From assembly GCA_947631015.1 (NCBI GenBank), contig CANRJS010000001.1:1-64000 (forward strand): DNA of 64,000 nt, given 5' to 3'. Position numbers and translations under genes: made by a program. The DNA is from an uncultured Clostridia bacterium (lineage in GTDB: Bacteria > Bacillota > Clostridia > Oscillospirales > JAAYOS01). Below are positions 1 to 64,000 of the stretch, piece by piece; position 1 is the first letter of the stretch; each line of letters starts with the position of its first letter. The notes under the pieces were generated by a model. That model saw nothing but the letters and a program-made list of their open reading frames with translations, did not search any database and had not been told where the DNA came from.

Positions 1-96
1 CAGCGCCACTCCGCTTGAATCAGTTTCGTTCCTACCCAGGGCCTTTTTGTACTGTCTGTACATCCTGGGGCAGTTCATTCTCCCGGGCTTTTTCAT
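1..96 (-). other. Possible 5' end of a divergent gene, cut by the window edge
   Basis: On the minus strand an ATG at 96 opens a frame that stays open to the window edge for 32 codons, starting MKKPGRMNCPRMYRQ and rich in Lys and Arg. The plus strand of the same stretch also has an open frame that ends at 106 with a hydrophobic tail. I cannot tell which, if either, is real, and I recognise neither. Confidence 0.15.
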
Positions 97-142
97 ATTC
101 GCATAAAGTTTTTCCCCGGACGGACTGCCTTTTCCACGGCAC

Positions 143-171
143 TTGACAGCGTCCCCGAAGTGTGCTATTTT
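143..171 (+). promoter_or_regulatory. Sigma-A-type promoter of the first ABC exporter pair
   Basis: TTGACA at 143-148, a 17 bp spacer and TATTTT at 166-171. Transcription should start near 178, about 40 bp before the ATG at 220. A second TTGACA at about 189 lies in the leader within GTTGACAGGTGCAAC, a short GTTG/CAAC dyad that could be a repressor site (inference). Confidence 0.5.
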
Positions 172-219
172 AGTATAGCAAAAAAAGTTGACAGGTGCAA
201 CTAATCGGGAGTCGGACAA

Positions 220-1944
220 ATGCTGAAAAAATTCATGAAGAAGTACGGGTGGCTCTACCTACCCGGAATAATCTTCGTCGCGCTCAACTCGCGGGTGGCA
301 ACGCTCGCGCCCGCGGCGCTGGGAGACGCCATCGGCCTGCTCGAGGAGGGCGCGCCGAGAGATGCGGTCTACCGCGCGGCGCTCGTGATCATAGCCGTGG
401 CGGTGGGCGTGTTCGCGACGAGGTTCGTGTGGCGAATGTTCATCATACTCAACGCGCGGAGGATGGAGACCTTCATGCGCGAGGAACTCTTTACGAAGCT
501 CCAGAGCCTCTCGCCGAGCTTCTTTGCAAAGAGACGCTCGGGCGACCTTCTCGCATACGCCATAAACGACGTGAACGCCGTGCGCATGACCTTCGGCCCG
601 GCGCTCGCGCAGGGGCTTAACGGCATACTCTCCGGCGCGCTTTCCATTTACGCCATGATAGCCGAGACGGACCTTCGCATGAGCCTGCTCGCGCTCGCGC
701 CGGTGCCGGTGGCGGTGGCGTCGATACTGATAGTCGGCAAGGCGGTACGCAGCCGCAGCCGCAAGGTGCAGGAGATGTTCGCGGGGGTGAGCGGCTTTGT
801 CAACGAGTCGATAATGGGCCTCCGTGTCGTAAAGGCGTTCGCGCGCGAGGACGAGTGGCAGAAGGAGTTCGACCGCGCGAGCGACGACCTCCGCGCCGCG
901 AACGTCTCGCTTGTCGACGCGAGCTCGCTTCTCCAGCCGGTGACGACGCTGATGTTCGGGCTCTCCTACGCAATAGCGCTCGTCGTGGGCGGACACATGG
1001 TTCTTGAGGGGACGCTGTCGCTTGCGAGCCTCGTGACCTTCCTCGGCTATCTGCTTCTCATACAGCAGCCGGTCGTGGCGCTCGGGCGCATCGTCAACAT
1101 GGTGCAGAGGGGACTTGCAAGCTACCGCCGCCTCGACGAGATACTGAAGGAGCCGGGCATCCCCGCCTTTGAGCAGACCGACTACGGCCGCGAGATAAAC
1201 GGCGAGATCGAGGCGAAGAACCTCACCTTTACATATCCCGGCACGGAGGAGCCGGCGCTTCGCGGCGTGAGCTTTAAGCTGAAGGCCGGTGGGACGCTCG
1301 GCATCGCGGGCGAGACAGGCTCCGGCAAGACGACGCTTGCGTCGCTTCTCGTGAAGTTCTACGAGTGCCCGCGGGGTCAGCTCTTTATAGACGGCGTGGA
1401 CATCCGCGACATCCCGGCGAAGGCCGTGCGCGAGGCGACGGGCTTCGTGCCGCAGGACGGCTTCCTGTTCAGCTCGTCTATAGAGGAGAACATACGGTTC
1501 TACTGCGTGGGAAAGACACACGAGGACGTCCTGCGCGCGGCGGAGCTCGCCGCAGTCCGCGAGAACATAGAGGAGCTGCCGGACGGCTTTGCGACCGAGG
1601 TCGGCGAGCGCGGAACGCACCTCTCGGGCGGACAGCGCCAGCGCGTCGGCCTCGCGCGCGCGCTCCTGCGCGAGCCGAGGATGATAATCCTTGACGACAC
1701 GCTCTCCGCCGTCGACAACATAACCGAGCGGAAGATAGCCGCAAACCTCGAGGGCGAGCTGAAGGATCGCACGGCCGTGATAATCAGCCACCGCCTGAGC
1801 GCCCTTGAGCATGCCGACCTCATACTCTATATGAAGGACGGAGAGGTCACGGAGCAGGGGACTCACGACGAGCTTCTCGCGCTGGGCGGCGACTATGCCG
1901 CGGCGTGGCGCGAGCAGATGGAGGGCGGCAGCGATGAAGACTGA
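220..1944 (+). CDS. ABC exporter, fused membrane-ATPase half-transporter (degenerate-site subunit)
   Basis: A 574-residue type IV exporter half: six membrane segments in roughly residues 10-290 and a C-terminal ATPase domain. Walker A GETGSGKTT lies near 364-372, the signature LSGGQRQR near 468, and Walker B reads ILDD near 490, with Asp where the catalytic Glu normally sits. It overlaps the next gene by 11 bp, and that partner has the opposite pattern (normal Glu, altered signature), so the two should form a heterodimer of the BmrC/BmrD or TM287/288 kind with one catalytic and one degenerate ATP site. The substrate cannot be read; drugs, lipids or peptides are all possible. The start has GGGAG 10 bp upstream. 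Confidence 0.9.
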   Translation: MLKKFMKKYGWLYLPGIIFVALNSRVATLAPAALGDAIGLLEEGAPRDAVYRAALVIIAVAVGVFATRFVWRMFIILNARRMETFMREELFTKLQSLSPSFFAKRRSGDLLAYAINDVNAVRMTFGPALAQGLNGILSGALSIYAMIAETDLRMSLLALAPVPVAVASILIVGKAVRSRSRKVQEMFAGVSGFVNESIMGLRVVKAFAREDEWQKEFDRASDDLRAANVSLVDASSLLQPVTTLMFGLSYAIALVVGGHMVLEGTLSLASLVTFLGYLLLIQQPVVALGRIVNMVQRGLASYRRLDEILKEPGIPAFEQTDYGREINGEIEAKNLTFTYPGTEEPALRGVSFKLKAGGTLGIAGETGSGKTTLASLLVKFYECPRGQLFIDGVDIRDIPAKAVREATGFVPQDGFLFSSSIEENIRFYCVGKTHEDVLRAAELAAVRENIEELPDGFATEVGERGTHLSGGQRQRVGLARALLREPRMIILDDTLSAVDNITERKIAANLEGELKDRTAVIISHRLSALEHADLILYMKDGEVTEQGTHDELLALGGDYAAAWREQMEGGSDED

Positions 1945-3649
1945 GAAAAAGAAGGGCGGGATAATCCGCCTCGCGGCGCTGATGCGCCCCTACGTCCTTT
2001 CGCTCCTGCTCTGCGTGCTCTGCGTCGTCATAGTCAACGCGGCGGAGATAGCAAAGCCGCTTATCGCGGCGTCGGTGATAGACGACGTGCTCGCAAGCGA
2101 GAACGCAAACGGCGGCACGGTCTTCGTATTGGGCGCGGCGTACTTCGCGATAGTCGCGGCGGGATCGGTGTTCTCGATAGTCCAGATGCGGGCGATAAGC
2201 CGCATGAGCCAGAAAATACTCAGCGACATGCGCAAAAGGGTCTTCTCCAAGATCATGCACATGTCGGTGCCGACGCTCGACCGCCACGGCACGGGACGTC
2301 TTATCACCCGCGCCACAAACGACGTCGAGACGATAAACGAGTTCTACTCGGACGTCTTTCTTAACCTGTTCCGCGACGTGTTCCTGCTTATCGGAATAGT
2401 CGTGGTGCTGTTTGTGATGGACGCGCGTCTCGCGCTCGCGGCGCTCACGGGAATGCCTGTCATAGCCGCGATAACCTTCTCGCTGAAGCGCATAATAAAG
2501 CGCAACTTCAAGCGGCTGAAGAGCATCACCGGGCAGATAAACGGCTTTATCGCCGAGAACATCAGCGGTATGAGGGTGGTCCAGGCGTTCAACCGCATGC
2601 GCGAGAAGCTTTCCGAGTTCCGCAAGCTCAACGGCGACTACTACAAGGCGGCAAAGACTCAGGTGATGCTCAACACCTTCCTCCGCCCGACGATGGAGGT
2701 CATAAACTCGCTTGTTATTGCTTTGCTCATAGCCTACGGCTACAACCGCGTCATCGGCGGGTTTGTCCACGTCAGCATACTCTACGCGTTCACTACCTAC
2801 GTAAAGCAGTTCTTCGAGCCGATAAACGACCTCGCGGAGAAGTATACCACGGTGCAGTCGGCGCTCGTTTCCACCGAGCGGATATATGAAGTCCTCGAGG
2901 AGACCGGCGTGGAGGACCCGCTCGCCGGCACGCACGGCGGCGATATGCGCGGCGAGGTGGAGTTCCGCGACGTGTGGTTTGCATACACCGGCGAGGACTG
3001 GGTGCTGAAGGGCGTGAGCTTCAGACTGACGGCCGGGATGAAGGCCGCGTTCGTCGGCGCGACCGGCGTCGGCAAGAGCACGATAATAAACCTTATCTCG
3101 CGGAACTACACGGCACAGCGCGGCGAAATACTTATCGACGGTGTTCCGATAGAGCAGTGGAGGCTCCGCGACCTGCGGCGCAGAGTGTCGGTGGTGCTCC
3201 AGGACGTGTTCCTGTTCTCGGGGGACGTCCGCGAGAACATAGACATGCACTCCGGTCTTTCGGATGAGCAGATACGGCGGGCGCTCGTCACGGCTCGCGC
3301 CGACGGGTTCGCGAGCCCGGACGACGCCGTGAGCGAGCAGGGACTGAACTTCTCCTCGGGACAGCGTCAGCTCCTCAGCTTCGCACGCGGCATAGCGACG
3401 GAGCCCTCGGTGCTCGTCCTTGACGAGGCGACAAGCTCGATAGACTCCGAGACCGAACAGCTCGTCCGCGAGAGCATCGAGCGGGTGAGCGCGGGACGGA
3501 CGGCGATATTCATAGCGCACCGCCTCTCGACCGTCCGCGCGTGCGACGTGATATTCGTGCTCGTCGACGGGAATATAGCGGAGTCCGGCACGCACGACGG
3601 ACTGATGGCTCTCGGCGGCGAGTACGCGCGGCTTGTCCTTGCAGACTAG
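1934..3649 (+). CDS. ABC exporter, fused membrane-ATPase half-transporter (catalytic-Glu subunit)
   Basis: Partner of the preceding gene, 571 residues from the ATG at 1934, which overlaps the upstream stop by 11 bp and implies coupled translation; the frame is open 39 bp further upstream but without a better ribosome site. An N-terminal six-helix exporter domain is followed by an ATPase domain with Walker A GATGVGKST, an altered signature FSSGQRQL instead of LSGGQ, and Walker B LVLDEATS that keeps the catalytic Glu. This split of functional motifs between the two halves is typical of heterodimeric exporters. The pair ends at a hairpin with a T run at 3698-3744. Confidence 0.9.
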   Translation: MKTEKKKGGIIRLAALMRPYVLSLLLCVLCVVIVNAAEIAKPLIAASVIDDVLASENANGGTVFVLGAAYFAIVAAGSVFSIVQMRAISRMSQKILSDMRKRVFSKIMHMSVPTLDRHGTGRLITRATNDVETINEFYSDVFLNLFRDVFLLIGIVVVLFVMDARLALAALTGMPVIAAITFSLKRIIKRNFKRLKSITGQINGFIAENISGMRVVQAFNRMREKLSEFRKLNGDYYKAAKTQVMLNTFLRPTMEVINSLVIALLIAYGYNRVIGGFVHVSILYAFTTYVKQFFEPINDLAEKYTTVQSALVSTERIYEVLEETGVEDPLAGTHGGDMRGEVEFRDVWFAYTGEDWVLKGVSFRLTAGMKAAFVGATGVGKSTIINLISRNYTAQRGEILIDGVPIEQWRLRDLRRRVSVVLQDVFLFSGDVRENIDMHSGLSDEQIRRALVTARADGFASPDDAVSEQGLNFSSGQRQLLSFARGIATEPSVLVLDEATSSIDSETEQLVRESIERVSAGRTAIFIAHRLSTVRACDVIFVLVDGNIAESGTHDGLMALGGEYARLVLAD

Positions 3650-3683
3650 CAGAAAATACCACATGGAAATTTTCCGATAGGAT

Positions 3684-3712
3684 TTGCGTTTGATTGGCAT
3701 ATATGGTATAAT
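3684..3712 (+). promoter_or_regulatory. Candidate promoter of the NAGPA/SLH gene
   Basis: TTGCGT at 3684-3689, 17 bp, TATAAT at 3707-3712. The -10 lies inside a 42 bp near-perfect palindrome (3698-3739), so either the palindrome is an operator over this promoter or the -10 match is a by-product of the terminator stem. Confidence 0.4.
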
Positions 3713-3744
3713 ACCAAACGTGGTGTTATACCATATATGTTTTT
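3698..3744 (+). terminator. Palindrome plus T run after the first ABC pair
   Basis: Arms CATATATGGTATAA (3698-3711) and its exact complement (3726-3739), with an inner ACCA/TGGT stem around the loop AACG and five T (3740-3744) directly after. This fits an intrinsic terminator, though the stem is unusually AT-rich. It may also act as an operator, see the overlapping promoter. Confidence 0.5.
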
Positions 3745-3828
3745 GTGCCGCGATATTCCTCTGCGCCGTCCGGCGCCCGGAGAGGAACCCGGCAAAGTCA
3801 GAGGAATACATAACATCTGGAGGTCGCT

Positions 3829-6800
3829 ATGTCTTTAAGTAAAAGAGTGGTATCTGTATGTCTGGCGCTTGCGCTCGTGCTCGGCGCGCTGCCCGCAGCG
3901 GCGGCAAGCACGGCGCAGTCGAATGTCGTTTCGGTAAAGCAGCAGAGCTCGGTGACGGTCGCGGGCGGAGCGGAGCTCACGGTGAGCTCCGGCACGAACA
4001 GCTCCGGCAGTCCGCTTGAGGAGAGGATACTTTCCTACTCCCCGGGGAAGGGCTCGGCGGTCATGGTGGCATACGGCTCCGGAATGCGCGGCTTCTCGTC
4101 GGCGGCATACGTCGCAAACTGGCTCAAGGAGAACGGATACGACCCCGTCGCGGGGACCAACGGCGACTTCTATATGACCGACACCGGTATCTCGGTGGGT
4201 CTTGTCGTGACTGACGGCGTGCTCCGCTCGTCCGACGGGGGAGAGGCCGCCTACGGCGTACTCGAGGACGGGACGGCGTTTATCGGAAGACCGTCGCTTC
4301 AGATAAGCATTTCGAGCTCATCCGGCGTCGTCGTCTCCAATCCGCTCAAGATGATAAACAAGACAATAAAGAATTACGGCGTCTACATACTCACCGACGA
4401 CTATTCGTCAACAAGCGCCGTAAACGACAATACGCTGTATATAAGGCTTCAGGGCGCGGAGGACGAGCTGCGGATAGGCGGCGCTGTCCACGCGACCGTG
4501 GCGGAGAAGTTCTACTCGACCACCCCCGTAAATCTCGCAGACGGTGAGATCTACCTCTGCGCGACGGTCGAGAACGGCAATGACTCGGGCATTTCAGGCA
4601 TAAATGTCGGAGACGTCGTCACTATCGACATATCCGCCGCCGACCCGATATGGTCGGAGGCGCGTTACGCCGTCGGCGGAGGGGATATCCTCGTTGCGGA
4701 CGGAGCGGTGCAGAGCGGGCTTGACAACACGCGCCAGCCGCGCACGGCTATAGGCGTCCGGGCGGACGGTTCCACGGTGCTCTACACCGTGGACGGACGG
4801 CAGAACTCCTGGTCGGTCGGCATGGGTCTCACGGATCTCGCGGCGCGCATGAGCGAGCTCGGGTGCGTCTCGGCGATGAACCTCGACGGCGGCGGCTCGA
4901 CCGCCATGGTGGCACAGTACCCCGGATATGACAGCGTGAGCGCCGTCAACAAGCCCTCGGACGGCTCGCTCCGCAAGGGTGCAAACTACATATTCGTCGT
5001 GAATACCGCGCCGTTCGTCGGAGACGTGGCGGGAATGCAGTTTTATGATACATATTCGGCGCTCTCCGGCTCCGAGATAAAACTTGACCTCAAGGCGTGG
5101 GACAGCAGCTATCATGCGGTATCGCTTTCCTCCGGGGTCACGTGGTCGGTAAGCGGGACCGATTCCCGCGTTTCGCAGGACGGGGTGTTCACGGCGGGAG
5201 AGCAGGACGGAACGGCGGTCGTGACAGCGTCTTACGGCGGCGTCAGCGCCTCGACGTCCATACCGGTCATCGGTTCGCCGGACGAGATACGCCTGTACGA
5301 CACTTCGAACGGCAGCCTCCTTTCGGGCTCGCTTACTCTTACGCCGTCCGCCGTGACGAACCTACGCGCCGAGTGCCTCATAGACGGCTCTGTTGTGACA
5401 AACATCAACAACGTCGTCAAGTGGAGCTTTGATGGCGACGCGGCGACGGTAGACGCAAACGGCGTTCTCACCGCGTCCCACATCCCGGGCAGGACCGGTA
5501 CGCTCAAGGTCACCTGCGGAAAGACAGTCGCTCAGGTTCGCGTTACCGTCGGCGATGCGGACGTCGCTCTCGAGAGCTTTGAGGGCAGCTACGCAAACAT
5601 CGAGGCGGGAGGCGCGGCGATACACGCGTCCATACAGTCCTCCGCGGCATACGTCATGCGCGGCGAGGCAAGCGGGCGCGTGACCTATGACTTCGGCTCG
5701 GACGAAGCGGCGGGCGCGGGTATGCTCACCCTCCGCACAAACTTCGAGCTTCCATCTAACGCACACTATCTGCGCGCGTGGGTGTACGGAGACGGATCGG
5801 GCAACTCCGTGGTCTTTGCCGGAACGCTTATTGACGGAACAAGCTTCACGCTTGCCCCGCTCATTCTCGACTTCAACGGATATAAGACGGTGAGCCTCGC
5901 TCTGCCGGCGGGCGCCGTGAAGGTCACGAGCCTCTCGGTCTCGCTTGTGAACTCCGAGCGCAAGACAGGCACCTTCTACCTTGACCAGATAGTCGCAGGC
6001 AGGAACGCGGCCGCGTCGTCCGCTGTCCCGGCTCTCAGCGATGTGAAAACCGACTCCGCGATAACGCCCGGTTCGATACTTGTGACCGCGAAGCTGTCGG
6101 ACGGCGGGGAGGCGGTGGACCCGTCCGGCGTCCGCGTGACGATGGACGGTGAGCGCACCGGCTTCTACTACGACGCATCTACGCTGCTCTTTGCGGCGAT
6201 AGTTGCCGACCCGCAGGACGGGATGCTGCACCGTCTCACTATCGATGTGTCCGATCCGGACGGCAACCTCACCCGTCACAGTCTCGAGCTCGGCAAGGCC
6301 TCGGCAAAGAGCGTCTTTACCGATGTCGGCGACCATTGGTCCGCGCCCTATGTCGATTACCTGTATGACAGGGGAGCGCTCGAGAAGAACTACACCGTAT
6401 CCGCGGACGGGAACATGAGCTTCCGGCCGACTGCCGCGCTGACGAGAGCCGAGTTTGCCGAGATGATGGCAAATTACCTCGGTATCGACACCGCGCGCTA
6501 TGAGTCGGCATCCCTGCCGTATACCGATATGGCTTCTATACCGGACTATGCGCGCGGCGCGGTGGTCGCCATGTACCTCGAAGGTATAATCACCGGCAAG
6601 GCCTCGAAGGACGGCAGCGTATTCTTCGACCCGAACGCGACTATCACCCGCGCCGAGATAATGACGATAATCGGCAGGACGCTTCCGAAGGGATACTCCG
6701 ACACGACGGTGTCGTTCAGCGACGCGTCTGCCATACCGGAGTACGCGCGCGAATACGTCTCGACGCTCGTAAATCTCGGCATCGTCACCGGATACAGCGA

Positions 6801-6870
6801 CGGCACGGTGCGTCCCGGCGCGAACGTCACCCGTGCCGAGGGTGCGAAGCTCCTCTACGGGCTGTATTGA
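3829..6870 (+). CDS. Secreted phosphodiester glycosidase (NAGPA domain) with Ig-like and three SLH domains
   Basis: 1013 residues. A signal peptide (about residues 1-26, ending AAAAS) leads into a NAGPA-type domain of about residues 60-390; NAGPA domains remove GlcNAc that is linked through a phosphodiester. Its hallmarks are GTNGDFYMTDTG, RTAIGV and NLDGGGST. A bacterial Ig-like stretch follows (about 400-560), then a beta-rich module of about 590-720 that I cannot name. Three C-terminal SLH repeats (about 825-1013, with AALTRAEF, ATITRAEI and ANVTRAEG) should anchor it to secondary wall polymers. The true substrate is unknown; wall teichoic or glycan phosphodiesters are an inference. The SD is GGAGG 8 bp before the ATG. 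It lies between two ABC exporter pairs without obvious co-transcription. Confidence 0.85.
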   Translation: MSLSKRVVSVCLALALVLGALPAAAASTAQSNVVSVKQQSSVTVAGGAELTVSSGTNSSGSPLEERILSYSPGKGSAVMVAYGSGMRGFSSAAYVANWLKENGYDPVAGTNGDFYMTDTGISVGLVVTDGVLRSSDGGEAAYGVLEDGTAFIGRPSLQISISSSSGVVVSNPLKMINKTIKNYGVYILTDDYSSTSAVNDNTLYIRLQGAEDELRIGGAVHATVAEKFYSTTPVNLADGEIYLCATVENGNDSGISGINVGDVVTIDISAADPIWSEARYAVGGGDILVADGAVQSGLDNTRQPRTAIGVRADGSTVLYTVDGRQNSWSVGMGLTDLAARMSELGCVSAMNLDGGGSTAMVAQYPGYDSVSAVNKPSDGSLRKGANYIFVVNTAPFVGDVAGMQFYDTYSALSGSEIKLDLKAWDSSYHAVSLSSGVTWSVSGTDSRVSQDGVFTAGEQDGTAVVTASYGGVSASTSIPVIGSPDEIRLYDTSNGSLLSGSLTLTPSAVTNLRAECLIDGSVVTNINNVVKWSFDGDAATVDANGVLTASHIPGRTGTLKVTCGKTVAQVRVTVGDADVALESFEGSYANIEAGGAAIHASIQSSAAYVMRGEASGRVTYDFGSDEAAGAGMLTLRTNFELPSNAHYLRAWVYGDGSGNSVVFAGTLIDGTSFTLAPLILDFNGYKTVSLALPAGAVKVTSLSVSLVNSERKTGTFYLDQIVAGRNAAASSAVPALSDVKTDSAITPGSILVTAKLSDGGEAVDPSGVRVTMDGERTGFYYDASTLLFAAIVADPQDGMLHRLTIDVSDPDGNLTRHSLELGKASAKSVFTDVGDHWSAPYVDYLYDRGALEKNYTVSADGNMSFRPTAALTRAEFAEMMANYLGIDTARYESASLPYTDMASIPDYARGAVVAMYLEGIITGKASKDGSVFFDPNATITRAEIMTIIGRTLPKGYSDTTVSFSDASAIPEYAREYVSTLVNLGIVTGYSDGTVRPGANVTRAEGAKLLYGLY

Positions 6871-7188
6871 TTATTTCGCGGGAAATCGTGCGGGCTTCGC
6901 CCGCAACCTATTTCCCGCGAAGCCGCCGGGCAGAGCAAAGCTCTGCCGGCGGCAAACGCGCCGCTCCGCGCCTTGACGGCTATGCCGTCTTCGACGCACG
7001 CTCCGCGCAAAGAGTTTTTTCCGACGTACACGCCGTCGGAAAAAACAGATTAGACTCTATTTCGCCGCCTTGGCGGCGAAACTCTGCGAGGCCAGCGCTC
7101 GAAGCGCGCCGGAGAGCGGGGCAGGCAGTCGTTCGGCAGCGGGGAGTATTGGGCGTTTCGTTTGCTTGTAATTTTTTGAAAATATCTC
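6871..7188. repeat. Structured intergenic stretch with copy 1 of the dispersed ~100 bp repeat
   Basis: No gene seen. Directly after the stop codon a nested hairpin (outer arms 6875-6886 and 6910-6921, inner stem GCGGGC-TTC-GCCCGC) can terminate the NAGPA transcript. Next comes a GCCGCCGG..CAGAGC-AAA-GCTCTG stem (6922-6953), also present at 15398-15429. The dispersed repeat proper runs about 6996-7092: CGACGCACGCTCCGCGC, then a TTTTTTCCGACG / CGTCGGAAAAAA hairpin, then CGCCGCC/GGCGGCG and CTCTGCGAGG. Related copies lie at 15592-15688, 32704-32810 (inverted) and 41410-41603. Confidence 0.75.
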
Positions 7189-7217
7189 TTGACAGATATT
7201 GCGGGCTGTGGTATAGT
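7189..7217 (+). promoter_or_regulatory. Strong sigma-A promoter of the second ABC exporter leader
   Basis: TTGACA at 7189-7194, a 17 bp spacer and TATAGT at 7212-7217. The start of transcription should be near 7224, so the message carries a leader of about 420 nt before the TTG start at 7643. Confidence 0.75.
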
Positions 7218-7231
7218 TTATAGCTGTGGGG

Positions 7232-7245
7232 TGAAAACGCTTTCA
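7232..7245 (+). promoter_or_regulatory. CcpA-type cre operator (LacI-family half sites)
   Basis: TGAAAACGCTTTCA matches the known cre consensus TGWAARCGYTWNCW at every position and lies about 9 bp after the predicted start of transcription, where binding would block it. It sits inside a longer dyad (AGCTGTG...CACAGCT, 7222-7252). Whether CcpA or another LacI-family protein binds is not shown. Confidence 0.6.
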
Positions 7246-7286
7246 CACAGCTCCGCATTTATTCTTAAAGAAAGGGGATCGGCAGG

Positions 7287-7424
7287 ATGAGCAGGACCAC
7301 AGAGCGGTTCGAGCATGGCTATAACTTCAATGACGCGGCTTGCGACAGCATTATCCATGTATTCGGGTCTGCCTGCAATAGGGGTACTGCGCCCAAAAAT
7401 GAATATCTGCCGGTCTTGGGATAG
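7287..7424 (+). CDS. 45-residue leader ORF upstream of an ABC exporter pair
   Basis: ATG at 7287, preceded by AAAGGGG and GGCAGG, opens a 45-codon frame ending at TAG 7422-7424. The product starts MSRTTERFEHGYNFND and ends EYLPVLG, with two Cys (residues 19 and 30) and no signal peptide or membrane helix. It lies between the promoter/cre and an intrinsic terminator, ahead of the 7643 exporter genes. By analogy with bmrB, the 54-codon leader of Bacillus bmrCD, its translation may control read-through. A peptide substrate of the exporter is a less likely reading. I do not recognise the protein itself. Confidence 0.55.
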   Translation: MSRTTERFEHGYNFNDAACDSIIHVFGSACNRGTAPKNEYLPVLG

Positions 7425-7434
7425 GCTTTTCCTG

Positions 7435-7498
7435 TCCGCGGGCCGAGCCCGTGGAAATATGACTTCAGCAAACTGCGGGCAGACGCCCGCAGTTTTTT
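7435..7498 (+). terminator. Leader stem plus intrinsic terminator (candidate attenuator)
   Basis: A 9 bp stem with loop CGA (7435-7455) is followed by an intrinsic terminator CTGCGGGC-AGAC-GCCCGCAG with six T (7473-7498). GCCCG of the first stem (7447-7451 or so) can instead pair with CGGGC of the terminator's left arm, so the two structures are mutually exclusive. The exporter gene starts 145 bp later, hence read-through is needed. Confidence 0.65.
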
Positions 7499-7642
7499 GT
7501 GTGTGAAGGCGAATTGCCGGGGACACGCGCCGTCCGGCGGCGTCCGCAGGGCAAAACTCCTTATGCGGAGCATGATCTTTTCGAAGCAACGCGGCCTGGG
7601 GTTGCGGCCGTTTGCACATATCTTTAGTTTGGAGGGATACTT

Positions 7643-9451
7643 TTGAACAATCAGCGGTTAAGAGCGCTGCTGGGATACCTCAAGGGATTCAAGTGGCTGC
7701 TCGCTGTCGGACTGGTATTCATGGCTGTTGAGATATACCTGTCGTTTGTCAGCCCGCTTGTTATGTCGGTGACGATAGACTCGGTTCTCGACTCGAAGCC
7801 GGTGGACGTACCCGGCTACTTCCGGTGGTTCATTGATATGATAGGAGGGGAGAGCGCCCTGCGCGTGGACGCGCTCCGCAGCCTGCTCATAATGGCGGCG
7901 GCGATGATAGGCTTCCGCCTCGCGAGCGGACTTCTCACCTTCCTTCGCACCTACGTCAACAGCAAGGCGAGCGAGGGAATGATAAAGCGCCTGCGCGACC
8001 GCGTGTATTCGCACGTGCAGAGCCTCCCGTTCCGCTATCACGCCACCGTGCAGACGGGCGACCTCATTCAGCGCGCCACAAACGATATGGAGACTCTGCG
8101 CCGCTTCATCAGCGGCACGCTACTTGAGTTTGTGAGGACAATATGCCTCTTTGTTGTCGGCCTAATAGTCATGGCGAATCTGCACCTGCGCCTCGCGCTT
8201 ATAACCCTGTCGCTTGCTCCGTTCATCGTCATCACTTCGATGATATTCTTCAAGCGGATACAGAACCTGTTTATCGAGCTAGAGAATCAGGAGTCGGACA
8301 TGTACACGATAGCGCAGGAGAACCTGACGGGAACGCGCGTCGTCCGCGCGTTCGGACGCGAGCGCTTCGAGCTCGACAAGTACCTCAAGTCGAACGAGGA
8401 GCTCCGCCGCCGCACGGTAAAGCTCAACAACATGTTTGCAAACCTCTGGAGCGGGCTCGACGTCGTGAGCGGCATACAGATAGCGCTCGTCGGCATCTTC
8501 GGGATAATATTCGCGGTGAAGGATCAAAGCCTCTCGGTGGGCGAGTACACGGCGTTCATGAGCTATGTGTACATATTCATCTGGCCGCTGCGCAACTTCG
8601 GCCGCGTCCTCTCCGACCTCGGGCGCTCGCTCATATCCGTCGGACGTATCGAGGAGGTGCTGAACGCCAAGCCGGAGGACGAGAACGAGAACGGCAGCAC
8701 GCCTCCGCTCGGCGGCGACATCGACTTCCGGGACGTCACCTTCGGCTACGAGAAGGGGCAGAAGGTCCTCGACGGGCTCAATATGCACATCGAGGGAGGC
8801 TCGACCGTCGCGATACTCGGCGGCACGGGCTCGGGAAAGAGCACGCTCGCGCAGCTCCTCCAGCGGCTCTACGATGTGAACTCGGGTCACATCACTATTG
8901 GCGGCGAGGACATAAACAAAATGAGCAAGCACTATCTCCGCGACCACATCGGAATAGTCCTCCAGGAGCCGTTCCTTTACTCGAAGACGATAATGCAGAA
9001 CATCGGCATCAAGCTCGAGACGCCCGAGCCGGAACGCGTCTACGAGGCGGCGAAGGTCGCGGCGATTCACGACGACATAGAGTCCTTCGAGCAGGGCTAC
9101 GACACCGTCGTAGGCGAGCGCGGCGTCACGCTCTCCGGTGGTCAGAAGCAGCGCGTCGCGATAGCGCGCTCACTCATAGGCGACAGCAACATACTCATCT
9201 TTGACGACTCGCTGAGCGCCGTTGACTCCAAGACCGACGCGCAGATACGCGCGGCACTGAAGGAGCGGCGCAAGGGGACGACTACCATAATAATCTCCCA
9301 TCGCATAACCACGCTCATGGAGGCGGATAAGATTTTCGTGCTGAAGGACGGCCGCATCGCCGAGGAAGGCACGCACGACGAGCTTCTTAAGCTCGGAGGC
9401 ATCTACCGCCGCACCTATGACATCCAGAGTATGCAGGCGGAGGAGGTGTAA
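7643..9451 (+). CDS. ABC exporter, fused membrane-ATPase half-transporter (degenerate-site subunit)
   Basis: 602 residues, TTG start at 7643 with GGAGGG 7 bp upstream. An exporter membrane domain (about residues 20-320) is followed by an ATPase domain: Walker A GGTGSGKST, signature LSGGQKQR, Walker B ILIFDDSLSAVD, where Asp replaces the catalytic Glu. This is the BmrC-like half; the next gene, 2 bp downstream, is the complementary half. Expression is probably set by the leader (cre site, small ORF, terminator). The substrate is unknown; multidrug export is the usual role of such pairs when behind an attenuator. Confidence 0.9.
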   Translation: MNNQRLRALLGYLKGFKWLLAVGLVFMAVEIYLSFVSPLVMSVTIDSVLDSKPVDVPGYFRWFIDMIGGESALRVDALRSLLIMAAAMIGFRLASGLLTFLRTYVNSKASEGMIKRLRDRVYSHVQSLPFRYHATVQTGDLIQRATNDMETLRRFISGTLLEFVRTICLFVVGLIVMANLHLRLALITLSLAPFIVITSMIFFKRIQNLFIELENQESDMYTIAQENLTGTRVVRAFGRERFELDKYLKSNEELRRRTVKLNNMFANLWSGLDVVSGIQIALVGIFGIIFAVKDQSLSVGEYTAFMSYVYIFIWPLRNFGRVLSDLGRSLISVGRIEEVLNAKPEDENENGSTPPLGGDIDFRDVTFGYEKGQKVLDGLNMHIEGGSTVAILGGTGSGKSTLAQLLQRLYDVNSGHITIGGEDINKMSKHYLRDHIGIVLQEPFLYSKTIMQNIGIKLETPEPERVYEAAKVAAIHDDIESFEQGYDTVVGERGVTLSGGQKQRVAIARSLIGDSNILIFDDSLSAVDSKTDAQIRAALKERRKGTTTIIISHRITTLMEADKIFVLKDGRIAEEGTHDELLKLGGIYRRTYDIQSMQAEEV

Positions 9452-9453
9452 GC

Positions 9454-11289
9454 ATGAACAGCGCGATAAAAGAAAAAGAGTACCAAAATCAAAAGATAAA
9501 CTGGGGAACGTGGAGAAGGATACTCGGCTTTGCCTCGATGAGCAAAAAGTATATATGGATAGCCGCGCTTGCGGGCGCGCTCACCGGCATACTTGACTTC
9601 TGTTCGCAGCTCGTTTCGAGCTGGGCTATAGACGACTTCATCGGAGCCATGTCGATGAACGGCATCTCGCTCTACATCTTCGTCGCGGTCGGACTTCAGC
9701 TCGTGTATGCGGCGCTGACGCTCGCGTTCAGCCGCGCCTGCGGAACGCTTGAGGCAAACCTCAACGCCGACATCCGCAACGCGGAGTTCCGCAAGCTCCA
9801 GACGCTCTCGTTCAGCTACTTCGACAAGACCTCGGTCGGCTACCTGCTCGCCCGCGTCACCACGGACGTGAGCCGCACGGTAGAGACTATATCGTGGTGC
9901 TTTATAGACCTCGGCTGGGGCATAATGGCTATAATCGCGGGGCTCGTCGGAATGTTCATTATAAACTGGCGGCTCGCGCTCATACTGCTCGCGGCAATGC
10001 CGATACTCGCCGTCGTCAGCGTATTCTTCCAGAAGCGGATACTCCGCCACCAGCGCGAGACCCGCCGTTTGAACTCGATGATAACCTCCGCGATAAACGA
10101 GGGTATCATGGGCGCGCGGACGACAAAGACGCTCGTGCGCGAGGAGCTGAACAACCGCGAGTTCTTCTCGACTACCGCCGCCATGCGCGGCGCGAGCATG
10201 CGCGCCGCGATGATCTCCGCGCTCTACATGCCGGTCGCGTCGATGATAATCAGCATAGCGGTCGGAGCGGTGCTCGTCAAGGGCGGCGTGGACGTGACGA
10301 ACATGGTCATCTCCATCGGCACGCTGAACCTGTTTATAAACATGGGCAACATGATGTTCGAGCCGATACGCAACTTCGCGCGCATCTTTGCGGACTTCCA
10401 GTCGTCCCAGGCGGCGGCGGAGCGCGTCATAGACGTTCTGAACGCCGAGAGCGACATCGTCGACAGCGACGAAGTCGTCGCCAAATACGGCGACCTCTTC
10501 GACCCGAAGCGCGAGAACTGGGAGGACGTGAAGGGCGAGGTCGAGTTCCGCAACGTCAGCTTCAGCTACATCGAGGGCGAACCGGTCCTCAAGAACTTCA
10601 ACCTCAAGGTCCGCGCGGGCGAGAACATAGCGCTCGTCGGCGAGACCGGCTCCGGCAAGAGTACGATAGTTAACCTAGTCTGCCGCTTCTACGAGCCGCA
10701 GGAGGGCGAGATACTCATCGACGGCGTGAACATCCGCGAGCGGAGCCAGCTTTGGCTCCAGTCGCGGCTCGGGTACGTCCTCCAGCAGCCGCATCTCTTC
10801 AGCGGGACGATACGCGACAACATCCGCTACGGCCGCCTCGACGCCTCGGACGAGGACATAGAGAACGCCGCGAAGATGGTCGGCGCGGACGAATTCATCC
10901 GCACGCTCGAGAAGGGCTACGATACCGAGGTCGGCGAGGGCGGCGGACTGCTCTCGACCGGTCAGAAGCAGCTCATCAGCTTTGCTCGCGCCATAGTCGC
11001 CGACCCGAAGATATTCGTGCTCGACGAGGCGACGAGCTCGGTCGATACCGAGAGCGAGGTCAAGATACAGAAGGCGAGCGAGACGCTGCTCCGCAACCGC
11101 ACGAGCTTCATCATAGCGCACCGGCTCTCCACCGTCCGCGACGCGGACAGGATACTCGTCATAGACAACGGCGAGATGATAGAGCAGGGGAGCCACAAGG
11201 AGCTCATGGCAAAGAAGGGCTACTATTACGAGCTCTACACCAACCAGTTCAGGAGCGAGAAGGTGGCGGAAAGCGTCAAGGAGCTGTAG
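9454..11289 (+). CDS. ABC exporter, fused membrane-ATPase half-transporter (catalytic-Glu subunit)
   Basis: 611 residues, starting 2 bp after the stop of its partner. An N-terminal exporter domain with six helices is followed by an ATPase domain with Walker A GETGSGKST, altered signature LSTGQKQL and Walker B IFVLDEATSSVD with the catalytic Glu retained. Together with the preceding gene it makes a heterodimeric exporter. The first pair (220-3649) has the same division of motifs in the same order. Confidence 0.9.
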   Translation: MNSAIKEKEYQNQKINWGTWRRILGFASMSKKYIWIAALAGALTGILDFCSQLVSSWAIDDFIGAMSMNGISLYIFVAVGLQLVYAALTLAFSRACGTLEANLNADIRNAEFRKLQTLSFSYFDKTSVGYLLARVTTDVSRTVETISWCFIDLGWGIMAIIAGLVGMFIINWRLALILLAAMPILAVVSVFFQKRILRHQRETRRLNSMITSAINEGIMGARTTKTLVREELNNREFFSTTAAMRGASMRAAMISALYMPVASMIISIAVGAVLVKGGVDVTNMVISIGTLNLFINMGNMMFEPIRNFARIFADFQSSQAAAERVIDVLNAESDIVDSDEVVAKYGDLFDPKRENWEDVKGEVEFRNVSFSYIEGEPVLKNFNLKVRAGENIALVGETGSGKSTIVNLVCRFYEPQEGEILIDGVNIRERSQLWLQSRLGYVLQQPHLFSGTIRDNIRYGRLDASDEDIENAAKMVGADEFIRTLEKGYDTEVGEGGGLLSTGQKQLISFARAIVADPKIFVLDEATSSVDTESEVKIQKASETLLRNRTSFIIAHRLSTVRDADRILVIDNGEMIEQGSHKELMAKKGYYYELYTNQFRSEKVAESVKEL

Positions 11290-11363
11290 GGGCTTCCGGC
11301 AAAGCACGGTCGCACCGCGCCATGCGCGTGACGGTAATTAACTTCCGAAAGGAGAGATGTTTT

Positions 11364-11501
11364 ATGGAAAAATACTTCATTTCAGGCGGGAATGTCCGCA
11401 GAAAACATCATGATTTCGGGAGGAGATCATCTGAAAGAGAACAGCTTTGTTTTGGCCGAGGTGCTGGAGGTACAGCGCTCGGGATGCTTCTGCCTGCTTG
11501 A
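11364..11501 (+). CDS. Short ORF overlapping the start of rsgA
   Basis: ATG at 11364 lies 8 bp after AAAGGAGA, a better ribosome site than that of rsgA, and opens 45 codons (MEKYFISGGNVRRKHHDF...) in another frame that overlaps the first 110 bp of rsgA. The first residues look plausible, but the remainder is composition-driven. It may be a translational lead-in to rsgA or chance. Confidence 0.3.
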   Translation: MEKYFISGGNVRRKHHDFGRRSSEREQLCFGRGAGGTALGMLLPA

Positions 11502-12426
11502 CGGCAGAGAGATTTTCGTAAGGACGCGCGCCGGCGGCGAGCCGGTGACGGTCGGGGACAGCGTAAGACTTGAACGGGTCGGAGAGGACTTCCTTCTCCG
11601 CGAGGTCCTGCCGCGCCGCTCCTGCTTCTACCGCCTCGCCACGGACCCGGACGACATGCGCCGTCAGCCGGCGGCGGCAAACTTTGACTATGTGTTTATA
11701 ATGCAGGCGCTCGGGCACGACTTCAACGTCGGCAGGCTCGAACGATACCTCGCGGCGGCGTGGCAGTCCGGCGGGACGCCGGTGGTGCTGCTCACCAAGG
11801 CGGACACCTGCGGGAACACGGCGGACGCGCTCCTGCGCGCGTCGGAGACGGCGATAGGCGCGGAGGCGTACGCCGTGAGCGCCGTCACCGGCGAGGGGAT
11901 GGACGCGGTGCGCCGCTTCTTCGCGCCGGGCAGCACCGTGGCGCTCGTAGGTTCGAGCGGCGTCGGAAAAAGTACTCTTGTCAACGCGATAGCGGGGCGA
12001 CACGTCATGGACACCGGCGAGGTCCGCGCCTCCGACGGGCGCGGGCGTCACACCACGACCTACCGGCGGATGATACTTCTGCCTAACGGTGCGCGCGTTA
12101 TCGACACGCCGGGGATGCGGTCGTTCGGCGTCACCGACGCCGCGGGAGTCTCTGCGGCGTTCCCGGACGTGGAGGCGGTCATAGCGCAAGGCTGCCGCTT
12201 CCGCGACTGTACACACTCCGGAGAACCGGGGTGTGCCGTTGGCGAGGCTCTGCGGCGCGGGACGCTTTCGCGCGAGCGCTGGGAGCAGTACCGAAAACTC
12301 TCGGACGAGACCGAGAAAATAGAGCGCGGCATAGCCCGGCACGACATGTTCAAGGAAAAGAAGAAGGAGCGCAGGGCGAAGGTCCGCCGCTCCGGGAAAG
12401 GCACGGACAGTGAGGAGGACTTCTGA
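11392..12426 (+). CDS. rsgA: Ribosome small-subunit biogenesis GTPase RsgA
   Basis: Circularly permuted GTPase that binds the 30S subunit late in assembly. An N-terminal OB-fold (about residues 15-85) precedes the GTPase core in the permuted order: G4 TKAD near 140, G1 GSSGVGKST near 190, G3 DTPGMR near 237. A C-terminal zinc cluster CRFRDCTHSGEPGC follows. The start is uncertain: ATG 11392 has a weak site, while GGGAGGAG at 11418-11425 would suit a CTG at 11431, which removes 13 residues. It directly abuts the next gene. Confidence 0.9.
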   Translation: MSAENIMISGGDHLKENSFVLAEVLEVQRSGCFCLLDGREIFVRTRAGGEPVTVGDSVRLERVGEDFLLREVLPRRSCFYRLATDPDDMRRQPAAANFDYVFIMQALGHDFNVGRLERYLAAAWQSGGTPVVLLTKADTCGNTADALLRASETAIGAEAYAVSAVTGEGMDAVRRFFAPGSTVALVGSSGVGKSTLVNAIAGRHVMDTGEVRASDGRGRHTTTYRRMILLPNGARVIDTPGMRSFGVTDAAGVSAAFPDVEAVIAQGCRFRDCTHSGEPGCAVGEALRRGTLSRERWEQYRKLSDETEKIERGIARHDMFKEKKKERRAKVRRSGKGTDSEEDF

Positions 12427-12942
12427 ATGCTTCTTCAAGACAACGAACTGACGATACGAAACGCCACCGCCGCCGACGCGCACACCCTCGGCGAGTGGTG
12501 GCGGGACGGACGGGTGATGGCTCACGCCGGGTTCCCGCTCGGCCTCGATGAGACGGACGAGGAGATAGCGGAGTCTCTGTCTCACGACAGTGAGGACCGC
12601 CGCCGTCGGCTCATGATAGAGCTTGAGGGCGAACCGATAGGCGAGATGAGCTATTCCGTCCTCGAGGACGGCACGGCGGAGATAGGAATAAAGATCTGCC
12701 GCGAGGACAAGCAGGAGAAGGGCTACGGAAAGCGGCTGCTGCGTATGCTGATAAACGAGCTCTTCCGGAGGGGCGCGCCGAGGATAATCCTCGACACGAA
12801 CCTCAAAAACACCCGCGCGCAGCACGTCTACGAGACGCTCGGGTTCAGGAAGACGAGCGTCGACGTCGACGCGTGGACCGACCAGCTCGGCGTTCCGCAG
12901 ACGGCGGTCTGCTACGAGCTGCTTCCGGGCGAGCTGAGATAA
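12427..12942 (+). CDS. GNAT-family N-acetyltransferase
   Basis: 171 residues; its ATG follows the rsgA stop without a gap. The fold is read from the N-terminal LTIRNATAADAHTLGEWW, a typical RimJ/RimL or AAC(6')-like start, and the acetyl-CoA loop motif region KQEKGYGKRLLRMLINEL with the following LDTNLKNTRAQHVYETLGF. The substrate (protein N-terminus, aminoglycoside or small amine) cannot be told from sequence. Confidence 0.8.
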   Translation: MLLQDNELTIRNATAADAHTLGEWWRDGRVMAHAGFPLGLDETDEEIAESLSHDSEDRRRRLMIELEGEPIGEMSYSVLEDGTAEIGIKICREDKQEKGYGKRLLRMLINELFRRGAPRIILDTNLKNTRAQHVYETLGFRKTSVDVDAWTDQLGVPQTAVCYELLPGELR

Positions 12943-12965
12943 GTTTCGGGAGAACAACCCGAAAC
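12943..12965 (+). terminator. Hairpin after rsgA-GNAT
   Basis: GTTTCGGG-AGAACAA-CCCGAAAC starts at the base after the stop codon. There is no T run after it, so termination is only possible, not shown. Confidence 0.3.
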
Positions 12966-13084
12966 CGACCTTGGAGAAAGCACGGTTTGTTCAGGGAACT
13001 GTTAAACATGTTTTCCCTAAGGATTTGTCACGGAGTCTTTTACCCAAAAGTTCAACATTCTGAAAAGAGAGGTGCTTCGGCAAG

Positions 13085-13615
13085 TTGAATGTTTTAGATG
13101 CGATTGCCAATCGACACAGTTATAGGGGAGAGTATCAGTCAACGCCTGTTCCGAGGGAGAATTTAATAACGATTATGGAAGCAGGTTTAAGCGCCCCGTC
13201 AGGCTGTAATAAGCAAACAACAAGTTTAATCGCCGTAGATGACGGGGAAACCATTCAAAAAATGCATGAGGTCATCAATCCGCCTGTCGGAAAAACAGCA
13301 CCTTGCATGATATGTGTTCTTACTCAAAGGGTGAATGCTTATCGTGACAGATGTTTTGCGGTGCAGGACTATTCCGCGGCAATAGAAAATATGCTCCTTG
13401 CCATCGTTGAACTTGGGTATCAGAGCTGTTGGTACGAAGGTCATATTACGGATGAGGATCAAATCGGGCATAAAATAGCGGAGATACTGAATGTACCAGA
13501 TGATTACGACTTGGTATGTATTTTGCCTGTCGGGATTGCGAAAGCCGAACCGACAGTGCCAAGGAAAAAGGCATTTGAAGAGAGAGCGTGGTTTAATTCA
13601 TTCAGAAACATATAA
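13085..13615 (+). CDS. Nitroreductase-family flavoprotein
   Basis: 176 residues from a TTG at 13085, with GAGAGG upstream. The FMN-binding motif NRHSYRGEYQ at the N-terminus and the late LGYQSCWYEG and LPVGIAKAE motifs are those of the short nitroreductases that reduce nitro groups or flavin with NAD(P)H. The gene and its upstream 100 bp are clearly richer in A+T than the surroundings and use codons such as TTA, AAA and ATA freely, which suggests acquisition. It stands alone, with a hairpin downstream at 13646-13682. Confidence 0.8.
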   Translation: MNVLDAIANRHSYRGEYQSTPVPRENLITIMEAGLSAPSGCNKQTTSLIAVDDGETIQKMHEVINPPVGKTAPCMICVLTQRVNAYRDRCFAVQDYSAAIENMLLAIVELGYQSCWYEGHITDEDQIGHKIAEILNVPDDYDLVCILPVGIAKAEPTVPRKKAFEERAWFNSFRNI

Positions 13616-13645
13616 TTAGATTCCGGTTTGACAGCTGACAAAACA

Positions 13646-13682
13646 CAGAGCCATGACCGCCTGTCGGCGTGTCATGGCTCTG
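13646..13682 (+). terminator. 12 bp stem after the nitroreductase gene
   Basis: AGAGCCATGAC (13647-13657) pairs with GTCATGGCTCT (13671-13681), plus one flanking pair. The downstream tract is T-rich but broken (GCCTGCTTTGCCTCTT). Confidence 0.5.
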
Positions 13683-13695
13683 CCTGCTTTGCCTC

Positions 13696-13724
13696 TTGTA
13701 ACTTCGGCGTTTTTCTGGTATAAT
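13696..13724 (+). promoter_or_regulatory. Promoter of tgt
   Basis: TTGTAA at 13696-13701, 17 bp, TATAAT at 13719-13724. The predicted transcript start (about 13731) argues for the ATG at 13756 rather than the one at 13735. Confidence 0.65.
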
Positions 13725-13755
13725 CGTCAGGAATATGAAATCTCTGAGGTGGCAA

Positions 13756-14892
13756 ATGTTCGAGCTTATCACGACAGACGGCGCGGCGCGCCGGGGAAGG
13801 TACACGACGCCGCACGGCACGGTCGAGACGCCGGTTTTCATGAACGTCGGCACGCAGGCGGCGATAAAGGGCGCGCTTGACGCGTTCGACTTGGAGAGCG
13901 TCGGATGTCAGGTGGAGCTGTCAAACACCTACCATCTGCACCTCCGTCCCGGCGAGGAGACGGTGGCGGCGATGGGCGGCCTGCACGGCTTCATGCGTTG
14001 GAACCGTCCGATACTCACCGACAGCGGCGGATTCCAGGTGTTCTCGCTCGCGGAGCTTCGCAACATCCGCGAGGAGGGCGTCGAGTTCCGCTCGCACATA
14101 GACGGCAGAAGGATATTCATGAGCCCGGAGGACAGTATGCGCATACAGTCCCGCCTCGGCTCGGACATAGCGATGGCGTTTGACGAGTGCGTCGAGAACC
14201 CGTCCCCGCGCGAGTATGTCGTCTGCTCTGCGGAGCGGACGTACAGGTGGCTCGACCGCTGCAAGACGGCGCTTGCGGACTTCAACTCCGCCGAGGACGC
14301 CGTGAACCCCGGTCAGGTGCTCTGGGGGATAAATCAGGGCGGGGCGTATGCCGATATTCGCGTGGAGCACATGAAGAAGATACGCGAGCTCGACCTTCCC
14401 GGCTACGCGATAGGCGGGCTCGCCGTCGGCGAGCCTACGGAGGTGATGTACGACATACTCGAGCACGTCTGCCCGGAGGCTCCCGCCGACCGCCCGCGCT
14501 ACCTTATGGGCGTCGGCACGCCGTCAAACATCATTGAAGGCGTCGCGCGCGGCGTCGACTTCTTCGACTGCGTTATGCCGGCGCGGAACGCGCGCCACGC
14601 GCACGTCTACACCCTCGACGGACGGATAAACCTCCGCAACGCCGCCTACGAGCGGGATGAACGGCCTATAGACGAACACTGCGGCTGTTACACCTGCCGG
14701 CAATTCTCGCGCGCCTACCTCCACCACCTCTTCAAGGCGGAGGAGATGCTTTCGATGCGGCTCGCCGTAATACACAACCTCTACTTCTACAACTCCCTCA
14801 TGACGCGGATACGCGCCGCCATCGAGGCGCACGAGTTCGAGGCATTCCGCCGGGAGTGGTCGGAGCGGCTCGACCGGAGGCTTTACGCCTGA
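13756..14892 (+). CDS. tgt: tRNA-guanine transglycosylase
   Basis: Exchanges guanine 34 of GUN-anticodon tRNAs for preQ1. 378 residues from ATG 13756, which has GAGGTGG just upstream; an in-frame ATG at 13735 would leave almost no leader. The motifs are VELSNTYHLHLRPG, the catalytic DSGGFQVFSLAEL, FDECVENP, the second aspartate region FDCVMPARNARHAHVYT, and the zinc site CGCYTCRQFSRAYLHH near the C-terminus. queA, the next enzyme of queuosine synthesis, is on the other strand at 35187-36206. Confidence 0.95.
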   Translation: MFELITTDGAARRGRYTTPHGTVETPVFMNVGTQAAIKGALDAFDLESVGCQVELSNTYHLHLRPGEETVAAMGGLHGFMRWNRPILTDSGGFQVFSLAELRNIREEGVEFRSHIDGRRIFMSPEDSMRIQSRLGSDIAMAFDECVENPSPREYVVCSAERTYRWLDRCKTALADFNSAEDAVNPGQVLWGINQGGAYADIRVEHMKKIRELDLPGYAIGGLAVGEPTEVMYDILEHVCPEAPADRPRYLMGVGTPSNIIEGVARGVDFFDCVMPARNARHAHVYTLDGRINLRNAAYERDERPIDEHCGCYTCRQFSRAYLHHLFKAEEMLSMRLAVIHNLYFYNSLMTRIRAAIEAHEFEAFRREWSERLDRRLYA

Positions 14893-14917
14893 AAGAAAAG
14901 AATTTTCGCGTATACCC

Positions 14918-14946
14918 TTGCCAAACGTCCGCCGTTTGGCTATAAT
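14918..14946 (+). promoter_or_regulatory. yajC promoter whose spacer is a palindrome
   Basis: TTGCCA at 14918-14923, 17 bp, TATAAT at 14941-14946. The spacer holds GCCAAACG-TCCGC-CGTTTGGC (14920-14940), an 8+8 bp dyad ending next to the -10. It may be an operator, or the terminator of tgt doubling as a promoter region. Confidence 0.6.
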
Positions 14947-14981
14947 TAGAAGGTAAAACAAATATGAGGAGGTGACAAGCG

Positions 14982-15350
14982 ATGCTTACAAAGATACTCA
15001 CTCTTATGCTTACCGCGGGAGATGCCGCCGACGCTGCGGCAGAGGGCGCCGCACAGGGGCTCAATATCGGCTCCATACTGACGATGATACTTCCGTTCGG
15101 AATAATCATAGCGGTGTTCTATTTCATGCTGATACGCCCGGAGAACAAGCGTAAGAAGTCGATGCAGAAGATGCTGTCCGAGCTCGTCGTCGGAGACGAG
15201 GTGACTACGCGCGGCGGTCTCGTCGGCAAGATAGTCAAGATAAAGGACGACCGGCTGACCATTCAGTCCTCCGGCGCAGACGGTATGACCTTCCAGATAA
15301 TGCGCTGGGCGGTCTCCTCCAAGGGCGCAAGCAGCGAGGAAGCACAATAG
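14982..15350 (+). CDS. yajC: Preprotein translocase subunit YajC
   Basis: 122 residues with GAGGAGGTGA 6 bp before the ATG. A single membrane helix (about residues 33-51, ILTMILPFGIIIAVFYFM) is followed by LIRPENKRKKSMQKMLSEL and the small basic domain with VGDEVTTRGGLVGKIVKI, as expected for this auxiliary SecDF-associated protein. The N-terminus before the helix is Ala-rich and longer than usual. A 22 bp hairpin terminator begins right at the stop codon. Confidence 0.92.
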   Translation: MLTKILTLMLTAGDAADAAAEGAAQGLNIGSILTMILPFGIIIAVFYFMLIRPENKRKKSMQKMLSELVVGDEVTTRGGLVGKIVKIKDDRLTIQSSGADGMTFQIMRWAVSSKGASSEEAQ

Positions 15351-15397
15351 TTCACAAAAAAGGTTTGCGGGCTTTGCCCGCAAACCTTTTTTGTGAA
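15351..15397 (+). terminator. 22 bp perfect stem terminator after yajC
   Basis: Arms 15351-15372 and 15376-15397 pair without mismatch around the loop TTT; the right arm carries six T, the left six A, so it could stop transcription from either side. Confidence 0.75.
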
Positions 15398-15692
15398 GCC
15401 GCCGGACAGAGCGGAGCTCTGCCGGCGGCATGCGCTCCGCTTCGCAATTCCCAAACGGTCAGTAGACCGTTTGGGAGCCCTTCCGATTAAACGTGCTCGG
15501 GCGAACGAATCGCCCTGCGCGAAGTTGCTTGCCGTGGGCAAGCAACTTCAACCGCGCGAACTAGCGCGTTTTCCGCCTTCGGCGTAAAATCGACGCGCGC
15601 TCCGCGCAAAGTATTTTTCCCGACGTACACGCCGTCGGGAAAAATGATGGAAATTTATTCGCCGCCTTTGGCGGCGAACTCTGCGAGTCTTT
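15398..15692. repeat. Structured intergenic stretch with copy 2 of the dispersed repeat
   Basis: No gene seen. The GCCGCCGG.CAGAGC hairpin (15398-15429) repeats that at 6922-6953. Then come a CCAAACGGTC/GACCGTTTGG stem (about 15450), the tract GAGCCCTTCCGATTAAA (also at 41120), and a TTGCTTGCCGTGGGCAAGCAA stem that resembles 41250-41275. The core repeat at about 15592-15688 has TTTTTCCCGACG / CGTCGGGAAAAA and GCCGCC/GGCGGC stems and ends CTCTGCGAG. Confidence 0.7.
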
Positions 15693-15701
15693 GGACAAAT
15701 C

Positions 15702-15800
15702 AGGAGCGCGCTACGGGGCGCGTGGGTTGAAATGGCGAGCTGCACGCCTACAAGGATGACAAACTGATGTCGCGCACCGTATGCGCGCTCCTATTTGTGT
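15702..15800 (+). CRISPR. Single-spacer remnant of a type I-C-like CRISPR array
   Basis: 15702-15733 ends in GCGCGTGGGTTGAAAT, which matches the conserved 3' part of type I-C repeats (GCGTGGATTGAAAT) at all but one base. Exactly 35 nt later, a typical I-C spacer length, a second 32 nt stretch opens with GTCGC, the conserved repeat 5' end, and then diverges, as terminal repeats do. The 35 nt between (15734-15768) reads as an open frame (GELHAYKDDKL). No cas gene is in the window, so this is an orphan relic at best; chance resemblance is not excluded. Confidence 0.4.
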
Positions 15801-15904
15801 CCGAAGTATAGGCAGTGTCATCTCGTCCGGATCATGATTTGCTTGTACTTTTTTCCGCTCCGGGCGAATACCTTTAAGCAGGAAACTGTTTAGGGGTGAT
15901 GAAA

Positions 15905-16315
15905 ATGCGCGGTGAGGAAAAGAAGTCTTTCGACCTGAAAAAATTTGCCGTCTCCGCCGTGATAGGCGGAGCGTCCGGGACGCTTGCGGCACTGCTGATA
16001 CTTATGGGTGCAGCGGCGCTGGTGCTTGGCGGAATGATCGGAGACGGCGGCGGTGTCGTCTATGCCGCGGCGGCGCTCGGCGCGCTTGTAGGTGGGTTCA
16101 TAACCGAGAAAAGAAGCAGGGCAGGGGCTCTGCCGTGTGCCGGCGCTGTGACGCTCGTCATGCTCATACTGCTCACGTGCGTAGGCCTTGCGCTGTACGA
16201 GGACTTTGAACTTACTGCCGGAACATTGAGGACGGCGGCGGCTCTGGCAGTAGGAAGCGTCGCGGGCGCGCTTCTCGGTTCGGGCGGAAAAGCAAAGCGC
16301 GTAAAGAGAAAATAG
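15905..16315 (+). CDS. TIGR04086-family membrane protein
   Basis: 136 residues from ATG 15905, placed 8 bp after AGGGG; GTG 15896 and ATG 15899 are alternatives in frame. Four hydrophobic segments follow a basic N-terminus (KKSFDLKKFAVSAVIGG). Clostridial proteins of this family are encoded beside yajC, which is the situation here. The function is unknown; an envelope or sporulation role is only an inference. The C-terminus is short and basic (KAKRVKRK), and a strong terminator follows. Confidence 0.65.
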   Translation: MRGEEKKSFDLKKFAVSAVIGGASGTLAALLILMGAAALVLGGMIGDGGGVVYAAAALGALVGGFITEKRSRAGALPCAGAVTLVMLILLTCVGLALYEDFELTAGTLRTAAALAVGSVAGALLGSGGKAKRVKRK

Positions 16316-16317
16316 GG

Positions 16318-16353
16318 AAGCGGGACGACGCGGAAGCGCCGTCCCGCTTTTTT
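16318..16353 (+). terminator. Intrinsic terminator
   Basis: AAGCGGGACG pairs with CGTCCCGCTT, with an inner CGC-GGAA-GCG stem and six T at the end. Confidence 0.85.
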
Positions 16354-16637
16354 CCTTCTGTGCGGCTCTTCGGAGAGGACGAAGTTTTGGTCATTTTTAC
16401 TGTTCGGGGTAAATGCTTTGAAACGCTTATATCTGGTTGTGCAAAGTTTTTAACAACTACATCTTGACAAAAAACGGCTCTTTTAAAGTTTACATAAATC
16501 GGTTTACATAATATAGGCGGCAGAATTTGGGCAAAACTCCGAAAATCCGCTCAGTGGGCGGGTTTTACTTGATTTTAACGCAAAACAGTGGTATATTATG
16601 TATACGCTTTTATGTAAACTCCGCAAACGGCAGCCCG
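16354..16637. other. AT-rich gap before the spoIIM-like gene, with three GTTTACATAA boxes
   Basis: No gene seen. GTTTACATAA occurs at 16488-16497 and 16502-16511, and its complement TTATGTAAAC at 16610-16619. Between them is a sigma-A-type promoter, TTGATT 16569-16574, 17 bp, TATATT 16592-16597. The boxes look like sites for a regulator that I cannot name. Confidence 0.4.
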
Positions 16638-16666
16638 GCATATCCCTTTTCCCCGCATCATACGAT
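16638..16666 (+). promoter_or_regulatory. Sigma-E-like promoter of the spoIIM-like gene
   Basis: GCATATC at 16638-16644, 14 bp, CATACGAT at 16659-16666. This agrees with the Bacillus sigma-E consensus (KMATATT, 13-15 bp, CATACANT) at all but one base in each box, and places the start of transcription about 15 bp before the TTG start at 16688. Bacillus spoIIM is a sigma-E gene. Confidence 0.55.
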
Positions 16667-16687
16667 AGTGTGGGGGAGGGACGAGCT

Positions 16688-17278
16688 TTGAAGAAGATAT
16701 TGCTTCGCCTTCGTGCCGCGTCCGACGGAGAAGGGCTCGGCGCGGCGGGTCTGTTGGTCTCGGCGGCGTTTATTATCGGAGCTCTCGCGGGAGGCATAGT
16801 CGCGGCTTACGGCGGTCTGCTTCCGGCTGACGTTGTTCCGCAGCTCGGACGGGTCGGCGCCGCAGATGCCGTGTGGAACGTGTTCTGTTATCCGGTGCTT
16901 GCCCTGCTCTGCGGATTTACGCTCATCGGATTTCTACTCGAGCCGCTTCTTGCGGCGGTGCGCGGATTTCTGCTCGCTTTTGCCGCGACGGCGCTTTGCC
17001 GTCTCTACGGCTTTGCGGGACTGCTCCTTGCGCTGGCTTCCGGCGCCGTAGAGCTTGCGGTCGTGATACCGTGTTTTCTGCTTATCGCTGCGCGGGGACT
17101 TTCTATCTCCTCCGCCATAACCGGCGCGGTTTCGGGACGGTACAAGGGCGTGAGAATCTTCGATTCGTTGTTTTTTGTCCGCATGGCAGGGATACTGCTG
17201 CTTCTTGCGGCGGCGGTGTTCGCTGAAATTTATCTGACGCCGTGGCTTGCCGGCCTCGCGTCGCGACTTATAAGCTAG
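16688..17278 (+). CDS. spoIIM: Stage II sporulation protein M-like membrane protein
   Basis: 196 residues from a TTG at 16688, preceded by GGGGGAGGG. About five hydrophobic segments fill the protein, and the stretch GAVELAVVIPCFLLIAARG resembles the H-G-x-x-E-L/I-P region of the SpoIIM/DUF95 family. It lies just before xerD, the order seen around ripX/xerD and spoIIM in Firmicutes, and has a sigma-E-like promoter. SpoIIM works with SpoIID and SpoIIP in engulfment. Similarity is modest, so the name rests mainly on context and promoter. Confidence 0.6.
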   Translation: MKKILLRLRAASDGEGLGAAGLLVSAAFIIGALAGGIVAAYGGLLPADVVPQLGRVGAADAVWNVFCYPVLALLCGFTLIGFLLEPLLAAVRGFLLAFAATALCRLYGFAGLLLALASGAVELAVVIPCFLLIAARGLSISSAITGAVSGRYKGVRIFDSLFFVRMAGILLLLAAAVFAEIYLTPWLAGLASRLIS

Positions 17279-17300
17279 TTTCGGAAAGAGGAAGTTAAAA

Positions 17301-18188
17301 ATGCAGGTTCAGCAGCTCAGGAAATATGAGGTATATCTGCGCGGCGCAAAGGGCGCTTCGGAGAACACGGTCGAGGCGTACATGCGCGATCTCCGTCGTT
17401 TCGGGGAATGGCTCGGCACGCGCGGGGTGCGCAGCTTCTCCGCGGTGAAGCCGGAGCATGCGGCGGACTATATAGCTTACCTCTCCGCGAGCGGCAAGAG
17501 CCCGAGTACGATTACTCGGACGCTCGCCTCGCTGAAATGCTTCTTTGCCTACCTCTGGTCGGCGGGGAAATGCTCGCTGAATCCGTTTGACGGCATAACG
17601 CCGCCGAAGGCCGAGAAAAAGCAGCCGATGGTCCTCACGAGCGACGAGGTGGAGCTTCTTCTGAGCCAGCCCAAGCCGGTCGACTTCAAGGGATACCGCG
17701 ACCGCGCCATACTCGAACTGCTCTACGCGGCGGGAGTCCGCGTGAGCGAGCTTATAGCCATGGACCTCTCGGACGTGAACCTCAACGCGGGATTTGTGCG
17801 CGCGGGTGAGTCCGAGCACGGAAGAATGATACCCATATACTCGAGCGCCGTCACCGCGATAAGCGACTATTTGAAATGCGCCCGCTCCAAGATCGCCGTC
17901 ATGCCCGGCGAGACCGCGCTGTTTGTCAACTCGGGCGGCACGCGCATGACGCGGCAGGGGCTCTGGAAGATACTCAAAAAGTATCAGGAGCAGACAAAGC
18001 TCGGCAAGGACATAACGCCTCAGACGCTTCGCCACTCGCTCGCGACGCACATGCTCCAGAACGGCGCCGACCTAGGCACGGTCCAGGAGATTCTGGGGCA
18101 CACAGACAAGGCGTCCACACAGTTCTACGCGCAGATGCTCATGCGCGGCCTGAGAGACGCATACAACCGCTACCATCCCCGCGCTTGA
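17301..18188 (+). CDS. xerD: Tyrosine recombinase XerD
   Basis: Resolves chromosome dimers at dif with a second Xer protein. 295 residues with an N-terminal SAM-like DNA-binding domain (about 1-90) and a catalytic domain. The catalytic Arg is in AAGVRVSEL, the second Arg in TLRHSLATHML, the late His in LGHTD and the nucleophile Tyr in TQFYAQ; the C-terminal YHPRA is typical of XerD. The HxxR motif reads QTLR instead of HxLR, an unusual change in an active-site His. The second Xer-like gene of the window (22115-23146) keeps that His. Confidence 0.88.
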   Translation: MQVQQLRKYEVYLRGAKGASENTVEAYMRDLRRFGEWLGTRGVRSFSAVKPEHAADYIAYLSASGKSPSTITRTLASLKCFFAYLWSAGKCSLNPFDGITPPKAEKKQPMVLTSDEVELLLSQPKPVDFKGYRDRAILELLYAAGVRVSELIAMDLSDVNLNAGFVRAGESEHGRMIPIYSSAVTAISDYLKCARSKIAVMPGETALFVNSGGTRMTRQGLWKILKKYQEQTKLGKDITPQTLRHSLATHMLQNGADLGTVQEILGHTDKASTQFYAQMLMRGLRDAYNRYHPRA

Positions 18189-18213
18189 CTTTTCCGCGAT
18201 GTAATGGTATCCT
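18185..18213 (+). promoter_or_regulatory. Promoter of the YesL-like gene
   Basis: TTGACT at 18185-18190 overlaps the xerD stop codon; 17 bp; TATCCT at 18208-18213. The ATG is 175 bp downstream. Confidence 0.5.
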
Positions 18214-18387
18214 AATCAGAGAAGCGGCGCGCTTCGCCTCGGCAGGTGCGACAAACGAATACAGTGCGGCGTCCGCGCCGACCGCGACGTTGCGCGGGCG
18301 TGCGGCCGCCGGGTAAGCTTGGGGCGTGACGAAGCGCCCCAAACCTTTATCCGAACCGCCGGAGGCTTTTACGGGAGGGTAGAGCTT

Positions 18388-19515
18388 ATGGGTCTGTTTT
18401 CTAACGATATATGGTCAAAGCCCGGAAAGGGCGTTGACAAGGACGAACCGCAGAAGAACGCGTTTTTCCATTTCTGGGAGCTTGTGGGGCGGAAGTTTTT
18501 CCGCCTTGTGGCGTTCAATGTGTTCTATTTTATCTGCCTGCTTCCGGTGATAGTGGCGGTGTACGGACTGTTCTACACGTGGCTCGCGGCCATCTCCGGC
18601 ATAGGGGCGGATGAGGCGGTGAACCTGCCGGTGCTGCCCGGAATGCTCAGCCTGCTGTATACTTATGTTCCGGACGTGCTGCACATTCCGCTGCTCATAA
18701 TTTCGCTTCTCATATACGGACCGGCGACGATGGGTCTTACCTACATCCTGCGGAACTTCGTCCGCGAGGAGCACGCCTGGACGAGCGACTTCTTCTCGCG
18801 TGCGATCTCAAACTGGAAGCAGGGACTGTTCTTCGGGATACTTGACATTATCGCCGCATTCATCATGTATGTGAACTGGAACTATTCCGCGCTCTCCGGC
18901 GAGGAGGTCGGGGCGTTTGCGATAGTCATACGCGGCGTGACGACGGTGCTCTTTATCTACTACCTCTTTATGCGCAACTACTTCTACCAGCTCGCCGTGA
19001 CCGTAAACCTGAACGTCCGTCAGATAATCAAGAACTCCGCGATATTCGGCATCGTCGGTCTGGGGCGGAACTTCCTCGCGCTGATCTGCGTGGCGGCGAT
19101 AGTCGTCGTCTCGACGATGCTCCACTCGCTCGTGGAGTTGCTTGCCGTGCCGTTAATCATGTTCTCGCTCGCGGGGTTTGCCGCCGTCTACTGCACGTAT
19201 CCCATAACCGACAAGTATATCGTACAGCCCGCTCTCGCGGAGGAGAGGAAGAACGAGGAGCGGATAGGATTTGACGACCTCGAACCCGCCGTCCTGCCGC
19301 CGGAGCTCGGCGGCCCCGGCGCGGGCGCTCTCGGACCGAGAGACGTGGCGGAAAGGAGCGCCGCTTCCTCAAAGCCCGAGGATGCTCTCGCAGACGCGGC
19401 TCCGGCAAGCACGGCGATAGAGAAAGCCGAAGGGGAGACCCCGTCGGCGAAGGAGGACAAGTCCCCGGAGCCCGAAGATCCCGACAACTCCGCAACAAAG
19501 GACGAAAACGCTTGA
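18388..19515 (+). CDS. YesL-like (DUF624) membrane protein with acidic tail
   Basis: 375 residues from ATG 18388 (GGGAGGG upstream). The N-terminal region FFHFWELVGRKFFRLVAFNVFYFICLLPVI and the five or six helices over residues 45-280 match the DUF624/YesL family, often linked with sugar uptake loci. The last 90 residues are disordered and rich in Glu, Ala, Pro and Lys, a tail not usual for the family. The role is unknown. Its stop codon overlaps the -35 of the next promoter. Confidence 0.7.
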   Translation: MGLFSNDIWSKPGKGVDKDEPQKNAFFHFWELVGRKFFRLVAFNVFYFICLLPVIVAVYGLFYTWLAAISGIGADEAVNLPVLPGMLSLLYTYVPDVLHIPLLIISLLIYGPATMGLTYILRNFVREEHAWTSDFFSRAISNWKQGLFFGILDIIAAFIMYVNWNYSALSGEEVGAFAIVIRGVTTVLFIYYLFMRNYFYQLAVTVNLNVRQIIKNSAIFGIVGLGRNFLALICVAAIVVVSTMLHSLVELLAVPLIMFSLAGFAAVYCTYPITDKYIVQPALAEERKNEERIGFDDLEPAVLPPELGGPGAGALGPRDVAERSAASSKPEDALADAAPASTAIEKAEGETPSAKEDKSPEPEDPDNSATKDENA

Positions 19516-19542
19516 CATGGAGTGCGCTCCATACTGTATGAT
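19512..19542 (+). promoter_or_regulatory. MerR-type promoter (19 bp spacer with dyad) before the aldo/keto reductase
   Basis: TTGACA at 19512-19517, a 19 bp spacer, TATGAT at 19537-19542. Directly beside the -35 lies ATGGAG-TGCG-CTCCAT (19517-19532). An over-long spacer with a dyad next to the -35 is the hallmark of promoters activated by MerR-family proteins. The regulator gene is not in the window. Confidence 0.6.
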
Positions 19543-19590
19543 ATACAAAAGACCTCTTTATACACTCAAGAGCAAAAGGAGATACCGAAA

Positions 19591-20616
19591 ATGAAGGAAA
19601 TAGTGCTCGGCTCGACCGGAATAAGGACGCCGCAGAACGCGTTCGGCGCGCTCCCCATTCAGCGCGACGATACAGAGACGGCGGTGAAGCTGCTCCGCAA
19701 GGCATACGAGGGAGGAATGACCTTCTTTGATACCGCGCGCGCCTATTCGGACAGCGAGGAGAAGCTCGGTATCGCGTTCAAGGGTATGCGCGACAAAATA
19801 TTCATCGCCACAAAGACGATGGCGCACACGCCGGAGCAGTTCTGGAGTCAGCTCGATGAGTCGCTTACAAAGCTCGGCACCGACTATGTGGATATATACC
19901 AGTTCCACTGCGCCGGCCGCGTGTACCGTCCGGGCGACGGGACCGGCATGTACGAGTGCATGCAGGAGGCAAAGAAGCAGGGAAAGATCCGCCACATCGG
20001 TATCACCGCGCACCTGATAGCCGTCGCGGAGGAGGCGGTCGAGTCGGGGCTGTATGAGACGCTTCAGTACCCGTTTAGTTATCTCTCCATCGACCGCGAG
20101 ATAGAGCTCGTGAAGAAGACCGAGAAGGCGAATATGGGCTTTATCGCGATGAAGTCGCTTGCCGGCGGACTTATCACGCGCTCGGACGTTGCGTTCGCGT
20201 TTGCAGGGCAGTACCCCGTCCTTCCGATATGGGGAGTACAGCGCGAGCATGAGCTTGACGAGTTCCTCAGCTACTTCGAGAAGCCGCCGGTCTTTACCGA
20301 CGAGATGCGGGACTTTGTGGAGCAGGAGAAGAAGGAGCTCGCGGGTGACTTCTGCCGCGGCTGCGGCTACTGCATGCCGTGCCCCGCGGGCATACAGATA
20401 AACACTGCGGCGAGAATGTCGCTTCTCATACGCCGTGCTCCGTCCGCAGGACAGCTCACGCCGCAGGCGCAGGCGATGATGGAGAACATAGAGAACTGCC
20501 TCGAATGCGGGCAGTGCAAGTCGAAGTGTCCGTATCAGCTGGATACCCCGGCGCTGCTCAAGAAAAACCTCGCGGATTACAGAAGGATACTCGCGGGCGA
20601 GGTAAGCGTAAATTAG
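19591..20616 (+). CDS. Aldo/keto reductase with C-terminal [4Fe-4S] domain
   Basis: 341 residues from ATG 19591 (AAAGGAGA upstream). The AKR barrel has the catalytic FDTARAYSDSEEKLG with Asp-Tyr, followed by Lys in IATKTM and His in QFHCAG. Residues of about 275-325 hold two ferredoxin-like clusters, CRGCGYCMPC and CLECGQCKSKC. Proteins of this build (YccK/PF-like anaerobic AKRs) probably use reduced ferredoxin or pass electrons between nicotinamide and Fe-S; the carbonyl substrate is unknown. The MerR-type promoter suggests induction by an electrophile or aldehyde. Confidence 0.85.
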   Translation: MKEIVLGSTGIRTPQNAFGALPIQRDDTETAVKLLRKAYEGGMTFFDTARAYSDSEEKLGIAFKGMRDKIFIATKTMAHTPEQFWSQLDESLTKLGTDYVDIYQFHCAGRVYRPGDGTGMYECMQEAKKQGKIRHIGITAHLIAVAEEAVESGLYETLQYPFSYLSIDREIELVKKTEKANMGFIAMKSLAGGLITRSDVAFAFAGQYPVLPIWGVQREHELDEFLSYFEKPPVFTDEMRDFVEQEKKELAGDFCRGCGYCMPCPAGIQINTAARMSLLIRRAPSAGQLTPQAQAMMENIENCLECGQCKSKCPYQLDTPALLKKNLADYRRILAGEVSVN

Positions 20617-20720
20617 AGCGGTTGATTACAAAAAACAGGCGGAAAACTTTTCCCACCGACGCCTAAGGAAGTAATTGAAAACGGCATTCAAATACGATCA
20701 AACTGGTGTCAGCAAAGGCA

Positions 20721-20762
20721 AACGGCAACACAGAAAGTAAAAATACTTTCTGTGTTGCCGTT
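20721..20762 (+). terminator. 19 bp perfect stem
   Basis: Arms 20721-20739 and 20744-20762 around AAAA, followed by a T-rich but broken tract (CTTTGTTGTTC). It lies in AT-rich DNA between the aldo/keto reductase and padR. It may stop the reductase transcript or mark the edge of the acquired PadR segment. Confidence 0.5.
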
Positions 20763-20830
20763 CTTTGTTGTTCATAAAGGTGGCGGTACAGTTGAAGGGG
20801 TTGAACAATTAGTGATTTTTCAAAATCCTC

Positions 20831-20875
20831 TTGACATATATTACGGTTAGTGATATATTTATTACAGTAACCGTA
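20831..20875 (+). promoter_or_regulatory. padR promoter with operator
   Basis: TTGACA 20831-20836, 17 bp, TATATT 20854-20859. TACGGTTA (20842-20849) and TAACCGTA (20868-20875) form a dyad that straddles the -10 and the start point, as expected for autorepression by PadR. Confidence 0.65.
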
Positions 20876-20892
20876 GTGAAGGAGGCGTAGAA

Positions 20893-21219
20893 TTGCGTGA
20901 CAATATAAAGGGCGGCGCACTGACTGAAGTAACATTTTTTGTTTTGCTTTCGGTTTATCGGCCGAGGCACGGATATGCGATCATGCAGTTTATTGAAGAA
21001 AAAACGAACGGTCGGTTGGTGCTTGGAGCAGGAACACTGTATGGTGCGCTCACAGCTCTGGAAGAGAAAGGGTGGATCATACCGTGCGGCAATGCAGGCG
21101 GACGAAAAAAAGAATATCTCATCACATATGCAGGGAAAGAAATCTGCAATAAAGAAATTCTTCGATTAAAAGAACTGGTCAAAATCGCTGAGGATATTAT
21201 GGGAGAAAAATATGAGTAA
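20893..21219 (+). CDS. PadR-family transcriptional regulator
   Basis: 108 residues from a TTG with GGAGG 7 bp upstream. The winged-helix core is seen in TEVTFFVLLSVYRPRHGYAIMQFIEEKT, LGAGTLYGALTALEEKGWI and RKKEYLITYAGKE. It overlaps the next gene by 8 bp, a common PadR-DUF2812 pairing, and probably represses both through the dyad in its own promoter. Low G+C compared with neighbours. Confidence 0.9.
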   Translation: MRDNIKGGALTEVTFFVLLSVYRPRHGYAIMQFIEEKTNGRLVLGAGTLYGALTALEEKGWIIPCGNAGGRKKEYLITYAGKEICNKEILRLKELVKIAEDIMGEKYE

Positions 21220-22030
21220 GAAATATTATCGTTTCTTTTGGGGCTTCCTGAAAAGGCAGGAAAACTGGCTGAATAAAATGGCGGATAAAGGCTGCCGTCT
21301 GATTCGTACAGGCAGGGCATGGTATGAGTTTACGGATTGTGAACCGGGGAAATATCGCTACGCAGTAGAATTTGTCGGAGAAAAATCGCAACAAATTGCC
21401 ACAGAATATGCGTCTTTTTTGGAAGATTTCGGCTATCGTGTGTTATTTAAGAATTTGAATCTTGATTATTCTGTGGGGAAAGCTGTTTTTCGCCCGTGGG
21501 CAAAGAAGGGCGGTAAAATCGCAACGACCGGAGGCTCTTACAACAAAGAACTTCTCATTGTAGAAAAGGAAAACGACGGAAAACCGTTTGAATTGCACAC
21601 TACCGATGAGGACATCCGAGAATACAAAAAGACAGTTCGCAAACCCTGGATTTTTTCTATCGTTACCATCCTTGTTATTGTTTCAGTATCTTTTGGAGGC
21701 ATTTTCTTGACAAAAACTTTGGGCATTGAAAGCAGCAGAAGTGCAACAAGAATTGGGTATGTCGGCAACGAAGGGTATAGCAGCTGGACAGGCAGATATC
21801 TCTCTCTTGACGGAACCATGAAGAAAAGCATTCACCCAAAGACGGATATGCTCCATATTGATGTAACGACCGACGGCGGGACGATCTCCATTGAAATACA
21901 GGATGCGGAGGGGAATGTCATTTTCGATGAGCACGATATCGGAACGGAATCTTTTGATGTAGCCGTGTCCGGAAAAGTTGTTGTCAGAATTATAGCTGAC
22001 AGTCATAAAGGCAGTTTTTCCATAGAATAG
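21212..22030 (+). CDS. DUF2812-domain membrane protein
   Basis: 272 residues, translationally coupled to padR. The N-terminal 120 residues (FFWGFLKRQENWLNKMADKG, GKYRYAVEFV) match DUF2812. One helix (about 145-167, WIFSIVTILVIVSVSFGGIFL) is followed by a 100-residue beta-rich outside domain (WTGRYLSLDG, TISIEIQDAEGNVIF). The function is unknown; PadR-controlled pairs of this type often respond to envelope-active compounds (family knowledge, not shown here). AT-rich. Confidence 0.75.
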   Translation: MSKKYYRFFWGFLKRQENWLNKMADKGCRLIRTGRAWYEFTDCEPGKYRYAVEFVGEKSQQIATEYASFLEDFGYRVLFKNLNLDYSVGKAVFRPWAKKGGKIATTGGSYNKELLIVEKENDGKPFELHTTDEDIREYKKTVRKPWIFSIVTILVIVSVSFGGIFLTKTLGIESSRSATRIGYVGNEGYSSWTGRYLSLDGTMKKSIHPKTDMLHIDVTTDGGTISIEIQDAEGNVIFDEHDIGTESFDVAVSGKVVVRIIADSHKGSFSIE

Positions 22031-22059
22031 GAATGCGTACAGAATTGCTCCATAAAAAG

Positions 22060-22098
22060 CGGGAAGGTGTAGTCCTAAAACTGCGCCTTCCCGTTCTG
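22060..22098 (+). terminator. Terminator after the padR operon
   Basis: CGGGAAGG pairs with CCTTCCCG across an 18 nt loop with a short T-rich end. Confidence 0.5.
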
Positions 22099-22114
22099 TT
22101 TGAAATTGCTTTTT

Positions 22115-23146
22115 TTATTCTTCGTCGTTTTTCGGCGCGGGCGCGCGGCGCTTTACGTTGGCGAGCGGATTGGCGTCCGCCGCGTAGCGCAGATCTTCGC
22201 TTGCGACGTGAGTGTATATCTGCGTCGTGTTCAGGTTCTCGTGGCCGAGCACCTCCTGAAGCGTCCGCACGTCGACGCCGTTGCGGTGCATCAACGTCGC
22301 CGCCGTGTGACGGAGCTTGTGTGAGGAGTACTTGGACGCGTCGAGCCCGGCCTTCAGCAGGGTGCGCTTGACCATGGCGTGTACCGCGTCGGTGGAGACG
22401 CGGCGGTGACGCCGCGCGGACACGAACAGAGCGGCGCGGTGCGGCCCCTCAAGCGTTATGCCGGAGCGGACGGCGAGCCAGTCGTTGATGGCGTCCACAC
22501 AGGCGCCGTTGAGGTAGACCGTGCGCTCCTTGTTGCCCTTGCCAAGCATGCGGAGCGTGTCGCCGTTGATGTCCGAGACGTTCAGCCCCACGAGCTCGGA
22601 TATTCGCAGCCCGCAGTTGAGGAATATGACGAGTATGCAGTAGTCGCGTTCGCGGTTCTCGCCGTCCACGGCGTTCAGGAGCGCGATGCTCTCGTCGACC
22701 GTCAGATAGCGGGGGAGGGACTGCTTCAGCTTGGGGGAATCCAGTCCCTGAATCGGATTTTCCTCAAGGAGCTGGGCTTTTACCGTCAGATACTTGTAAA
22801 ACGAGCGCAGAGACGATATCTTGCGGGAACGGCTCACCGCGTTCAGTCCGGAGCCGGACTCGGGCGAGTTGTGACGGCGCTCGCGGTCGCGGCTGAGATA
22901 GCTCATAAAGCCGTAGACGTCCGCAAGCGTTACCGACGCCGCGAGCGGAAGGTCGACGTCGTCGACGGGGATGTTCTCAAACGGAGTGTCCTCCGGGACT
23001 AGACCGCGTGAGAGCTTCAGGTATCGGAAGAACGTGCGCAGGTCGAGAAAGTATTCGTTCACCGTGAGCTTCGAGTGGCCGCGTATAGTCTCGTGGTATG
23101 TAAGAAAGTCGCGAATCAGCGGCGACGCTTCCTTGCGGTAGTCCAT
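22115..23146 (-). CDS. Tyrosine recombinase, XerC-like
   Basis: 343 residues from the ATG at 23146, which follows AAAGGAGGT at ideal distance; upstream in-frame codons lack such a site. The N-terminal SAM-like domain (about 1-105) leads to a catalytic domain with Arg in CGLRISEL, Lys region LGKGNKERT, HKLRH and LGHENL, and Tyr in TTQIYTH. It may be the XerC partner of the XerD at 17301-18188. No phage or integron genes are near, so a housekeeping role is more likely than an integrase. Confidence 0.8.
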   Translation of the reverse strand: MDYRKEASPLIRDFLTYHETIRGHSKLTVNEYFLDLRTFFRYLKLSRGLVPEDTPFENIPVDDVDLPLAASVTLADVYGFMSYLSRDRERRHNSPESGSGLNAVSRSRKISSLRSFYKYLTVKAQLLEENPIQGLDSPKLKQSLPRYLTVDESIALLNAVDGENRERDYCILVIFLNCGLRISELVGLNVSDINGDTLRMLGKGNKERTVYLNGACVDAINDWLAVRSGITLEGPHRAALFVSARRHRRVSTDAVHAMVKRTLLKAGLDASKYSSHKLRHTAATLMHRNGVDVRTLQEVLGHENLNTTQIYTHVASEDLRYAADANPLANVKRRAPAPKNDEE

Positions 23147-23214
23147 GGTTTGACCTCCTTTGGCGCCTTCCCGTCGGTGCGGCCCGAGGGGAGAGGCCGA
23201 TTGCTTACATATAC

Positions 23215-23243
23215 AGTCTAGCACACAAAAACGCATTTGTCAA
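23215..23243 (-). promoter_or_regulatory. Promoter of the XerC-like gene with a palindrome over the -35
   Basis: Reading leftward: TTGACA (23243-23238), 17 bp, TAGACT (23220-23215). The dyad TCAACAAAAT-AAAA-ATTTTGTTGA (23240-23263) overlaps the -35 and may be an operator. Confidence 0.55.
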
Positions 23244-23263
23244 CAAAATAAAAATTTTGTTGA

Positions 23264-23569
23264 ATTGAGAGGAGGGTAAAACCGCTTTCTGAGGGTCAAA
23301 AGCCCTCTCGAACCCCTCTCGGGGTCTTTCGGAGGCTCTTGGGGGCTCTAGAACCCCTCTCGGACTTTTCAACCGTCCGAGCGGCGTATTCCGCTGTGAG
23401 CTGCGTCACAGCACCATATTTATTAAGGAGCATTCGGGATTTGCCTTGGCGAGCCGTTCGATTACCCACGTCTCTGTGTAACTTAAATACTTTTGATGAA
23501 TCTGTTGTTTCGAAGAGCCATTGTCTGCTCGGCTGTCAATCCTTTGGACTGTCATAGACCGCGCTGTTT
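23264..23569. other. Gap without a recognised gene
   Basis: Contains a GAGGGC-type stem (about 23291-23306) and the direct repeat GAACCCCTCTCGG at 23310-23322 and 23351-23363. No tRNA, no convincing ORF and no clear terminator were seen. Confidence 0.4.
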
Positions 23570-24328
23570 CTATCTCGGGCTGGAGCCAACGGCGAGAGGT
23601 AAAACGGAGCCTACGTCATACAACGGCTCTTCCGTCAGCTCCAGCGGGCGCACGCCGTGACGCTCAAGGAAGCTATGTATCCTGCCGGCATCCGGATGAC
23701 CGTCCAGCCGTCCGGTGAATGCCAGGACGTCCGGCGCGAGCAAACCGGACGCGCCGCCGATAAATCCGCTGTCGTAGCCGTCTAGACTTACGTGTCCCGG
23801 GCTTATCCGCAGTACGTCGACACCGTGCGCCTCGAGCGCGGACGCCAGTCCCGCGTCCGCCGTGATGGCGGCGCGGCGGCTCACGACGCACACCGAGCAT
23901 TTGGCGTACCCCTGCCGGACGTCGACAAACCCGACTCCCCTGCGGTACAAATGTTCGAGAAGAACGGAACACACCGCAGAACGCTTTCCGTAGGCGTATC
24001 CGCCGAGGCGCAGTACGTTCAGCGCGACGTCATTCGGATACTGCGGCGAAAGTTCGATATTTGGGTCTATTATTTCAATATTTTCCAGCTTTTTGGCCTC
24101 CTTTATGGATGATTTCAGCATCATCCACTGATTTTCACCCAGATGGTGCGCCGTCATGTCGGCGTGATACGCCACCCTCCCGTCAAGACCTCTCCCCGCC
24201 CCGAGCGTCACGACAGTGACGCCGAGGCGTTCGAGCGCCGGAGCTAGCTTTTCCGCGTACCTTTCCCCGAGAAGCACATGTGTAACTTTTTCGTTGGGAA
24301 TATTCGGATCTTTTACAAATTTCAGCAT
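23570..24328 (-). CDS. GME-fold protein (DUF6873-like)
   Basis: 252 residues, starting 2 bp after the permease stop. The pattern of Asn/Asp/Gly-rich turns (RVAYHADMTAHHLGENQW, NDVALNVLRLGGYAYG, GFVDVRQGYAKCSV, GHVSLDGYDSGFIGG) resembles the pentein/GME fold of arginine-modifying hydrolases, in particular the DUF6873 group of Clostridia. The late Cys and His positions could be catalytic but I cannot prove it. It seems to be the last gene of an operon with a MacA-like adaptor and MacB-like permease. Confidence 0.55.
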   Translation of the reverse strand: MLKFVKDPNIPNEKVTHVLLGERYAEKLAPALERLGVTVVTLGAGRGLDGRVAYHADMTAHHLGENQWMMLKSSIKEAKKLENIEIIDPNIELSPQYPNDVALNVLRLGGYAYGKRSAVCSVLLEHLYRRGVGFVDVRQGYAKCSVCVVSRRAAITADAGLASALEAHGVDVLRISPGHVSLDGYDSGFIGGASGLLAPDVLAFTGRLDGHPDAGRIHSFLERHGVRPLELTEEPLYDVGSVLPLAVGSSPR

Positions 24329-24330
24329 AT

Positions 24331-25518
24331 TTATATCTCCCGCAAAGCCTCTATCGGGTCGATTTTGGACGCTCTTACCGCCGGAAGGACGCCGAACAGC
24401 GCTCCGCAGCACGCCGCCACGGTCACCGCCGCCGCGATATACAGCAGTTTCGGCGCGAGGTCGAGTGAGAATACCCTTCCCGCGACATACAGCGCGGCGT
24501 ATGCGGCGGCGGCTCCGACCGCCGCGCCGAGCGTCGAAATGACGCCCGCCTCGACGATAAACCCGAGAACTATGTCGCGCCGCCTCGCGCCAAGCGACAT
24601 ATAAATGCCGACCTCTCTGCGCCGTTCGGCCGCCGTCGAAAGCATTGTGTTCATGATACCGATGCCCGCGATAAGCACGGAAATTCCGCCGACGGCAGTG
24701 ATAAACAGTCCGACGCTCCGCGTGACGCCGTTTATATCCTCGCGGAGTCCGCTGATGTCCTCGCTTCGGAGAGAGTTTGGCGCGGCGTGGACGCGCTCGA
24801 GAAGCGCTATCACGTCCCCAATCGCCGCAGGGTCGTCGGAGCCTATGAGCAGCTGGTCCGCGCCGTCCTTGCCGCACATCCCGGAGAGCGTGCTTATCGG
24901 GACGTAGAAAAAGTGTGGAAGCGCGTCACCGAGCAGCGGCAGCATACCGCCGTTCTGCGAGCTTATCACGCCGACGACCGTAAACTCCCGCGACGAACCC
25001 GCCGTGAGCGTCATGGTCTTTCCGACGATGTTTGAGCGTCCGTAGACCGTCTCTGCAAACTCCTCGTCGACTACGACGACGTTTGCGCTTCCGCGCAGGT
25101 CGCTTTCGTCGCAGAACCGTCCGTAGAGCATCTCGACGTCAAGCAGGTCGCCAAGCCCCGCGCCCGTTCCGAATATAACGGCATTCCCCTGCCAGTTCTT
25201 CATCGTGTACGAACCATATCTTATCACGACGGCGAGGGCGTTGTCTACCCCCTCGACCTCATTCATCACCGTGACTGCGTCGGACGCGTCGAGACGAAGG
25301 CCACCGTCCGCCGCGACCTTCTTCGGATAGACGCTGACGCCGCTTATCCCGAGCGCGTCGAGCTGCTCGGAGACGGCGTTCTGCGCGAACATCCCCACGG
25401 CGAACACGAGTATCGTCGCCGCGACGCTTACGGCGGCGGCAAATACGGTGAGCGCCGTCCGGAGCCTTCCGCGAAAGGCGTTGAGAAGCGAGAAGCGGAG
25501 TATGTCGCGCGCCTTCAT
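24331..25518 (-). CDS. MacB/FtsX-type ABC permease without ATPase domain
   Basis: 395 residues: helix at about 18-40 (LRTALTVFAAAVSVAATILVF), a large outside MacB-PCD domain (about 45-245), then three helices containing GIGIMNTMLSTAAERRREVG and ending with the VRASKIDPIEALR motif typical of MacB permeases. It overlaps the adaptor gene by 4 bp. The usual ATPase gene between or beside these two is missing here, so it must use an ATPase encoded elsewhere or work without one. Confidence 0.85.
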   Translation of the reverse strand: MKARDILRFSLLNAFRGRLRTALTVFAAAVSVAATILVFAVGMFAQNAVSEQLDALGISGVSVYPKKVAADGGLRLDASDAVTVMNEVEGVDNALAVVIRYGSYTMKNWQGNAVIFGTGAGLGDLLDVEMLYGRFCDESDLRGSANVVVVDEEFAETVYGRSNIVGKTMTLTAGSSREFTVVGVISSQNGGMLPLLGDALPHFFYVPISTLSGMCGKDGADQLLIGSDDPAAIGDVIALLERVHAAPNSLRSEDISGLREDINGVTRSVGLFITAVGGISVLIAGIGIMNTMLSTAAERRREVGIYMSLGARRRDIVLGFIVEAGVISTLGAAVGAAAAYAALYVAGRVFSLDLAPKLLYIAAAVTVAACCGALFGVLPAVRASKIDPIEALREI

Positions 25519-26474
25519 CCTTCCGCCTCCACCGGCGCGCCGTTATACAGCTCGCCCTCCGCGCTGACTATTACCTTCTCGCCCGGCGCGACGCCGGAGA
25601 GTATCTCCACCTGCGCGCCGAACTCCTCGCCGGAGGTCACATAGCAGAGCCGCGCTGCGCCGTCCGCGAGGAGGTAGACGTACTCACGGTTGTTCCGGTC
25701 CTGTCCTATCGCTTCAAACGGAAGAAGCAGCATACCGGTTCGCCGCTCCGCGTAAATCACGGCGGAGGCGGAGGCTCCGGGAACGGCTCCGTCCGGCGAG
25801 TACAGCTCGAGCACGGCTTCGCAGTACCGCGCGGATGTGCCCGTGATACCGCCCGAGCCGCGCACGACCGGCGAGACTTCTATTACCACGGCATCGTATT
25901 TCATGCCGCCGCTTGTCACCGAGGCGGGCATTCCGACCTCTACGAGCCCCGTATTCTCCTCGCCTAGGCGAACCCTCGCGCGTATCCGGCTGACGTCGCT
26001 CACCTCGGCTATCGCCTCGAACGGAGACGCCTGCTCGCCTTCCGCCACAGAGAGCCGCGTGAGGACGCCGTCAAACGGACTTACAAGCTCCCGCTCTGCA
26101 AAGGCGTCGGCAAGGACGGAGCCTTCCGCCGCGCCGCCGTCGAGGAGCGACGCGATGTCCGCCTCCGAGACGAGCTCCTCTAAAGCGGACGCCGGCTCGT
26201 CCGCCGGCCGCAGCGTCATTATCACCTGACCCTCCGCCACCTCATCACCGACGTTTAAGTATATCCGTTCCGCCTCCGCGTAGCCTCGAACGCCGAGCCT
26301 GCGGACGCGGTATGCCTCGAGAGCGCCGTCGCCGGATACGCTTATAAGGCGGGAAGACGTCACTGCTTCGGTCGTCGTTACCCGTATCGGCTCCGGCTCC
26401 TTCGAAAGCGAAGAAATAAGGAACATGGCGGCGGCCGCAGCCGCGACGGGAATAAAAAGAATGCTCTTTTTCAT
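25515..26474 (-). CDS. MacA/HlyD-type membrane fusion (adaptor) protein
   Basis: 319 residues with an N-terminal helix (about 5-23) that can act as an anchor or signal. The halves of a biotinyl-lipoyl-like domain (RIYLNVGDEVAEGQVIMTL and SPFDGVLTRLSVAEGEQASPFEAI) flank a short hairpin, followed by a beta-barrel and the membrane-proximal domain ending VAPGEKVIVS. It works with the downstream permease. Confidence 0.82.
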   Translation of the reverse strand: MKKSILFIPVAAAAAAMFLISSLSKEPEPIRVTTTEAVTSSRLISVSGDGALEAYRVRRLGVRGYAEAERIYLNVGDEVAEGQVIMTLRPADEPASALEELVSEADIASLLDGGAAEGSVLADAFAERELVSPFDGVLTRLSVAEGEQASPFEAIAEVSDVSRIRARVRLGEENTGLVEVGMPASVTSGGMKYDAVVIEVSPVVRGSGGITGTSARYCEAVLELYSPDGAVPGASASAVIYAERRTGMLLLPFEAIGQDRNNREYVYLLADGAARLCYVTSGEEFGAQVEILSGVAPGEKVIVSAEGELYNGAPVEAEG

Positions 26475-26548
26475 GGCTTCTCCAAACTTACAGGAATTTT
26501 TTCAGCACCGCGAGGCAAGCTAAGAACGGCTTTAAGGGGGTGGGAACG

Positions 26549-26719
26549 GTGATAGAGTGTTCAAACAAATGCGTCTACCAGCAGGACGGCGTCTGCACGC
26601 TTTCGATGGCCGCGCCGCCGGGTATAGGCGGAAGCGACTGTATCCATTATGTCCCGAGCGAGCCCGATAAACACGCCGAAGGACAAAAAAATACCACCGA
26701 CGACGAGTGGTATTTCTGA
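26549..26719 (+). CDS. Small Cys-rich protein
   Basis: 56 codons from GTG 26549 (AAGGGGGTG upstream). MIECSNKCVYQQDGVC and GGSDCIHYVP give the Cys pattern C4, C8, C16, C31, which resembles small clostridial proteins with CxxxC...C...DCIHF that are often misnamed as acyl-ACP dehydratases. It may bind metal. The function is unknown. It faces the GNAT gene and shares a 16 bp stem with it. Confidence 0.6.
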   Translation: MIECSNKCVYQQDGVCTLSMAAPPGIGGSDCIHYVPSEPDKHAEGQKNTTDDEWYF

Positions 26720-26720
26720 A

Positions 26721-26756
26721 AAGAGCTCACCGTGAAAGAATTCACGGTGAGCTCTT
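26721..26756. terminator. Shared 16 bp stem between convergent genes
   Basis: AAGAGCTCACCGTGAA (26721-26736), loop AGAA, exact complement (26741-26756). On the minus strand it runs into TTTT, on the plus strand a T-rich tract follows. Confidence 0.75.
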
Positions 26757-26775
26757 GATCTTCTGTCGCTGCTCG

Positions 26776-27234
26776 TTACAGCCGCTTTAGGAAAACAAGC
26801 ACCTCGCGCTTTCCCTCGGCATACATCGAGTTGCCGGACGGGATGTCCGCGCGCTCGACAAATTCACAGCCCGCAAGCTCGCAGGTGCGTTTCGACGCGG
26901 CGTTTGACGGGTCGCAGGTTATGTAGACGCTGTCCATCCCCTTCTCTTTTGCAAGTTCAAAGAGCAGGAGGCACGCCCTCGTGGCGTACCGGTTCCCGCG
27001 AAACGGCGGGTCGATGTGATAGCCGATGTTGCCGCCGTAGTAGGTCGAGTAGTATGCGTCCCTGCCGCTGTGGCCCACGCGCAGGTCGCATCCGCCGACT
27101 TCTTCGTCGTCCGAGCAGCGGCAGACGGTGAAGATGAACGCTGGTACGCGTCCGATGTCGTCGTCCCGGCCGACGGTGCGGTCAAGGCGGAGATAGATCT
27201 CTCCGTCATTCAGAAATGTGGTAAAGTCGCTCAT
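26776..27234 (-). CDS. GNAT-family acetyltransferase
   Basis: 152 residues. GGNIGYHIDPPFRGNRYATRACLLLFELAKEKGMDSVYITCDPSNAASKRTCELAGCEF shows (in pieces) the acetyl-CoA loop R-G-x-x-Y-A and the N-x-A-S-x-R/K-x-x-E core of RimJ-type GNATs. The substrate is unknown. It follows the 27236-27943 gene almost without gap and is probably co-transcribed. Confidence 0.8.
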   Translation of the reverse strand: MSDFTTFLNDGEIYLRLDRTVGRDDDIGRVPAFIFTVCRCSDDEEVGGCDLRVGHSGRDAYYSTYYGGNIGYHIDPPFRGNRYATRACLLLFELAKEKGMDSVYITCDPSNAASKRTCELAGCEFVERADIPSGNSMYAEGKREVLVFLKRL

Positions 27235-27235
27235 A

Positions 27236-27943
27236 TCACACCGCCTTCTCCCGTCCGCCCCACCGGAACAGAATTATCGACCAGCATATCAGCGCGAGAC
27301 CCGCGACGCCGGTAAAGACCGTGCGCGCCTCGAATATGCCGACCTCAATGTCCGATGAGCAGTATATCCCCGCGTCATACAGCGCTATGTCGTTTGCGAG
27401 AAGCGTCCGTTCCGCAGGCGTCATGGCGCGCGCCGCGCCGTTCTCACCGCCGATGGTGCAGTCAACTGTCTCCCCCTCGGGAAGAACGGTCTCTATCGCG
27501 CGGAGCAGGTCCGCTGTCTTGACATACAGCCGCTCTCCCGGCTCCTCCCCGTTCTTCACGAACGGCCGGACACAGCGCCAGCCGTCCGACGCGGGCAGGC
27601 TCCGCTCACCGTAGACGTTTTCGGCGTCCTCGGAAAATCCTGCGGCGAGGTACTCTCCCGGCTCGAGCGTGAGGACGGCCGCGCCGCCCGGACGGTCGTA
27701 GTAGCTGAGGCTTTTCTCGAGCGTGAATACTCCGCCCTCTATATCCGAAAAGTCCGGCGCGGGCACGCCCGCAAAGACGCTCGGCGAGGCGGGGTCGTAC
27801 ACCGCGCCGGAGGGCTCAAATCCCTCGCGCAGCAGAGAGTTCCAGCGTGAAAGCTGTATGACGCGCGCGGCGGAAAGGATGGCCGCAAATATCGCGACCA
27901 CCATCATTATAGCCGGCAGAGCGGACTGTGAGCGTACCTTCAT
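27236..27943 (-). CDS. Membrane protein of unknown function
   Basis: 235 residues from the ATG at 27943, with GGGAGG 8 bp upstream. One helix near each end (about 8-28 and 208-228, the latter followed by the basic RWGGREK) encloses a 175-residue outside region that includes YDRPGGAAVLTLEPGEYL, similar to the start of an SH3-like fold. No family recognised. Confidence 0.6.
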   Translation of the reverse strand: MKVRSQSALPAIMMVVAIFAAILSAARVIQLSRWNSLLREGFEPSGAVYDPASPSVFAGVPAPDFSDIEGGVFTLEKSLSYYDRPGGAAVLTLEPGEYLAAGFSEDAENVYGERSLPASDGWRCVRPFVKNGEEPGERLYVKTADLLRAIETVLPEGETVDCTIGGENGAARAMTPAERTLLANDIALYDAGIYCSSDIEVGIFEARTVFTGVAGLALICWSIILFRWGGREKAV

Positions 27944-27987
27944 CTGCAACCTCCCGAGATTCGTGAATAGTGTAGTTGTAATGTAAT

Positions 27988-28023
27988 CATTATACCGTGA
28001 GCGCAAGCGCGAATGGTATAATG
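27988..28023. promoter_or_regulatory. Mirror-image TATAAT boxes
   Basis: CATTATACC (27988-27996) and GGTATAATG (28015-28023) form a 9 bp dyad, so each strand carries an extended -10-like GGTATAAT. The leftward one could serve the gene starting at 27943. No clear -35 is visible. Confidence 0.35.
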
Positions 28024-28077
28024 TGCCATGTTTTGCGGTTCCGTCCAAAGGGCGGGAGCAAAGCGGCATTGAATCAA

Positions 28078-28106
28078 ATATAATAATCGCTTTGCGATTA
28101 TTATAT
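28078..28106. terminator. 13 bp AT-rich stem with TTT loop
   Basis: ATATAATAATCGC-TTT-GCGATTATTATAT. It lies after the stop of the leftward 78-residue gene (28133) and may end its transcript. Confidence 0.4.
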
Positions 28107-28132
28107 CACTTAATCCGGGAGGCTTCAAGTGT

Positions 28133-28369
28133 TCACTCGTCGAGCCTGTCCTGCACTATGAGCGCGGCGAGGAGCGAAAGAAGCAGGACGGACGAGCCCA
28201 CCGAGCAAAATTCGCAGGCGGCATGGCGAAGCGCAAATTCCGCTTGAAAAATTGCCGTTTCGGTGTATAATAAAAATATGTAAGCGATAAACATCGCAAG
28301 TGAGGCAAACTGGAGTCCCCTTTTCGCTATCCACAGGGCAAGCTCCGAGGATGTTCTTTTGTTTTTCAT
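28133..28369 (-). CDS. Small two-helix membrane protein
   Basis: 78 residues, ATG at 28369 with AAAGGAGA upstream. Two helices (about 19-38 and 55-72) with CEFCSVG between them. A TATAAT at about 28410 on the minus strand may be its -10. No family recognised. Confidence 0.5.
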   Translation of the reverse strand: MKNKRTSSELALWIAKRGLQFASLAMFIAYIFLLYTETAIFQAEFALRHAACEFCSVGSSVLLLSLLAALIVQDRLDE

Positions 28370-28456
28370 AGAAAGCGCAATCTCCTTTCCCGTACCGATA
28401 ACATTATATCAGAACTTTTGCGGCATTGAAACCGCCGAATATTGGAGGTTTTGGTT

Positions 28457-28915
28457 ATGAAATGTCCGTTTTGCGGTCACACTGACAGCAAGGTCGTCGA
28501 TTCCCGGCCCACCGAGGACGGGAGCATCCGCCGCCGCCGCGAATGTCTCGAATGTTCGAGGCGCTTCACTACATACGAAAAAGTGGAGAGCATGCCGATA
28601 ATCGTCATAAAGCGGGACGGTTCGCGCGAGGCATTCTCGCGCGAGAAGGTCCTAAACGCCATGCTCCGCGCCTTTGAGAAGCGCTCTGTGACGCTTGACG
28701 TTCTGAATGCCGCCGTGAGCAACATCGAGCAGAGCCTTCAGAACAGCCTCGTGCGTGAGGCTACGTCGCAGGAGATAGGCGAAATGGTACTCGGCGAGCT
28801 GAGAAAGATAGACGAGGTCGCGTACGTGCGCTTCGCGTCCGTCTACCGCCAGTTCAAGGACGTGGACAGCTTCCTGCGAGAGATTAAGGCGCTGACTTCT
28901 GACGAAAACAGGTAA
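28457..28915 (+). CDS. nrdR: Transcriptional repressor NrdR
   Basis: Represses ribonucleotide reductase genes in response to bound ATP/dATP. 152 residues from ATG 28457 (TTGGAGG upstream). The zinc ribbon has CPFC (residues 3-6) and CLEC (31-34), with [17 protein letters not shown]; an ATP-cone follows over about 49-139. No nrd genes are in the window. The next gene is 12 bp downstream. Confidence 0.96.
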
Positions 28916-28927
28916 GGAAGTGACGGT

Positions 28928-29404
28928 ATGACAAAGGAAATATACCTCGCAGGAGGTTGCTTCTGGGGCTGCCAGAAATACTTCGACCTCATCCCCGGAG
29001 TGCTCGAGACGACCGTCGGCTACGCCAACGGCCCGACGGCAAATCCCACCTATGAGCAGGTCAAGCACGAGCACACCGGTCACGCCGAGACCGTATATGT
29101 GAAGTACGATTCGGAGCGGCTCACGCTCGAATCTCTGCTCCGCAAGTACTTTGCCGTCATAGACCCCACCGCCGTGAACCATCAGGGCGAGGACTACGGT
29201 ATACAGTACCGCACCGGCATATATTACACCGACCCCTCGGACGCGGAGACGGCGGAACGTATGCTCTCCGAGCTCGCGCGCGGGTATAACAAACCTCTTG
29301 CCGTGGAGCTGAAGCCGCTCGAGAACTTCTACCCCGCCGAGGAGTACCACCAGAAGTATCTCGAGAAGAACCCCGGCGGTTACTGCCACATACACTTTGA
29401 CTGA
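28928..29404 (+). CDS. msrA: Peptide methionine (S)-S-oxide reductase
   Basis: 158 residues. GGCFWGCQKYF contains the nucleophilic Cys; TVGYANG, YEQVKHEHTGHAE and the late EEYHQKYLEKNPGGYCH with a resolving Cys are typical of the family. It overlaps or abuts the next gene, giving an operon for repair of oxidised methionine. Confidence 0.95.
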   Translation: MTKEIYLAGGCFWGCQKYFDLIPGVLETTVGYANGPTANPTYEQVKHEHTGHAETVYVKYDSERLTLESLLRKYFAVIDPTAVNHQGEDYGIQYRTGIYYTDPSDAETAERMLSELARGYNKPLAVELKPLENFYPAEEYHQKYLEKNPGGYCHIHFD

Positions 29405-29414
29405 GGAAGAATCT

Positions 29415-29909
29415 ATGGATATAGAATACAGGGAATTTGAAACGAAGCGCGAGACCTACGCCTACATCAACGAAAACGCGGAAAAGATCGCGGCCGAGAC
29501 GGACAACGTCGTCGCCGTCCTCGCAAACGTCTCCGCGCTGCTCAGGATGGAGCTCCGCGACACAAACTGGGCGGGCTTCTACCTTATGAAGGATGGAGTT
29601 TTGATACTCGGACCGTTCCAGGGCAAGCCTGCCGTCGTGCGGATAGAGCCGGGTTCCGGGGTGTGCGGAACGGCGGTCGCGGAGAACCGCGCACAGATAG
29701 TCGAGGACGTGCATAAGTGTACAAACCACATCGCCTGTGACGCGGCGTCCTCCTCCGAGATAGTCGTGCCGATATACGCGGCGGGAGAGCTGTTCGGCGT
29801 CATCGACATAGACAGTCCTTCTACCGGAACATTTGACGGGGAAGATCTCACGTGTCTTACCGAAACGGCGAGAATATTGGGAGATTTTCTTAGCAAAACA
29901 AGCAAGTGA
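29415..29909 (+). CDS. Free methionine-(R)-sulfoxide reductase (GAF domain)
   Basis: 164 residues from ATG 29415; GAGGAAG sits in front of it. A single GAF domain holds the fRMsr set of three Cys in GVCGTAVAEN, DVHKCTNHIACDAAS with SEIVVPI behind. Many homologues have no Cys at the extra DVHKC position. It reduces free Met-R-O and so complements MsrA next door. Confidence 0.9.
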   Translation: MDIEYREFETKRETYAYINENAEKIAAETDNVVAVLANVSALLRMELRDTNWAGFYLMKDGVLILGPFQGKPAVVRIEPGSGVCGTAVAENRAQIVEDVHKCTNHIACDAASSSEIVVPIYAAGELFGVIDIDSPSTGTFDGEDLTCLTETARILGDFLSKTSK

Positions 29910-29992
29910 CTTTACAGCGTATTGGTCATGTAAAGGATTTTACTTTATAGCCTGCTTTATCAAATTTGACGGACAAAGTACACAGGATACTC

Positions 29993-30021
29993 TTGATTCT
30001 TGACCGGCGGCGGTGTATAAT
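29993..30021 (+). promoter_or_regulatory. Promoter of the cytidylate-kinase-like gene
   Basis: TTGATT 29993-29998, 17 bp, TATAAT 30016-30021; GAAGGGGGT precedes the ATG at 30060. Confidence 0.65.
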
Positions 30022-30059
30022 ATGTATAGGAAAATAAGTTCTTTGAAGGGGGTCAGATC

Positions 30060-30680
30060 ATGGCAATCATCGCGATAAACAGGTACTACGGAAGCGGCGG
30101 ACGCGTCATAGGGCAGAATGTCGCAAAGAAGCTCGGCATTCCCTTCTATGACAAGGAGCTCCTCTCCATCGCCGCGCGGGACAGCGGATTTACCGAGGCG
30201 CTCTTTGAAAACGCCGACGAAAGACCGTCCAACAGCCTGCTCTACTCGATAGTCACCGGCAACTACAATTCGCGCTCGCTGTTCTTCGGCGGCTCGGACG
30301 TACTTACCAACGACACGCTCTTCAACATACAGGCGGAGGTCATCCGCAAGGTCTCTGCGAACCCGTGCGTGATAGTCGGGCGCTGTGCCGACTTTATACT
30401 CCGCGAGCGCAAGGATCTGCTCCGCGTGTTCATCACCGCTCCGCTTGAGAAGCGCATGGCCTTCCTCGTCGAGGACTCGCCCGAGCTCAAGACCGACCGC
30501 GAGCGTGAGAACTATCTGCGCCGTATGGACAAGAGCCGCCGCAACTACTACAATTACTACACCAACCGCACCTGGGACGAGCTCGACAACTACGACCTCA
30601 CGATAAACACCGGTCTCATAGACGACGATTCGTCGGTCGATCTCATCATAAAGGCTCTCGAGCTTGCGGGACTCAAGTAA
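30060..30680 (+). CDS. Cytidylate kinase-like P-loop protein
   Basis: 206 residues with INRYYGSGGRVIGQNVAKKLG as N-terminal phosphate-binding loop (Gly-Ser-Gly-Gly in place of GxxGxGK), GRCADFIL, and LEKRMAFL with RERENYLRRMDKSRRNYYNYY as the lid region. The family (cytidylate kinase-like, AAA_33/Cmk2) is common in gut Clostridia. True substrate unknown. The next gene starts 9 bp on. Confidence 0.8.
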   Translation: MAIIAINRYYGSGGRVIGQNVAKKLGIPFYDKELLSIAARDSGFTEALFENADERPSNSLLYSIVTGNYNSRSLFFGGSDVLTNDTLFNIQAEVIRKVSANPCVIVGRCADFILRERKDLLRVFITAPLEKRMAFLVEDSPELKTDRERENYLRRMDKSRRNYYNYYTNRTWDELDNYDLTINTGLIDDDSSVDLIIKALELAGLK

Positions 30681-30689
30681 GCGGCGGCC

Positions 30690-31688
30690 ATGAAGATACT
30701 TTTTATCGGAGGGACGGGGCTGATAAGCTCCGCCGTCACCGAAAGCCTGCTCCGCTCGGGGCATGAGGTGTTCCTCCTCAACCGCGGCTCCGACCGCGGG
30801 TATGAAGCGCTCGGCGCAAGGTATCTCATCGGCGACATCAGGGACGAAAAGACCGTGCAGGAGCTTCTGCACGGTCTTGTTTTCGATGCCGTCGCCGACT
30901 GGATAGCCTACACGCCGGACGATGTCGAGCGGGACTTCCGCCTCTTCGGCGGCAGGACAAAGCAGTACATATTTATCTCGAGCGCTTCCGCCTACTCAAA
31001 GCCGATAACCTCCTACCCCATCACCGAGAGCAATCCCCTCGGCAACAGGTATTGGGACTACTCGCAGAACAAGGCGGACGCGGAGGCGGCGCTGTTCCGC
31101 CGATTCCGCGAGGACGGCTTCCCCGCCACCATCGTGCGTCCGTCGCACACCTACGGCAGGGACAAGCTGATAGTTCCCCTCTCCGGGGCGAAGACCCAGT
31201 GGACCTACGCCGCGAGAATGCTCGCGGGCAAGCCCACGGTCGTCCACGGTGACGGGCGCTCGCTCTGGACCGTGACGCACAACACCGACTTTGCGAGGGC
31301 GTTCTGCGGACTTGTGGGAAACCTCCAGGCTGTGGGGCACGCGTTCCACATCACCTCAGACGAGGCTCTGAGCTGGGATCGCATAATCGAGATAGAATGC
31401 GAAATACTCGGCGTGGAGCCGAATATCCTCCACGTCCCGAGCGACTATATCGCGCGGAAGCTCCCCGAGTACCGTGGCGGTCTCCTCGGCGACAAGGCGG
31501 AGAGCATGTTCTTCGACACGACTAAGATAAAGCGGTTCGTGCCGTCGTTTGTCTGCACCGTGCCGTTCAGCGCCGGCGCGAGGATGGCAATAGAAAAGCT
31601 GCTGCGCGGTGACAGAACAGTCGACGAAGCGTATGACGCAAAAATAGACGCGTTCTGCGAGGACTACATCAAGAGGTTCGGGGACTGA
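30690..31688 (+). CDS. NAD-dependent epimerase/dehydratase (extended SDR)
   Basis: 332 residues with the Rossmann motif GGTGLISSAV (residues 7-16), YIFISSASAYSKP in the Ser position and YSQNKADAE where the usual YxxxK is broken (Y..NK), then VRPSHTYG. The atypical catalytic motif resembles the mRNA-binding/CSP41-like SDR branch. A sugar-nucleotide role is not certain. The following gene begins at the next base but one. Confidence 0.75.
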   Translation: MKILFIGGTGLISSAVTESLLRSGHEVFLLNRGSDRGYEALGARYLIGDIRDEKTVQELLHGLVFDAVADWIAYTPDDVERDFRLFGGRTKQYIFISSASAYSKPITSYPITESNPLGNRYWDYSQNKADAEAALFRRFREDGFPATIVRPSHTYGRDKLIVPLSGAKTQWTYAARMLAGKPTVVHGDGRSLWTVTHNTDFARAFCGLVGNLQAVGHAFHITSDEALSWDRIIEIECEILGVEPNILHVPSDYIARKLPEYRGGLLGDKAESMFFDTTKIKRFVPSFVCTVPFSAGARMAIEKLLRGDRTVDEAYDAKIDAFCEDYIKRFGD

Positions 31689-31689
31689 T

Positions 31690-32568
31690 ATGTACGAACT
31701 GACTCTTGCCGCCGGAAACAGCTTTTATCTTCAGTGTCCCGCCAAGATAGGGCTCGTGCGGCTGGACGGAGGCGACGTCTGCCTCATAGACAGCGGCGGA
31801 GACAGAGACGCGGGCAGAAAGGTCCGCCGCCTGCTCGACGAGAACGGCTGGCGTCTCCGCGCCATATACAACACACACTCCCACGCCGACCACATCGGTG
31901 GCAACAGGTTCCTTCAGGACAGGACCGGATGCAGGATCTACGCCCCCGGCGCGGAGCTCGGCTTTGTGAGGCATCCGACGCTTGAGCCGTCCTTGCTTTA
32001 CGGCGGCTGTCCGCCGGACGAGCTCCGCCGAAAGTTCCTCCTTGCGGAGCCGAGCGACGCCGAGCCTCTGACGCCGGAGGTCCTGCCGGACGGGTTTGAG
32101 GTCATTTCCCTGCCCGGCCACTTCCTTGACATGGCGGGCTTCCGCACGCCGGACGACGTCGTCTACCTCGCGGACTGCCTCGCGAGCCGCGCGACGCTTG
32201 AGAAGTACGGCATAGCGTTTATCTACGACGTCGGCGCGTACCTCGCGACGCTTGAAAAGGTAAAGACGCTCCGGGCAAAGCTGTTCGTCCCGTCCCACGC
32301 GGACGCGGCGGAGGACATAACAGAGCTTGCCGACTTCAACATCGCGGCGACGCACGACACGGCGGACAGGATAGAACGCCTCCTCGCGGAGCCGATGACC
32401 TTTGACCTGCTTCTCCGGCGGGTGTTTGAGGAGTTCTCGCTTGTGATGACCTTCGAGCAGCACGCGCTCATCGGCGCTACCGTGCGCTCCTACCTCACAT
32501 GGATGAAGGGTCTTGGCCGCGTCACGGCAGAGCTCTCGGACAATACTTTCCTCTGGCGGAGAGCGTAG
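31690..32568 (+). CDS. MBL-fold metallo-hydrolase
   Basis: 292 residues. The metal site HSHADHIGG (about residues 58-66) and the second-shell SLPGHFLDMAGF, LADCL are those of the metallo-beta-lactamase superfamily, glyoxalase-II-like branch. A C-terminal helical part of 80 residues (from about 205) contains SHADAAED and may bear the late His. The substrate is unknown. A terminator follows at 32638-32673. Confidence 0.8.
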   Translation: MYELTLAAGNSFYLQCPAKIGLVRLDGGDVCLIDSGGDRDAGRKVRRLLDENGWRLRAIYNTHSHADHIGGNRFLQDRTGCRIYAPGAELGFVRHPTLEPSLLYGGCPPDELRRKFLLAEPSDAEPLTPEVLPDGFEVISLPGHFLDMAGFRTPDDVVYLADCLASRATLEKYGIAFIYDVGAYLATLEKVKTLRAKLFVPSHADAAEDITELADFNIAATHDTADRIERLLAEPMTFDLLLRRVFEEFSLVMTFEQHALIGATVRSYLTWMKGLGRVTAELSDNTFLWRRA

Positions 32569-32637
32569 AAGCATGGATATGTACGCCAAATGATACGACG
32601 CGTAGCCTACAGCTGCAATACCGCAAACTTTACACGA

Positions 32638-32673
32638 AAAAACGGCGAGCGCGAAATCGCGCCCGCCGTTTTT
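32638..32673 (+). terminator. Intrinsic terminator after the MBL gene
   Basis: AAAAACGGCG and GCGCG pair with CGCGC and CGCCGTTTTT, one base bulged on each side. Confidence 0.75.
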
Positions 32674-32680
32674 CAGCTTA

Positions 32681-32960
32681 TCAAGAAGTCTTCTTGTCAA
32701 AAGCCTCGCAGAGTTTCGCGCCTTTGGCGCGAAATAAGGTTAAATCCGTTTTTTTCGGCGGCGTGTACGTCGGAAAAAACTCCTCTCGCGGAGCGTGCGT
32801 CGATTTTACGCCGCAGGCGGAAAACTCGGCGCGGAGCGGAGCGAATGCTGTCGGTAGGGCTTCGCCCTATCCGACAGCTTCACTTGAAATTGCGCCTGCG
32901 CAATTTCAAGTGAAAGCCTCGGCGCGAAAGGGTGCGCAGCGAAGCGAGCACATTTCGCGC
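32681..32960. repeat. Structured stretch with copy 3 (inverted) of the dispersed repeat
   Basis: No gene seen in 32569-32966. On the minus strand 32810-32704 reads as the dispersed repeat: CGACGCACGCTCCGCG, TTTTTTCCGACG / CCGCCG stem, ACGGATTTAACC (compare 41560), GCGCC/GGCGC stem, CTCTGCGAGG. Further left-to-right come GCTGTCGG.TAGGGC-TTC-GCCCTA (32847-32878) and the 14 bp stem CACTTGAAATTGCG (32881-32912), which can end the GH36 transcript. Confidence 0.7.
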
Positions 32961-32966
32961 CGATGT

Positions 32967-35153
32967 TTAAAATTCTGTGAAGTGCAGCTCGAACGGCGCG
33001 TAGTCTCCCCAAGTGCGCGGGAGAAGTATCCCACCGTTCATCAGCGCCGTGCCAGAGTATATCTTTCCGTCGGCATCGAAGCGGTAGAGCTTTTCCGGAT
33101 CAAGTCCGCGAAGAAGGATCCGATAGCGCATCGCGCTAGGCTCGGTGCGGAAGACCATGCCGTGGACCAGCGCCTCGGTCCGGTCAAAGGACACATATTC
33201 CCACGCGGCGAACCTGTCCGCCGTCGGGTCGGAGAGACGGTGGTAGCTGCCGTTGTGAATGAGGTCGTCGTATCTTCTGAAGCGCGCAGTCTGCTCCTTC
33301 ACGGCGGCCTTCTCCTCATCCAAAAGCCTGCCGAGGTCGAGCTCATAGCCGAAGCTGCCCGCCATGGCGGTGACTGCGCGCGCCTCGAGCGGCGTCACGC
33401 GGCCGGTCTGGTGGTTCGGGACGGCGGAGACGTGCGAGCCGACAGCGGAGACGGGATATATAAAGCTCGTGCCGTACTGTATCTTTGTGCGCTCGTAGGC
33501 GTCGGTATCGTCGCTGCACCATATCTGCGGCGTGTAGTAGAGCATGCCGGCGTCGAAGCGTCCTCCCCCACCGCTGCAGCCCTCGAACAATACGTCCGGG
33601 AAGTCGTGCGTGAGGCGTTCGAGAAGTTCGTAAAGTCCGAGCATGTAGCGGTGCGGCATCTCGCCCATACACTCCTTAGGTATGCCGTGGGAGTACCAGT
33701 CGCAGATGCTGCGGTTGAAGTCCCACTTCACATAGGAAATATCCGCGCTGTTCAGTATATCGTTTATCGCGCCGTAGAGGTACTCGCGGACGTCCGCGCG
33801 CGTGAGGTCGAGCAGGAGCTGGCTGCGGCTCAGCACCGGCGCGCGTCCCGGAACGGCTATCGCCCAGTCGGGGTGCGCACGGAAGAGGTCGCTGTCCTCG
33901 CTTACCATCTCCGGCTCAAACCATATACCGAACTTCATTCCGAAGCTCTTTACCTTGTCCACAAGCGGCTTGAGGCCGCCTTTTAGCTTGCTTTCGTTTA
34001 CCGTCCAGTCGCCGAGGCCGGATGTGTCGCTCGAACGCTTGCCGAACCACCCGTCGTCCATGACAAAGAGGTCCACGCCGAGCTCGGAAGCCTGCTTTGC
34101 TATCGCGGCAAGCTTTTCTTCGTCGAAGTTGAAGTAGGTCGCTTCCCAGTTGTTTATGAGTATGGGACGCGGCGCGAGCTTGTACTTCCCGCGGCAGACG
34201 TTGTTGCGTATGACGCCGTGGAAGTTCTGCGAGAGACGGTCAAAGCCCTCGCCGCTGTACGTGATTATCGCCTCGGGGGTGTAGAAGTCTTCCCCCGCCC
34301 CGAGCTCCCAGCTGAAAAGGTCGGGGTTTATGCCCATAGTGAGGCGCGTTCCGCCGAGCTGGTCACGCTCTACCTGCGTCTTGAAGCTCCCGCTGTACAC
34401 GAGCGCCGCGCCGTAGCACTCGCCCGACGTCTCGGTACAGTCCTTCGAGCAGAGTATGACGGACGGGTTCTGCTGATGGCTCGACGCGCCCCTCACGCTC
34501 GAGCTCTCGTGTATACCGGGGTCTACCGGCCGGCGGTCGGGCACGCGCTCCATGGCGTGACGGCCGACAAATGTCATCCTGTCCCACTCTCCGAACGGAA
34601 TGTCGAGACAGAAGCTCATGGCGTTCTCGAGGCGAATAGGGCTGCTTCCTTTGTTGGAGATAACGGCGCTCCTCGTGATAACGTCGTACTGCGGCAGGAT
34701 GCCGTAGCGGAGACGCACCACAAGCTCGCTTGCGACGTCCTGAAGGTATATCTCAAGCGTCTCCGCGTCGTCATCGGAGGCGTAGACAGCGGGAAGTCCG
34801 GGTATTGAATACTTCCCCTTTTCTATCGTGTATCCGATGTAGCGGAGGTCGACCGTGCGCGAACCGTCCGGAAATACGACGCTTATCGACGGCACGCGGT
34901 AGTCCGCGCCGCCGCTGCACCCGTACTCCTGCGGAAGCGTGTCCGGCGAGTATTCGCGCCGGTCGCCCGACTCGTGGATGTTGCCCGCAAAGCCTATCCC
35001 GGGATAGTCGAGGAGATGGTCCATATCGTCCCAGACCGGGCGGCCGTACCAGACGTGCTTGAGTATGCCGAACCTGTCGACCTTTATCTGGTACTCGGTG
35101 TTGTTTGTGAGTATGCGTATCGTGTTCGCGTTCTTGTTTGCTTTAATCGGCAT
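32967..35153 (-). CDS. GH36 alpha-galactosidase
   Basis: 728 residues, the usual length for family GH36 subgroup I; no signal peptide, so it acts on imported raffinose-type sugars. DLFVMDDGWFG and GIWFEPEMVSEDSDLF lead to the nucleophile Asp in VKWDFNRSI; the acid/base Asp is in WCSDDTDAYERTKIQYG, after FEGCSGGGGRFD. An N-terminal beta-supersandwich (about 1-330) and C-terminal beta-domain complete the set. No sugar transporter lies nearby. The 34 bp to queA on the same strand suggests no shared regulation. Confidence 0.93.
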   Translation of the reverse strand: MPIKANKNANTIRILTNNTEYQIKVDRFGILKHVWYGRPVWDDMDHLLDYPGIGFAGNIHESGDRREYSPDTLPQEYGCSGGADYRVPSISVVFPDGSRTVDLRYIGYTIEKGKYSIPGLPAVYASDDDAETLEIYLQDVASELVVRLRYGILPQYDVITRSAVISNKGSSPIRLENAMSFCLDIPFGEWDRMTFVGRHAMERVPDRRPVDPGIHESSSVRGASSHQQNPSVILCSKDCTETSGECYGAALVYSGSFKTQVERDQLGGTRLTMGINPDLFSWELGAGEDFYTPEAIITYSGEGFDRLSQNFHGVIRNNVCRGKYKLAPRPILINNWEATYFNFDEEKLAAIAKQASELGVDLFVMDDGWFGKRSSDTSGLGDWTVNESKLKGGLKPLVDKVKSFGMKFGIWFEPEMVSEDSDLFRAHPDWAIAVPGRAPVLSRSQLLLDLTRADVREYLYGAINDILNSADISYVKWDFNRSICDWYSHGIPKECMGEMPHRYMLGLYELLERLTHDFPDVLFEGCSGGGGRFDAGMLYYTPQIWCSDDTDAYERTKIQYGTSFIYPVSAVGSHVSAVPNHQTGRVTPLEARAVTAMAGSFGYELDLGRLLDEEKAAVKEQTARFRRYDDLIHNGSYHRLSDPTADRFAAWEYVSFDRTEALVHGMVFRTEPSAMRYRILLRGLDPEKLYRFDADGKIYSGTALMNGGILLPRTWGDYAPFELHFTEF

Positions 35154-35186
35154 AACGTATCCGCCTTTCCGAAAATCTCCGTAAAA

Positions 35187-36206
35187 TCAATGAATGAACA
35201 TCGCATCCCCGAACGAGAAGAACCGCATTTTATGCTCGACCGCCGCCCTGTAAGCCTCGAGGATGTGCTCCCTTCCGGCGAGCGCCGAGACGAGCATTAT
35301 AAGCGTGCTCTCCGGCAGATGGAAGTTCGTTATGAGCGCGTCGACAGCCTTGAACCTGTATCCGGGATAGATGAAGATGTCCGTCCAGCGCGAGCCCGGT
35401 TCCATCGTCCCGTCCTCCCGCGCGAAGGTCTCAAGCACGCGGCAGGAGGTCGTTCCGACGGAGATCACCCGCCGACCCTCGCGCTTCGCGCGGCTCACGG
35501 CCTCGGCGGTGTCCTCCGGGAGGATGCAGAACTCGGAGTGCATCGGGTGATCCTCTATCTCGTCCTCGCTCACCGGGCGAAAGGTCCCGAGCCCGACATG
35601 CAGCGTCACGAACTTCTCCTCCACGCCCTTTTCCCGTATGTGTTGCAGCAGCTCCTCGGTGAAGTGGAGCCCCGCCGTCGGCGCGGCGGCGGAGCCGAGG
35701 TGCTTTGAGTAGACAGTCTGGTAGCGCTCCGGGTCGTCGAGGGTCTCCTTGATGTACGGTGGGAGCGGCATCCGTCCGAGCCGCTCGAGTATCTCGAGAA
35801 ATATTCCGTAGTACTCGAAACGGACAAGGCGGTTGCCGCCCTCCTCGACGGATACTATCTCGCAGGAGAGCTCGTCCCCGAAGGTGATGCGCGCGCCGGG
35901 GCGGAGCTTCCTCCCCGGGCGCACGAGACATTCCCAAAGGCCGCCCTCACGCTCGCGGAGCAGAAGGACCTCCGCCGCGCCGCCGCCGCGCCGCGAGCCG
36001 ATAAGACGCGCGGGAAGGACGCGCGAGTCGTTCATGACGAGAAGGTCGCCCTCGTGAAAGAAATCCGCTATCTCGCGGAAGACGTGGAAGGAGTACTCCC
36101 CAGTCGTCTTGTCGAGGAGCATAAGCGACGAGCCGTCCCGCTCGGGGGACGGAGTCTGCGCTATCAGCTCCTCGGGGAGTTCGTACCAGAAATCGCTCTT
36201 TTTCAT
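35187..36206 (-). CDS. queA: S-adenosylmethionine:tRNA ribosyltransferase-isomerase
   Basis: Moves the ribosyl part of SAM to preQ1 in tRNA, forming epoxyqueuosine. 339 residues from ATG 36206, whose first base pairs overlap the upstream stop (ATGA). Family motifs are [18 protein letters not shown] at the start, [36 protein letters not shown] and [16 protein letters not shown]. Works after tgt (13756-14892). Confidence 0.95.
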
Positions 36207-38023
36207 CTGCCGAGTACCTCTTGTATGTTCATGACCTTTGCGCCGGTGTAGTAGTATTCGAGAATAGACACATAGTCCCAGCCAGCCTCGGCGCGTCCCC
36301 GGCTCCCCCACTGGCTTAGGCCGACGTTGTGGCCCCAACCGGTGCCGCTCACTACGAACACTCCGCTTGTGGATTCGGAGCGGAGAGCGTCGGTGCCGTT
36401 TGCCGTCAGAACATACACCTCGCCGGGGTTCCGAAGTCCCTGAATTTTGCCGTCCGCACCTATGACCTGCGCGGTGGAGGCGGAAATCGAAGTTCCGCTC
36501 TCGCCCGCGGCTATCTCGACCGTCCCGCTCGAGATGGTGTACCGCTGGCTCCGCGTACCCTTTCCGAGGGTGCTGCTTGTGAGGATGGTGCGCGCCGCCT
36601 CCTTTGAAAAGCTCAGCTTCTTTCCGCTCGCGTCCATAAAGCTCACGGTGTATACGTTCCCTGCGGGGGTGAACTTCTCGACCCACGCATTTGTGACCGT
36701 GCCGATAGAGTAGTTCTTCTGATTGAGCACCCACGCTATTTCCTCGCCGGTGTAGGTGTAGCTCCAGCGCCCGTACTGGGCGCGGTCAAGGTCTTCGTAG
36801 GTGTCGGGCACGGCCTTCAGGTACGGGTAGTCCACGCCCCAGACGTTTACCGCGTCCTCGGTGTAGCCTCCGTTCGTGGAGTGGTAAACCGTGTCGCATA
36901 TCTTGCCGTCGTAGAACATCGCGAGACCTGCGACGGCGTCGCAGTAGGCGTTCGACTGCGCGGTGGCGCGGTTCAGCCCCTGATAGACCTGGCAGTGGTC
37001 GGTGTTGCAGACGTCAAAGCCGTAGGCGCTGTGGCGGTTTTTATTGAATACGACGTAGCTTGAGGCGCAGACCGCTCCGACCTTTGTACCCTCCTCGGTC
37101 CAGTTGGTGCCTATCTCGTAGGGTATGACCCCCTTGGTATAGTCGCCTATTTCGACGACGTTTATAACGACGAGCGAACCCGACGAGTTCCGCCTGTACT
37201 CAAAGCCGCCCGCCCACTTGTAGCCCTTGTGCCAGGTGACCGGCTCCTCCGAGCCTATCGGGCGTATGCCGAAGCGGTCGCCGCCGTTGTCAAACTCGAA
37301 TATGATGGTCCCGGTGGGCGTCACCGCCACCGTGTAGCAGGTATTGGACGCGCCGACGACCGTGCCGTTCGGCACGCCGAGTGAAGCCGCCGCCTCTTCC
37401 GCCGCGCCGGACGAGCGGTATGAGCCGACGCGGACGCGCCACTCCCCGTTTATGTATGCCGGAAACGCGGATGCGTATGCTCCGGCGGCGGCGAGCGCCT
37501 CCTGGTAGGTCGGATAGGAGTCCGGCGTCTGGACATGGTACGCGCCTATCGACGTCGCGCCGGAGGGAGCGATCGAGTCGTAATATGTGCTGTCCTTGAC
37601 GTACATGTTTCGGTCGGAGAAGGTAGTTATCCTCTCCTGCGCGGTATAGCCGACGGCGGTGAAAGCCCCGTCCTTGTCGTACCAGCCGAACATATACCCC
37701 GAGCCGTCAAAGTTCTGGAGATTTGCGGAGGCAAGCGCCGTGGAACCGTAGTACAGTCCGGCGCGGACGATATACTCCTCCGGCTCGCACACTATGGGGT
37801 ATGTTACGGAAGCCGGGTCAACGGCAGTGGAGACGTAGGACACCGGCTGTGCCGCCGTGGGGGAAGCCTCGGGCGCTGCGGATGCGGCAGGCTCGGCGGA
37901 CGCAAACGGATCCGCCGAATTCTCTCCGGTAGCGGGGATAAATCCGGCCCCTTCGCTTGCGGCAAAGGCCTCGCCGCCGAGAAGAAGCGCGAGAACAAGC
38001 AGGAAAGAAGTAAATCGTTTCAT
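36203..38023 (-). CDS. Secreted SpoIID/LytB-domain protein
   Basis: 606 residues with a signal peptide (about 1-22) and a Pro/Ala/Ser-rich linker. Residues of about 80-250 include a SPOR-like part ([23 protein letters not shown]). The SpoIID domain follows with [26 protein letters not shown] and the C-terminal [20 protein letters not shown]. SpoIID-type enzymes cut denuded peptidoglycan. The protein is longer than sporulation SpoIID and resembles LytB-like amidase enhancers; a vegetative role is possible since the promoter looks sigma-A-like. It overlaps queA by 4 bp. Confidence 0.85.
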
Positions 38024-38048
38024 TTTGTTCCTCCGAACGGGGTTTGCG

Positions 38049-38077
38049 TTGACAGAAAGTACATGCTGTGCTACAAT
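38049..38077 (+). promoter_or_regulatory. Promoter of asd-dapA-dapB
   Basis: TTGACA 38049-38054, 17 bp, TACAAT 38072-38077. The leader of about 120 nt begins with GCGGGA-GAAG-TCCCGC. No lysine riboswitch fits into it. Confidence 0.65.
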
Positions 38078-38128
38078 TATATCCGGCGGGAGAAGTCCCG
38101 CATATTATGTAAACAAAGCACCTCTCTA

Positions 38129-38156
38129 ATTATAGCATAATTTGTCGTTTTTTCAA
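38129..38156 (-). promoter_or_regulatory. Promoter of the SpoIID-domain gene
   Basis: Leftward: TTGAAA (38156-38151), 16 bp, TATAAT (38134-38129). It faces the asd promoter, so the two messages share about 40 bp of complementary 5' sequence. Confidence 0.6.
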
Positions 38157-38204
38157 CGGCTTTTTGATAACTTGATAAACGGCATATATTCGGAGGAGAT
38201 CAAG

Positions 38205-39278
38205 ATGAAAAAGTACAGAGTCGGCGTCATCGGCGCTACAGGCATGGTCGGGCAGCGGTTCGTGATGCTTGTGAGCAGGCACCCGTGGTTCGAGCTTGCG
38301 GCTCTCGCCGCCTCTCCCCGCTCAGCGGGCAAGCTCTACCGTGACGCGGCGCATTGGATGATGAGCGAGCCGATGCCGGAGAGCGCGGCGAATATGACCG
38401 TCCTCGACGCTACGGCGGACATCGACAAAATAGCGGGCGAGGTCGACTTCGTCTTTTCCGCCGTCAACATGACAAAGCAGGAGATCTATGCGCTCGAGCT
38501 CGAGTATGCGAAGCGCGAATGCCCGGTCATATCCAACAACTCCGCGCACCGCGGCGACCCGGACGTTCCGATGGTCGTCGCCATGATAAACCCGGAGCAC
38601 ATTCGGGTGATAGACAGCTTCCGCAAGCGCCTCGGAATAAAGCGCGGCCTCATTGCCGTGAAGTCGAACTGCTCGATACAGTCCTACGTCCCGGCGCTCC
38701 ATCCCCTGCTGAAGTACCGTCCCACGAAGGTGCTCGCCTGTACCTATCAGGCGATAAGCGGCGCGGGCAAGAACTTCGGTACCTGGCCGGAGATGATAGA
38801 TAACGTCATCCCCTACATAGGCGGCGAGGAGGAAAAGAGCGAGCTCGAACCGCTGAAGATATGGGGGCACATCGAAAACGGCGTCATTGTGAACGCCGAG
38901 ACGCCGTCCATCACGACGCAGTGCATCCGCGTCCCCGTCACCGACGGCCACCTTGCGGCGGTGTTCGTCTCCTTTGAGGAGAAGCCGTCCATAGAGGAGA
39001 TAAAAGCCGCGTGGGCGGGATATCGCGCGCGTCCGCAGTCGCTCGCGCTTCCGAGCGCCCCGAAGCAGTTCATCCACTACTTCGAGGAGCCCGACCGTCC
39101 GCAGACCCGCCTCGACCGCGAGCTCGAGGGCGGCATGGCGGTGTCGGTAGGGCGTCTGCGCGAGGATACGCAGTACGACTACAAGTTCGTTTCGCTCTCA
39201 CACAACACCCTCCTCGGCGCCGCCGGAGGCGCGGTGCAGCTCGCGGAGCTGCTCTGCGCGGAGGGTTACATCGACTGA
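38205..39278 (+). CDS. asd: Aspartate-semialdehyde dehydrogenase
   Basis: Makes aspartate semialdehyde for the lysine/diaminopimelate and threonine branches. 357 residues from ATG 38205 (CGGAGGAG upstream). The NADP loop GVIGATGMVGQRF (7-19), active-site VKSNCSIQSYVPAL with Cys, and TDGHLAAVFV with His identify it as the archaeal/yeast-like ASADH type, as in many Clostridia. dapA follows 54 bp later. Confidence 0.93.
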   Translation: MKKYRVGVIGATGMVGQRFVMLVSRHPWFELAALAASPRSAGKLYRDAAHWMMSEPMPESAANMTVLDATADIDKIAGEVDFVFSAVNMTKQEIYALELEYAKRECPVISNNSAHRGDPDVPMVVAMINPEHIRVIDSFRKRLGIKRGLIAVKSNCSIQSYVPALHPLLKYRPTKVLACTYQAISGAGKNFGTWPEMIDNVIPYIGGEEEKSELEPLKIWGHIENGVIVNAETPSITTQCIRVPVTDGHLAAVFVSFEEKPSIEEIKAAWAGYRARPQSLALPSAPKQFIHYFEEPDRPQTRLDRELEGGMAVSVGRLREDTQYDYKFVSLSHNTLLGAAGGAVQLAELLCAEGYID

Positions 39279-39332
39279 ACGCACTAGGCAGTCCTATCAA
39301 CTTACGACATTCTGCAAAAGGAGCCGAAAATT

Positions 39333-40220
39333 ATGAAGCAGCCGATTTTTACGGGAGTAGGTACGGCGATAATCACGCCGTTCACGTCCGATTTCGTCAA
39401 CTTCGAGAAGCTCGGTGAGCTCATCGAGCAGCAGATCGCCGCCGGGGTCGAGGCGCTCGTTGTCTGCGGCACCACCGGCGAAGCGCCCACGCAGACCATC
39501 CCCGAGCACCTCGCCACCGTCGAGTACGCGATAAAGCGTGCGGCGGGCAGGATAAAGATAATAGCCGGCACCGGTTCGAACGACACGGCTCACGCCATCA
39601 TGATGAGCCAGAACGCCGAGAAGAGCGGTGCGGACGCGCTCCTGATGGTCACACCCTACTACAACAAGACGACGCAGCGCGGACTTGTGCGCCACTTCGA
39701 GGCCGTCGCGGACAGGGTGAACATCCCGATAATCCTCTACAACATCCCGAGCCGCACCGGCATGGGCTTCACCGTGGACGCCTACAGGGAGCTCTCAAAG
39801 CATCCCAACATCAACGGCGTCAAGGAGGCTAGCGGCGACTTCGAACTCGTCAGCCGCACGAAGATGGTCTGCGGCGACGAACTCAACATCTGGAGCGGGG
39901 ACGACAGCGCGACGCTGCCGATGATGTCCCTCGGCGCGAAGGGAATAATCTCGGTCCTCTCGAACATCCTCCCCGGCGCGATGGTCGAGCTCTCCCATGC
40001 CTGTCTCGAGGGCGACTTCGAGCGGGCGCGCGAGCTGCACTACAAGTATTACCCTCTTATGCGCGCTCTCTTTGCCGAGACAAATCCGATACCGGTCAAG
40101 GCGGCGATGAATATGATGGGCATGGGCGTCGGGCCAACGCGTATGCCGCTCGTCGAGATGAGCGAGGCAAACGAGAAGATGCTCCGCGACACTCTTGCGG
40201 AATACGGGCTTCTCGGCTGA
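39333..40220 (+). CDS. dapA: 4-hydroxy-tetrahydrodipicolinate synthase
   Basis: Condenses pyruvate with aspartate semialdehyde. 295 residues. GTTGEAPTQT gives the Thr-Thr of the catalytic triad, YNIPSRTGMG the Tyr, and GVKEASGDF the Schiff-base Lys. Operon with asd and dapB; also feeds dipicolinate for spores. Confidence 0.96.
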   Translation: MKQPIFTGVGTAIITPFTSDFVNFEKLGELIEQQIAAGVEALVVCGTTGEAPTQTIPEHLATVEYAIKRAAGRIKIIAGTGSNDTAHAIMMSQNAEKSGADALLMVTPYYNKTTQRGLVRHFEAVADRVNIPIILYNIPSRTGMGFTVDAYRELSKHPNINGVKEASGDFELVSRTKMVCGDELNIWSGDDSATLPMMSLGAKGIISVLSNILPGAMVELSHACLEGDFERARELHYKYYPLMRALFAETNPIPVKAAMNMMGMGVGPTRMPLVEMSEANEKMLRDTLAEYGLLG

Positions 40221-40323
40221 TCTTCAACAGGAAAAATAACTGAGGGGGCGAGCGTTCGCCCCCTGAATTCTAAAGAAAGGGACGTCCCGCCGCCGTCACG
40301 CGGCGCGGACAGAGGTGAAAGGA

Positions 40324-41091
40324 ATGACGAAGATACTTCTCTGCGGAGCCGGAGGACGGCTCGGAGGCTTCATAGCGGACGCGGCAAAGCAGGATCCGTC
40401 CTTTGAGATAGCCGCGGGCGTCGATATAAACGGAGCGGAAAAGTCGGGCTTTGAGATATACCGCAGTCCGGCGGACTACACCGGAACTGCGGACGTCCTC
40501 GTGGACTGCTCGCACCCCTCTGCCCTGCGCGGGATACTCGACTACTCCCTCCCCCGCTCACTTCCTCTCGTGCTCTGCACCACCGGCTACTCGGAGGAGC
40601 AGGAGGCGGAAGTGCGGCGCGCGGCGGAGACGCTTGCGGTGTTCCGCTCGGCTAATATGTCGCTCGGCATAGCGCTCCTCACAGCGCTTGTGGAGGAGGT
40701 CGCGGGAGTCCTTGGCGACAGCTACGACATCGAGATACTTGAGCGGCACCACCGCAGAAAGCTCGACGCGCCGTCCGGCACCGCCCTCACGCTTGCGGAC
40801 GCCGCGCGCAGAGCGCAGGGTGGCTCGGCGGAGTATGTCTACGACCGCCACGAGCGCCGCCGCGAACGTCCGCGCGGAGAGATAGGGATAAGTTCGATAC
40901 GCGGCGGGACGATAGTCGGCGAGCACGAGGTCATATTCGCCGGAAACGACGAGATAATAGAGCTGAAGCACACGGCGCAGAGCCGCGCGGTGTTCGCGGA
41001 GGGCGCGCTCCGCGCCGCGAGGTTCATCTCGGAGCGCAAGGAGCCGGGGCTGTACGGAATGGACGATCTGATGAAAGAATATCTAAAATAA
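40324..41091 (+). CDS. dapB: 4-hydroxy-tetrahydrodipicolinate reductase
   Basis: 255 residues from ATG 40324, with AGAGG and AAAGG upstream; GTG 40315 is in frame but less well placed. N-terminal LLCGAGGRLGGFI binds NAD(P)H; ERHHRRKLDAPSGTAL holds the catalytic His and Lys; GEHEVIFAGNDEIIELKHTAQSR lies in the C-terminal domain. 104 bp after dapA. Confidence 0.95.
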   Translation: MTKILLCGAGGRLGGFIADAAKQDPSFEIAAGVDINGAEKSGFEIYRSPADYTGTADVLVDCSHPSALRGILDYSLPRSLPLVLCTTGYSEEQEAEVRRAAETLAVFRSANMSLGIALLTALVEEVAGVLGDSYDIEILERHHRRKLDAPSGTALTLADAARRAQGGSAEYVYDRHERRRERPRGEIGISSIRGGTIVGEHEVIFAGNDEIIELKHTAQSRAVFAEGALRAARFISERKEPGLYGMDDLMKEYLK

Positions 41092-41640
41092 TTTCGCTGA
41101 CGCGTCGGCGACCGCGTGGGAGCCCTTCCGATTAAAATGCTCGTGCGGAACACGAGGGCGCCGACATATTTCTCATCGAAACCTATTCAGCCCTCGTGAA
41201 CTTTGCCCGCTTTGCGGGCAAAGCCAAACATTGATATAATCGCCTGCGCGAAGTTGGCGGCTTTGCCGTGGGCTTCAACCGCTGCGAACCGCGAGGGCGC
41301 GAACCAATTTCTCATTCGACATTTTACAGCCCTCGCTCGCAATATTCGCTTTGCGAATATTGCCCGACATTGAGCTAATTAAAATGCGGAAAGCGTCTGC
41401 GGCGCTCGACGCACGCTCCGCGAGAAGTGTTTTTTCCTTCAATTAGCAGAAAGTCGGGACGTCGGCGCTAAGCGCCGAGGTCTGATGCGCCCGGCAAAAG
41501 GTTGGCTGCTGTATGGGTTTGAGGGCGCATTGTACACGCCGCCGGAAAAAACGGATTTGACTTTATTTCGGCGCCTGTCGCAGACAGGCGCCGAAACTCT
41601 GCGAGGCTATGAACGATAGGAGCGGGCTTTGCCCGCTCCT
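41092..41640. repeat. 583 bp gap with tandem structured units and copy 4 of the dispersed repeat
   Basis: No gene seen. GAGCCCTTCCGATTAAA (about 41119) repeats 15475. Two related ~95 bp units (about 41150-41240 and 41290-41385) each read GAGGGCG...TTTCTCAT...CAGCCCTCG, then a perfect stem (TTTGCCCGC-TTT-GCGGGCAAA or CAATATTCGC-TTT-GCGAATATTG), then ACATTGA.. . The core repeat begins CGACGCACGCTCCGCG at about 41409; its TTTTTTCC / GGAAAAAA stem is split by about 110 bp; it ends with the stem TTTCGGCGCCTGTC-GCA-GACAGGCGCCGAAA pattern (41568-41596) and CTCTGCGAGG. GGAGCGGGC-TTT-GCCCGCTCC (41620-41640) can terminate recN. Confidence 0.7.
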
Positions 41641-41674
41641 GTCGTTTATAATATACGCCCATTTCGCGCGATAT

Positions 41675-43360
41675 TTACAAATTCTGTTTGTATCGCTCCG
41701 CCGCATCGATGAGCTCCCGCGCGCTTTTGAGGATGGTGTCCGTCACCTCTTCGCCGCCGATGATGCGTGCGAGTTCACGTTCGCGTGCCTCGCCGTCGAG
41801 ATTTGTCACCGACGTGAAGGTGCGGCCGTTCCGCTCGCGCTTCTCGACAAGGAGCTGGCAGTCCGCCATGGCCGCGAGCTGCGACAGGTGCGACACGCAG
41901 AGCACCTGTCTCGTGCGCGCTATCTTTGCGAGCTTTTCCGCGACGCGCTGCGCCGCCCGTCCGCTCACGCCGGAGTCGACCTCGTCAAATATCAGCGTGG
42001 CGACCTCGTCGCCCGACGTCAGCACCGACTTCATCGCAAGCATTATCCTCGACAGCTCGCCGCCGGACGCTATCCTGCTGAGCGGCTTCGGCTCCTCGCC
42101 CGCGTTAGCGGAGATGAGGAAGCGGACGCCGTCGCCGCCGTCCGCGCCGAGGGCGCTCTTTTCAACCTCGGTGACAAACCGCACTCCCGGCATGTCGAGC
42201 TCGCGGAGCTCGCGCTCTATCGCTTCGGCGAGGCGGACGCCCGCCTCGCGGCGCACCGCGCCGAGCTCATCCGCTATCTTCTCCGCGCGCTTCAGTGTAT
42301 CCGTTTCGCGCCGGCGGAGCTCCTCAAGCGCTTCCTCCGAAAACTCTATGTCCGAAAGCTCCGCGCGCCACTTGTCGAGGTCGGAAAGAAGCGTCTCGAC
42401 CGTGCCGCCGTAGCGGTGTTCGAGCGTGTTTATGACGTCGAGGCGGCTTTCCACCTCGTCTATTTCCTCCGGCGAGAAGTCGTACTCGCCGCGAAGTCTT
42501 CTAAGGTCGTCCGCCGCGTCCTCTGCGGCAAAGCGCAGGTCGCGGAGTTTTGAGGCAAGCTCCGCGAGGCTCGCGTCTGTCTGCGCGGCTTCGTCTATGC
42601 GGCCGGACGCGCTCTCGATAAGCGCAAGCGCGCCGGAGTAGTCCTCGCCGCCGTAGAGCTCGGAAATACTGTCGTCCACGGCGTCGGAGAGCTTCTGCGC
42701 GCTCTGGAGGATCTTCCGCCGCGCAGCAAGCTCCTCCTCCTCTCCCGCTTCGAGCTCCGCTCCCTCGACGTCCTCTATCCTCCGCCGCAGGAAGTCCGCG
42801 CGGAACGCTTTCTCCTCCTCGCCGATGGTGTGCCTTTCTATATCACGGCGTATTTCGCGCAGTTCGTTCCAGACCGCGCGGTAACTTGAAAGAAGCTCGC
42901 CGTCTCCCGCAAATCCGTCGAGGTAGCCGAGGTGCTCGTGCTCGTCGAGCAGACGTCCGCTGTCGTGCTGACCGTGTATGTTGACAAGGAGCGCACCGAG
43001 CTTCTTCAGCGCGGACACGCTCACCGGACGGTCGCCTATCCGGCAGAGGTTACGTCCGTCCGCCGACAGGCTCCTGCGTATGATGAGCGAGCCGTCCTCG
43101 TCCGGCTCGTAGCCGTTTTCCTCGAGCCATTGAAGCACGCTCGGGGCAAGCGGCGAAAAGCACGCGCTCACGGTGGCGCTCTTCTCGCCGGAGCGTATGA
43201 GGTCGCGCGGCATCCTTTCGCCGAGGACGGCGTTTATCGCGTCTATGACGATGCTCTTGCCCGCGCCGGTCTCGCCGGTGAGGACGCTGAACCGCTCCCC
43301 CGGCTCGACCTCCGCGCGCTCCACCACGGCTATGTTTTCGATTTGCAGAAAGAGAAGCAT
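41675..43360 (-). CDS. recN: DNA repair protein RecN
   Basis: 561 residues, SMC-like. Walker A GETGAGKSI (about 30-38), a long central coiled coil (about 150-370) and C-terminal signature LSRIASGGELSRIMLA with Walker B LIFDEVDSGVSG. Acts early at double-strand breaks. Last gene of the train; starts 1 bp after the argR stop. Confidence 0.96.
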   Translation of the reverse strand: MLLFLQIENIAVVERAEVEPGERFSVLTGETGAGKSIVIDAINAVLGERMPRDLIRSGEKSATVSACFSPLAPSVLQWLEENGYEPDEDGSLIIRRSLSADGRNLCRIGDRPVSVSALKKLGALLVNIHGQHDSGRLLDEHEHLGYLDGFAGDGELLSSYRAVWNELREIRRDIERHTIGEEEKAFRADFLRRRIEDVEGAELEAGEEEELAARRKILQSAQKLSDAVDDSISELYGGEDYSGALALIESASGRIDEAAQTDASLAELASKLRDLRFAAEDAADDLRRLRGEYDFSPEEIDEVESRLDVINTLEHRYGGTVETLLSDLDKWRAELSDIEFSEEALEELRRRETDTLKRAEKIADELGAVRREAGVRLAEAIERELRELDMPGVRFVTEVEKSALGADGGDGVRFLISANAGEEPKPLSRIASGGELSRIMLAMKSVLTSGDEVATLIFDEVDSGVSGRAAQRVAEKLAKIARTRQVLCVSHLSQLAAMADCQLLVEKRERNGRTFTSVTNLDGEARERELARIIGGEEVTDTILKSARELIDAAERYKQNL

Positions 43361-43361
43361 T

Positions 43362-43820
43362 TTAGTCCTCGATAAGTCCGCGCAGCTGCTCGCAGAGTTC
43401 GTGTGCCTGTTCTTCGCTTCGTACTATGATAAGCCCCGTGTCGTCACCCGCGAGAGTGCCGACTATGCCGTCGTACTTCATGCCGTCTACCGCCGCGCAC
43501 GCCGCGCTGCCGAGGGCGGCCATGGTCTTTATGACGATGATGTTTGCCGCGTAGTCCACGCCGTAGACGCTCTTGCGGAAGATGTCCTGAAGGCGCTCGT
43601 CGCCGGTGGTGCTGTCCGGCCGCTCGTCGGGAAGAACGTACCTGTATCCGAAAGAAGGGGCGGCCGCCTTCTGCAGCCGCAGCTCCTTGATGTCCCGGGA
43701 AATAGTAGCCTGAGACACGTCGTAGCCCGCTTCGCGCAGCATATCGACGAGCTCATCCTGTGTGCCGACCTTGCTTGTCCTCACAAGCTCGATTATCTTC
43801 TCGTGACGTTCCTTTTTCAC
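43362..43820 (-). CDS. argR: Arginine repressor ArgR/AhrC
   Basis: 152 residues from the GTG at 43820, which overlaps the nadK stop (GTGA) and has GGAGGTG upstream; starting 33 bp earlier would add an atypical MADTNIGGGQS. The winged helix has the SQATISRDIKEL recognition helix; the C-terminal hexamerisation and Arg-binding domain contains GTLAGDDTGLIIV. In this gene cluster it is a fixed neighbour of recN. Confidence 0.94.
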   Translation of the reverse strand: MKKERHEKIIELVRTSKVGTQDELVDMLREAGYDVSQATISRDIKELRLQKAAAPSFGYRYVLPDERPDSTTGDERLQDIFRKSVYGVDYAANIIVIKTMAALGSAACAAVDGMKYDGIVGTLAGDDTGLIIVRSEEQAHELCEQLRGLIED

Positions 43821-44668
43821 AGATTGCCCACCTCCGATATTTGTGTCTGCCAAAGTTTCGTACCAATGATACCATAAAAGTCATAATTTTGCAAGCGTAT
43901 CAATGTAGTTTTTTTGGCGTATTTGCCGATGAGCACACTGTCTCCCGCTTCGAGCCGCGTTCCCGTCCTGCCGTCTACCGTCAGGACGGCGCTCTCCGGC
44001 GCTTTCAGCCTCACTTCGGAGCAGAGCGGCAGCACGATCGGGCGCGCGTAGGGCGTGTGCGCGCAGACCGGCGTCAGGACCATGCAGTCGGAGCGCGGGT
44101 CGATTATCGGCCCTCCTGCCGAGAGCGAGTACGCCGTCGAACCGGTCGGTGTAGCGGCGATGACGCCGTCGCCGCGCAGGACGGCGACGCGGCTCCCTCC
44201 GCAGGAGATCTCCACGCGCACCATCCTTCCGAGCTCGCCTGCGGAGATGACTGCGTCGTTGAGCGCCGCCGCGCGGAAGAACTCCCCGACGCCGCGCTCC
44301 GCGCGCACGGAAAGAAGGGCGCGTTCGTCGGTGACGTAACCGCCCTCAAGCACGGTCTCGAGCGCGGCTTCGTCGGAGGCGTCGAACCCGCTCATAAAGC
44401 CTATATTTCCGAGGTTTATCCCGAGTATCGGAACGCCCGCCTCCGCCGCCGGAACGGCGGCGGAAAGTATAGTCCCGTCCCCGCCAAGCACCGCCGCCAT
44501 GTCCCGCCCTGAAAGCAGGGAAAGAAGCTCCCCGCGTCCGCAATGCGAGTCGCAGAGCGTGACGGAGACGCCGAGGCGGCGCGCGATGTGCTCCGCCTTC
44601 GCGGCGTACAGAAGGCCGGGGTCGCGCTCGGGGTTCGAGTATATCACTAGAGACTTTACCGCCGTCAC
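43817..44668 (-). CDS. nadK: NAD kinase
   Basis: 283 residues. GGDGT (with Asp) at about 62-66, LGINLGNIGFMS, and TPTGSTAYSLSAGGPI are the family motifs. It overlaps tlyA by 4 bp and argR by 4 bp, so translation is coupled. Confidence 0.95.
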   Translation of the reverse strand: MTAVKSLVIYSNPERDPGLLYAAKAEHIARRLGVSVTLCDSHCGRGELLSLLSGRDMAAVLGGDGTILSAAVPAAEAGVPILGINLGNIGFMSGFDASDEAALETVLEGGYVTDERALLSVRAERGVGEFFRAAALNDAVISAGELGRMVRVEISCGGSRVAVLRGDGVIAATPTGSTAYSLSAGGPIIDPRSDCMVLTPVCAHTPYARPIVLPLCSEVRLKAPESAVLTVDGRTGTRLEAGDSVLIGKYAKKTTLIRLQNYDFYGIIGTKLWQTQISEVGNL

Positions 44669-45477
44669 CTTTCGCTCTCCCTTCCGTCGAGCGCGGCGTG
44701 CGAGTTCTCCACGAGCCGCTTCAGGTCAAAGTCGCCGCTCTCGCCCTCGCATGAGAGGTAAGCAAGATACTCTATGTTGCCCTCCGGGCCCCGCACAGGA
44801 GAGAAGTCCAGCCCCTTCACGGCAAATCCCGCGTCATGAGCGTGAGTGAGGAACGCTTCGAGGACCTCGAGGTGCGTCTCCGGGTCGCGGACGACGCCCT
44901 TCTTTCCCACCTTCTCGCGCCCCGCCTCAAACTGGGGCTTCACGAGCGCGACGACGGTTCCTCCGTCCCGGAGGAGCGGCTTCACGCACGGAAGGACTAT
45001 CCTGAGCGAAATAAAGCTCACGTCTATCGACGCGAAGTCGAGCGGTTCGCCTATCATCTCCGGTGTGACGTTACGGATGTTCGTCCGCTCCATGACGACG
45101 ACGCGCTCGTCCGTTCGGAGCGACCAAGCGAGCTGTCCGTAGCCGACGTCTATCGCATAGACTTTCGCCGCGCCGTTTCGGAGCATACAGTCGGTAAATC
45201 CTCCGGTGGATGCGCCGACGTCCGCCGCGCGGACGCCCTCGAGCTTCACAGGGAAGACGGTGAGCGCCTTTTCGAGCTTCAACCCTCCACGGCTGACGTA
45301 AGGTATCGCGCGGCCGCGGAACTCCACCTCCGCGTCCTCCGGCACGGACGCGCCGGCCTTGTCCACGCGGACGCCCGCGACAAACACCTCGCCGCTCATT
45401 ATCGCGGCACGGGCGCGCTCGCGGCTCTGAAATATCCCGCGCTCCACGAGGAGCACGTCAAGCCTCATTTTTGCCAC
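44665..45477 (-). CDS. tlyA: TlyA-family rRNA 2'-O-methyltransferase
   Basis: 270 residues. An S4 domain (MRLDVLLVERGIFQSRERA...) precedes an FtsJ-like SAM domain with DVGASTGGFTDCML and a catalytic Lys in ALVKPQFEAGREKVGKKG. In mycobacteria TlyA methylates 16S and 23S rRNA; the target here is an inference. Overlaps dxs by 13 bp. Confidence 0.9.
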   Translation of the reverse strand: MAKMRLDVLLVERGIFQSRERARAAIMSGEVFVAGVRVDKAGASVPEDAEVEFRGRAIPYVSRGGLKLEKALTVFPVKLEGVRAADVGASTGGFTDCMLRNGAAKVYAIDVGYGQLAWSLRTDERVVVMERTNIRNVTPEMIGEPLDFASIDVSFISLRIVLPCVKPLLRDGGTVVALVKPQFEAGREKVGKKGVVRDPETHLEVLEAFLTHAHDAGFAVKGLDFSPVRGPEGNIEYLAYLSCEGESGDFDLKRLVENSHAALDGRESER

Positions 45478-47288
45478 AGCGACACCTCCGCTATGCTACC
45501 GGCGTCGATGCCGTAATATTTTTCGAGCTCCGCGACGGGGCCGTGAGTGCAGAACCTGTCGCCGAGGTCCACAAGCCTTATCCCGAACGTCTCACCGGCG
45601 CACGCCGCTTCCGCCGCGAGGCGCTGCCCGGCGGAGCCTGCCTTGACGCAGTCCTCCGCCACGACGAGCCGACCCGTCCTCCGCGCGGATGCAAACACCG
45701 TTTCGGCGTCGAGCGGCGAGAGAGTATTCAGCTTCACTATCTCGGCGGAGACGCCGCGCTTTTCGAGGATACCAGCGGCGTCAAGAGCGTTTGTGAGCAT
45801 GTGTCCGTAGGCGGCTATCGTCACGTCCGAGCCGCTTCTTATGACCTCCGCCGCACCCTCGGAAACTCCCGTGAACCTGCCCTCGTCCCCACCTCGGGGA
45901 TAGCGTATCGCGCTCGGCGCGCCGCAGGAGAGCGCGAGGCGCAGATACTCCCGCGTCTCCGCCGCGTTTGCCGGGCAGTAGATCCGGACTCCCGGAGCCT
46001 GCGCGAGAAAGCCGGGGTCGAAGATGCCGTGGTGCGTCGCGCCGTCCTCGCCGACGAGCCCCGCGCGGTCGACGGCTATGACGACCGGCAGTTTTTGCAG
46101 AGCGACGTCGTGCAGCAGCTCGTCATAGCTTCTCTGCGCGAAGGTGGAGTAGACGGCAAACACCGGCTTCATCCCCGCAGCCGAGAGCCCCGCTGCCATC
46201 GTCATGGCGTGCTCCTCCGCTATGCCCACGTCGAAGAAGCGCTCGGGAAACTCCCGCGCGAACTTCTCAAGCCCGGTCCCGCTCTCCATTGCCGCCGTGA
46301 TGGCGCATATTCTGCTGTCCTCACGCGCGAGCTCGACGAGCGCGTCCCCGAACGCGCGGGAAAAGCTCATCCCCGGCTTTGCGCTGCCCGCCGGAGCGAC
46401 GCTGTGGTACTTCTCCGGGTCGTTTTCCGCAGGGCCGTATCCCCTGCCCTTGACAGTGACCGCGTGTATCAGCACGGGTCCGTCGTAGCTCTTTGAGAGC
46501 TCGAGCAGCCGGCAGAGATTTTTCACGTCATGCCCGTCCACCGGGCCGAGGTAGGTAAATCCCATGTCCTCGAATATATTCGAGCGGATGATAAGGCTCT
46601 TGAGAAACTGCTTGACGCCGTGGACGAAGCGGTACAGGGCGTGTCCAAAGCGTCCCCTGCTGGTGGCGGCGCGGAATTTGTCCTTCGCGCGCATGTATCC
46701 CGGGCGGAGGCGCAGTCTTCCGAGCATCTGCTCCACGCCGCCGACGTTGTGCGCTATCGACATCTCGTTGTCGTTCAGTATGACTATGAGGCGCTCGCGG
46801 GACTGTCCCGCGTCGGTAAGCGCCTCATATGCAAGTCCGCCGGTGAGAGCCCCGTCGCCGAGCAGGGCGACAACGTTGCCGTCCTCCCCCTTCAGCGTCC
46901 TCGCCCGCGCCATGCCGAGCGCGGCGGACACCGAGGTGGAGGCGTGGCCGGCGCGGAACGCGTCATGCTCGCTCTCGGCGGGGTCGGGAAAGCCGGAAAG
47001 TCCTCCGAAGCGGCGGAGAGTGTCGAAACGCTCGCGGCGTCCTGTGAGGAGCTTATGCGCGTATGACTGATGGCCTACGTCGTAGACTATCTTGTCCTTC
47101 GGGGTCGAAAAAACACGATGAAGAGCAACTATGATCTCCACCGCGCCAAGACTTGAGGCGAGGTGCCCGCCCGTGCGGAGCACCCCGTCCGTTATTTCAC
47201 GGCGCAGCTCGGCACAAAGTTCGTCAAGCTGCGCCATATCCAGCTTTTTTACGTCTTCGGGGGAATGTATCCCTTCGAGGATGGACAC
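45465..47288 (-). CDS. dxs: 1-deoxy-D-xylulose-5-phosphate synthase
   Basis: First enzyme of the non-mevalonate isoprenoid pathway, TPP-dependent. 607 residues. VYDVGHQSYAHKLLTGR, GDGALTGGLAYEAL with NDNEMSI (the GDG-N metal/TPP motif), HAVTVKGRGY and DVGIAEEHAMTMAAG are seen. ispA, which uses its products, is in the same gene train. Confidence 0.96.
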   Translation of the reverse strand: MSILEGIHSPEDVKKLDMAQLDELCAELRREITDGVLRTGGHLASSLGAVEIIVALHRVFSTPKDKIVYDVGHQSYAHKLLTGRRERFDTLRRFGGLSGFPDPAESEHDAFRAGHASTSVSAALGMARARTLKGEDGNVVALLGDGALTGGLAYEALTDAGQSRERLIVILNDNEMSIAHNVGGVEQMLGRLRLRPGYMRAKDKFRAATSRGRFGHALYRFVHGVKQFLKSLIIRSNIFEDMGFTYLGPVDGHDVKNLCRLLELSKSYDGPVLIHAVTVKGRGYGPAENDPEKYHSVAPAGSAKPGMSFSRAFGDALVELAREDSRICAITAAMESGTGLEKFAREFPERFFDVGIAEEHAMTMAAGLSAAGMKPVFAVYSTFAQRSYDELLHDVALQKLPVVIAVDRAGLVGEDGATHHGIFDPGFLAQAPGVRIYCPANAAETREYLRLALSCGAPSAIRYPRGGDEGRFTGVSEGAAEVIRSGSDVTIAAYGHMLTNALDAAGILEKRGVSAEIVKLNTLSPLDAETVFASARRTGRLVVAEDCVKAGSAGQRLAAEAACAGETFGIRLVDLGDRFCTHGPVAELEKYYGIDAGSIAEVSLWQK

Positions 47289-47317
47289 AGAAACACCCCC
47301 GTCCCTATGTGTCCGTC

Positions 47318-47950
47318 TTATTTGTGTTTATGTCTTCCGAAGGTGAAGGGACGCTTGACAAAGTACACAACGCGCCCCGCATAGTGGACTATCATCGTGC
47401 TGTAATTTATCGCGAGGCTCTTGCCGACGGCCTTTCCGCCGACCGTGAGGGCGGAGATCATTCCGCTCATCAGGAGGCTCACGATAACATTCGGCAGGCT
47501 GAAGCTCGCGACAAGACGCGCGGCGATTATGGCGCCTGTAGCGCCGGAGATGATGCCCGAGATATCTCCCACAACATCGTTGCAGAAGGAGGACACCTTG
47601 TCCGCCGACCGCACGAGCGCGAGCGCTTCGCGCGCGCCGCTCACCTTGCGGGCGGCCATGGAGTTGAGCGGCTTTTCGTCCGCCGCAGTTACCGCAACGC
47701 CTATAACGTCAAAAACTATACCGAGCAGTATGAAAAAACCGAGCACACAGAACGCGACTATGTCTCCCACCCCGCGCAGAGCTTCGTTTGCGACAAACGA
47801 CATAGTCATGGATATCGCCATCGTCACAAAGAAAAGGGTTATTATCCAGCGCGGGTTGAAGTTTTTCTTTGATGACGGCGGCTTCTTTTTCTTGTCGGTA
47901 AGCCGCGCGTCGCTTCGTTTCGGTTCGGTGCTACTTCGGTCGCCTTCCAT
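47318..47950 (-). CDS. oapA: OapA-like membrane protein (OLE RNA partner)
   Basis: 210 residues. A charged Lys-rich N-terminus (about 1-33) precedes four hydrophobic segments (about 34-57, 62-88, 122-148 and 152-175) and a basic end (FTFGRHKHK). Its size, topology and position between dxs and a ~610 nt structured noncoding stretch are those of OapA, the protein that anchors OLE RNA in the membrane of Bacillus halodurans and relatives and that resembles CNNM/CorB magnesium-transporter helices. The name rests on context and general features, since I could not align it. Confidence 0.7.
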   Translation of the reverse strand: MEGDRSSTEPKRSDARLTDKKKKPPSSKKNFNPRWIITLFFVTMAISMTMSFVANEALRGVGDIVAFCVLGFFILLGIVFDVIGVAVTAADEKPLNSMAARKVSGAREALALVRSADKVSSFCNDVVGDISGIISGATGAIIAARLVASFSLPNVIVSLLMSGMISALTVGGKAVGKSLAINYSTMIVHYAGRVVYFVKRPFTFGRHKHK

Positions 47951-48049
47951 AAAATATCCGCTCCTTGAATCAAAAAAGTTACAGGTTCCGTCCCGCCGCA
48001 GGGCGGTGGGATACGCATAATAAAGTGGCGGCAGCGAAAGTAAATCTTA

Positions 48050-48657
48050 CGGCTTAGGTCCGGTCTGATTTCCACGGAGGGCTGCCCCGCGTCGCCGCAG
48101 GGGGCGGTTTCCCTTTGAAGCCCTCGCCCAAAACGGGTACCGGATTACCACTTAGTCCGTACTGCAATCCTCTCGCCGCCCCAGACATAAGTCTCGGACA
48201 GCCTAGGTGATTTCCACAGCAGGCAAACCGACTCTTAGCCTCTTTTGCAGGCATGATTTCTTCGAGCGATAACGAGTCCGCCGCGGCCGGCGTCGAACTC
48301 GCCTGATCCCGGATCCGCCATGCCCACTCAAGGCAGGCTACGCTGCACACAGCGCTACACGGGCCGCGAACGGCCTTTCGCACCGCAATACAGGTTTCAC
48401 CCCGCCTCGTACCGATTACCCCGGGGCGCTTTCGCGCGTCCGATAGGAGTACGGCACAACAACGGGTCTCCACGGAAACAGGGTCGGGGGATGCATGCCG
48501 TTGCAAGCCGCCCTGAAACCTTAACCCCCAGCATCCACCCCAGTCTGGGCGAAAGAAGCAAACACCAGGGACTTCATCGATGTGCCCTTCAACGGATTTT
48601 TAGGCCCGTCCTAGGAGCCGGCTGCTCTGACTAGGATACTGCGCCACCATTATGCAG
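48050..48657 (-). ncRNA. ole: OLE RNA (ornate, large, extremophilic)
   Basis: About 608 nt without a plausible ORF on either strand, with high local base-pairing and typical RNA features, between a DUF212 gene and the OapA-like gene. In Bacillus and Clostridia that carry OLE RNA it sits in exactly this order: xseA, xseB, ispA, OLE, oapA, dxs, tlyA, nadK, argR, recN. Length agrees with the ~610 nt of known OLE RNAs. A promoter at 48692-48664 predicts the 5' end near 48657; the 3' end is estimated, just before the leader of oapA. RNase P, tmRNA and SRP RNA hallmarks are absent. OLE forms a membrane complex needed under cold, short-chain alcohols and magnesium stress (known for B. halodurans). 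Confidence 0.82.
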
Positions 48658-48663
48658 TTTCTT

Positions 48664-48692
48664 ATTATAACACAAACCTCCCCTTTATTCAA
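48664..48692 (-). promoter_or_regulatory. Promoter of OLE RNA
   Basis: Leftward: TTGAAT (48692-48687), 17 bp, TATAAT (48669-48664). The -35 lies in the loop and arm of the terminator of the preceding gene. Confidence 0.65.
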
Positions 48693-48699
48693 GGGGAGG
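48677..48699 (-). terminator. Terminator of the DUF212 gene
   Basis: CCTCCCCTT-GAATA-AAGGGGAGG followed by TTTGTGTT on the minus strand; overlaps the OLE promoter. Confidence 0.6.
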
Positions 48700-48733
48700 A
48701 ATAAATTCTGTTTAACGGATCAAATAGCTGCGG

Positions 48734-49204
48734 TCACATAAAGAAACCCACGGCGACGCCGAGGAGCATCCCCACGAACACCTGGAGCGGCGTGTGCCCT
48801 AGCAGCTCCTTCATCTGCCGTCCGAACAGCTCGGGGGACTGCTTGTCCGCGCTCTGTATCATGACGTTGAGGACGTGGGAGTGCTCCCCCGCCGCGCGGC
48901 GGACGTTCACCGCGTCAAATATCACGATGAACGCGAATATCGCGGATATGCCGAACTCGACGCTCTGTATCCCGGCGACGCGCGCGACTGCGACCGTCGC
49001 CGCGCAGACGCAGGCGGAGTGCGAGCTGGGCATCCCGCCCGAGCCGACAAAGAACCGCCTCCACACGAATTTCTTCAGGCGGAGCGACTCCACTATTACC
49101 TTCGTCACCTGACCGATAAGCCATGCCGCGACGGCGGCGTTTATTATCCTGTTGCCGGTGAGAAAGCTCACCGCCGCTGACAAAGACAGATACGGAATAA
49201 ACAT
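48734..49204 (-). CDS. DUF212/YuiD-type phosphatase-like membrane protein (divergent PAP2)
   Basis: 156 residues with four or five helices and the divergent PAP2 motifs GSGGMPSSHSACV and KQSPELFGRQMKELLGHTPLQVFVG. The family is thought to act on lipid or prenyl pyrophosphates; its place beside ispA and dxs fits this (inference). Confidence 0.88.
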   Translation of the reverse strand: MFIPYLSLSAAVSFLTGNRIINAAVAAWLIGQVTKVIVESLRLKKFVWRRFFVGSGGMPSSHSACVCAATVAVARVAGIQSVEFGISAIFAFIVIFDAVNVRRAAGEHSHVLNVMIQSADKQSPELFGRQMKELLGHTPLQVFVGMLLGVAVGFFM

Positions 49205-49228
49205 CTTGTCACCTTCCGAATGTATTGC

Positions 49229-50098
49229 CTAGAAGCTGCGCCGGGTGAGCTCTTCGGCGAGCGCCGTAAGCTCCTCCGAGCCGGGTATGTCTCTTATCGC
49301 GTCCGCCGCCCCGTCGGTGAGGGAACGGATAAGCCTTTCACATTCCTCGCGGCCGAGCTCTGAGGCAAACGTGCTCTTTCCGCGCCTCGCGTCCGCGCCG
49401 GTCGCCTTGCCGAAGCTTTCGGCACTGCCGACGACGTCGAGCAGGTCGTCCATAACCTGGAACGCGAGGCCAACGCCCTCCGCGTACTTCCGCGCCGCCG
49501 CGCGTCCGGCGGCGTCCGCGCCGCCGAGTATCGCGCCCATCTCGCAGGCGGCGGAGATGAGCGCGCCGGTCTTGAGGCGGCAGGTGGTCTCGAGCCGCTC
49601 GCGGGAGGCGCGCCGCGTCTCGTTCTCAAGGTCGAGGAGCTGCCCGCCGCACATCCCCTCGGGACCGGCGGCGCTCGCCGCGACGCGCAGAGCCTCCAGT
49701 CCCACCGACGGACATTCCGCCGCCGCGAGCGCCATCTGCTCGAAGGCAAAGGTCTGGAGCGCGTCGCCCGCGAGCACGGCGACATTCTCGCCGAACGCTA
49801 TGTGGCAGGACGGTTTTCCGCGCCGCATATCGTCGTCGTCCATGCAGGGCAGGTCGTCGTGGATAAGCGAGTAGGCGTGTATGCATTCCAGGGCGCATGC
49901 GAATTTCATCGCAAGCTCTTTGTCACCGCCGAACAGCTCGCAGAACTCGAGGAGCATCACCGCGCGGAGGCGCTTTCCACCGTTCAGAACGCTGTAACGC
50001 ATCGCCTCGTACAGGCGCGACATCTCGCCGCCCTCCGGCAGGAGCGCGTCAAGCGCCGCGCTCACCTCGCGCGCGAGCGCGTCACGGTGCGCGCTCAT
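49229..50098 (-). CDS. ispA: Polyprenyl (farnesyl/geranyl) diphosphate synthase
   Basis: 289 residues. GGKRLRAVM, first Asp-rich motif DDLPCMDDDDMRRGKPS and second QVMDDLLDVVG are clear; the length and the residues before the first motif fit a short-chain (C15) synthase. Overlaps xseB by 4 bp. Confidence 0.94.
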   Translation of the reverse strand: MSAHRDALAREVSAALDALLPEGGEMSRLYEAMRYSVLNGGKRLRAVMLLEFCELFGGDKELAMKFACALECIHAYSLIHDDLPCMDDDDMRRGKPSCHIAFGENVAVLAGDALQTFAFEQMALAAAECPSVGLEALRVAASAAGPEGMCGGQLLDLENETRRASRERLETTCRLKTGALISAACEMGAILGGADAAGRAAARKYAEGVGLAFQVMDDLLDVVGSAESFGKATGADARRGKSTFASELGREECERLIRSLTDGAADAIRDIPGSEELTALAEELTRRSF

Positions 50099-50346
50099 TC
50101 CTCCGCTCCTCCGAACGGCTCGATGACGGGTTCGCCCTCCTCGGACGTTCCGACGAGGATGCTCACCTTCGTCTCCGCTTCCTCGAGGATCTTATTGCAG
50201 TCCTTGAGGAGCGCCGCGCCCTCCTCGAAGAGCTTCAGCGACTCCTCTATCGGCGTCTCGCCGTTTTCGAGCAGAGCCGCTATCTCCTCGAGCCTTTTGA
50301 GCGACTGTTCAAAGCTCGGTTTCTTCTTTTCCGCCATATATTTCAC
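50095..50346 (-). CDS. xseB: Exodeoxyribonuclease VII small subunit
   Basis: 83 residues: KKPSFEQSLKRLEEIAALLENGETPIEESLKLFEEG in outline, the usual two-helix hairpin. Six bp after xseA. Confidence 0.95.
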   Translation of the reverse strand: MKYMAEKKKPSFEQSLKRLEEIAALLENGETPIEESLKLFEEGAALLKDCNKILEEAETKVSILVGTSEEGEPVIEPFGGAEE

Positions 50347-50352
50347 CTCGAA

Positions 50353-51615
50353 TTATAATATCTCAAGCTGCTCGGGCGGCTCGTCCGCGCCGGAGGGCTT
50401 CTGCCGCCGCTTCGGCGCACCGCCGCCGGTCACCGCCGCCTCCGCCGTACCGTCGGCAAATCTCAGCCGGAGCGCCATGCCCGGCTTCAGCGTCTTTACG
50501 CTTCGGACCGCCGTACCGTCCGGCAGGCTCGCGATGGAGTAGCCGCGTGCAAGGACGGCGAGCGGACTCAGCGCGTCGAGCGACGCCGCTATCCTTGAAA
50601 GCTTCGCCCTCTCCCGCTCGACCTTCTTCTCCGCCGCGCCGAGGAAAGCGCTCTCCGCGAGGTCGAGGCGGTGCCGCCTCTCGCGGAGCGTCCCCTCCGG
50701 GCCGGAGAATACCGGCTTCTTCGCGAGCGCGTCGAGGCGCATCCGCGCGAGCCGTATGTGCCTGTCGGCAAGCGCGCGGAGGCGCGCGCCGGAGCCGTCA
50801 AGCTGTATTCTCACCTCGTCCGCGTCCGGCACGGCGAGCTCCGCCGCGTTCGACGGCGTCGCCGCGCGGAGGTCCGCCACCGAGTCGGATATGGTGAAGT
50901 CCGGCTCGTGGCCTACGGCGCTTATGACAGGTATCTTCGAGCGGAATATGGCGTCCGCCACCCGCTCGTCGTTGAACGCCCACAGGTCCTCTATCGAACC
51001 GCCGCCGCGCCCCGTGATGATGAGGTCGCAGGGGATGTGCTTATTTACATAGTCGATGCCGGAGGCTATCTCCGCCGGAGCTTCCTCGCCCTGTACGCGC
51101 GTCGGGACTATTACGACCTCCGCCACCGGCCAGCGTCCGCCGAGTATGCGGAGCATGTCCCGCACGGCCGCGCCGGCGGGCGAGGTGATAAGGCAGATCT
51201 TCGCGGGATACCTCGGTATCGGCTTCTTGTGCGCCTCGTCAAAATAGCCCTTTTTCTCAAGCTTCTGCTTTAACTGTTCGTAGGCGACGTAGAGCGCGCC
51301 CACGCCGTCCGGTATCATCTCAGAGGCGTAGAGCTGGTACGTGCCGTCCCGCGGGTAAACCGCGACGCGTCCGCGTATGATGACTTTCATCCCGCTCTCC
51401 GGCTTGAAGCGGAGCTTTGAAGCTTCGCCACGGAACATGACGCATTTCAGCGTGCTTTCCGCGTCCTTGAGGGTGAAGTAGTGGTGGCCGGAGGGGTAGG
51501 TCTTGTAGTTTGAGAGCTCGCCGGAGACATAGACGTCCGCGAGGGCGCGGTCGCTCTCGACGAGCATCTTGACGTGATACGTTATCTCCGAGACGGTGTA
51601 GACCGTGCGGTTCAT
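50353..51615 (-). CDS. xseA: Exodeoxyribonuclease VII large subunit
   Basis: 420 residues. N-terminal OB-fold (VYVSGELSNYKTYPSGHHYFTLKD), catalytic core with ICLITSPAGAAVRDML, RGGGSIEDLWAFNDE and VISAVGHEPDFTISDSVADLRAATPSNAAEL. A coiled coil and RGYSI segment follow. The C-terminus overlaps nothing; the start overlaps the TsaD-like stop by 4 bp. Confidence 0.96.
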   Translation of the reverse strand: MNRTVYTVSEITYHVKMLVESDRALADVYVSGELSNYKTYPSGHHYFTLKDAESTLKCVMFRGEASKLRFKPESGMKVIIRGRVAVYPRDGTYQLYASEMIPDGVGALYVAYEQLKQKLEKKGYFDEAHKKPIPRYPAKICLITSPAGAAVRDMLRILGGRWPVAEVVIVPTRVQGEEAPAEIASGIDYVNKHIPCDLIITGRGGGSIEDLWAFNDERVADAIFRSKIPVISAVGHEPDFTISDSVADLRAATPSNAAELAVPDADEVRIQLDGSGARLRALADRHIRLARMRLDALAKKPVFSGPEGTLRERRHRLDLAESAFLGAAEKKVERERAKLSRIAASLDALSPLAVLARGYSIASLPDGTAVRSVKTLKPGMALRLRFADGTAEAAVTGGGAPKRRQKPSGADEPPEQLEIL

Positions 51616-52550
51616 CCTCTCCCCTCCCTCACGAACAGTTTCTCCGCGAGCAGCGCGACGCCGCAGGCGTTGTCGCTTGAAAAGGACGGCTCCGCGAAGT
51701 GCGCGCCGAACCTCTCCTCAAACCGTGTGCGTATTATACCGTTTGACATGACGCCTCCGGCGCAGAGAAGTTCGAGCCCGGGGCGCTCCTCGAGGGCGCG
51801 CGCCGCCGCGCGCTCGAGCACCGCAGACACGCTCTCTATGACGAACCGCGCTATATGCTCCGGCGGTCTCACGCCTATCAGCTCGCGGAACTTGTTTTCG
51901 ATTCCGGAGAGCGAGAAGTCCCCGCCGGAGGTTTTCGGCAGGAACGGCCTTACCGGCTCGCTTTCGAGGGCGAGGCGTTCAAGTTCCGGCCCCGCCGGGA
52001 ACCCGAGCCCGAGCGCTACTCCGCAGCGGTCTATCACCTGTCCCGCGGCGAGGTCTGCCGTGCCGCCGACGCGGCGGCAGACCGGCAGTCCGTCCTCTCC
52101 GGGCGTGACATAAAGAAGCTCGGTCGTGCCGCCCGAGACGTGGTACGCGAGGAACTCACGGTCGAGCAGGTCGAATCTCCCCGCCGACCACGCGGCGGCG
52201 GCGATGTGTCCCTGCTGGTGCGACACCGCGTAGAACGGTACGCCCGCAGCCGCCGCGAGCGTCCTCCCCTGTCCCTCGCCCACGAGAAAGCAGGGCATGT
52301 ACGAACCCTCGACGGCGCGCGGACGCGTGGACGCCGCGACGGCGGCTATACCGCCGCCGATACATGAAAACAGCGCCTCCGCAAGCTCGGGGAGGCGTTT
52401 TGTGTGTGCGAATACAGCGTCGCTCTGCCGAAGGCCGAGCTCGCCCGGCTTTACGTCGAGAAGGCGTTTCTTTCCCACGACCTCGCCGCCGCAGACGGCG
52501 GCTGTTGAGGTCGTGTAGTTCGAGGTATCAAAGCCGAGAAAGAGGCTCAC
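51612..52550 (-). CDS. TsaD/Kae1-family protein (divergent paralogue)
   Basis: 312 residues of the ASKHA-type M22 family. FLGFDTSNYTTSTAAV replaces the usual GIETSCDET, and the metal site is HQQGH rather than HxEGH, both marks of a clostridial paralogue of TsaD rather than TsaD itself. VSGGTTELLYV and CAGGVMSN are the phosphate loops. It may bind ATP; t6A synthesis is doubtful. Overlaps nusB by 4 bp. Confidence 0.8.
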   Translation of the reverse strand: MSLFLGFDTSNYTTSTAAVCGGEVVGKKRLLDVKPGELGLRQSDAVFAHTKRLPELAEALFSCIGGGIAAVAASTRPRAVEGSYMPCFLVGEGQGRTLAAAAGVPFYAVSHQQGHIAAAAWSAGRFDLLDREFLAYHVSGGTTELLYVTPGEDGLPVCRRVGGTADLAAGQVIDRCGVALGLGFPAGPELERLALESEPVRPFLPKTSGGDFSLSGIENKFRELIGVRPPEHIARFVIESVSAVLERAAARALEERPGLELLCAGGVMSNGIIRTRFEERFGAHFAEPSFSSDNACGVALLAEKLFVREGRG

Positions 52551-53050
52551 TTTACATCGTCCTCCGGCTCGGGCGGTTCGGACGCTTCCGCCGTCTCCGG
52601 CGCTTCTCCGCCGTGCTCCGAGCGATAGTACGCGCCGAGGATGCCGTTGACAAAGGGAGCGCTGTCATCCGCATCGTAGCATTTGAGCATGCGTATCGCC
52701 TCGTTTATCGCGACCGAGGCGGGCACCGTGTCGCTCATGTATCTGAGCTCGCAGATGCACAGCCGCAGCACCGCGAGGCATATCCGGCTTATCCGCGAGA
52801 TCTTCCAGCCGTGGGAATACTTTGAAATATATCCGTCTATCTCGTCATAATGCTCGACGATGTTGTTTACGACCGCGTTTATGTAGCCGAGAGAATCGCT
52901 GTCTATCGGCATGTCAAAAAGCTCGGTCTGGTCGGAGAGGCTCTTCAGTCCGTCGTCGCTGAGGCGCCAGTTTGCCGCCTCATACGGTATCTTGAAGCTC
53001 ATCTCGAAAACTATCTGCAGCGCTGCCTCGCGCGCGGCACGTCTTGTCAT
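52547..53050 (-). CDS. nusB: Transcription antitermination factor NusB
   Basis: 167 residues. TRRAAREAALQIVFEMSF start, central EHYDEIDGYISKYSHGWKISRISRICLAVLRL, and SVAINEAIRMLKCYDADDSAPFVNGILGA are typical. A 30-residue acidic tail (EAPETAEASEPPEPEDDVK) is extra. Overlaps the Asp23 gene by 1 bp. Confidence 0.94.
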   Translation of the reverse strand: MTRRAAREAALQIVFEMSFKIPYEAANWRLSDDGLKSLSDQTELFDMPIDSDSLGYINAVVNNIVEHYDEIDGYISKYSHGWKISRISRICLAVLRLCICELRYMSDTVPASVAINEAIRMLKCYDADDSAPFVNGILGAYYRSEHGGEAPETAEASEPPEPEDDVK

Positions 53051-53385
53051 CAGCTGTTTTCCTCCACAGGGTCAAGCCCTACGACGTGAATGTTTACGGC
53101 GTCGGTCGGAAGTCCCGCCATCGCCTCGAGCGCCTGCATGACAGACTTCTGAAGCTCTGCCGCCGCGGACGGTATCTTCGTGCCGCGCTTCACCGAGACC
53201 GCTATGTCCACCAAGGCGGAGGCGTCTCCGAGGGTCACGCGCACGGCTCTGCCCCGTCCGCCGGCGAGCGTAAATTCCTTCACCTCGCCCACGGCGGCGG
53301 ACGCTATCGAGCATATCACTTCCTCGGATATGCTGATGCTTCCGAACTCGTCCTCGCTTCTGATGTATTCCTTGTTGTCGGGCAT
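53050..53385 (-). CDS. Asp23/Gls24-family protein
   Basis: 111 residues from the ATG at 53385 with GGGGGTG upstream. GSISISEEVICSIASAAVGEV and VDIAVSVKRGTKIPSAAAELQKSV are the DUF322 core. In Clostridia this gene sits before nusB. Function as a membrane-associated envelope stress protein is known only for Staphylococcus. Confidence 0.9.
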   Translation of the reverse strand: MPDNKEYIRSEDEFGSISISEEVICSIASAAVGEVKEFTLAGGRGRAVRVTLGDASALVDIAVSVKRGTKIPSAAAELQKSVMQALEAMAGLPTDAVNIHVVGLDPVEENS

Positions 53386-53544
53386 TTTCCGCACCCCCAA
53401 AGCAGATTGTGACGGTTACTCCGTATATATCCCGATTATAACACGCCCGCAAAAAAAAGACAAGGTATTTCCCGCGATCCGTCCCGGCTTCCGCCGTGCG
53501 GACGCAAAACAGCGGACGGTGCCGTTCGGCCGTCCGCCGTTTTG

Positions 53545-54159
53545 TTATGCCCCGACTATCCTCACGTTTTCTATCGGGATATCGGTTTTGCTTAATACTA
53601 TGTCCTTTATCTGCGAGACCTGCTCGCTGACGAGCCCGCCTTCCGGCGCGGCGACGATGACGTCTATCCCGCCGTCGGATATGTACGCGACGCAGTCACT
53701 AAAGCCCTTTGCCATGACGAGACCTTCGATCTCCGCCTCCTTGAGAGCGTTCGCGGCGATGAGGTTCGCCGCCGCTATCGACTCGTCCCGCGCCTCCTGC
53801 GACGCGGTCTCAGTCTCGCCCGACTCACGGAGTATCGCAATAGAGCTTGCCCGCGCCTGCTCGCGGCTGAGGCGCGCTTCGGCAAAGTACTCGTTTGCCT
53901 CCGGCGCGTCCGCCGCCGACGTCTCCCCCGACGGCTCCGACGCCGCCGGCTCGGTGCTCGCTCCCACGACCGAAAGCTCCGTCGAGCCGCCGTCGTCCCC
54001 GCCGGACACCTTCGTTCCGGACGCCGCCGGGGACGGAGAGACCTCCGCCACGGCTGCGGCGTCTCTCCCGTAGGACCAGTTGAGGTACACCGCCACGCAT
54101 ACGAACAGTATAACGGTGGCGAGCACCGCGTTTTTCTTCCAGATCTTTGCGTTCTTCAT
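53545..54159 (-). CDS. spoIIIAH: Stage III sporulation protein AH
   Basis: 204 residues. One helix (about 10-27), a disordered Ser/Pro/Glu linker, then the YscJ-like ring domain (about 110-204) with ANALKEAEIEGLVMAKGFSDCVAYI in part. In Bacillus it binds forespore SpoIIQ to form the feeding-tube channel. Last gene of spoIIIA; 24 bp after AG. Confidence 0.9.
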   Translation of the reverse strand: MKNAKIWKKNAVLATVILFVCVAVYLNWSYGRDAAAVAEVSPSPAASGTKVSGGDDGGSTELSVVGASTEPAASEPSGETSAADAPEANEYFAEARLSREQARASSIAILRESGETETASQEARDESIAAANLIAANALKEAEIEGLVMAKGFSDCVAYISDGGIDVIVAAPEGGLVSEQVSQIKDIVLSKTDIPIENVRIVGA

Positions 54160-54183
54160 TGCCTGAACTCCTCTCTTTACCTG

Positions 54184-54696
54184 TCAGTCTGCTCCGCGCT
54201 TCAGTACGGTGATGCTGTCGCCGGAAAGGCCCGTGAGCGTCTCCACGGCCCGGGTCACCTCCAGCCGGACGCTTGCGCTCGACGCTCCCTCGCACACCAC
54301 GAGCGCTCCGCGAAACTTGGGATATATCCGCTCCCGCACTACCGCCGACTGCGTGCCGGAGCCGGTGTTCTCTAACACCGTGTCGCTCCTGCGGGAGGCG
54401 GAGCCGTCCCGCTCGTCGCTTGTAAGGTCGGACTGGTAGACAGTCTCCATCGTGGACCCCAGTGTCAGAACCACCTCCGTTTTTCCCACGCCGTCTATCT
54501 TCTCAAGCGCGCTCTCTATCCTGCGCTCAAACTCGGCAAGCTCGAAGGCTTCGAAGTCCGGCGCGGCCGAAGGCTCGCTTTCGGTCTTCTTCCCGGTGGG
54601 AAGCAGCAGAAGAAGCAGACCCGCCGCTATGACTATCAGCATATACCTGTAGCGCTTCGCCGCCTCCGTCAGCTTTTTCAGGACGTCCTGTCTCAT
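54184..54696 (-). CDS. spoIIIAG: Stage III sporulation protein AG
   Basis: 170 residues. One helix (about 18-33, YMLIVIAAGLLLLLLP) and a ring-building domain with ALEKIDGVGKTEVVLTLGS and GALVVCEGASSASVRLEVTRAVETLTGL. Overlaps AF by 4 bp. The AG ring is the largest of the channel in Bacillus. Confidence 0.93.
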   Translation of the reverse strand: MRQDVLKKLTEAAKRYRYMLIVIAAGLLLLLLPTGKKTESEPSAAPDFEAFELAEFERRIESALEKIDGVGKTEVVLTLGSTMETVYQSDLTSDERDGSASRRSDTVLENTGSGTQSAVVRERIYPKFRGALVVCEGASSASVRLEVTRAVETLTGLSGDSITVLKRGAD

Positions 54697-55178
54697 CCTC
54701 CGTCAGCTCCCCAGCTCTGCGACGCGCGCGGTATCCCGAGGTCGCGCGCAACGGCGTCCGCGAGGCGCTCGCGCGCGTCCTCGTCCCCCGACCAGACTCC
54801 GTGCAGCGATACCGGCACCGGCACGCCCTCCTCGTCTGAGCACATCACGTCTACGTCGCACGCCACCCCCAGCTCATCCGCTTTGTCCAAAATATATGCT
54901 TTCGCCTTCTCCTCTATGACCGACCTCATAAACTCAAACCTTTCGCGCTCCATGCGCTCCGCCTCGGCGGCGTATTCGTCCGAGAGCTCCCCGGCTTCGA
55001 GTGCGAGGGCGCTCAGGTCCGCCTTAGCTATCGGAGCGCAGACCGCTATAAGTACGCACGCGCCGCCGGCGAGCCGCACTGCGCGCTTTGCCGTGCCCTC
55101 CGGCGCGAGCGAATACACGGCGGCGTAGAGTATCGACGCCGCGCATATCCCGACTATCCAGTTATGTATAAATTCCAT
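54693..55178 (-). CDS. spoIIIAF: Stage III sporulation protein AF
   Basis: 161 residues. Two helices at the N-terminus (WIVGICAASILYAAVYSLAPEG and a second at 34-50) and a small mother-cell-side domain. Located between AE and AG as in Bacillus. Confidence 0.9.
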   Translation of the reverse strand: MEFIHNWIVGICAASILYAAVYSLAPEGTAKRAVRLAGGACVLIAVCAPIAKADLSALALEAGELSDEYAAEAERMERERFEFMRSVIEEKAKAYILDKADELGVACDVDVMCSDEEGVPVPVSLHGVWSGDEDARERLADAVARDLGIPRASQSWGADGG

Positions 55179-55230
55179 TGTTCTGCCTCACAAAGCGCCG
55201 TGCGGACGGTGCTGTTTATAACGGGTCGGG

Positions 55231-56328
55231 TTATCCCGACGAAAGGGAGATCATACTCAGTGTGGAGACAAGCGTAATGAGCGAGCACGCCCCCAGCATA
55301 CCGAGAAGCATCCCGAACGCCCCGGTAAGATTTTCGATGAGCTTTGAAAGCCGTCCCTCGCACACGAGCGGGCTTACCGCCGCCGCGAGCTTCAGGAACA
55401 GGTAGCGGAGGCCTATGTGGAGAAACGGAGGAAGCACCAGCGCCGCGAACGCAATAAGTCCGGTTATCCCCGCCGCGCTCCGCACAGCGCGGGTGGACAC
55501 TATCACCGTCTCGCTCGCGTCGCTCAGCACTCCGCCCACCACAGGCACCGCGTTCGATATGACCGTCTTTGCCGCCTTTATCGCGAGCGCGTCCGCGCCG
55601 CCCGCTGCTATGCCGCTGAGGGCGAGGTAGAGCGTGAACGCCGCAAGCAGCGTGCCGAGCGCGGCCGTCACGGCGCTCTTTATCAGCTTTGCGAGCCCCG
55701 CGAGCGAGTCTCCGCCCACCGCCGCGTCCGCCGTTGCGACCGCGACGTAAACGTAGAGCGCGGGTACGGCTGCGCGCTCTATCACCGTTGCGAGCGCGTC
55801 CGAAAAGATCATCGCCGCCGTGTACCGTGCCGCCGCGCCTCCCGGCGAGCCCAATACGCCTCCCGCCGCCGCGAGCGACGCCAGAAGTCCCTTCGAGAAG
55901 GAGTTGAGGGTCTCGACAGCGCTCCGCCCCATGTCCATAAGGGACGCGAGGTCGGAGCCCGCCGCCGCGACTATCGTAAGCGCTCCCGCGAGCGGTATGA
56001 CCTTCACCGTCCTGTCCCGCCCCGCGAATGCCGTCTCGGCCGCGCCGCAGAAGAGCGCCGCCGTGAGCACCGTCACGGCGGGGAGCGCGGCCGCGCGGAG
56101 TATCCCGCCGGAGTGCGACGCGATACCCTCCGCAAGCGCGCCTATTCCCTCGTCAAGCGTCATATTTTCCGGGCTCCCGCCGAGAAAGTCCTCCGCCTCG
56201 GCGGGAATATCGAACGACATATCCGGCGCGGCGGCGTCCTCCCCAACGCTGTGCGGATGGAGCTCCGCCGCTAACGCCCCGCAAAGCCACGCAAGAATGA
56301 GAACACAGCCGATAGAAGCGGCAGCGAT
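55231..56328 (-). CDS. spoIIIAE: Stage III sporulation protein AE
   Basis: About 365 residues: a signal-like segment (RIAAASIGCVLILAWLCGALAA), an outside part, then seven or eight helices to the end (FGMLLGMLGACSLITLVSTLSMI), as in this polytopic channel component. The start is unclear. No ATG, GTG or TTG occurs in frame from the segment before the signal back through spoIIIAD; I set the start at ATC 56328 for convenience. Candidates are ATC 56328, ATT 56298, a CTG further upstream, or internal ATGs at about 56223 and 56160 that would drop the signal. Coupling to the overlapping spoIIIAD may help initiation. Confidence 0.8.
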   Translation of the reverse strand: MAAASIGCVLILAWLCGALAAELHPHSVGEDAAAPDMSFDIPAEAEDFLGGSPENMTLDEGIGALAEGIASHSGGILRAAALPAVTVLTAALFCGAAETAFAGRDRTVKVIPLAGALTIVAAAGSDLASLMDMGRSAVETLNSFSKGLLASLAAAGGVLGSPGGAAARYTAAMIFSDALATVIERAAVPALYVYVAVATADAAVGGDSLAGLAKLIKSAVTAALGTLLAAFTLYLALSGIAAGGADALAIKAAKTVISNAVPVVGGVLSDASETVIVSTRAVRSAAGITGLIAFAALVLPPFLHIGLRYLFLKLAAAVSPLVCEGRLSKLIENLTGAFGMLLGMLGACSLITLVSTLSMISLSSG

Positions 56329-56663
56329 ACGACAAGCGCGGCAGCTCCGCCCGCGAGGTCTATCGCGGCTCCGACGCCGCGCTCCCCCGCGTCCCGGCAG
56401 CTCTCCGAGGCTATGTGCGCGGCGGATGCCACCGCAAGCACGCGAAGGAGCGTGCCGAGTATCTCGCCCGAGAGTCCCGCCGCCTCCGCAAGCTCCGAAA
56501 GGAACTCCGCCGCGGGAGAGAATATTCCCGCCGCTGCTGCCAGTATGACGGTCCCGACGGCGAGGGCAAGCACGAACGCTCCGGCGGGATTGTCCTTCTT
56601 TAAGGCAAGCACCGCCGCCACCGCCGTAAGTCCCGCGACGGCGGCCTTCAACGCAGTTTCCAT
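56271..56663 (-). CDS. spoIIIAD: Stage III sporulation protein AD
   Basis: 130 residues, four helices. KKDNPAGAFVLALAVGTVIL and the charged SESCRDAGERGVGAAIDLAGG before the last helix are typical. Its end overlaps the signal region of spoIIIAE. Confidence 0.92.
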   Translation of the reverse strand: METALKAAVAGLTAVAAVLALKKDNPAGAFVLALAVGTVILAAAAGIFSPAAEFLSELAEAAGLSGEILGTLLRVLAVASAAHIASESCRDAGERGVGAAIDLAGGAAALVVSLPLLSAVFSFLRGFAGR

Positions 56664-56671
56664 ACATCTCT

Positions 56672-56866
56672 CTAAAGCCCGAAGAGGGTGCGCACCGTCT
56701 CAAACAGGTTGTTTATTTCCTGAAGGAGTATCATGAGCACCACAACAAGTCCCGCAAGCGTTGTCATCATCGCCTGCTCCTCGCGTCCCGAGCGCACGAG
56801 GAGCTGATTGAGCACCGCGACAAGGATACCTATCGCCGCTATTCTGAATATCAGGTCTACCTGCAC
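56672..56866 (-). CDS. spoIIIAC: Stage III sporulation protein AC
   Basis: 64 residues, two helices: VDLIFRIAAIGILVAVLNQLL and an Ala/Leu/Val-rich second helix, with SGREEQA between, as in the family. Confidence 0.94.
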   Translation of the reverse strand: MQVDLIFRIAAIGILVAVLNQLLVRSGREEQAMMTTLAGLVVVLMILLQEINNLFETVRTLFGL

Positions 56867-56882
56867 ACAGACATCCCTTTCT

Positions 56883-57377
56883 CTAAAGGAGCATCACCAC
56901 TGCGGCCGCTCCTCCGCATATCCCGAAGGTTATATACATCCGTCCAGAGCGCCGCCGCTCGTCCTCCGCCGCGTCTCGGAGGCGCTCTATGCGCAGCTCC
57001 GCCTTCTCGAGGGCTCTGCTCTGTTCCTCCGCAGCGCACCGTCCCAGGAGCGGCGCAAGCTCCGCAAGTATCCCGCGTATCTCCTGCGGCGCGGCGGAGC
57101 ACGCTTCCAACCAACACCCGGAGGCGTCCGCGCCGCCGCGCGAGCGTATACCGCAGAGCACGCTCCCTGCGAAGTCCGGCGAGGCGTCCGCGCGGACGGC
57201 CGCCGAAAGAGCCTCCTCGAGCGTCGCAAGCTCCGGATATATCTCCCGCCTCAGCACGCCGAGCATCGCCGCGTAGGACGAAAGCGTCCTCACCCGCGCG
57301 GCGGCGGCGCGGAACGCCGCCACTCCCGCGCCGGACGAGCCGAGTATCACGAGCGCGGCGCCGACGGCGCGCATCAT
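56883..57377 (-). CDS. spoIIIAB: Stage III sporulation protein AB
   Basis: 164 residues from the ATG at 57377, which overlaps the spoIIIAA stop (ATGA); the adjacent ATG 57380 is equally possible. Helices at both ends flank a cytoplasmic helical part (LRREIYPELATLEEALSAAV, RCAAEEQSRALEKAELRI), as in the type II secretion-like family. Confidence 0.9.
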   Translation of the reverse strand: MMRAVGAALVILGSSGAGVAAFRAAAARVRTLSSYAAMLGVLRREIYPELATLEEALSAAVRADASPDFAGSVLCGIRSRGGADASGCWLEACSAAPQEIRGILAELAPLLGRCAAEEQSRALEKAELRIERLRDAAEDERRRSGRMYITFGICGGAAAVVMLL

Positions 57378-58270
57378 GTGCGGCGCGGCATATCGGATAT
57401 GCTCGCCCTCCGCCCGTCCTCGCGGCGCTCTATCAGCACCGCCTTCTCGAAAATATGTATAACGCCGGCGAGCGCGGGGCGCGCCGCCGCCTCCTCCGGG
57501 GACGCGGCGTGTACCGTCGCGAATACCGCCGTCCCGCAGCCTGAGGCGTGCAGGAGCACGCGGGCGTCGGCGGGGTCGGTTATCTCGTCGAGCGCCAGCA
57601 CCTGCGGATTCATGGCGCGGAGCAGCGTGAGCGCGCTCCACGCCTTCGGCGCGCCGGAGAGCACGTCGGTCCGCATGCCCACGTCAAAGCCCGGAACGCC
57701 GCCGGAGCACGCCGCTATTTCGCCGCGCTCGTCCACAAGCGAGACGCGAAAGCCGAGGTCGCTCACCGTTCTCACAAGGTCGCGGAGCAGCGTCGTCTTC
57801 CCGCCGCCCGGGGGCGATACTATGAGCGTCGAGCGCACCCGTCCGCCGGAGCATATCTCCCCGGAGATGCCGTCCGCCGCGCTGCGAACCTCCTTGGATA
57901 TTCTGAGGTCAAGCGACGAGAACTCCCGCAATCCGACACATTCCCCGCCGCTCATCGCGGCGCGTCCGCAGACGCCGAGGCGGTACCCTCCGGCGGCGGT
58001 GAGAAATCCCGCCGCCAGCTCGCCCGCGAAGGTGTGAAGCGACCCTCTCGCCGCCCGTGTCAGAGTGTCGAGGATGTCGTCCGGGGTCACTGGCGGCCCG
58101 TCGAGGTCGTGCTCGCCGGACGCCGACGCGACTGCGGGCGCTCTCCCCGTGCGGAGGCGTATCTCCTCCGCCTCCGCCATCATCGCCTCGCTCACAGCGA
58201 GCGCCCGCAGGCGCAGCTTTGACGGAAGCAGCTCGCACGCCCCGAGATAACGCGAAATAAAGTAGTCCAT
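57374..58270 (-). CDS. spoIIIAA: Stage III sporulation protein AA (ATPase)
   Basis: 298 residues from the ATG at 58270, with GGGGGTG upstream. AAA-type secretion ATPase with Walker A SPPGGGKTTLLRD, LVDERGEIA, and Walker B-like VLALDEIT. It energises the SpoIIIA-SpoIIQ channel. First gene of the train; a sigma-E-like promoter lies just upstream. Confidence 0.93.
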   Translation of the reverse strand: MDYFISRYLGACELLPSKLRLRALAVSEAMMAEAEEIRLRTGRAPAVASASGEHDLDGPPVTPDDILDTLTRAARGSLHTFAGELAAGFLTAAGGYRLGVCGRAAMSGGECVGLREFSSLDLRISKEVRSAADGISGEICSGGRVRSTLIVSPPGGGKTTLLRDLVRTVSDLGFRVSLVDERGEIAACSGGVPGFDVGMRTDVLSGAPKAWSALTLLRAMNPQVLALDEITDPADARVLLHASGCGTAVFATVHAASPEEAAARPALAGVIHIFEKAVLIERREDGRRASISDMPRRT

Positions 58271-58296
58271 ACCGGTGCACCCCCTTGTCCACTGAA

Positions 58297-58324
58297 AAGA
58301 TATGCCTGTCCGCCCAAAATATGC
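58297..58324 (-). promoter_or_regulatory. Sigma-E-like promoter of spoIIIA
   Basis: Leftward: GCATATT (58324-58318), 13 bp, CATATCTT (58304-58297), against the Bacillus sigma-E consensus KMATATT and CATACANT. Predicted start about 20 bp before the spoIIIAA ATG. In Bacillus spoIIIA is sigma-E-dependent. Confidence 0.55.
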
Positions 58325-59083
58325 ATTGGCAGAGCAAAGCTTTGCGACACTTTGCAGGCGAAGCCCGCCACCTTGCGGGGAAGCACCGCGTCCGAGTGGG
58401 CAGAGCCCACACCCGTATAGCGGGGCAGACCCCGCGAGTATTCGCGGGGGCGACCCCCGCGTCCTGAAGTGAGGCTGAGCCTCACGGGTACTTTGCGGGG
58501 GTTGCGCCCCCGCGCCCTGCGTTACTTTTTGCTTGTGCAAAAAGTAACCAAAAAGCACACATAGGGGAGAAAACAAAGTTTTCTCCCCTATGTACCCCTC
58601 TTTCCTTTGACCGGGAAGTCTCTGCTACGCGGGGCGTCCGTCCGTAGCTTAGTACAAGCTTCCACGCCCATACTTTCCCCTAGAACCGAAAGTTCCGTCT
58701 TCTCGGGGAAGTATCTGCATTACGCTTATAGTGTGAGCGTAGGACCGGACTTTTATATCTACTACGCAGGAACTGTTCGATGTCGTCGAATACAGTGGGA
58801 AAGTCGGATAGAAACTCACCCGGTCGGATGACAGATTTGTTTGAATCAGTGTGTCGTCCTATTCTGGCAGTAATGGTGTTGTGTCTGTATTGGGAGAGGA
58901 ATCATTAAGGGAGAGGGCTTCGCCCTCTCCCTTAATCGCGCTTTTTGATTACTTTTTGCGCGAGCAAAAAGTAATGCAGGGGTGCGGGGCGGCACAGCCC
59001 CGCCGGGGATGCGGGGGCAGCGCCCCCGCAAGCCCTCGGAACCGCCAGGTTCCGCATAAAACCTCGAAGTTTTACTTCGTAAA
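58325..59083. repeat. Hairpin-filled gap with an inverted pair of ~65 bp elements
   Basis: No gene seen in this 760 bp. Successive perfect stems: GTGGGC-AGA-GCCCAC (58396-58410), GCGGGG/CCCCGC (58420-58435), CGCGGGGG-CGA-CCCCCGCG (58443-58461), GTGAGGC-TGA-GCCTCAC (58469-58485), GTTACTTTTTGC/GCAAAAAGTAAC (58521-58548), a 16 bp stem (58559-58593), a 14 bp stem (58905-58935) and ATTACTTTTTGC/GCAAAAAGTAAT (58948-58975). The stretch 58563-58490 read leftward resembles 58938-59005 read rightward, so a ~380 bp interior is bounded by inverted elements. The last stems may terminate ligA transcripts. Confidence 0.65.
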
Positions 59084-61102
<2,019 letters not shown>

Positions 61103-61138
61103 TTAGATTATACCACCGCCGTCCCCGCGCCGCAAGAG

Positions 61139-61516
61139 TCAGAGAAGATTTCCGAGCGTCAGACGCTCGCCGTCGCTTATCAGCTGAAGCTCCTCTATCG
61201 CCTCCGAGTACGCCTCCGCCGCGGCGGTGGGGTCGCTCTTGAGCAGGCGTATCAGCACGTCCAGCCGTCTCTCCGCCGAGGCGGAGGCTTCTCCGTGCAG
61301 CGCCGCGCCGAAGAACTGCCGGGACGTCTCCCAGCGCTCGCGCGCAGACTGCGCGAGCACGAGCGCGCCCTGAATGTCTCCCGCAATGAACTTCTTCTCC
61401 GAAAGAGTGAGTTCTTCGGAGATCTCATCCATGCACCGCTCGAGCGTGATGCCGGAGACGACGCATACCGTCCCGACCGCCACGAGCACCGCAAGCCCTA
61501 TCATAAGGTAGCGCAT
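61139..61516 (-). CDS. DUF4363-like membrane-anchored protein
   Basis: 125 residues from the ATG at 61516, which overlaps the upstream stop by one base (TGATG). One N-terminal helix (about 3-22) then a helical outside domain with ERCMDEISEELTLSEKKFIAGD. DUF4363 proteins are paired with DUF421 proteins in spore formers. Function unknown. Confidence 0.75.
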   Translation of the reverse strand: MRYLMIGLAVLVAVGTVCVVSGITLERCMDEISEELTLSEKKFIAGDIQGALVLAQSARERWETSRQFFGAALHGEASASAERRLDVLIRLLKSDPTAAAEAYSEAIEELQLISDGERLTLGNLL

Positions 61517-62193
61517 CAGCTCTCCTCCTTGCGTTCGACGTATATCTTGCCGATGTCGTCTATCGTCATGAGAAATATCCTCTCCGGCGACGGGTGGCCG
61601 TTCTCGCGGAGCCACTTCTCAAGCCCGCTCCTGTCCATGCCGCGAAGCGAGAGGTTGCGGCCTATCACCCGCCCGTCGCTTATTATCGTCATCGGCAGAC
61701 CGTGCTCCTTCGGGGTGACGCCGAGGTCCTTCGGCGTCGCGCTGTCGTCTGCGGAGTAGCGTATGGCGCTCACCTCTCCGCCCGGCTCGAGAATGACGTA
61801 CCGCAGGGTGTCGAGGTCGGTGATGCCCTTTTTGCGGAGCTCCTCTATGAGCTCGTCTACAGACATGCGGCTCCGGTGCAGCTCGCGCTGGTCTATCTTC
61901 CCTTCTCTTAGGACTATGGCCGGCCGCCCGCTCACGATCGCGCGGAAGCGCAGGCTTTTCAGCGCCCCGAATGTGGAGATGTATTCCAGCCCGACGAGGA
62001 CTATGATCGGTATCAGCCCGTAAAGCAAGGGGATGTTGTTGTCCTGCATGGGTATCGACGCAAGTTCGCTTATCATCATCGCCACAACGAACTCGCTTGC
62101 CGAGAGCTGTCCCAGCTGCCGCTTGCCCATGGCGCGCATGGCGGCGATTATCGTAACATAGAGGATAATGGCCCTCACAAACAATACCTGCAA
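61516..62193 (-). CDS. DUF421 (YetF-like) membrane protein
   Basis: 225 residues from a TTG at 62193 that follows GGGAGGCGGGG; no ATG or GTG fits better. Three N-terminal helices with AMRAMGKRQLGQLSASEFVV, the family signature, then two cytosolic beta domains (VSGRPAIVLREGKIDQREL, RYVILEPGGEVSAI). Role unknown; spore membrane location is known for relatives. Confidence 0.85.
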   Translation of the reverse strand: MQVLFVRAIILYVTIIAAMRAMGKRQLGQLSASEFVVAMMISELASIPMQDNNIPLLYGLIPIIVLVGLEYISTFGALKSLRFRAIVSGRPAIVLREGKIDQRELHRSRMSVDELIEELRKKGITDLDTLRYVILEPGGEVSAIRYSADDSATPKDLGVTPKEHGLPMTIISDGRVIGRNLSLRGMDRSGLEKWLRENGHPSPERIFLMTIDDIGKIYVERKEES

Positions 62194-62309
62194 CTGCCCC
62201 GCCTCCCAAAATTCTGTCGCTTGACCATTATACTTGCCCGCTTGTCGCCGGATTATGCGCAACGGGACAGGCGGCGGCGCATACACTTGATACGGCGGGA
62301 GGTGTTTAT

Positions 62310-63062
62310 ATGCGGAGGATAATGCCGTCGCTTCGGACGGCACTGGCGCGGCGAAGGGTGCGCCGCGCGGCGTCCGGACGGAGGAGCTTCGAGCGGCGTC
62401 TGCTTGTGCGGCTTGCAGTAATTCTCGCGGCGGCGGCGCTGATGTTCGCGTGGTTTCAGAGAAGGCTCCGCCCCGTGGTGGAACAGCTTGCGGCAAGCCG
62501 CGTCGCGTATCTCGCGGGCGAGGTGATAAACAGCGCCGTAAACGAGCAGATAGCCGAGAGCGGCGCGGGCTACGACGACCTCGTCCTGCTCGAAAAGGAC
62601 GCCTCCGGGAAGGTCACGGCGCTGAAAACGAATATGTCCGCCATAAACCGGCTCAAGACCGATATAACGGCGCTCGTGCTCGAGAGGATAAACAATATGG
62701 ACACCTCCGAGCTTGCCATCCCGCTCGGAAACATCATCGACGGCGAGCTGTTCAGCGGACGCGGCCCGGAGATACCCGTGCTGGTCGTACCGGTCGGGAC
62801 GGCGGAGGCGGACTTCTCCACGGCGCTCGTGACCGCCGGGATAAATCAGACGCGCCACCAGATGATAGTCACCGTGACGGCGGATATTTCCGTACTGCTG
62901 CCGGGCTACGAGACATCGACGAGGGTGTCCTCAAAGGTAGTCGTCGCCGAGACGGTGATAGTGGGAGACGTGCCGGAGGCGTATACATACCTAGAGGACA
63001 CCGGCGCTTCCCCGCGAGAGCTCTACGGCGACTATGACATAGTGGCGGAGCCGCCGGACTGA
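62310..63062 (+). CDS. yunB: Sporulation protein YunB
   Basis: 250 residues. Basic N-terminus, one helix (about 30-47), then INSAVNEQIAESGAGYDDLV, TNMSAINRLKTDIT, IPLGNIIDGELFSGRGPEIPVLVVPVG and GINQTRHQMIVTVTADISVLLPGY as in the YunB family, a sigma-E gene in Bacillus. CATACACT at 62280-62287 resembles a sigma-E -10, but no matching -35 is visible. Divergent from DUF421. Confidence 0.9.
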   Translation: MRRIMPSLRTALARRRVRRAASGRRSFERRLLVRLAVILAAAALMFAWFQRRLRPVVEQLAASRVAYLAGEVINSAVNEQIAESGAGYDDLVLLEKDASGKVTALKTNMSAINRLKTDITALVLERINNMDTSELAIPLGNIIDGELFSGRGPEIPVLVVPVGTAEADFSTALVTAGINQTRHQMIVTVTADISVLLPGYETSTRVSSKVVVAETVIVGDVPEAYTYLEDTGASPRELYGDYDIVAEPPD

Positions 63063-63064
63063 GC

Positions 63065-63093
63065 TTGTATTGTCCGCGCGGATGTGCTACAAT
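63065..63093 (+). promoter_or_regulatory. Promoter of the SLH/GH18 gene
   Basis: TTGTAT 63065-63070, 17 bp, TACAAT 63088-63093; AAGGAAG precedes the ATG at 63135. Confidence 0.55.
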
Positions 63094-63134
63094 CATACAA
63101 AGGACTTTGATGAGCCCGAAAAGGAAGTGACGCT

Positions 63135-64000
63135 ATGCGCAAAAGACTTGTATCGTTCGTGCTCGCAGTTATTATGCTTCTGCCGGCGGTCTCCGCCTCC
63201 GCCGCGCCTGCGGAGGAGCCGTATTCGGATATGCCCGCCGCCGGGTGGGCGCGGGACGCAGTGTCAAAAGCAACGGAATACGGTCTGATGGAGGGCGTCG
63301 GCGGCGGACGTTTCGGCACCGGCAGAATCATCCTACGCGAACAGTTCGTGACGATACTTTTCAGAATGTTCGGCTGGTCGGAGGAGCCGGAGGACGTGTT
63401 TGACGACATCTCCGGCCGCTGGTCCCGCACATACATAAACGCGGCGGCAAAGCACGGCGCGGTGGACGCCGGCGGCGATTTCCGACCCGCAGACCCGATA
63501 ACCCGCCGCGAGATGGCGGTGATGCTCGTCCGTGCGCTCGGATACGGCGGCGCGGCGGAAGCGTCCGAAAACTGGGACGGACTTCCGTTTGCCGACGTCA
63601 CGGAGGACAAGGGATACATCTCGGTCGCATACGATATCGGTATGACTACCGGCGTCTCGGAAACCTCCTTTGCCCCGGAGGGATACGCAAAGCGCGAGGA
63701 AGCGGCGGCGATGCTCGTGCGTATCTACGAACGCCGCGTCTCCCCGCTCGGATGGCGGCACGCCTTCTACGCCATCTCTTCATACAGCCAGCTCGAGCTT
63801 GCAAAGTCGCTTGACGCGGTGAGCCTCGGCTGGAGCCGTATGCGCATAGAGGACGGCGCGCCACGGCTCGTCACCACTCCGTCCGGCGGGAACGAATACT
63901 GCGTGCCGGACGGGTATGAGGAGGTCACGGAGGCGCTGCATGACAGCGGCGTCACCCTGCACCTCGACATCGTGATGACGGGCGTGACGAGCGCCGCGTT
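63135..64000 (+). CDS. Secreted SLH-domain protein with GH18-like domain (3' end outside window)
   Basis: At least 288 residues, open to the window edge. A signal peptide (about 1-24, SASAAPA) is followed by three SLH repeats (about 28-205, with RIILREQFV, DPITRREMA and GYAKREEAA). From about residue 210, HAFYAISSYSQLELA..DAVSLGWSRM and VTLHLDIVM resemble the start of GH18 barrels of the YaaH/SleL spore-lytic type. This suggests a wall-anchored glycosidase, but the catalytic DxxDxDxE lies outside. Confidence 0.75.
   Translation, partial: MRKRLVSFVLAVIMLLPAVSASAAPAEEPYSDMPAAGWARDAVSKATEYGLMEGVGGGRFGTGRIILREQFVTILFRMFGWSEEPEDVFDDISGRWSRTYINAAAKHGAVDAGGDFRPADPITRREMAVMLVRALGYGGAAEASENWDGLPFADVTEDKGYISVAYDIGMTTGVSETSFAPEGYAKREEAAAMLVRIYERRVSPLGWRHAFYAISSYSQLELAKSLDAVSLGWSRMRIEDGAPRLVTTPSGGNEYCVPDGYEEVTEALHDSGVTLHLDIVMTGVTSAA

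Follow-up and report, generated by a model that had tools for sequence, protein, structure and literature searches.

The window, a stretch of 64,000 nucleotides from an uncultured Clostridia bacterium, contains a gene for an OLE RNA (ole) followed by a gene for the OLE-associated membrane protein OapA. When the whole window was searched with cmscan, the sole match over an Rfam gathering score was OLE (RF01071) at 48663-48009 (-), with 435.4 bits against a gathering score of 50 (E 1.6e-124). The match runs through the entire model (1-616 of 616) and gives a gene of 655 nt (48009..48663 (-)), which is full-length for an OLE RNA both in size (about 600 nt) and in its helix set. An earlier note on this DNA had proposed an OLE RNA at 48050-48657. 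The Rfam search, far above threshold, confirms the family and the placement, while the 3' end given there fell about 40 nt short of the match.

The oapA reading frame (47318..47950 (-)) begins 58 nt past the end of the OLE RNA and encodes a membrane protein of 210 aa with a CNNM-like predicted fold. This frame has no match over a curated cut-off in Pfam and none in NCBIfam; its best family match is CNNM (PF01595; E 0.0037), at 17.4 bits under a cut-off of 28.4. Its naming as OapA in the earlier note is instead borne out by co-occurrence. Across the 59 genomes compared, the presence calls for OLE and for OapA never differ (29 with both, 30 with neither), so that homologues occur in exactly the genomes where OLE is found, and the gene adjoins ole.

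Both genes lie in the row xseA-xseB-ispA-DUF212-ole-oapA-dxs-tlyA-nadK-argR-recN. Upstream of ole are xseA (50353..51615 (-); TIGR00237), xseB (50095..50346 (-); TIGR01280), an ispA-type farnesyl diphosphate synthase gene (49229..50098 (-); NF045485, 292 bits) and, as the immediate neighbor, a gene for a DUF212 protein of the divergent PAP2 family (48734..49204 (-); PF02681, E 3.3e-42). Downstream of oapA are dxs (45465..47288 (-); TIGR00204, 660 bits), tlyA (44665..45477 (-); TIGR00478), nadK (43817..44668 (-); PF20143 and PF01513), argR (43362..43853 (-); PF02863 and PF01316) and a recN-type gene (41675..43360 (-); PF02463). These Pfam and NCBIfam matches support the isoprenoid and recombination gene order that had been described around ole-oapA, with the last gene matched at the level of RecF/RecN/SMC; we take it to be recN from its context. 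Farther upstream of xseA are a TsaD-like gene, nusB, asp23 and spoIIIAH. The TsaD-like protein (51612-52550 (-)), which adjoins xseA, scores 104.8 bits against a TsaD equivalog cut-off of 296.1 bits and, judging from its sequence, is a diverged paralogue of unassigned role. The source genome also encodes bS21 and SpoIVA, and SpoIVA together with SpoIIIAH gives a predicted link to spore formation.

DUF212 had been regarded as an added variant of the OLE context, a view that we abandoned. The gene is found within the ole locus in 16 of the 29 OLE loci of the order, as well as in the contig-edge case G004. However, it runs directly into dxs (within about 150 nt) in 10 of the 11 OLE-lacking genomes that have it; the sequence examined in the eleventh (G031) contains no dxs. 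The pair DUF212-dxs thus occurs where OLE is absent, which rules out a new OLE context. In this order DUF212 is part of the isoprenoid row, and OLE-oapA forms a cassette within it. Among 80 named OapA loci searched with the window's DUF212 (62 with at least 1.7 kb upstream of oapA, 30 showing ispA), DUF212 is rarer and was found in five, four of which are from the window's own genus or family. We also considered G004 as a genus member lacking OLE and rejected this, as its DUF212 contig includes 128 nt of OLE before breaking off.

A predicted sigma-A-type promoter (48664..48692 (-)) sits 1-29 nt upstream of the modelled 5' end of the RNA. It reads TTGAAT-17-TATAAT, with 10 of 12 consensus bases and a TG before the -10 hexamer, which agrees, at the level of sequence only, with the earlier proposal that OLE has its own promoter. 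Promoter-like sites number 2 in 1.1 kb against 0.4 in shuffles. The promoter also occurs in the genus relatives L016, L014, L011 and L146, and 17 of 29 loci of the order have a site with at least 10 of 12 promoter bases within 150 nt around the ole start, a count made with no shuffle control. Overlapping the promoter is a feature missing from the earlier description, a terminator-like hairpin of 9 bp behind ispA-DUF212 (48677..48699 (-)), which encloses the ole -35 hexamer and is followed by TTTGTGTT. The hairpin is present in all five genus members, being the same in L001, L016, L014 and L146, and L011 has a different 10-bp stem (AAAACCGCCC/GGGCGGTTTT) that again holds TTGAAA in its loop. This arrangement suggests that ispA-DUF212 transcripts likely end where OLE transcription starts. 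By eye, the overlap was not seen in other loci of the order, a dyad in L013 excepted. The L013 dyad (another family; CCCC-TTGATAT-GGGG) has no T tract and was missed by the hairpin scan, which takes stems of 6 or more. A palindromic operator in place of a terminator was weighed as a possible reading.

Structure and contact sites of the OLE RNA

The window RNA has both bases for 154 of the Rfam pairs, and 140 of these pairs are standard. To the 140 we added 13 P3 pairs, giving 153 that were followed through 29 OLE RNAs of the order, the window included, in a MAFFT alignment not fitted to structure. Pairing is kept in 89.4% of 4313 cells, compared with 72.7% in shuffles, which leave the relatedness of the 29 RNAs in place, and at most 46.6% with slid partners, a control over which the structure is favored because the pairs were taken from the window's own RNA. 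Two-sided changes occur at 108 of the 153 pairs, and the covariation score is 0.512 against 0.205. The outer parts of P9 pair poorly in this alignment (52-55% of cells in helices 12-14). The window OLE is a well-preserved member of a known RNA-protein system, and its structure covaries clade-wide.

For individual sites we used 90 OLE RNAs, made up of the 29 loci of the order and the 65 near-full-length ones among 74 nhmmer matches in named loci, less 4 duplicates; conserved unpaired blocks are present across the set. Published work has assigned dimer contacts to the A-rich P4 loop, which is a contact in cryo-EM, the P5.1/P6.1 loops and the P9 palindrome (PMC12286853, PMC12265935), with the P9 loop described as the kissing loop of the dimer. 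The window RNA contains all of these contact loops: CCUAAAAAUCC in P4, GCCCA in P5.1, GGCAU in P6.1 and GGCC in P9. The P4 hairpin with its A-rich loop (48590..48610 (-)) is 21 nt in 90 of 90 RNAs, and the P9 palindrome (48285..48288 (-)) is GGCC in 83 of 90. Three of the other P9 loops (L027, L029 and L104) have, by eye, the self-complementary cores AGCT, GTAC and GCGC, as a symmetric dimer contact would need. The P9 core of L023 and L026 is not clearly self-complementary, and L024 and L028 are without a P9 loop.

The published protein sites are a k-turn in J4a/5 for OapC and P13 for OapB. The 5' strand of the k-turn (48569..48580 (-)) keeps a loose C-NNN-GA in 90 of 90 RNAs. We looked for loss of the k-turn in OapC-less genomes and did not see it; the motif is also kept in L019, L020, L021, L024 and L028, from genomes without an OapC match. 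The P12.2/P13 hairpin, with a GGCGAC loop, maps by the model to 48076..48125 (-).

P3 has been proposed as a membrane-spanning helix, with P3 and P3.1 typically totalling 12 bp (PMC12265935). In the window, the P3/P3.1 strands (5' strand 48615..48628 (-), 3' strand 48221..48234 (-)) form 13 pairs, each of them changed on both sides. Across 89 RNAs (L106 failed the P3 anchors), the 5' strand is 21 nt in 81 and 12-14 pairs are predicted in 77. Native strands pair over a mean of 12.7 bp (-15.3 kcal/mol), compared with 9.2 bp (-8.6 kcal/mol) when partners are swapped between species. Mean pairwise identity is 0.55 for the 5' strand and 0.53 for the 3' strand, with length CVs of 0.012 and 0.036. 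Fixed length combined with variable sequence would fit what a membrane-spanning RNA helix predicts. We do not take length constancy as proof of the membrane model, since it is not specific: P12.2/P13 (CV 0.011) and P6 (0.013) are about equally fixed, and P5 has a CV of 0.004.

Some elements differ in length from those of relatives. P7 and P8 of the window RNA are 66 and 51 nt, longer than the medians of 59 and 44 nt. A hairpin of the P12 region (48126-48139 (-), OLE nt 525-538) has a short form seen only in this genus, 13-14 nt genus-wide and 14 nt in the window, compared with a median of 24 and up to 129 nt in relatives.

Partner proteins and the exchange with MpfA

The source genome encodes homologues of both partners that have these published sites. 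OapB, at genome locus C19, matches no PDB entry other than OLE-associated protein B (7k9b; E 3.3e-6); we take the genes on either side of it to be map and infA. OapC/YbxF, at locus C5, matches 4lck (E 8e-14) and lies between genes that, from their translations, are presumably rpoC and rpsL. OapB is present in 28 of 30 OLE-containing genomes versus 17 of 29 lacking OLE, and OapC (E up to 1e-8) in 22 of 30 versus 6 of 29; one genome missing from both OLE-containing sets, G008, is 47% complete. Because OapB is often and OapC sometimes kept where OLE is absent, and 8 of the 30 OLE-containing genomes have no clear OapC, neither is a strict part of the system.

We then compared OLE with MpfA, using a PF03471 (CorC_HlyC) match over its cut-off as proxy, in the same 59 genomes (30 with OLE, counting the contig-edge G004, and 29 without). 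MpfA is found in 3 of the 30 OLE-containing genomes (G042, G048 and G053) versus 26 of the 29 lacking OLE. Sub-cut-off PF03471 matches occur in two further OLE-containing genomes (G003 and G011), and the source genome (98% complete, 1.89 Mb) has no PF03471 match at E up to 0.001. The OLE-lacking genomes without MpfA, G013, G033 and G052, are 55%, 77% and 95% complete, so that G052 has neither system at 95% completeness. The Fisher p of 2.8e-10 overstates the exclusion, as the genomes are related. Within the window's family, OLE is found in genera g1 and g5, and MpfA without OLE in g2, g3 and g4. OLE-oapA and MpfA nearly exclude each other in this order, which repeats at a finer scale the anticorrelation already published (PMC11332333).

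We put at roughly 80% the reading that the locus holds a complete OLE RNA gene and oapA, whose products likely make up the membrane-bound OLE ribonucleoprotein and replace MpfA in its exporter role. It draws on the RNA family, the covarying structure, the partner genes, the lack of an MpfA match, the near exclusion and the CNNM-like OapA model. Studies of the OLE RNAs of Halalkalibacterium halodurans and Clostridium lead us to infer that the RNA would start from its own promoter behind the terminator, fold into domain 1 and domain 2, and dimerize by way of the P4, P5.1/P6.1 and P9 loops. OapA would hold the RNA at the membrane, while OapC would bind the k-turn and OapB would bind P13. The OLE-OapA particle likely stands in for MpfA, a common magnesium exporter.

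OapA compared with CNNM transporters

The predicted structure of OapA (mean pLDDT 74.8) has four long helices and a shorter fifth, a topology taken from the model, and its residues 61-199 adopt the transmembrane fold shared by CNNM, CorB and MpfA proteins (MtCorB 7m1t, TpCorC 7cff). A Foldseek search with the model returned nothing below E 0.001 (best 5e-3), and a sequence profile of OapA run against PDB to E 1 matched nothing. The motif C-x-D-x-x-[GA]-D is present in 102 of 102 OapA proteins, with D125 and D129 forming the DxxxD of the window protein. Unlike the CNNM/CorB/MpfA proteins, the 210-aa OapA has neither CBS nor CorC_HlyC domains.

OapA has been treated as a putative metal-ion transporter (PMC12265935, PMC11332333). 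In the published proposal, it is a true CNNM-kind transporter of Mg2+ or other divalent ions for which the OLE RNA replaces the CBS and CorC_HlyC domains as the regulatory part. This is the strongest alternative to our reading, and we consider it possible but not favored. It is consistent with the model's resemblance to the CNNM fold, with how rarely OLE-oapA and MpfA occur together, and with the reported Mg2+ sensitivity of OLE and OapA mutants (PMC11332333). Against it stands the ligand position itself. Where CNNM proteins have their Mg2+-liganding glutamate (Glu111 in MtCorB), OapA has in the alignment an invariant lysine, K173, and no acidic residue lies within -7 to +8 of that lysine in any of 102 OapA proteins. 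Where CNNM and MpfA have GExxPK, the window OapA reads GKAVGK. By alignment with MtCorB, Glu111 becomes Lys173, Pro114 becomes Gly176 and Ser25 becomes Asp81; the helix-breaking proline is glycine in 24 of 26 OapA proteins. A charge reversal at the same glutamate in human CNNM2, E357K, is listed among disease mutations (PMC8242095).

GExxPK is kept in 19 of 20 MpfA-type loci fetched. The exception, L165 (genome G056), encodes a CorC_HlyC/CNNM-type protein with GYLLPK and thus no Mg2+ ligand glutamate, so that loss of the glutamate is not confined to OapA. The MpfA-type profile was made from 16 of these loci, leaving out L161 (close to L162), L163 and L169 (longest ORF not the MpfA frame) and L165 (divergent), and all 20 were rechecked. 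The missing proline and the DxxxD have been stated as differences between OapA and CNNM, with Fig. S5 cited for the motif difference (PMC11332333). That paper's main text contains no instance of 'lysine', 'coordinat' or 'Glu111'; we claim no priority for the Glu-to-Lys change. With K173 in place of the Mg2+-liganding glutamate, OapA is probably something other than an ordinary Mg2+ transporter of the CNNM kind.

As a further step of our own, OapA in the OLE-OapA particle may be a plugged or differently gated CNNM relative, with the RNA determining its state. D81 and D125/D129 fall at or near other CNNM ligand positions in the alignment, although MAFFT modes disagree on the mid-region register (Ser71 against D129), which may be off by about one residue. 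A specific and rather unlikely version would make OapA an RNA-gated CNNM switch, in which K173 pairs with D81 and D129/D125 in place of Mg2+, OapA's own charge closes the pore, the OLE RNA opens it or keeps it closed, and the length-locked, sequence-free P3 is an RNA strut coupling RNA and protein. The published PM1 mutant, in which two aspartates are changed to alanine, is worse than loss of OapA, and the excess harm needs a working OLE particle. If these aspartates are the DxxxD pair, as we read them, their removal would in this version unplug the pore, which would explain both the harm and its dependence on the particle.

Linkage, remaining alternatives and comparison with known systems

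A further proposal from the Breaker laboratory (PMC11332333) is that OLE is a ribozyme which OapA, OapB and OapC only hold and fold. The size of the RNA and its conserved unpaired blocks are in keeping with this, but the window offers no hint of a substrate, and we regard the proposal as improbable.

That OLE is mainly a long cis-acting leader controlling expression of oapA and dxs seems very unlikely. The linkage that such a leader would share is common: nhmmer places OLE upstream of oapA in 74 of the 80 named OapA loci (with a gap of about 2.5 kb in L078), and cmscan finds an OLE 3' end in two more, L105 and L109, at 28 and 32 bits, below the gathering score. Of the rest, L120 has only about 40 nt of sequence ahead of the oapA match, and no OLE was found at E 0.01 in about 1130, 568 and 6401 nt upstream in L046, L116 and L119. 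However, ole and oapA lie on separate contigs in G010 and G034, which come from different genera of a single family, with oapA beside dxs, so that OLE can probably act in trans. The size and covarying structure of OLE also seem more than a leader needs. The neighbors of ole in these two genomes we take, from their translations, to be mfd and a NERD-like gene.

Other loci depart from the usual arrangement. L046, L116 and L119 present oapA-dxs without OLE within about 570-6400 nt upstream. G037 was considered as another unlinked case and rejected, since group II intron matches lie just after ole (L156:4313-4516) and just before oapA (L155:4782-4866). The ORF after ole is presumably reverse-transcriptase-like, and a group II intron probably entered the spacer and separates the two genes. 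G014 has a linked ole-oapA pair and a second OapA copy (C94:6614-7165; L157), whose neighbors are presumably dxs, nadK and argR. Contigs begin or end inside OLE in L053, L057, L076, L083, L087, L090, L095, L105, L109 and L146, so OLE and its neighbors may be undercounted in metagenome assemblies.

Least credible of all is that the window copy is a decaying relic, for which one could cite the short P12-region hairpin of the genus (14 nt versus a median of 24) and 14 non-standard pairs among 154, against a score of 435 bits, intact published contact loops, and an RNA and partner genes kept by the genus members read.

OLE is a large RNA found in thousands of bacteria (roughly 2,800 loci have been published; PMC11332333), and its biochemical job has stayed unsettled for nearly 20 years. 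Whether OapA moves metal ions is central to its role. The window locus is one more member of a known system, and its value lies in comparison. With OLE-oapA in some genera and MpfA in others, a single family offers a clean setting for swap experiments, and a lysine at the Mg2+ ligand position turns the question of OapA as a Mg2+ transporter into a point-mutation test.

With the RF01071 members, including those of H. halodurans and C. acetobutylicum, the window RNA shares the whole model, the contact loops, the k-turn C, the GGCGAC of P13 and a downstream oapA. It differs from them in its longer P7 and P8, its genus-only short P12-region hairpin and the hairpin overlapping its promoter. OapA resembles that of H. 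halodurans in its long helices (from the window model), DxxxD and adjacency to ole, a comparison made by features and not by sequence. The OLE variant 1 and 2 RNAs come from reduced gut genomes (PMC11332333), and the genome here is likewise small. In contrast to the variants as described there, the window RNA keeps P7, P8 and P13 and its genome keeps OapB and OapC; its Rfam score is 435, on a bit scale separate from that of the variants, which comes from another model.
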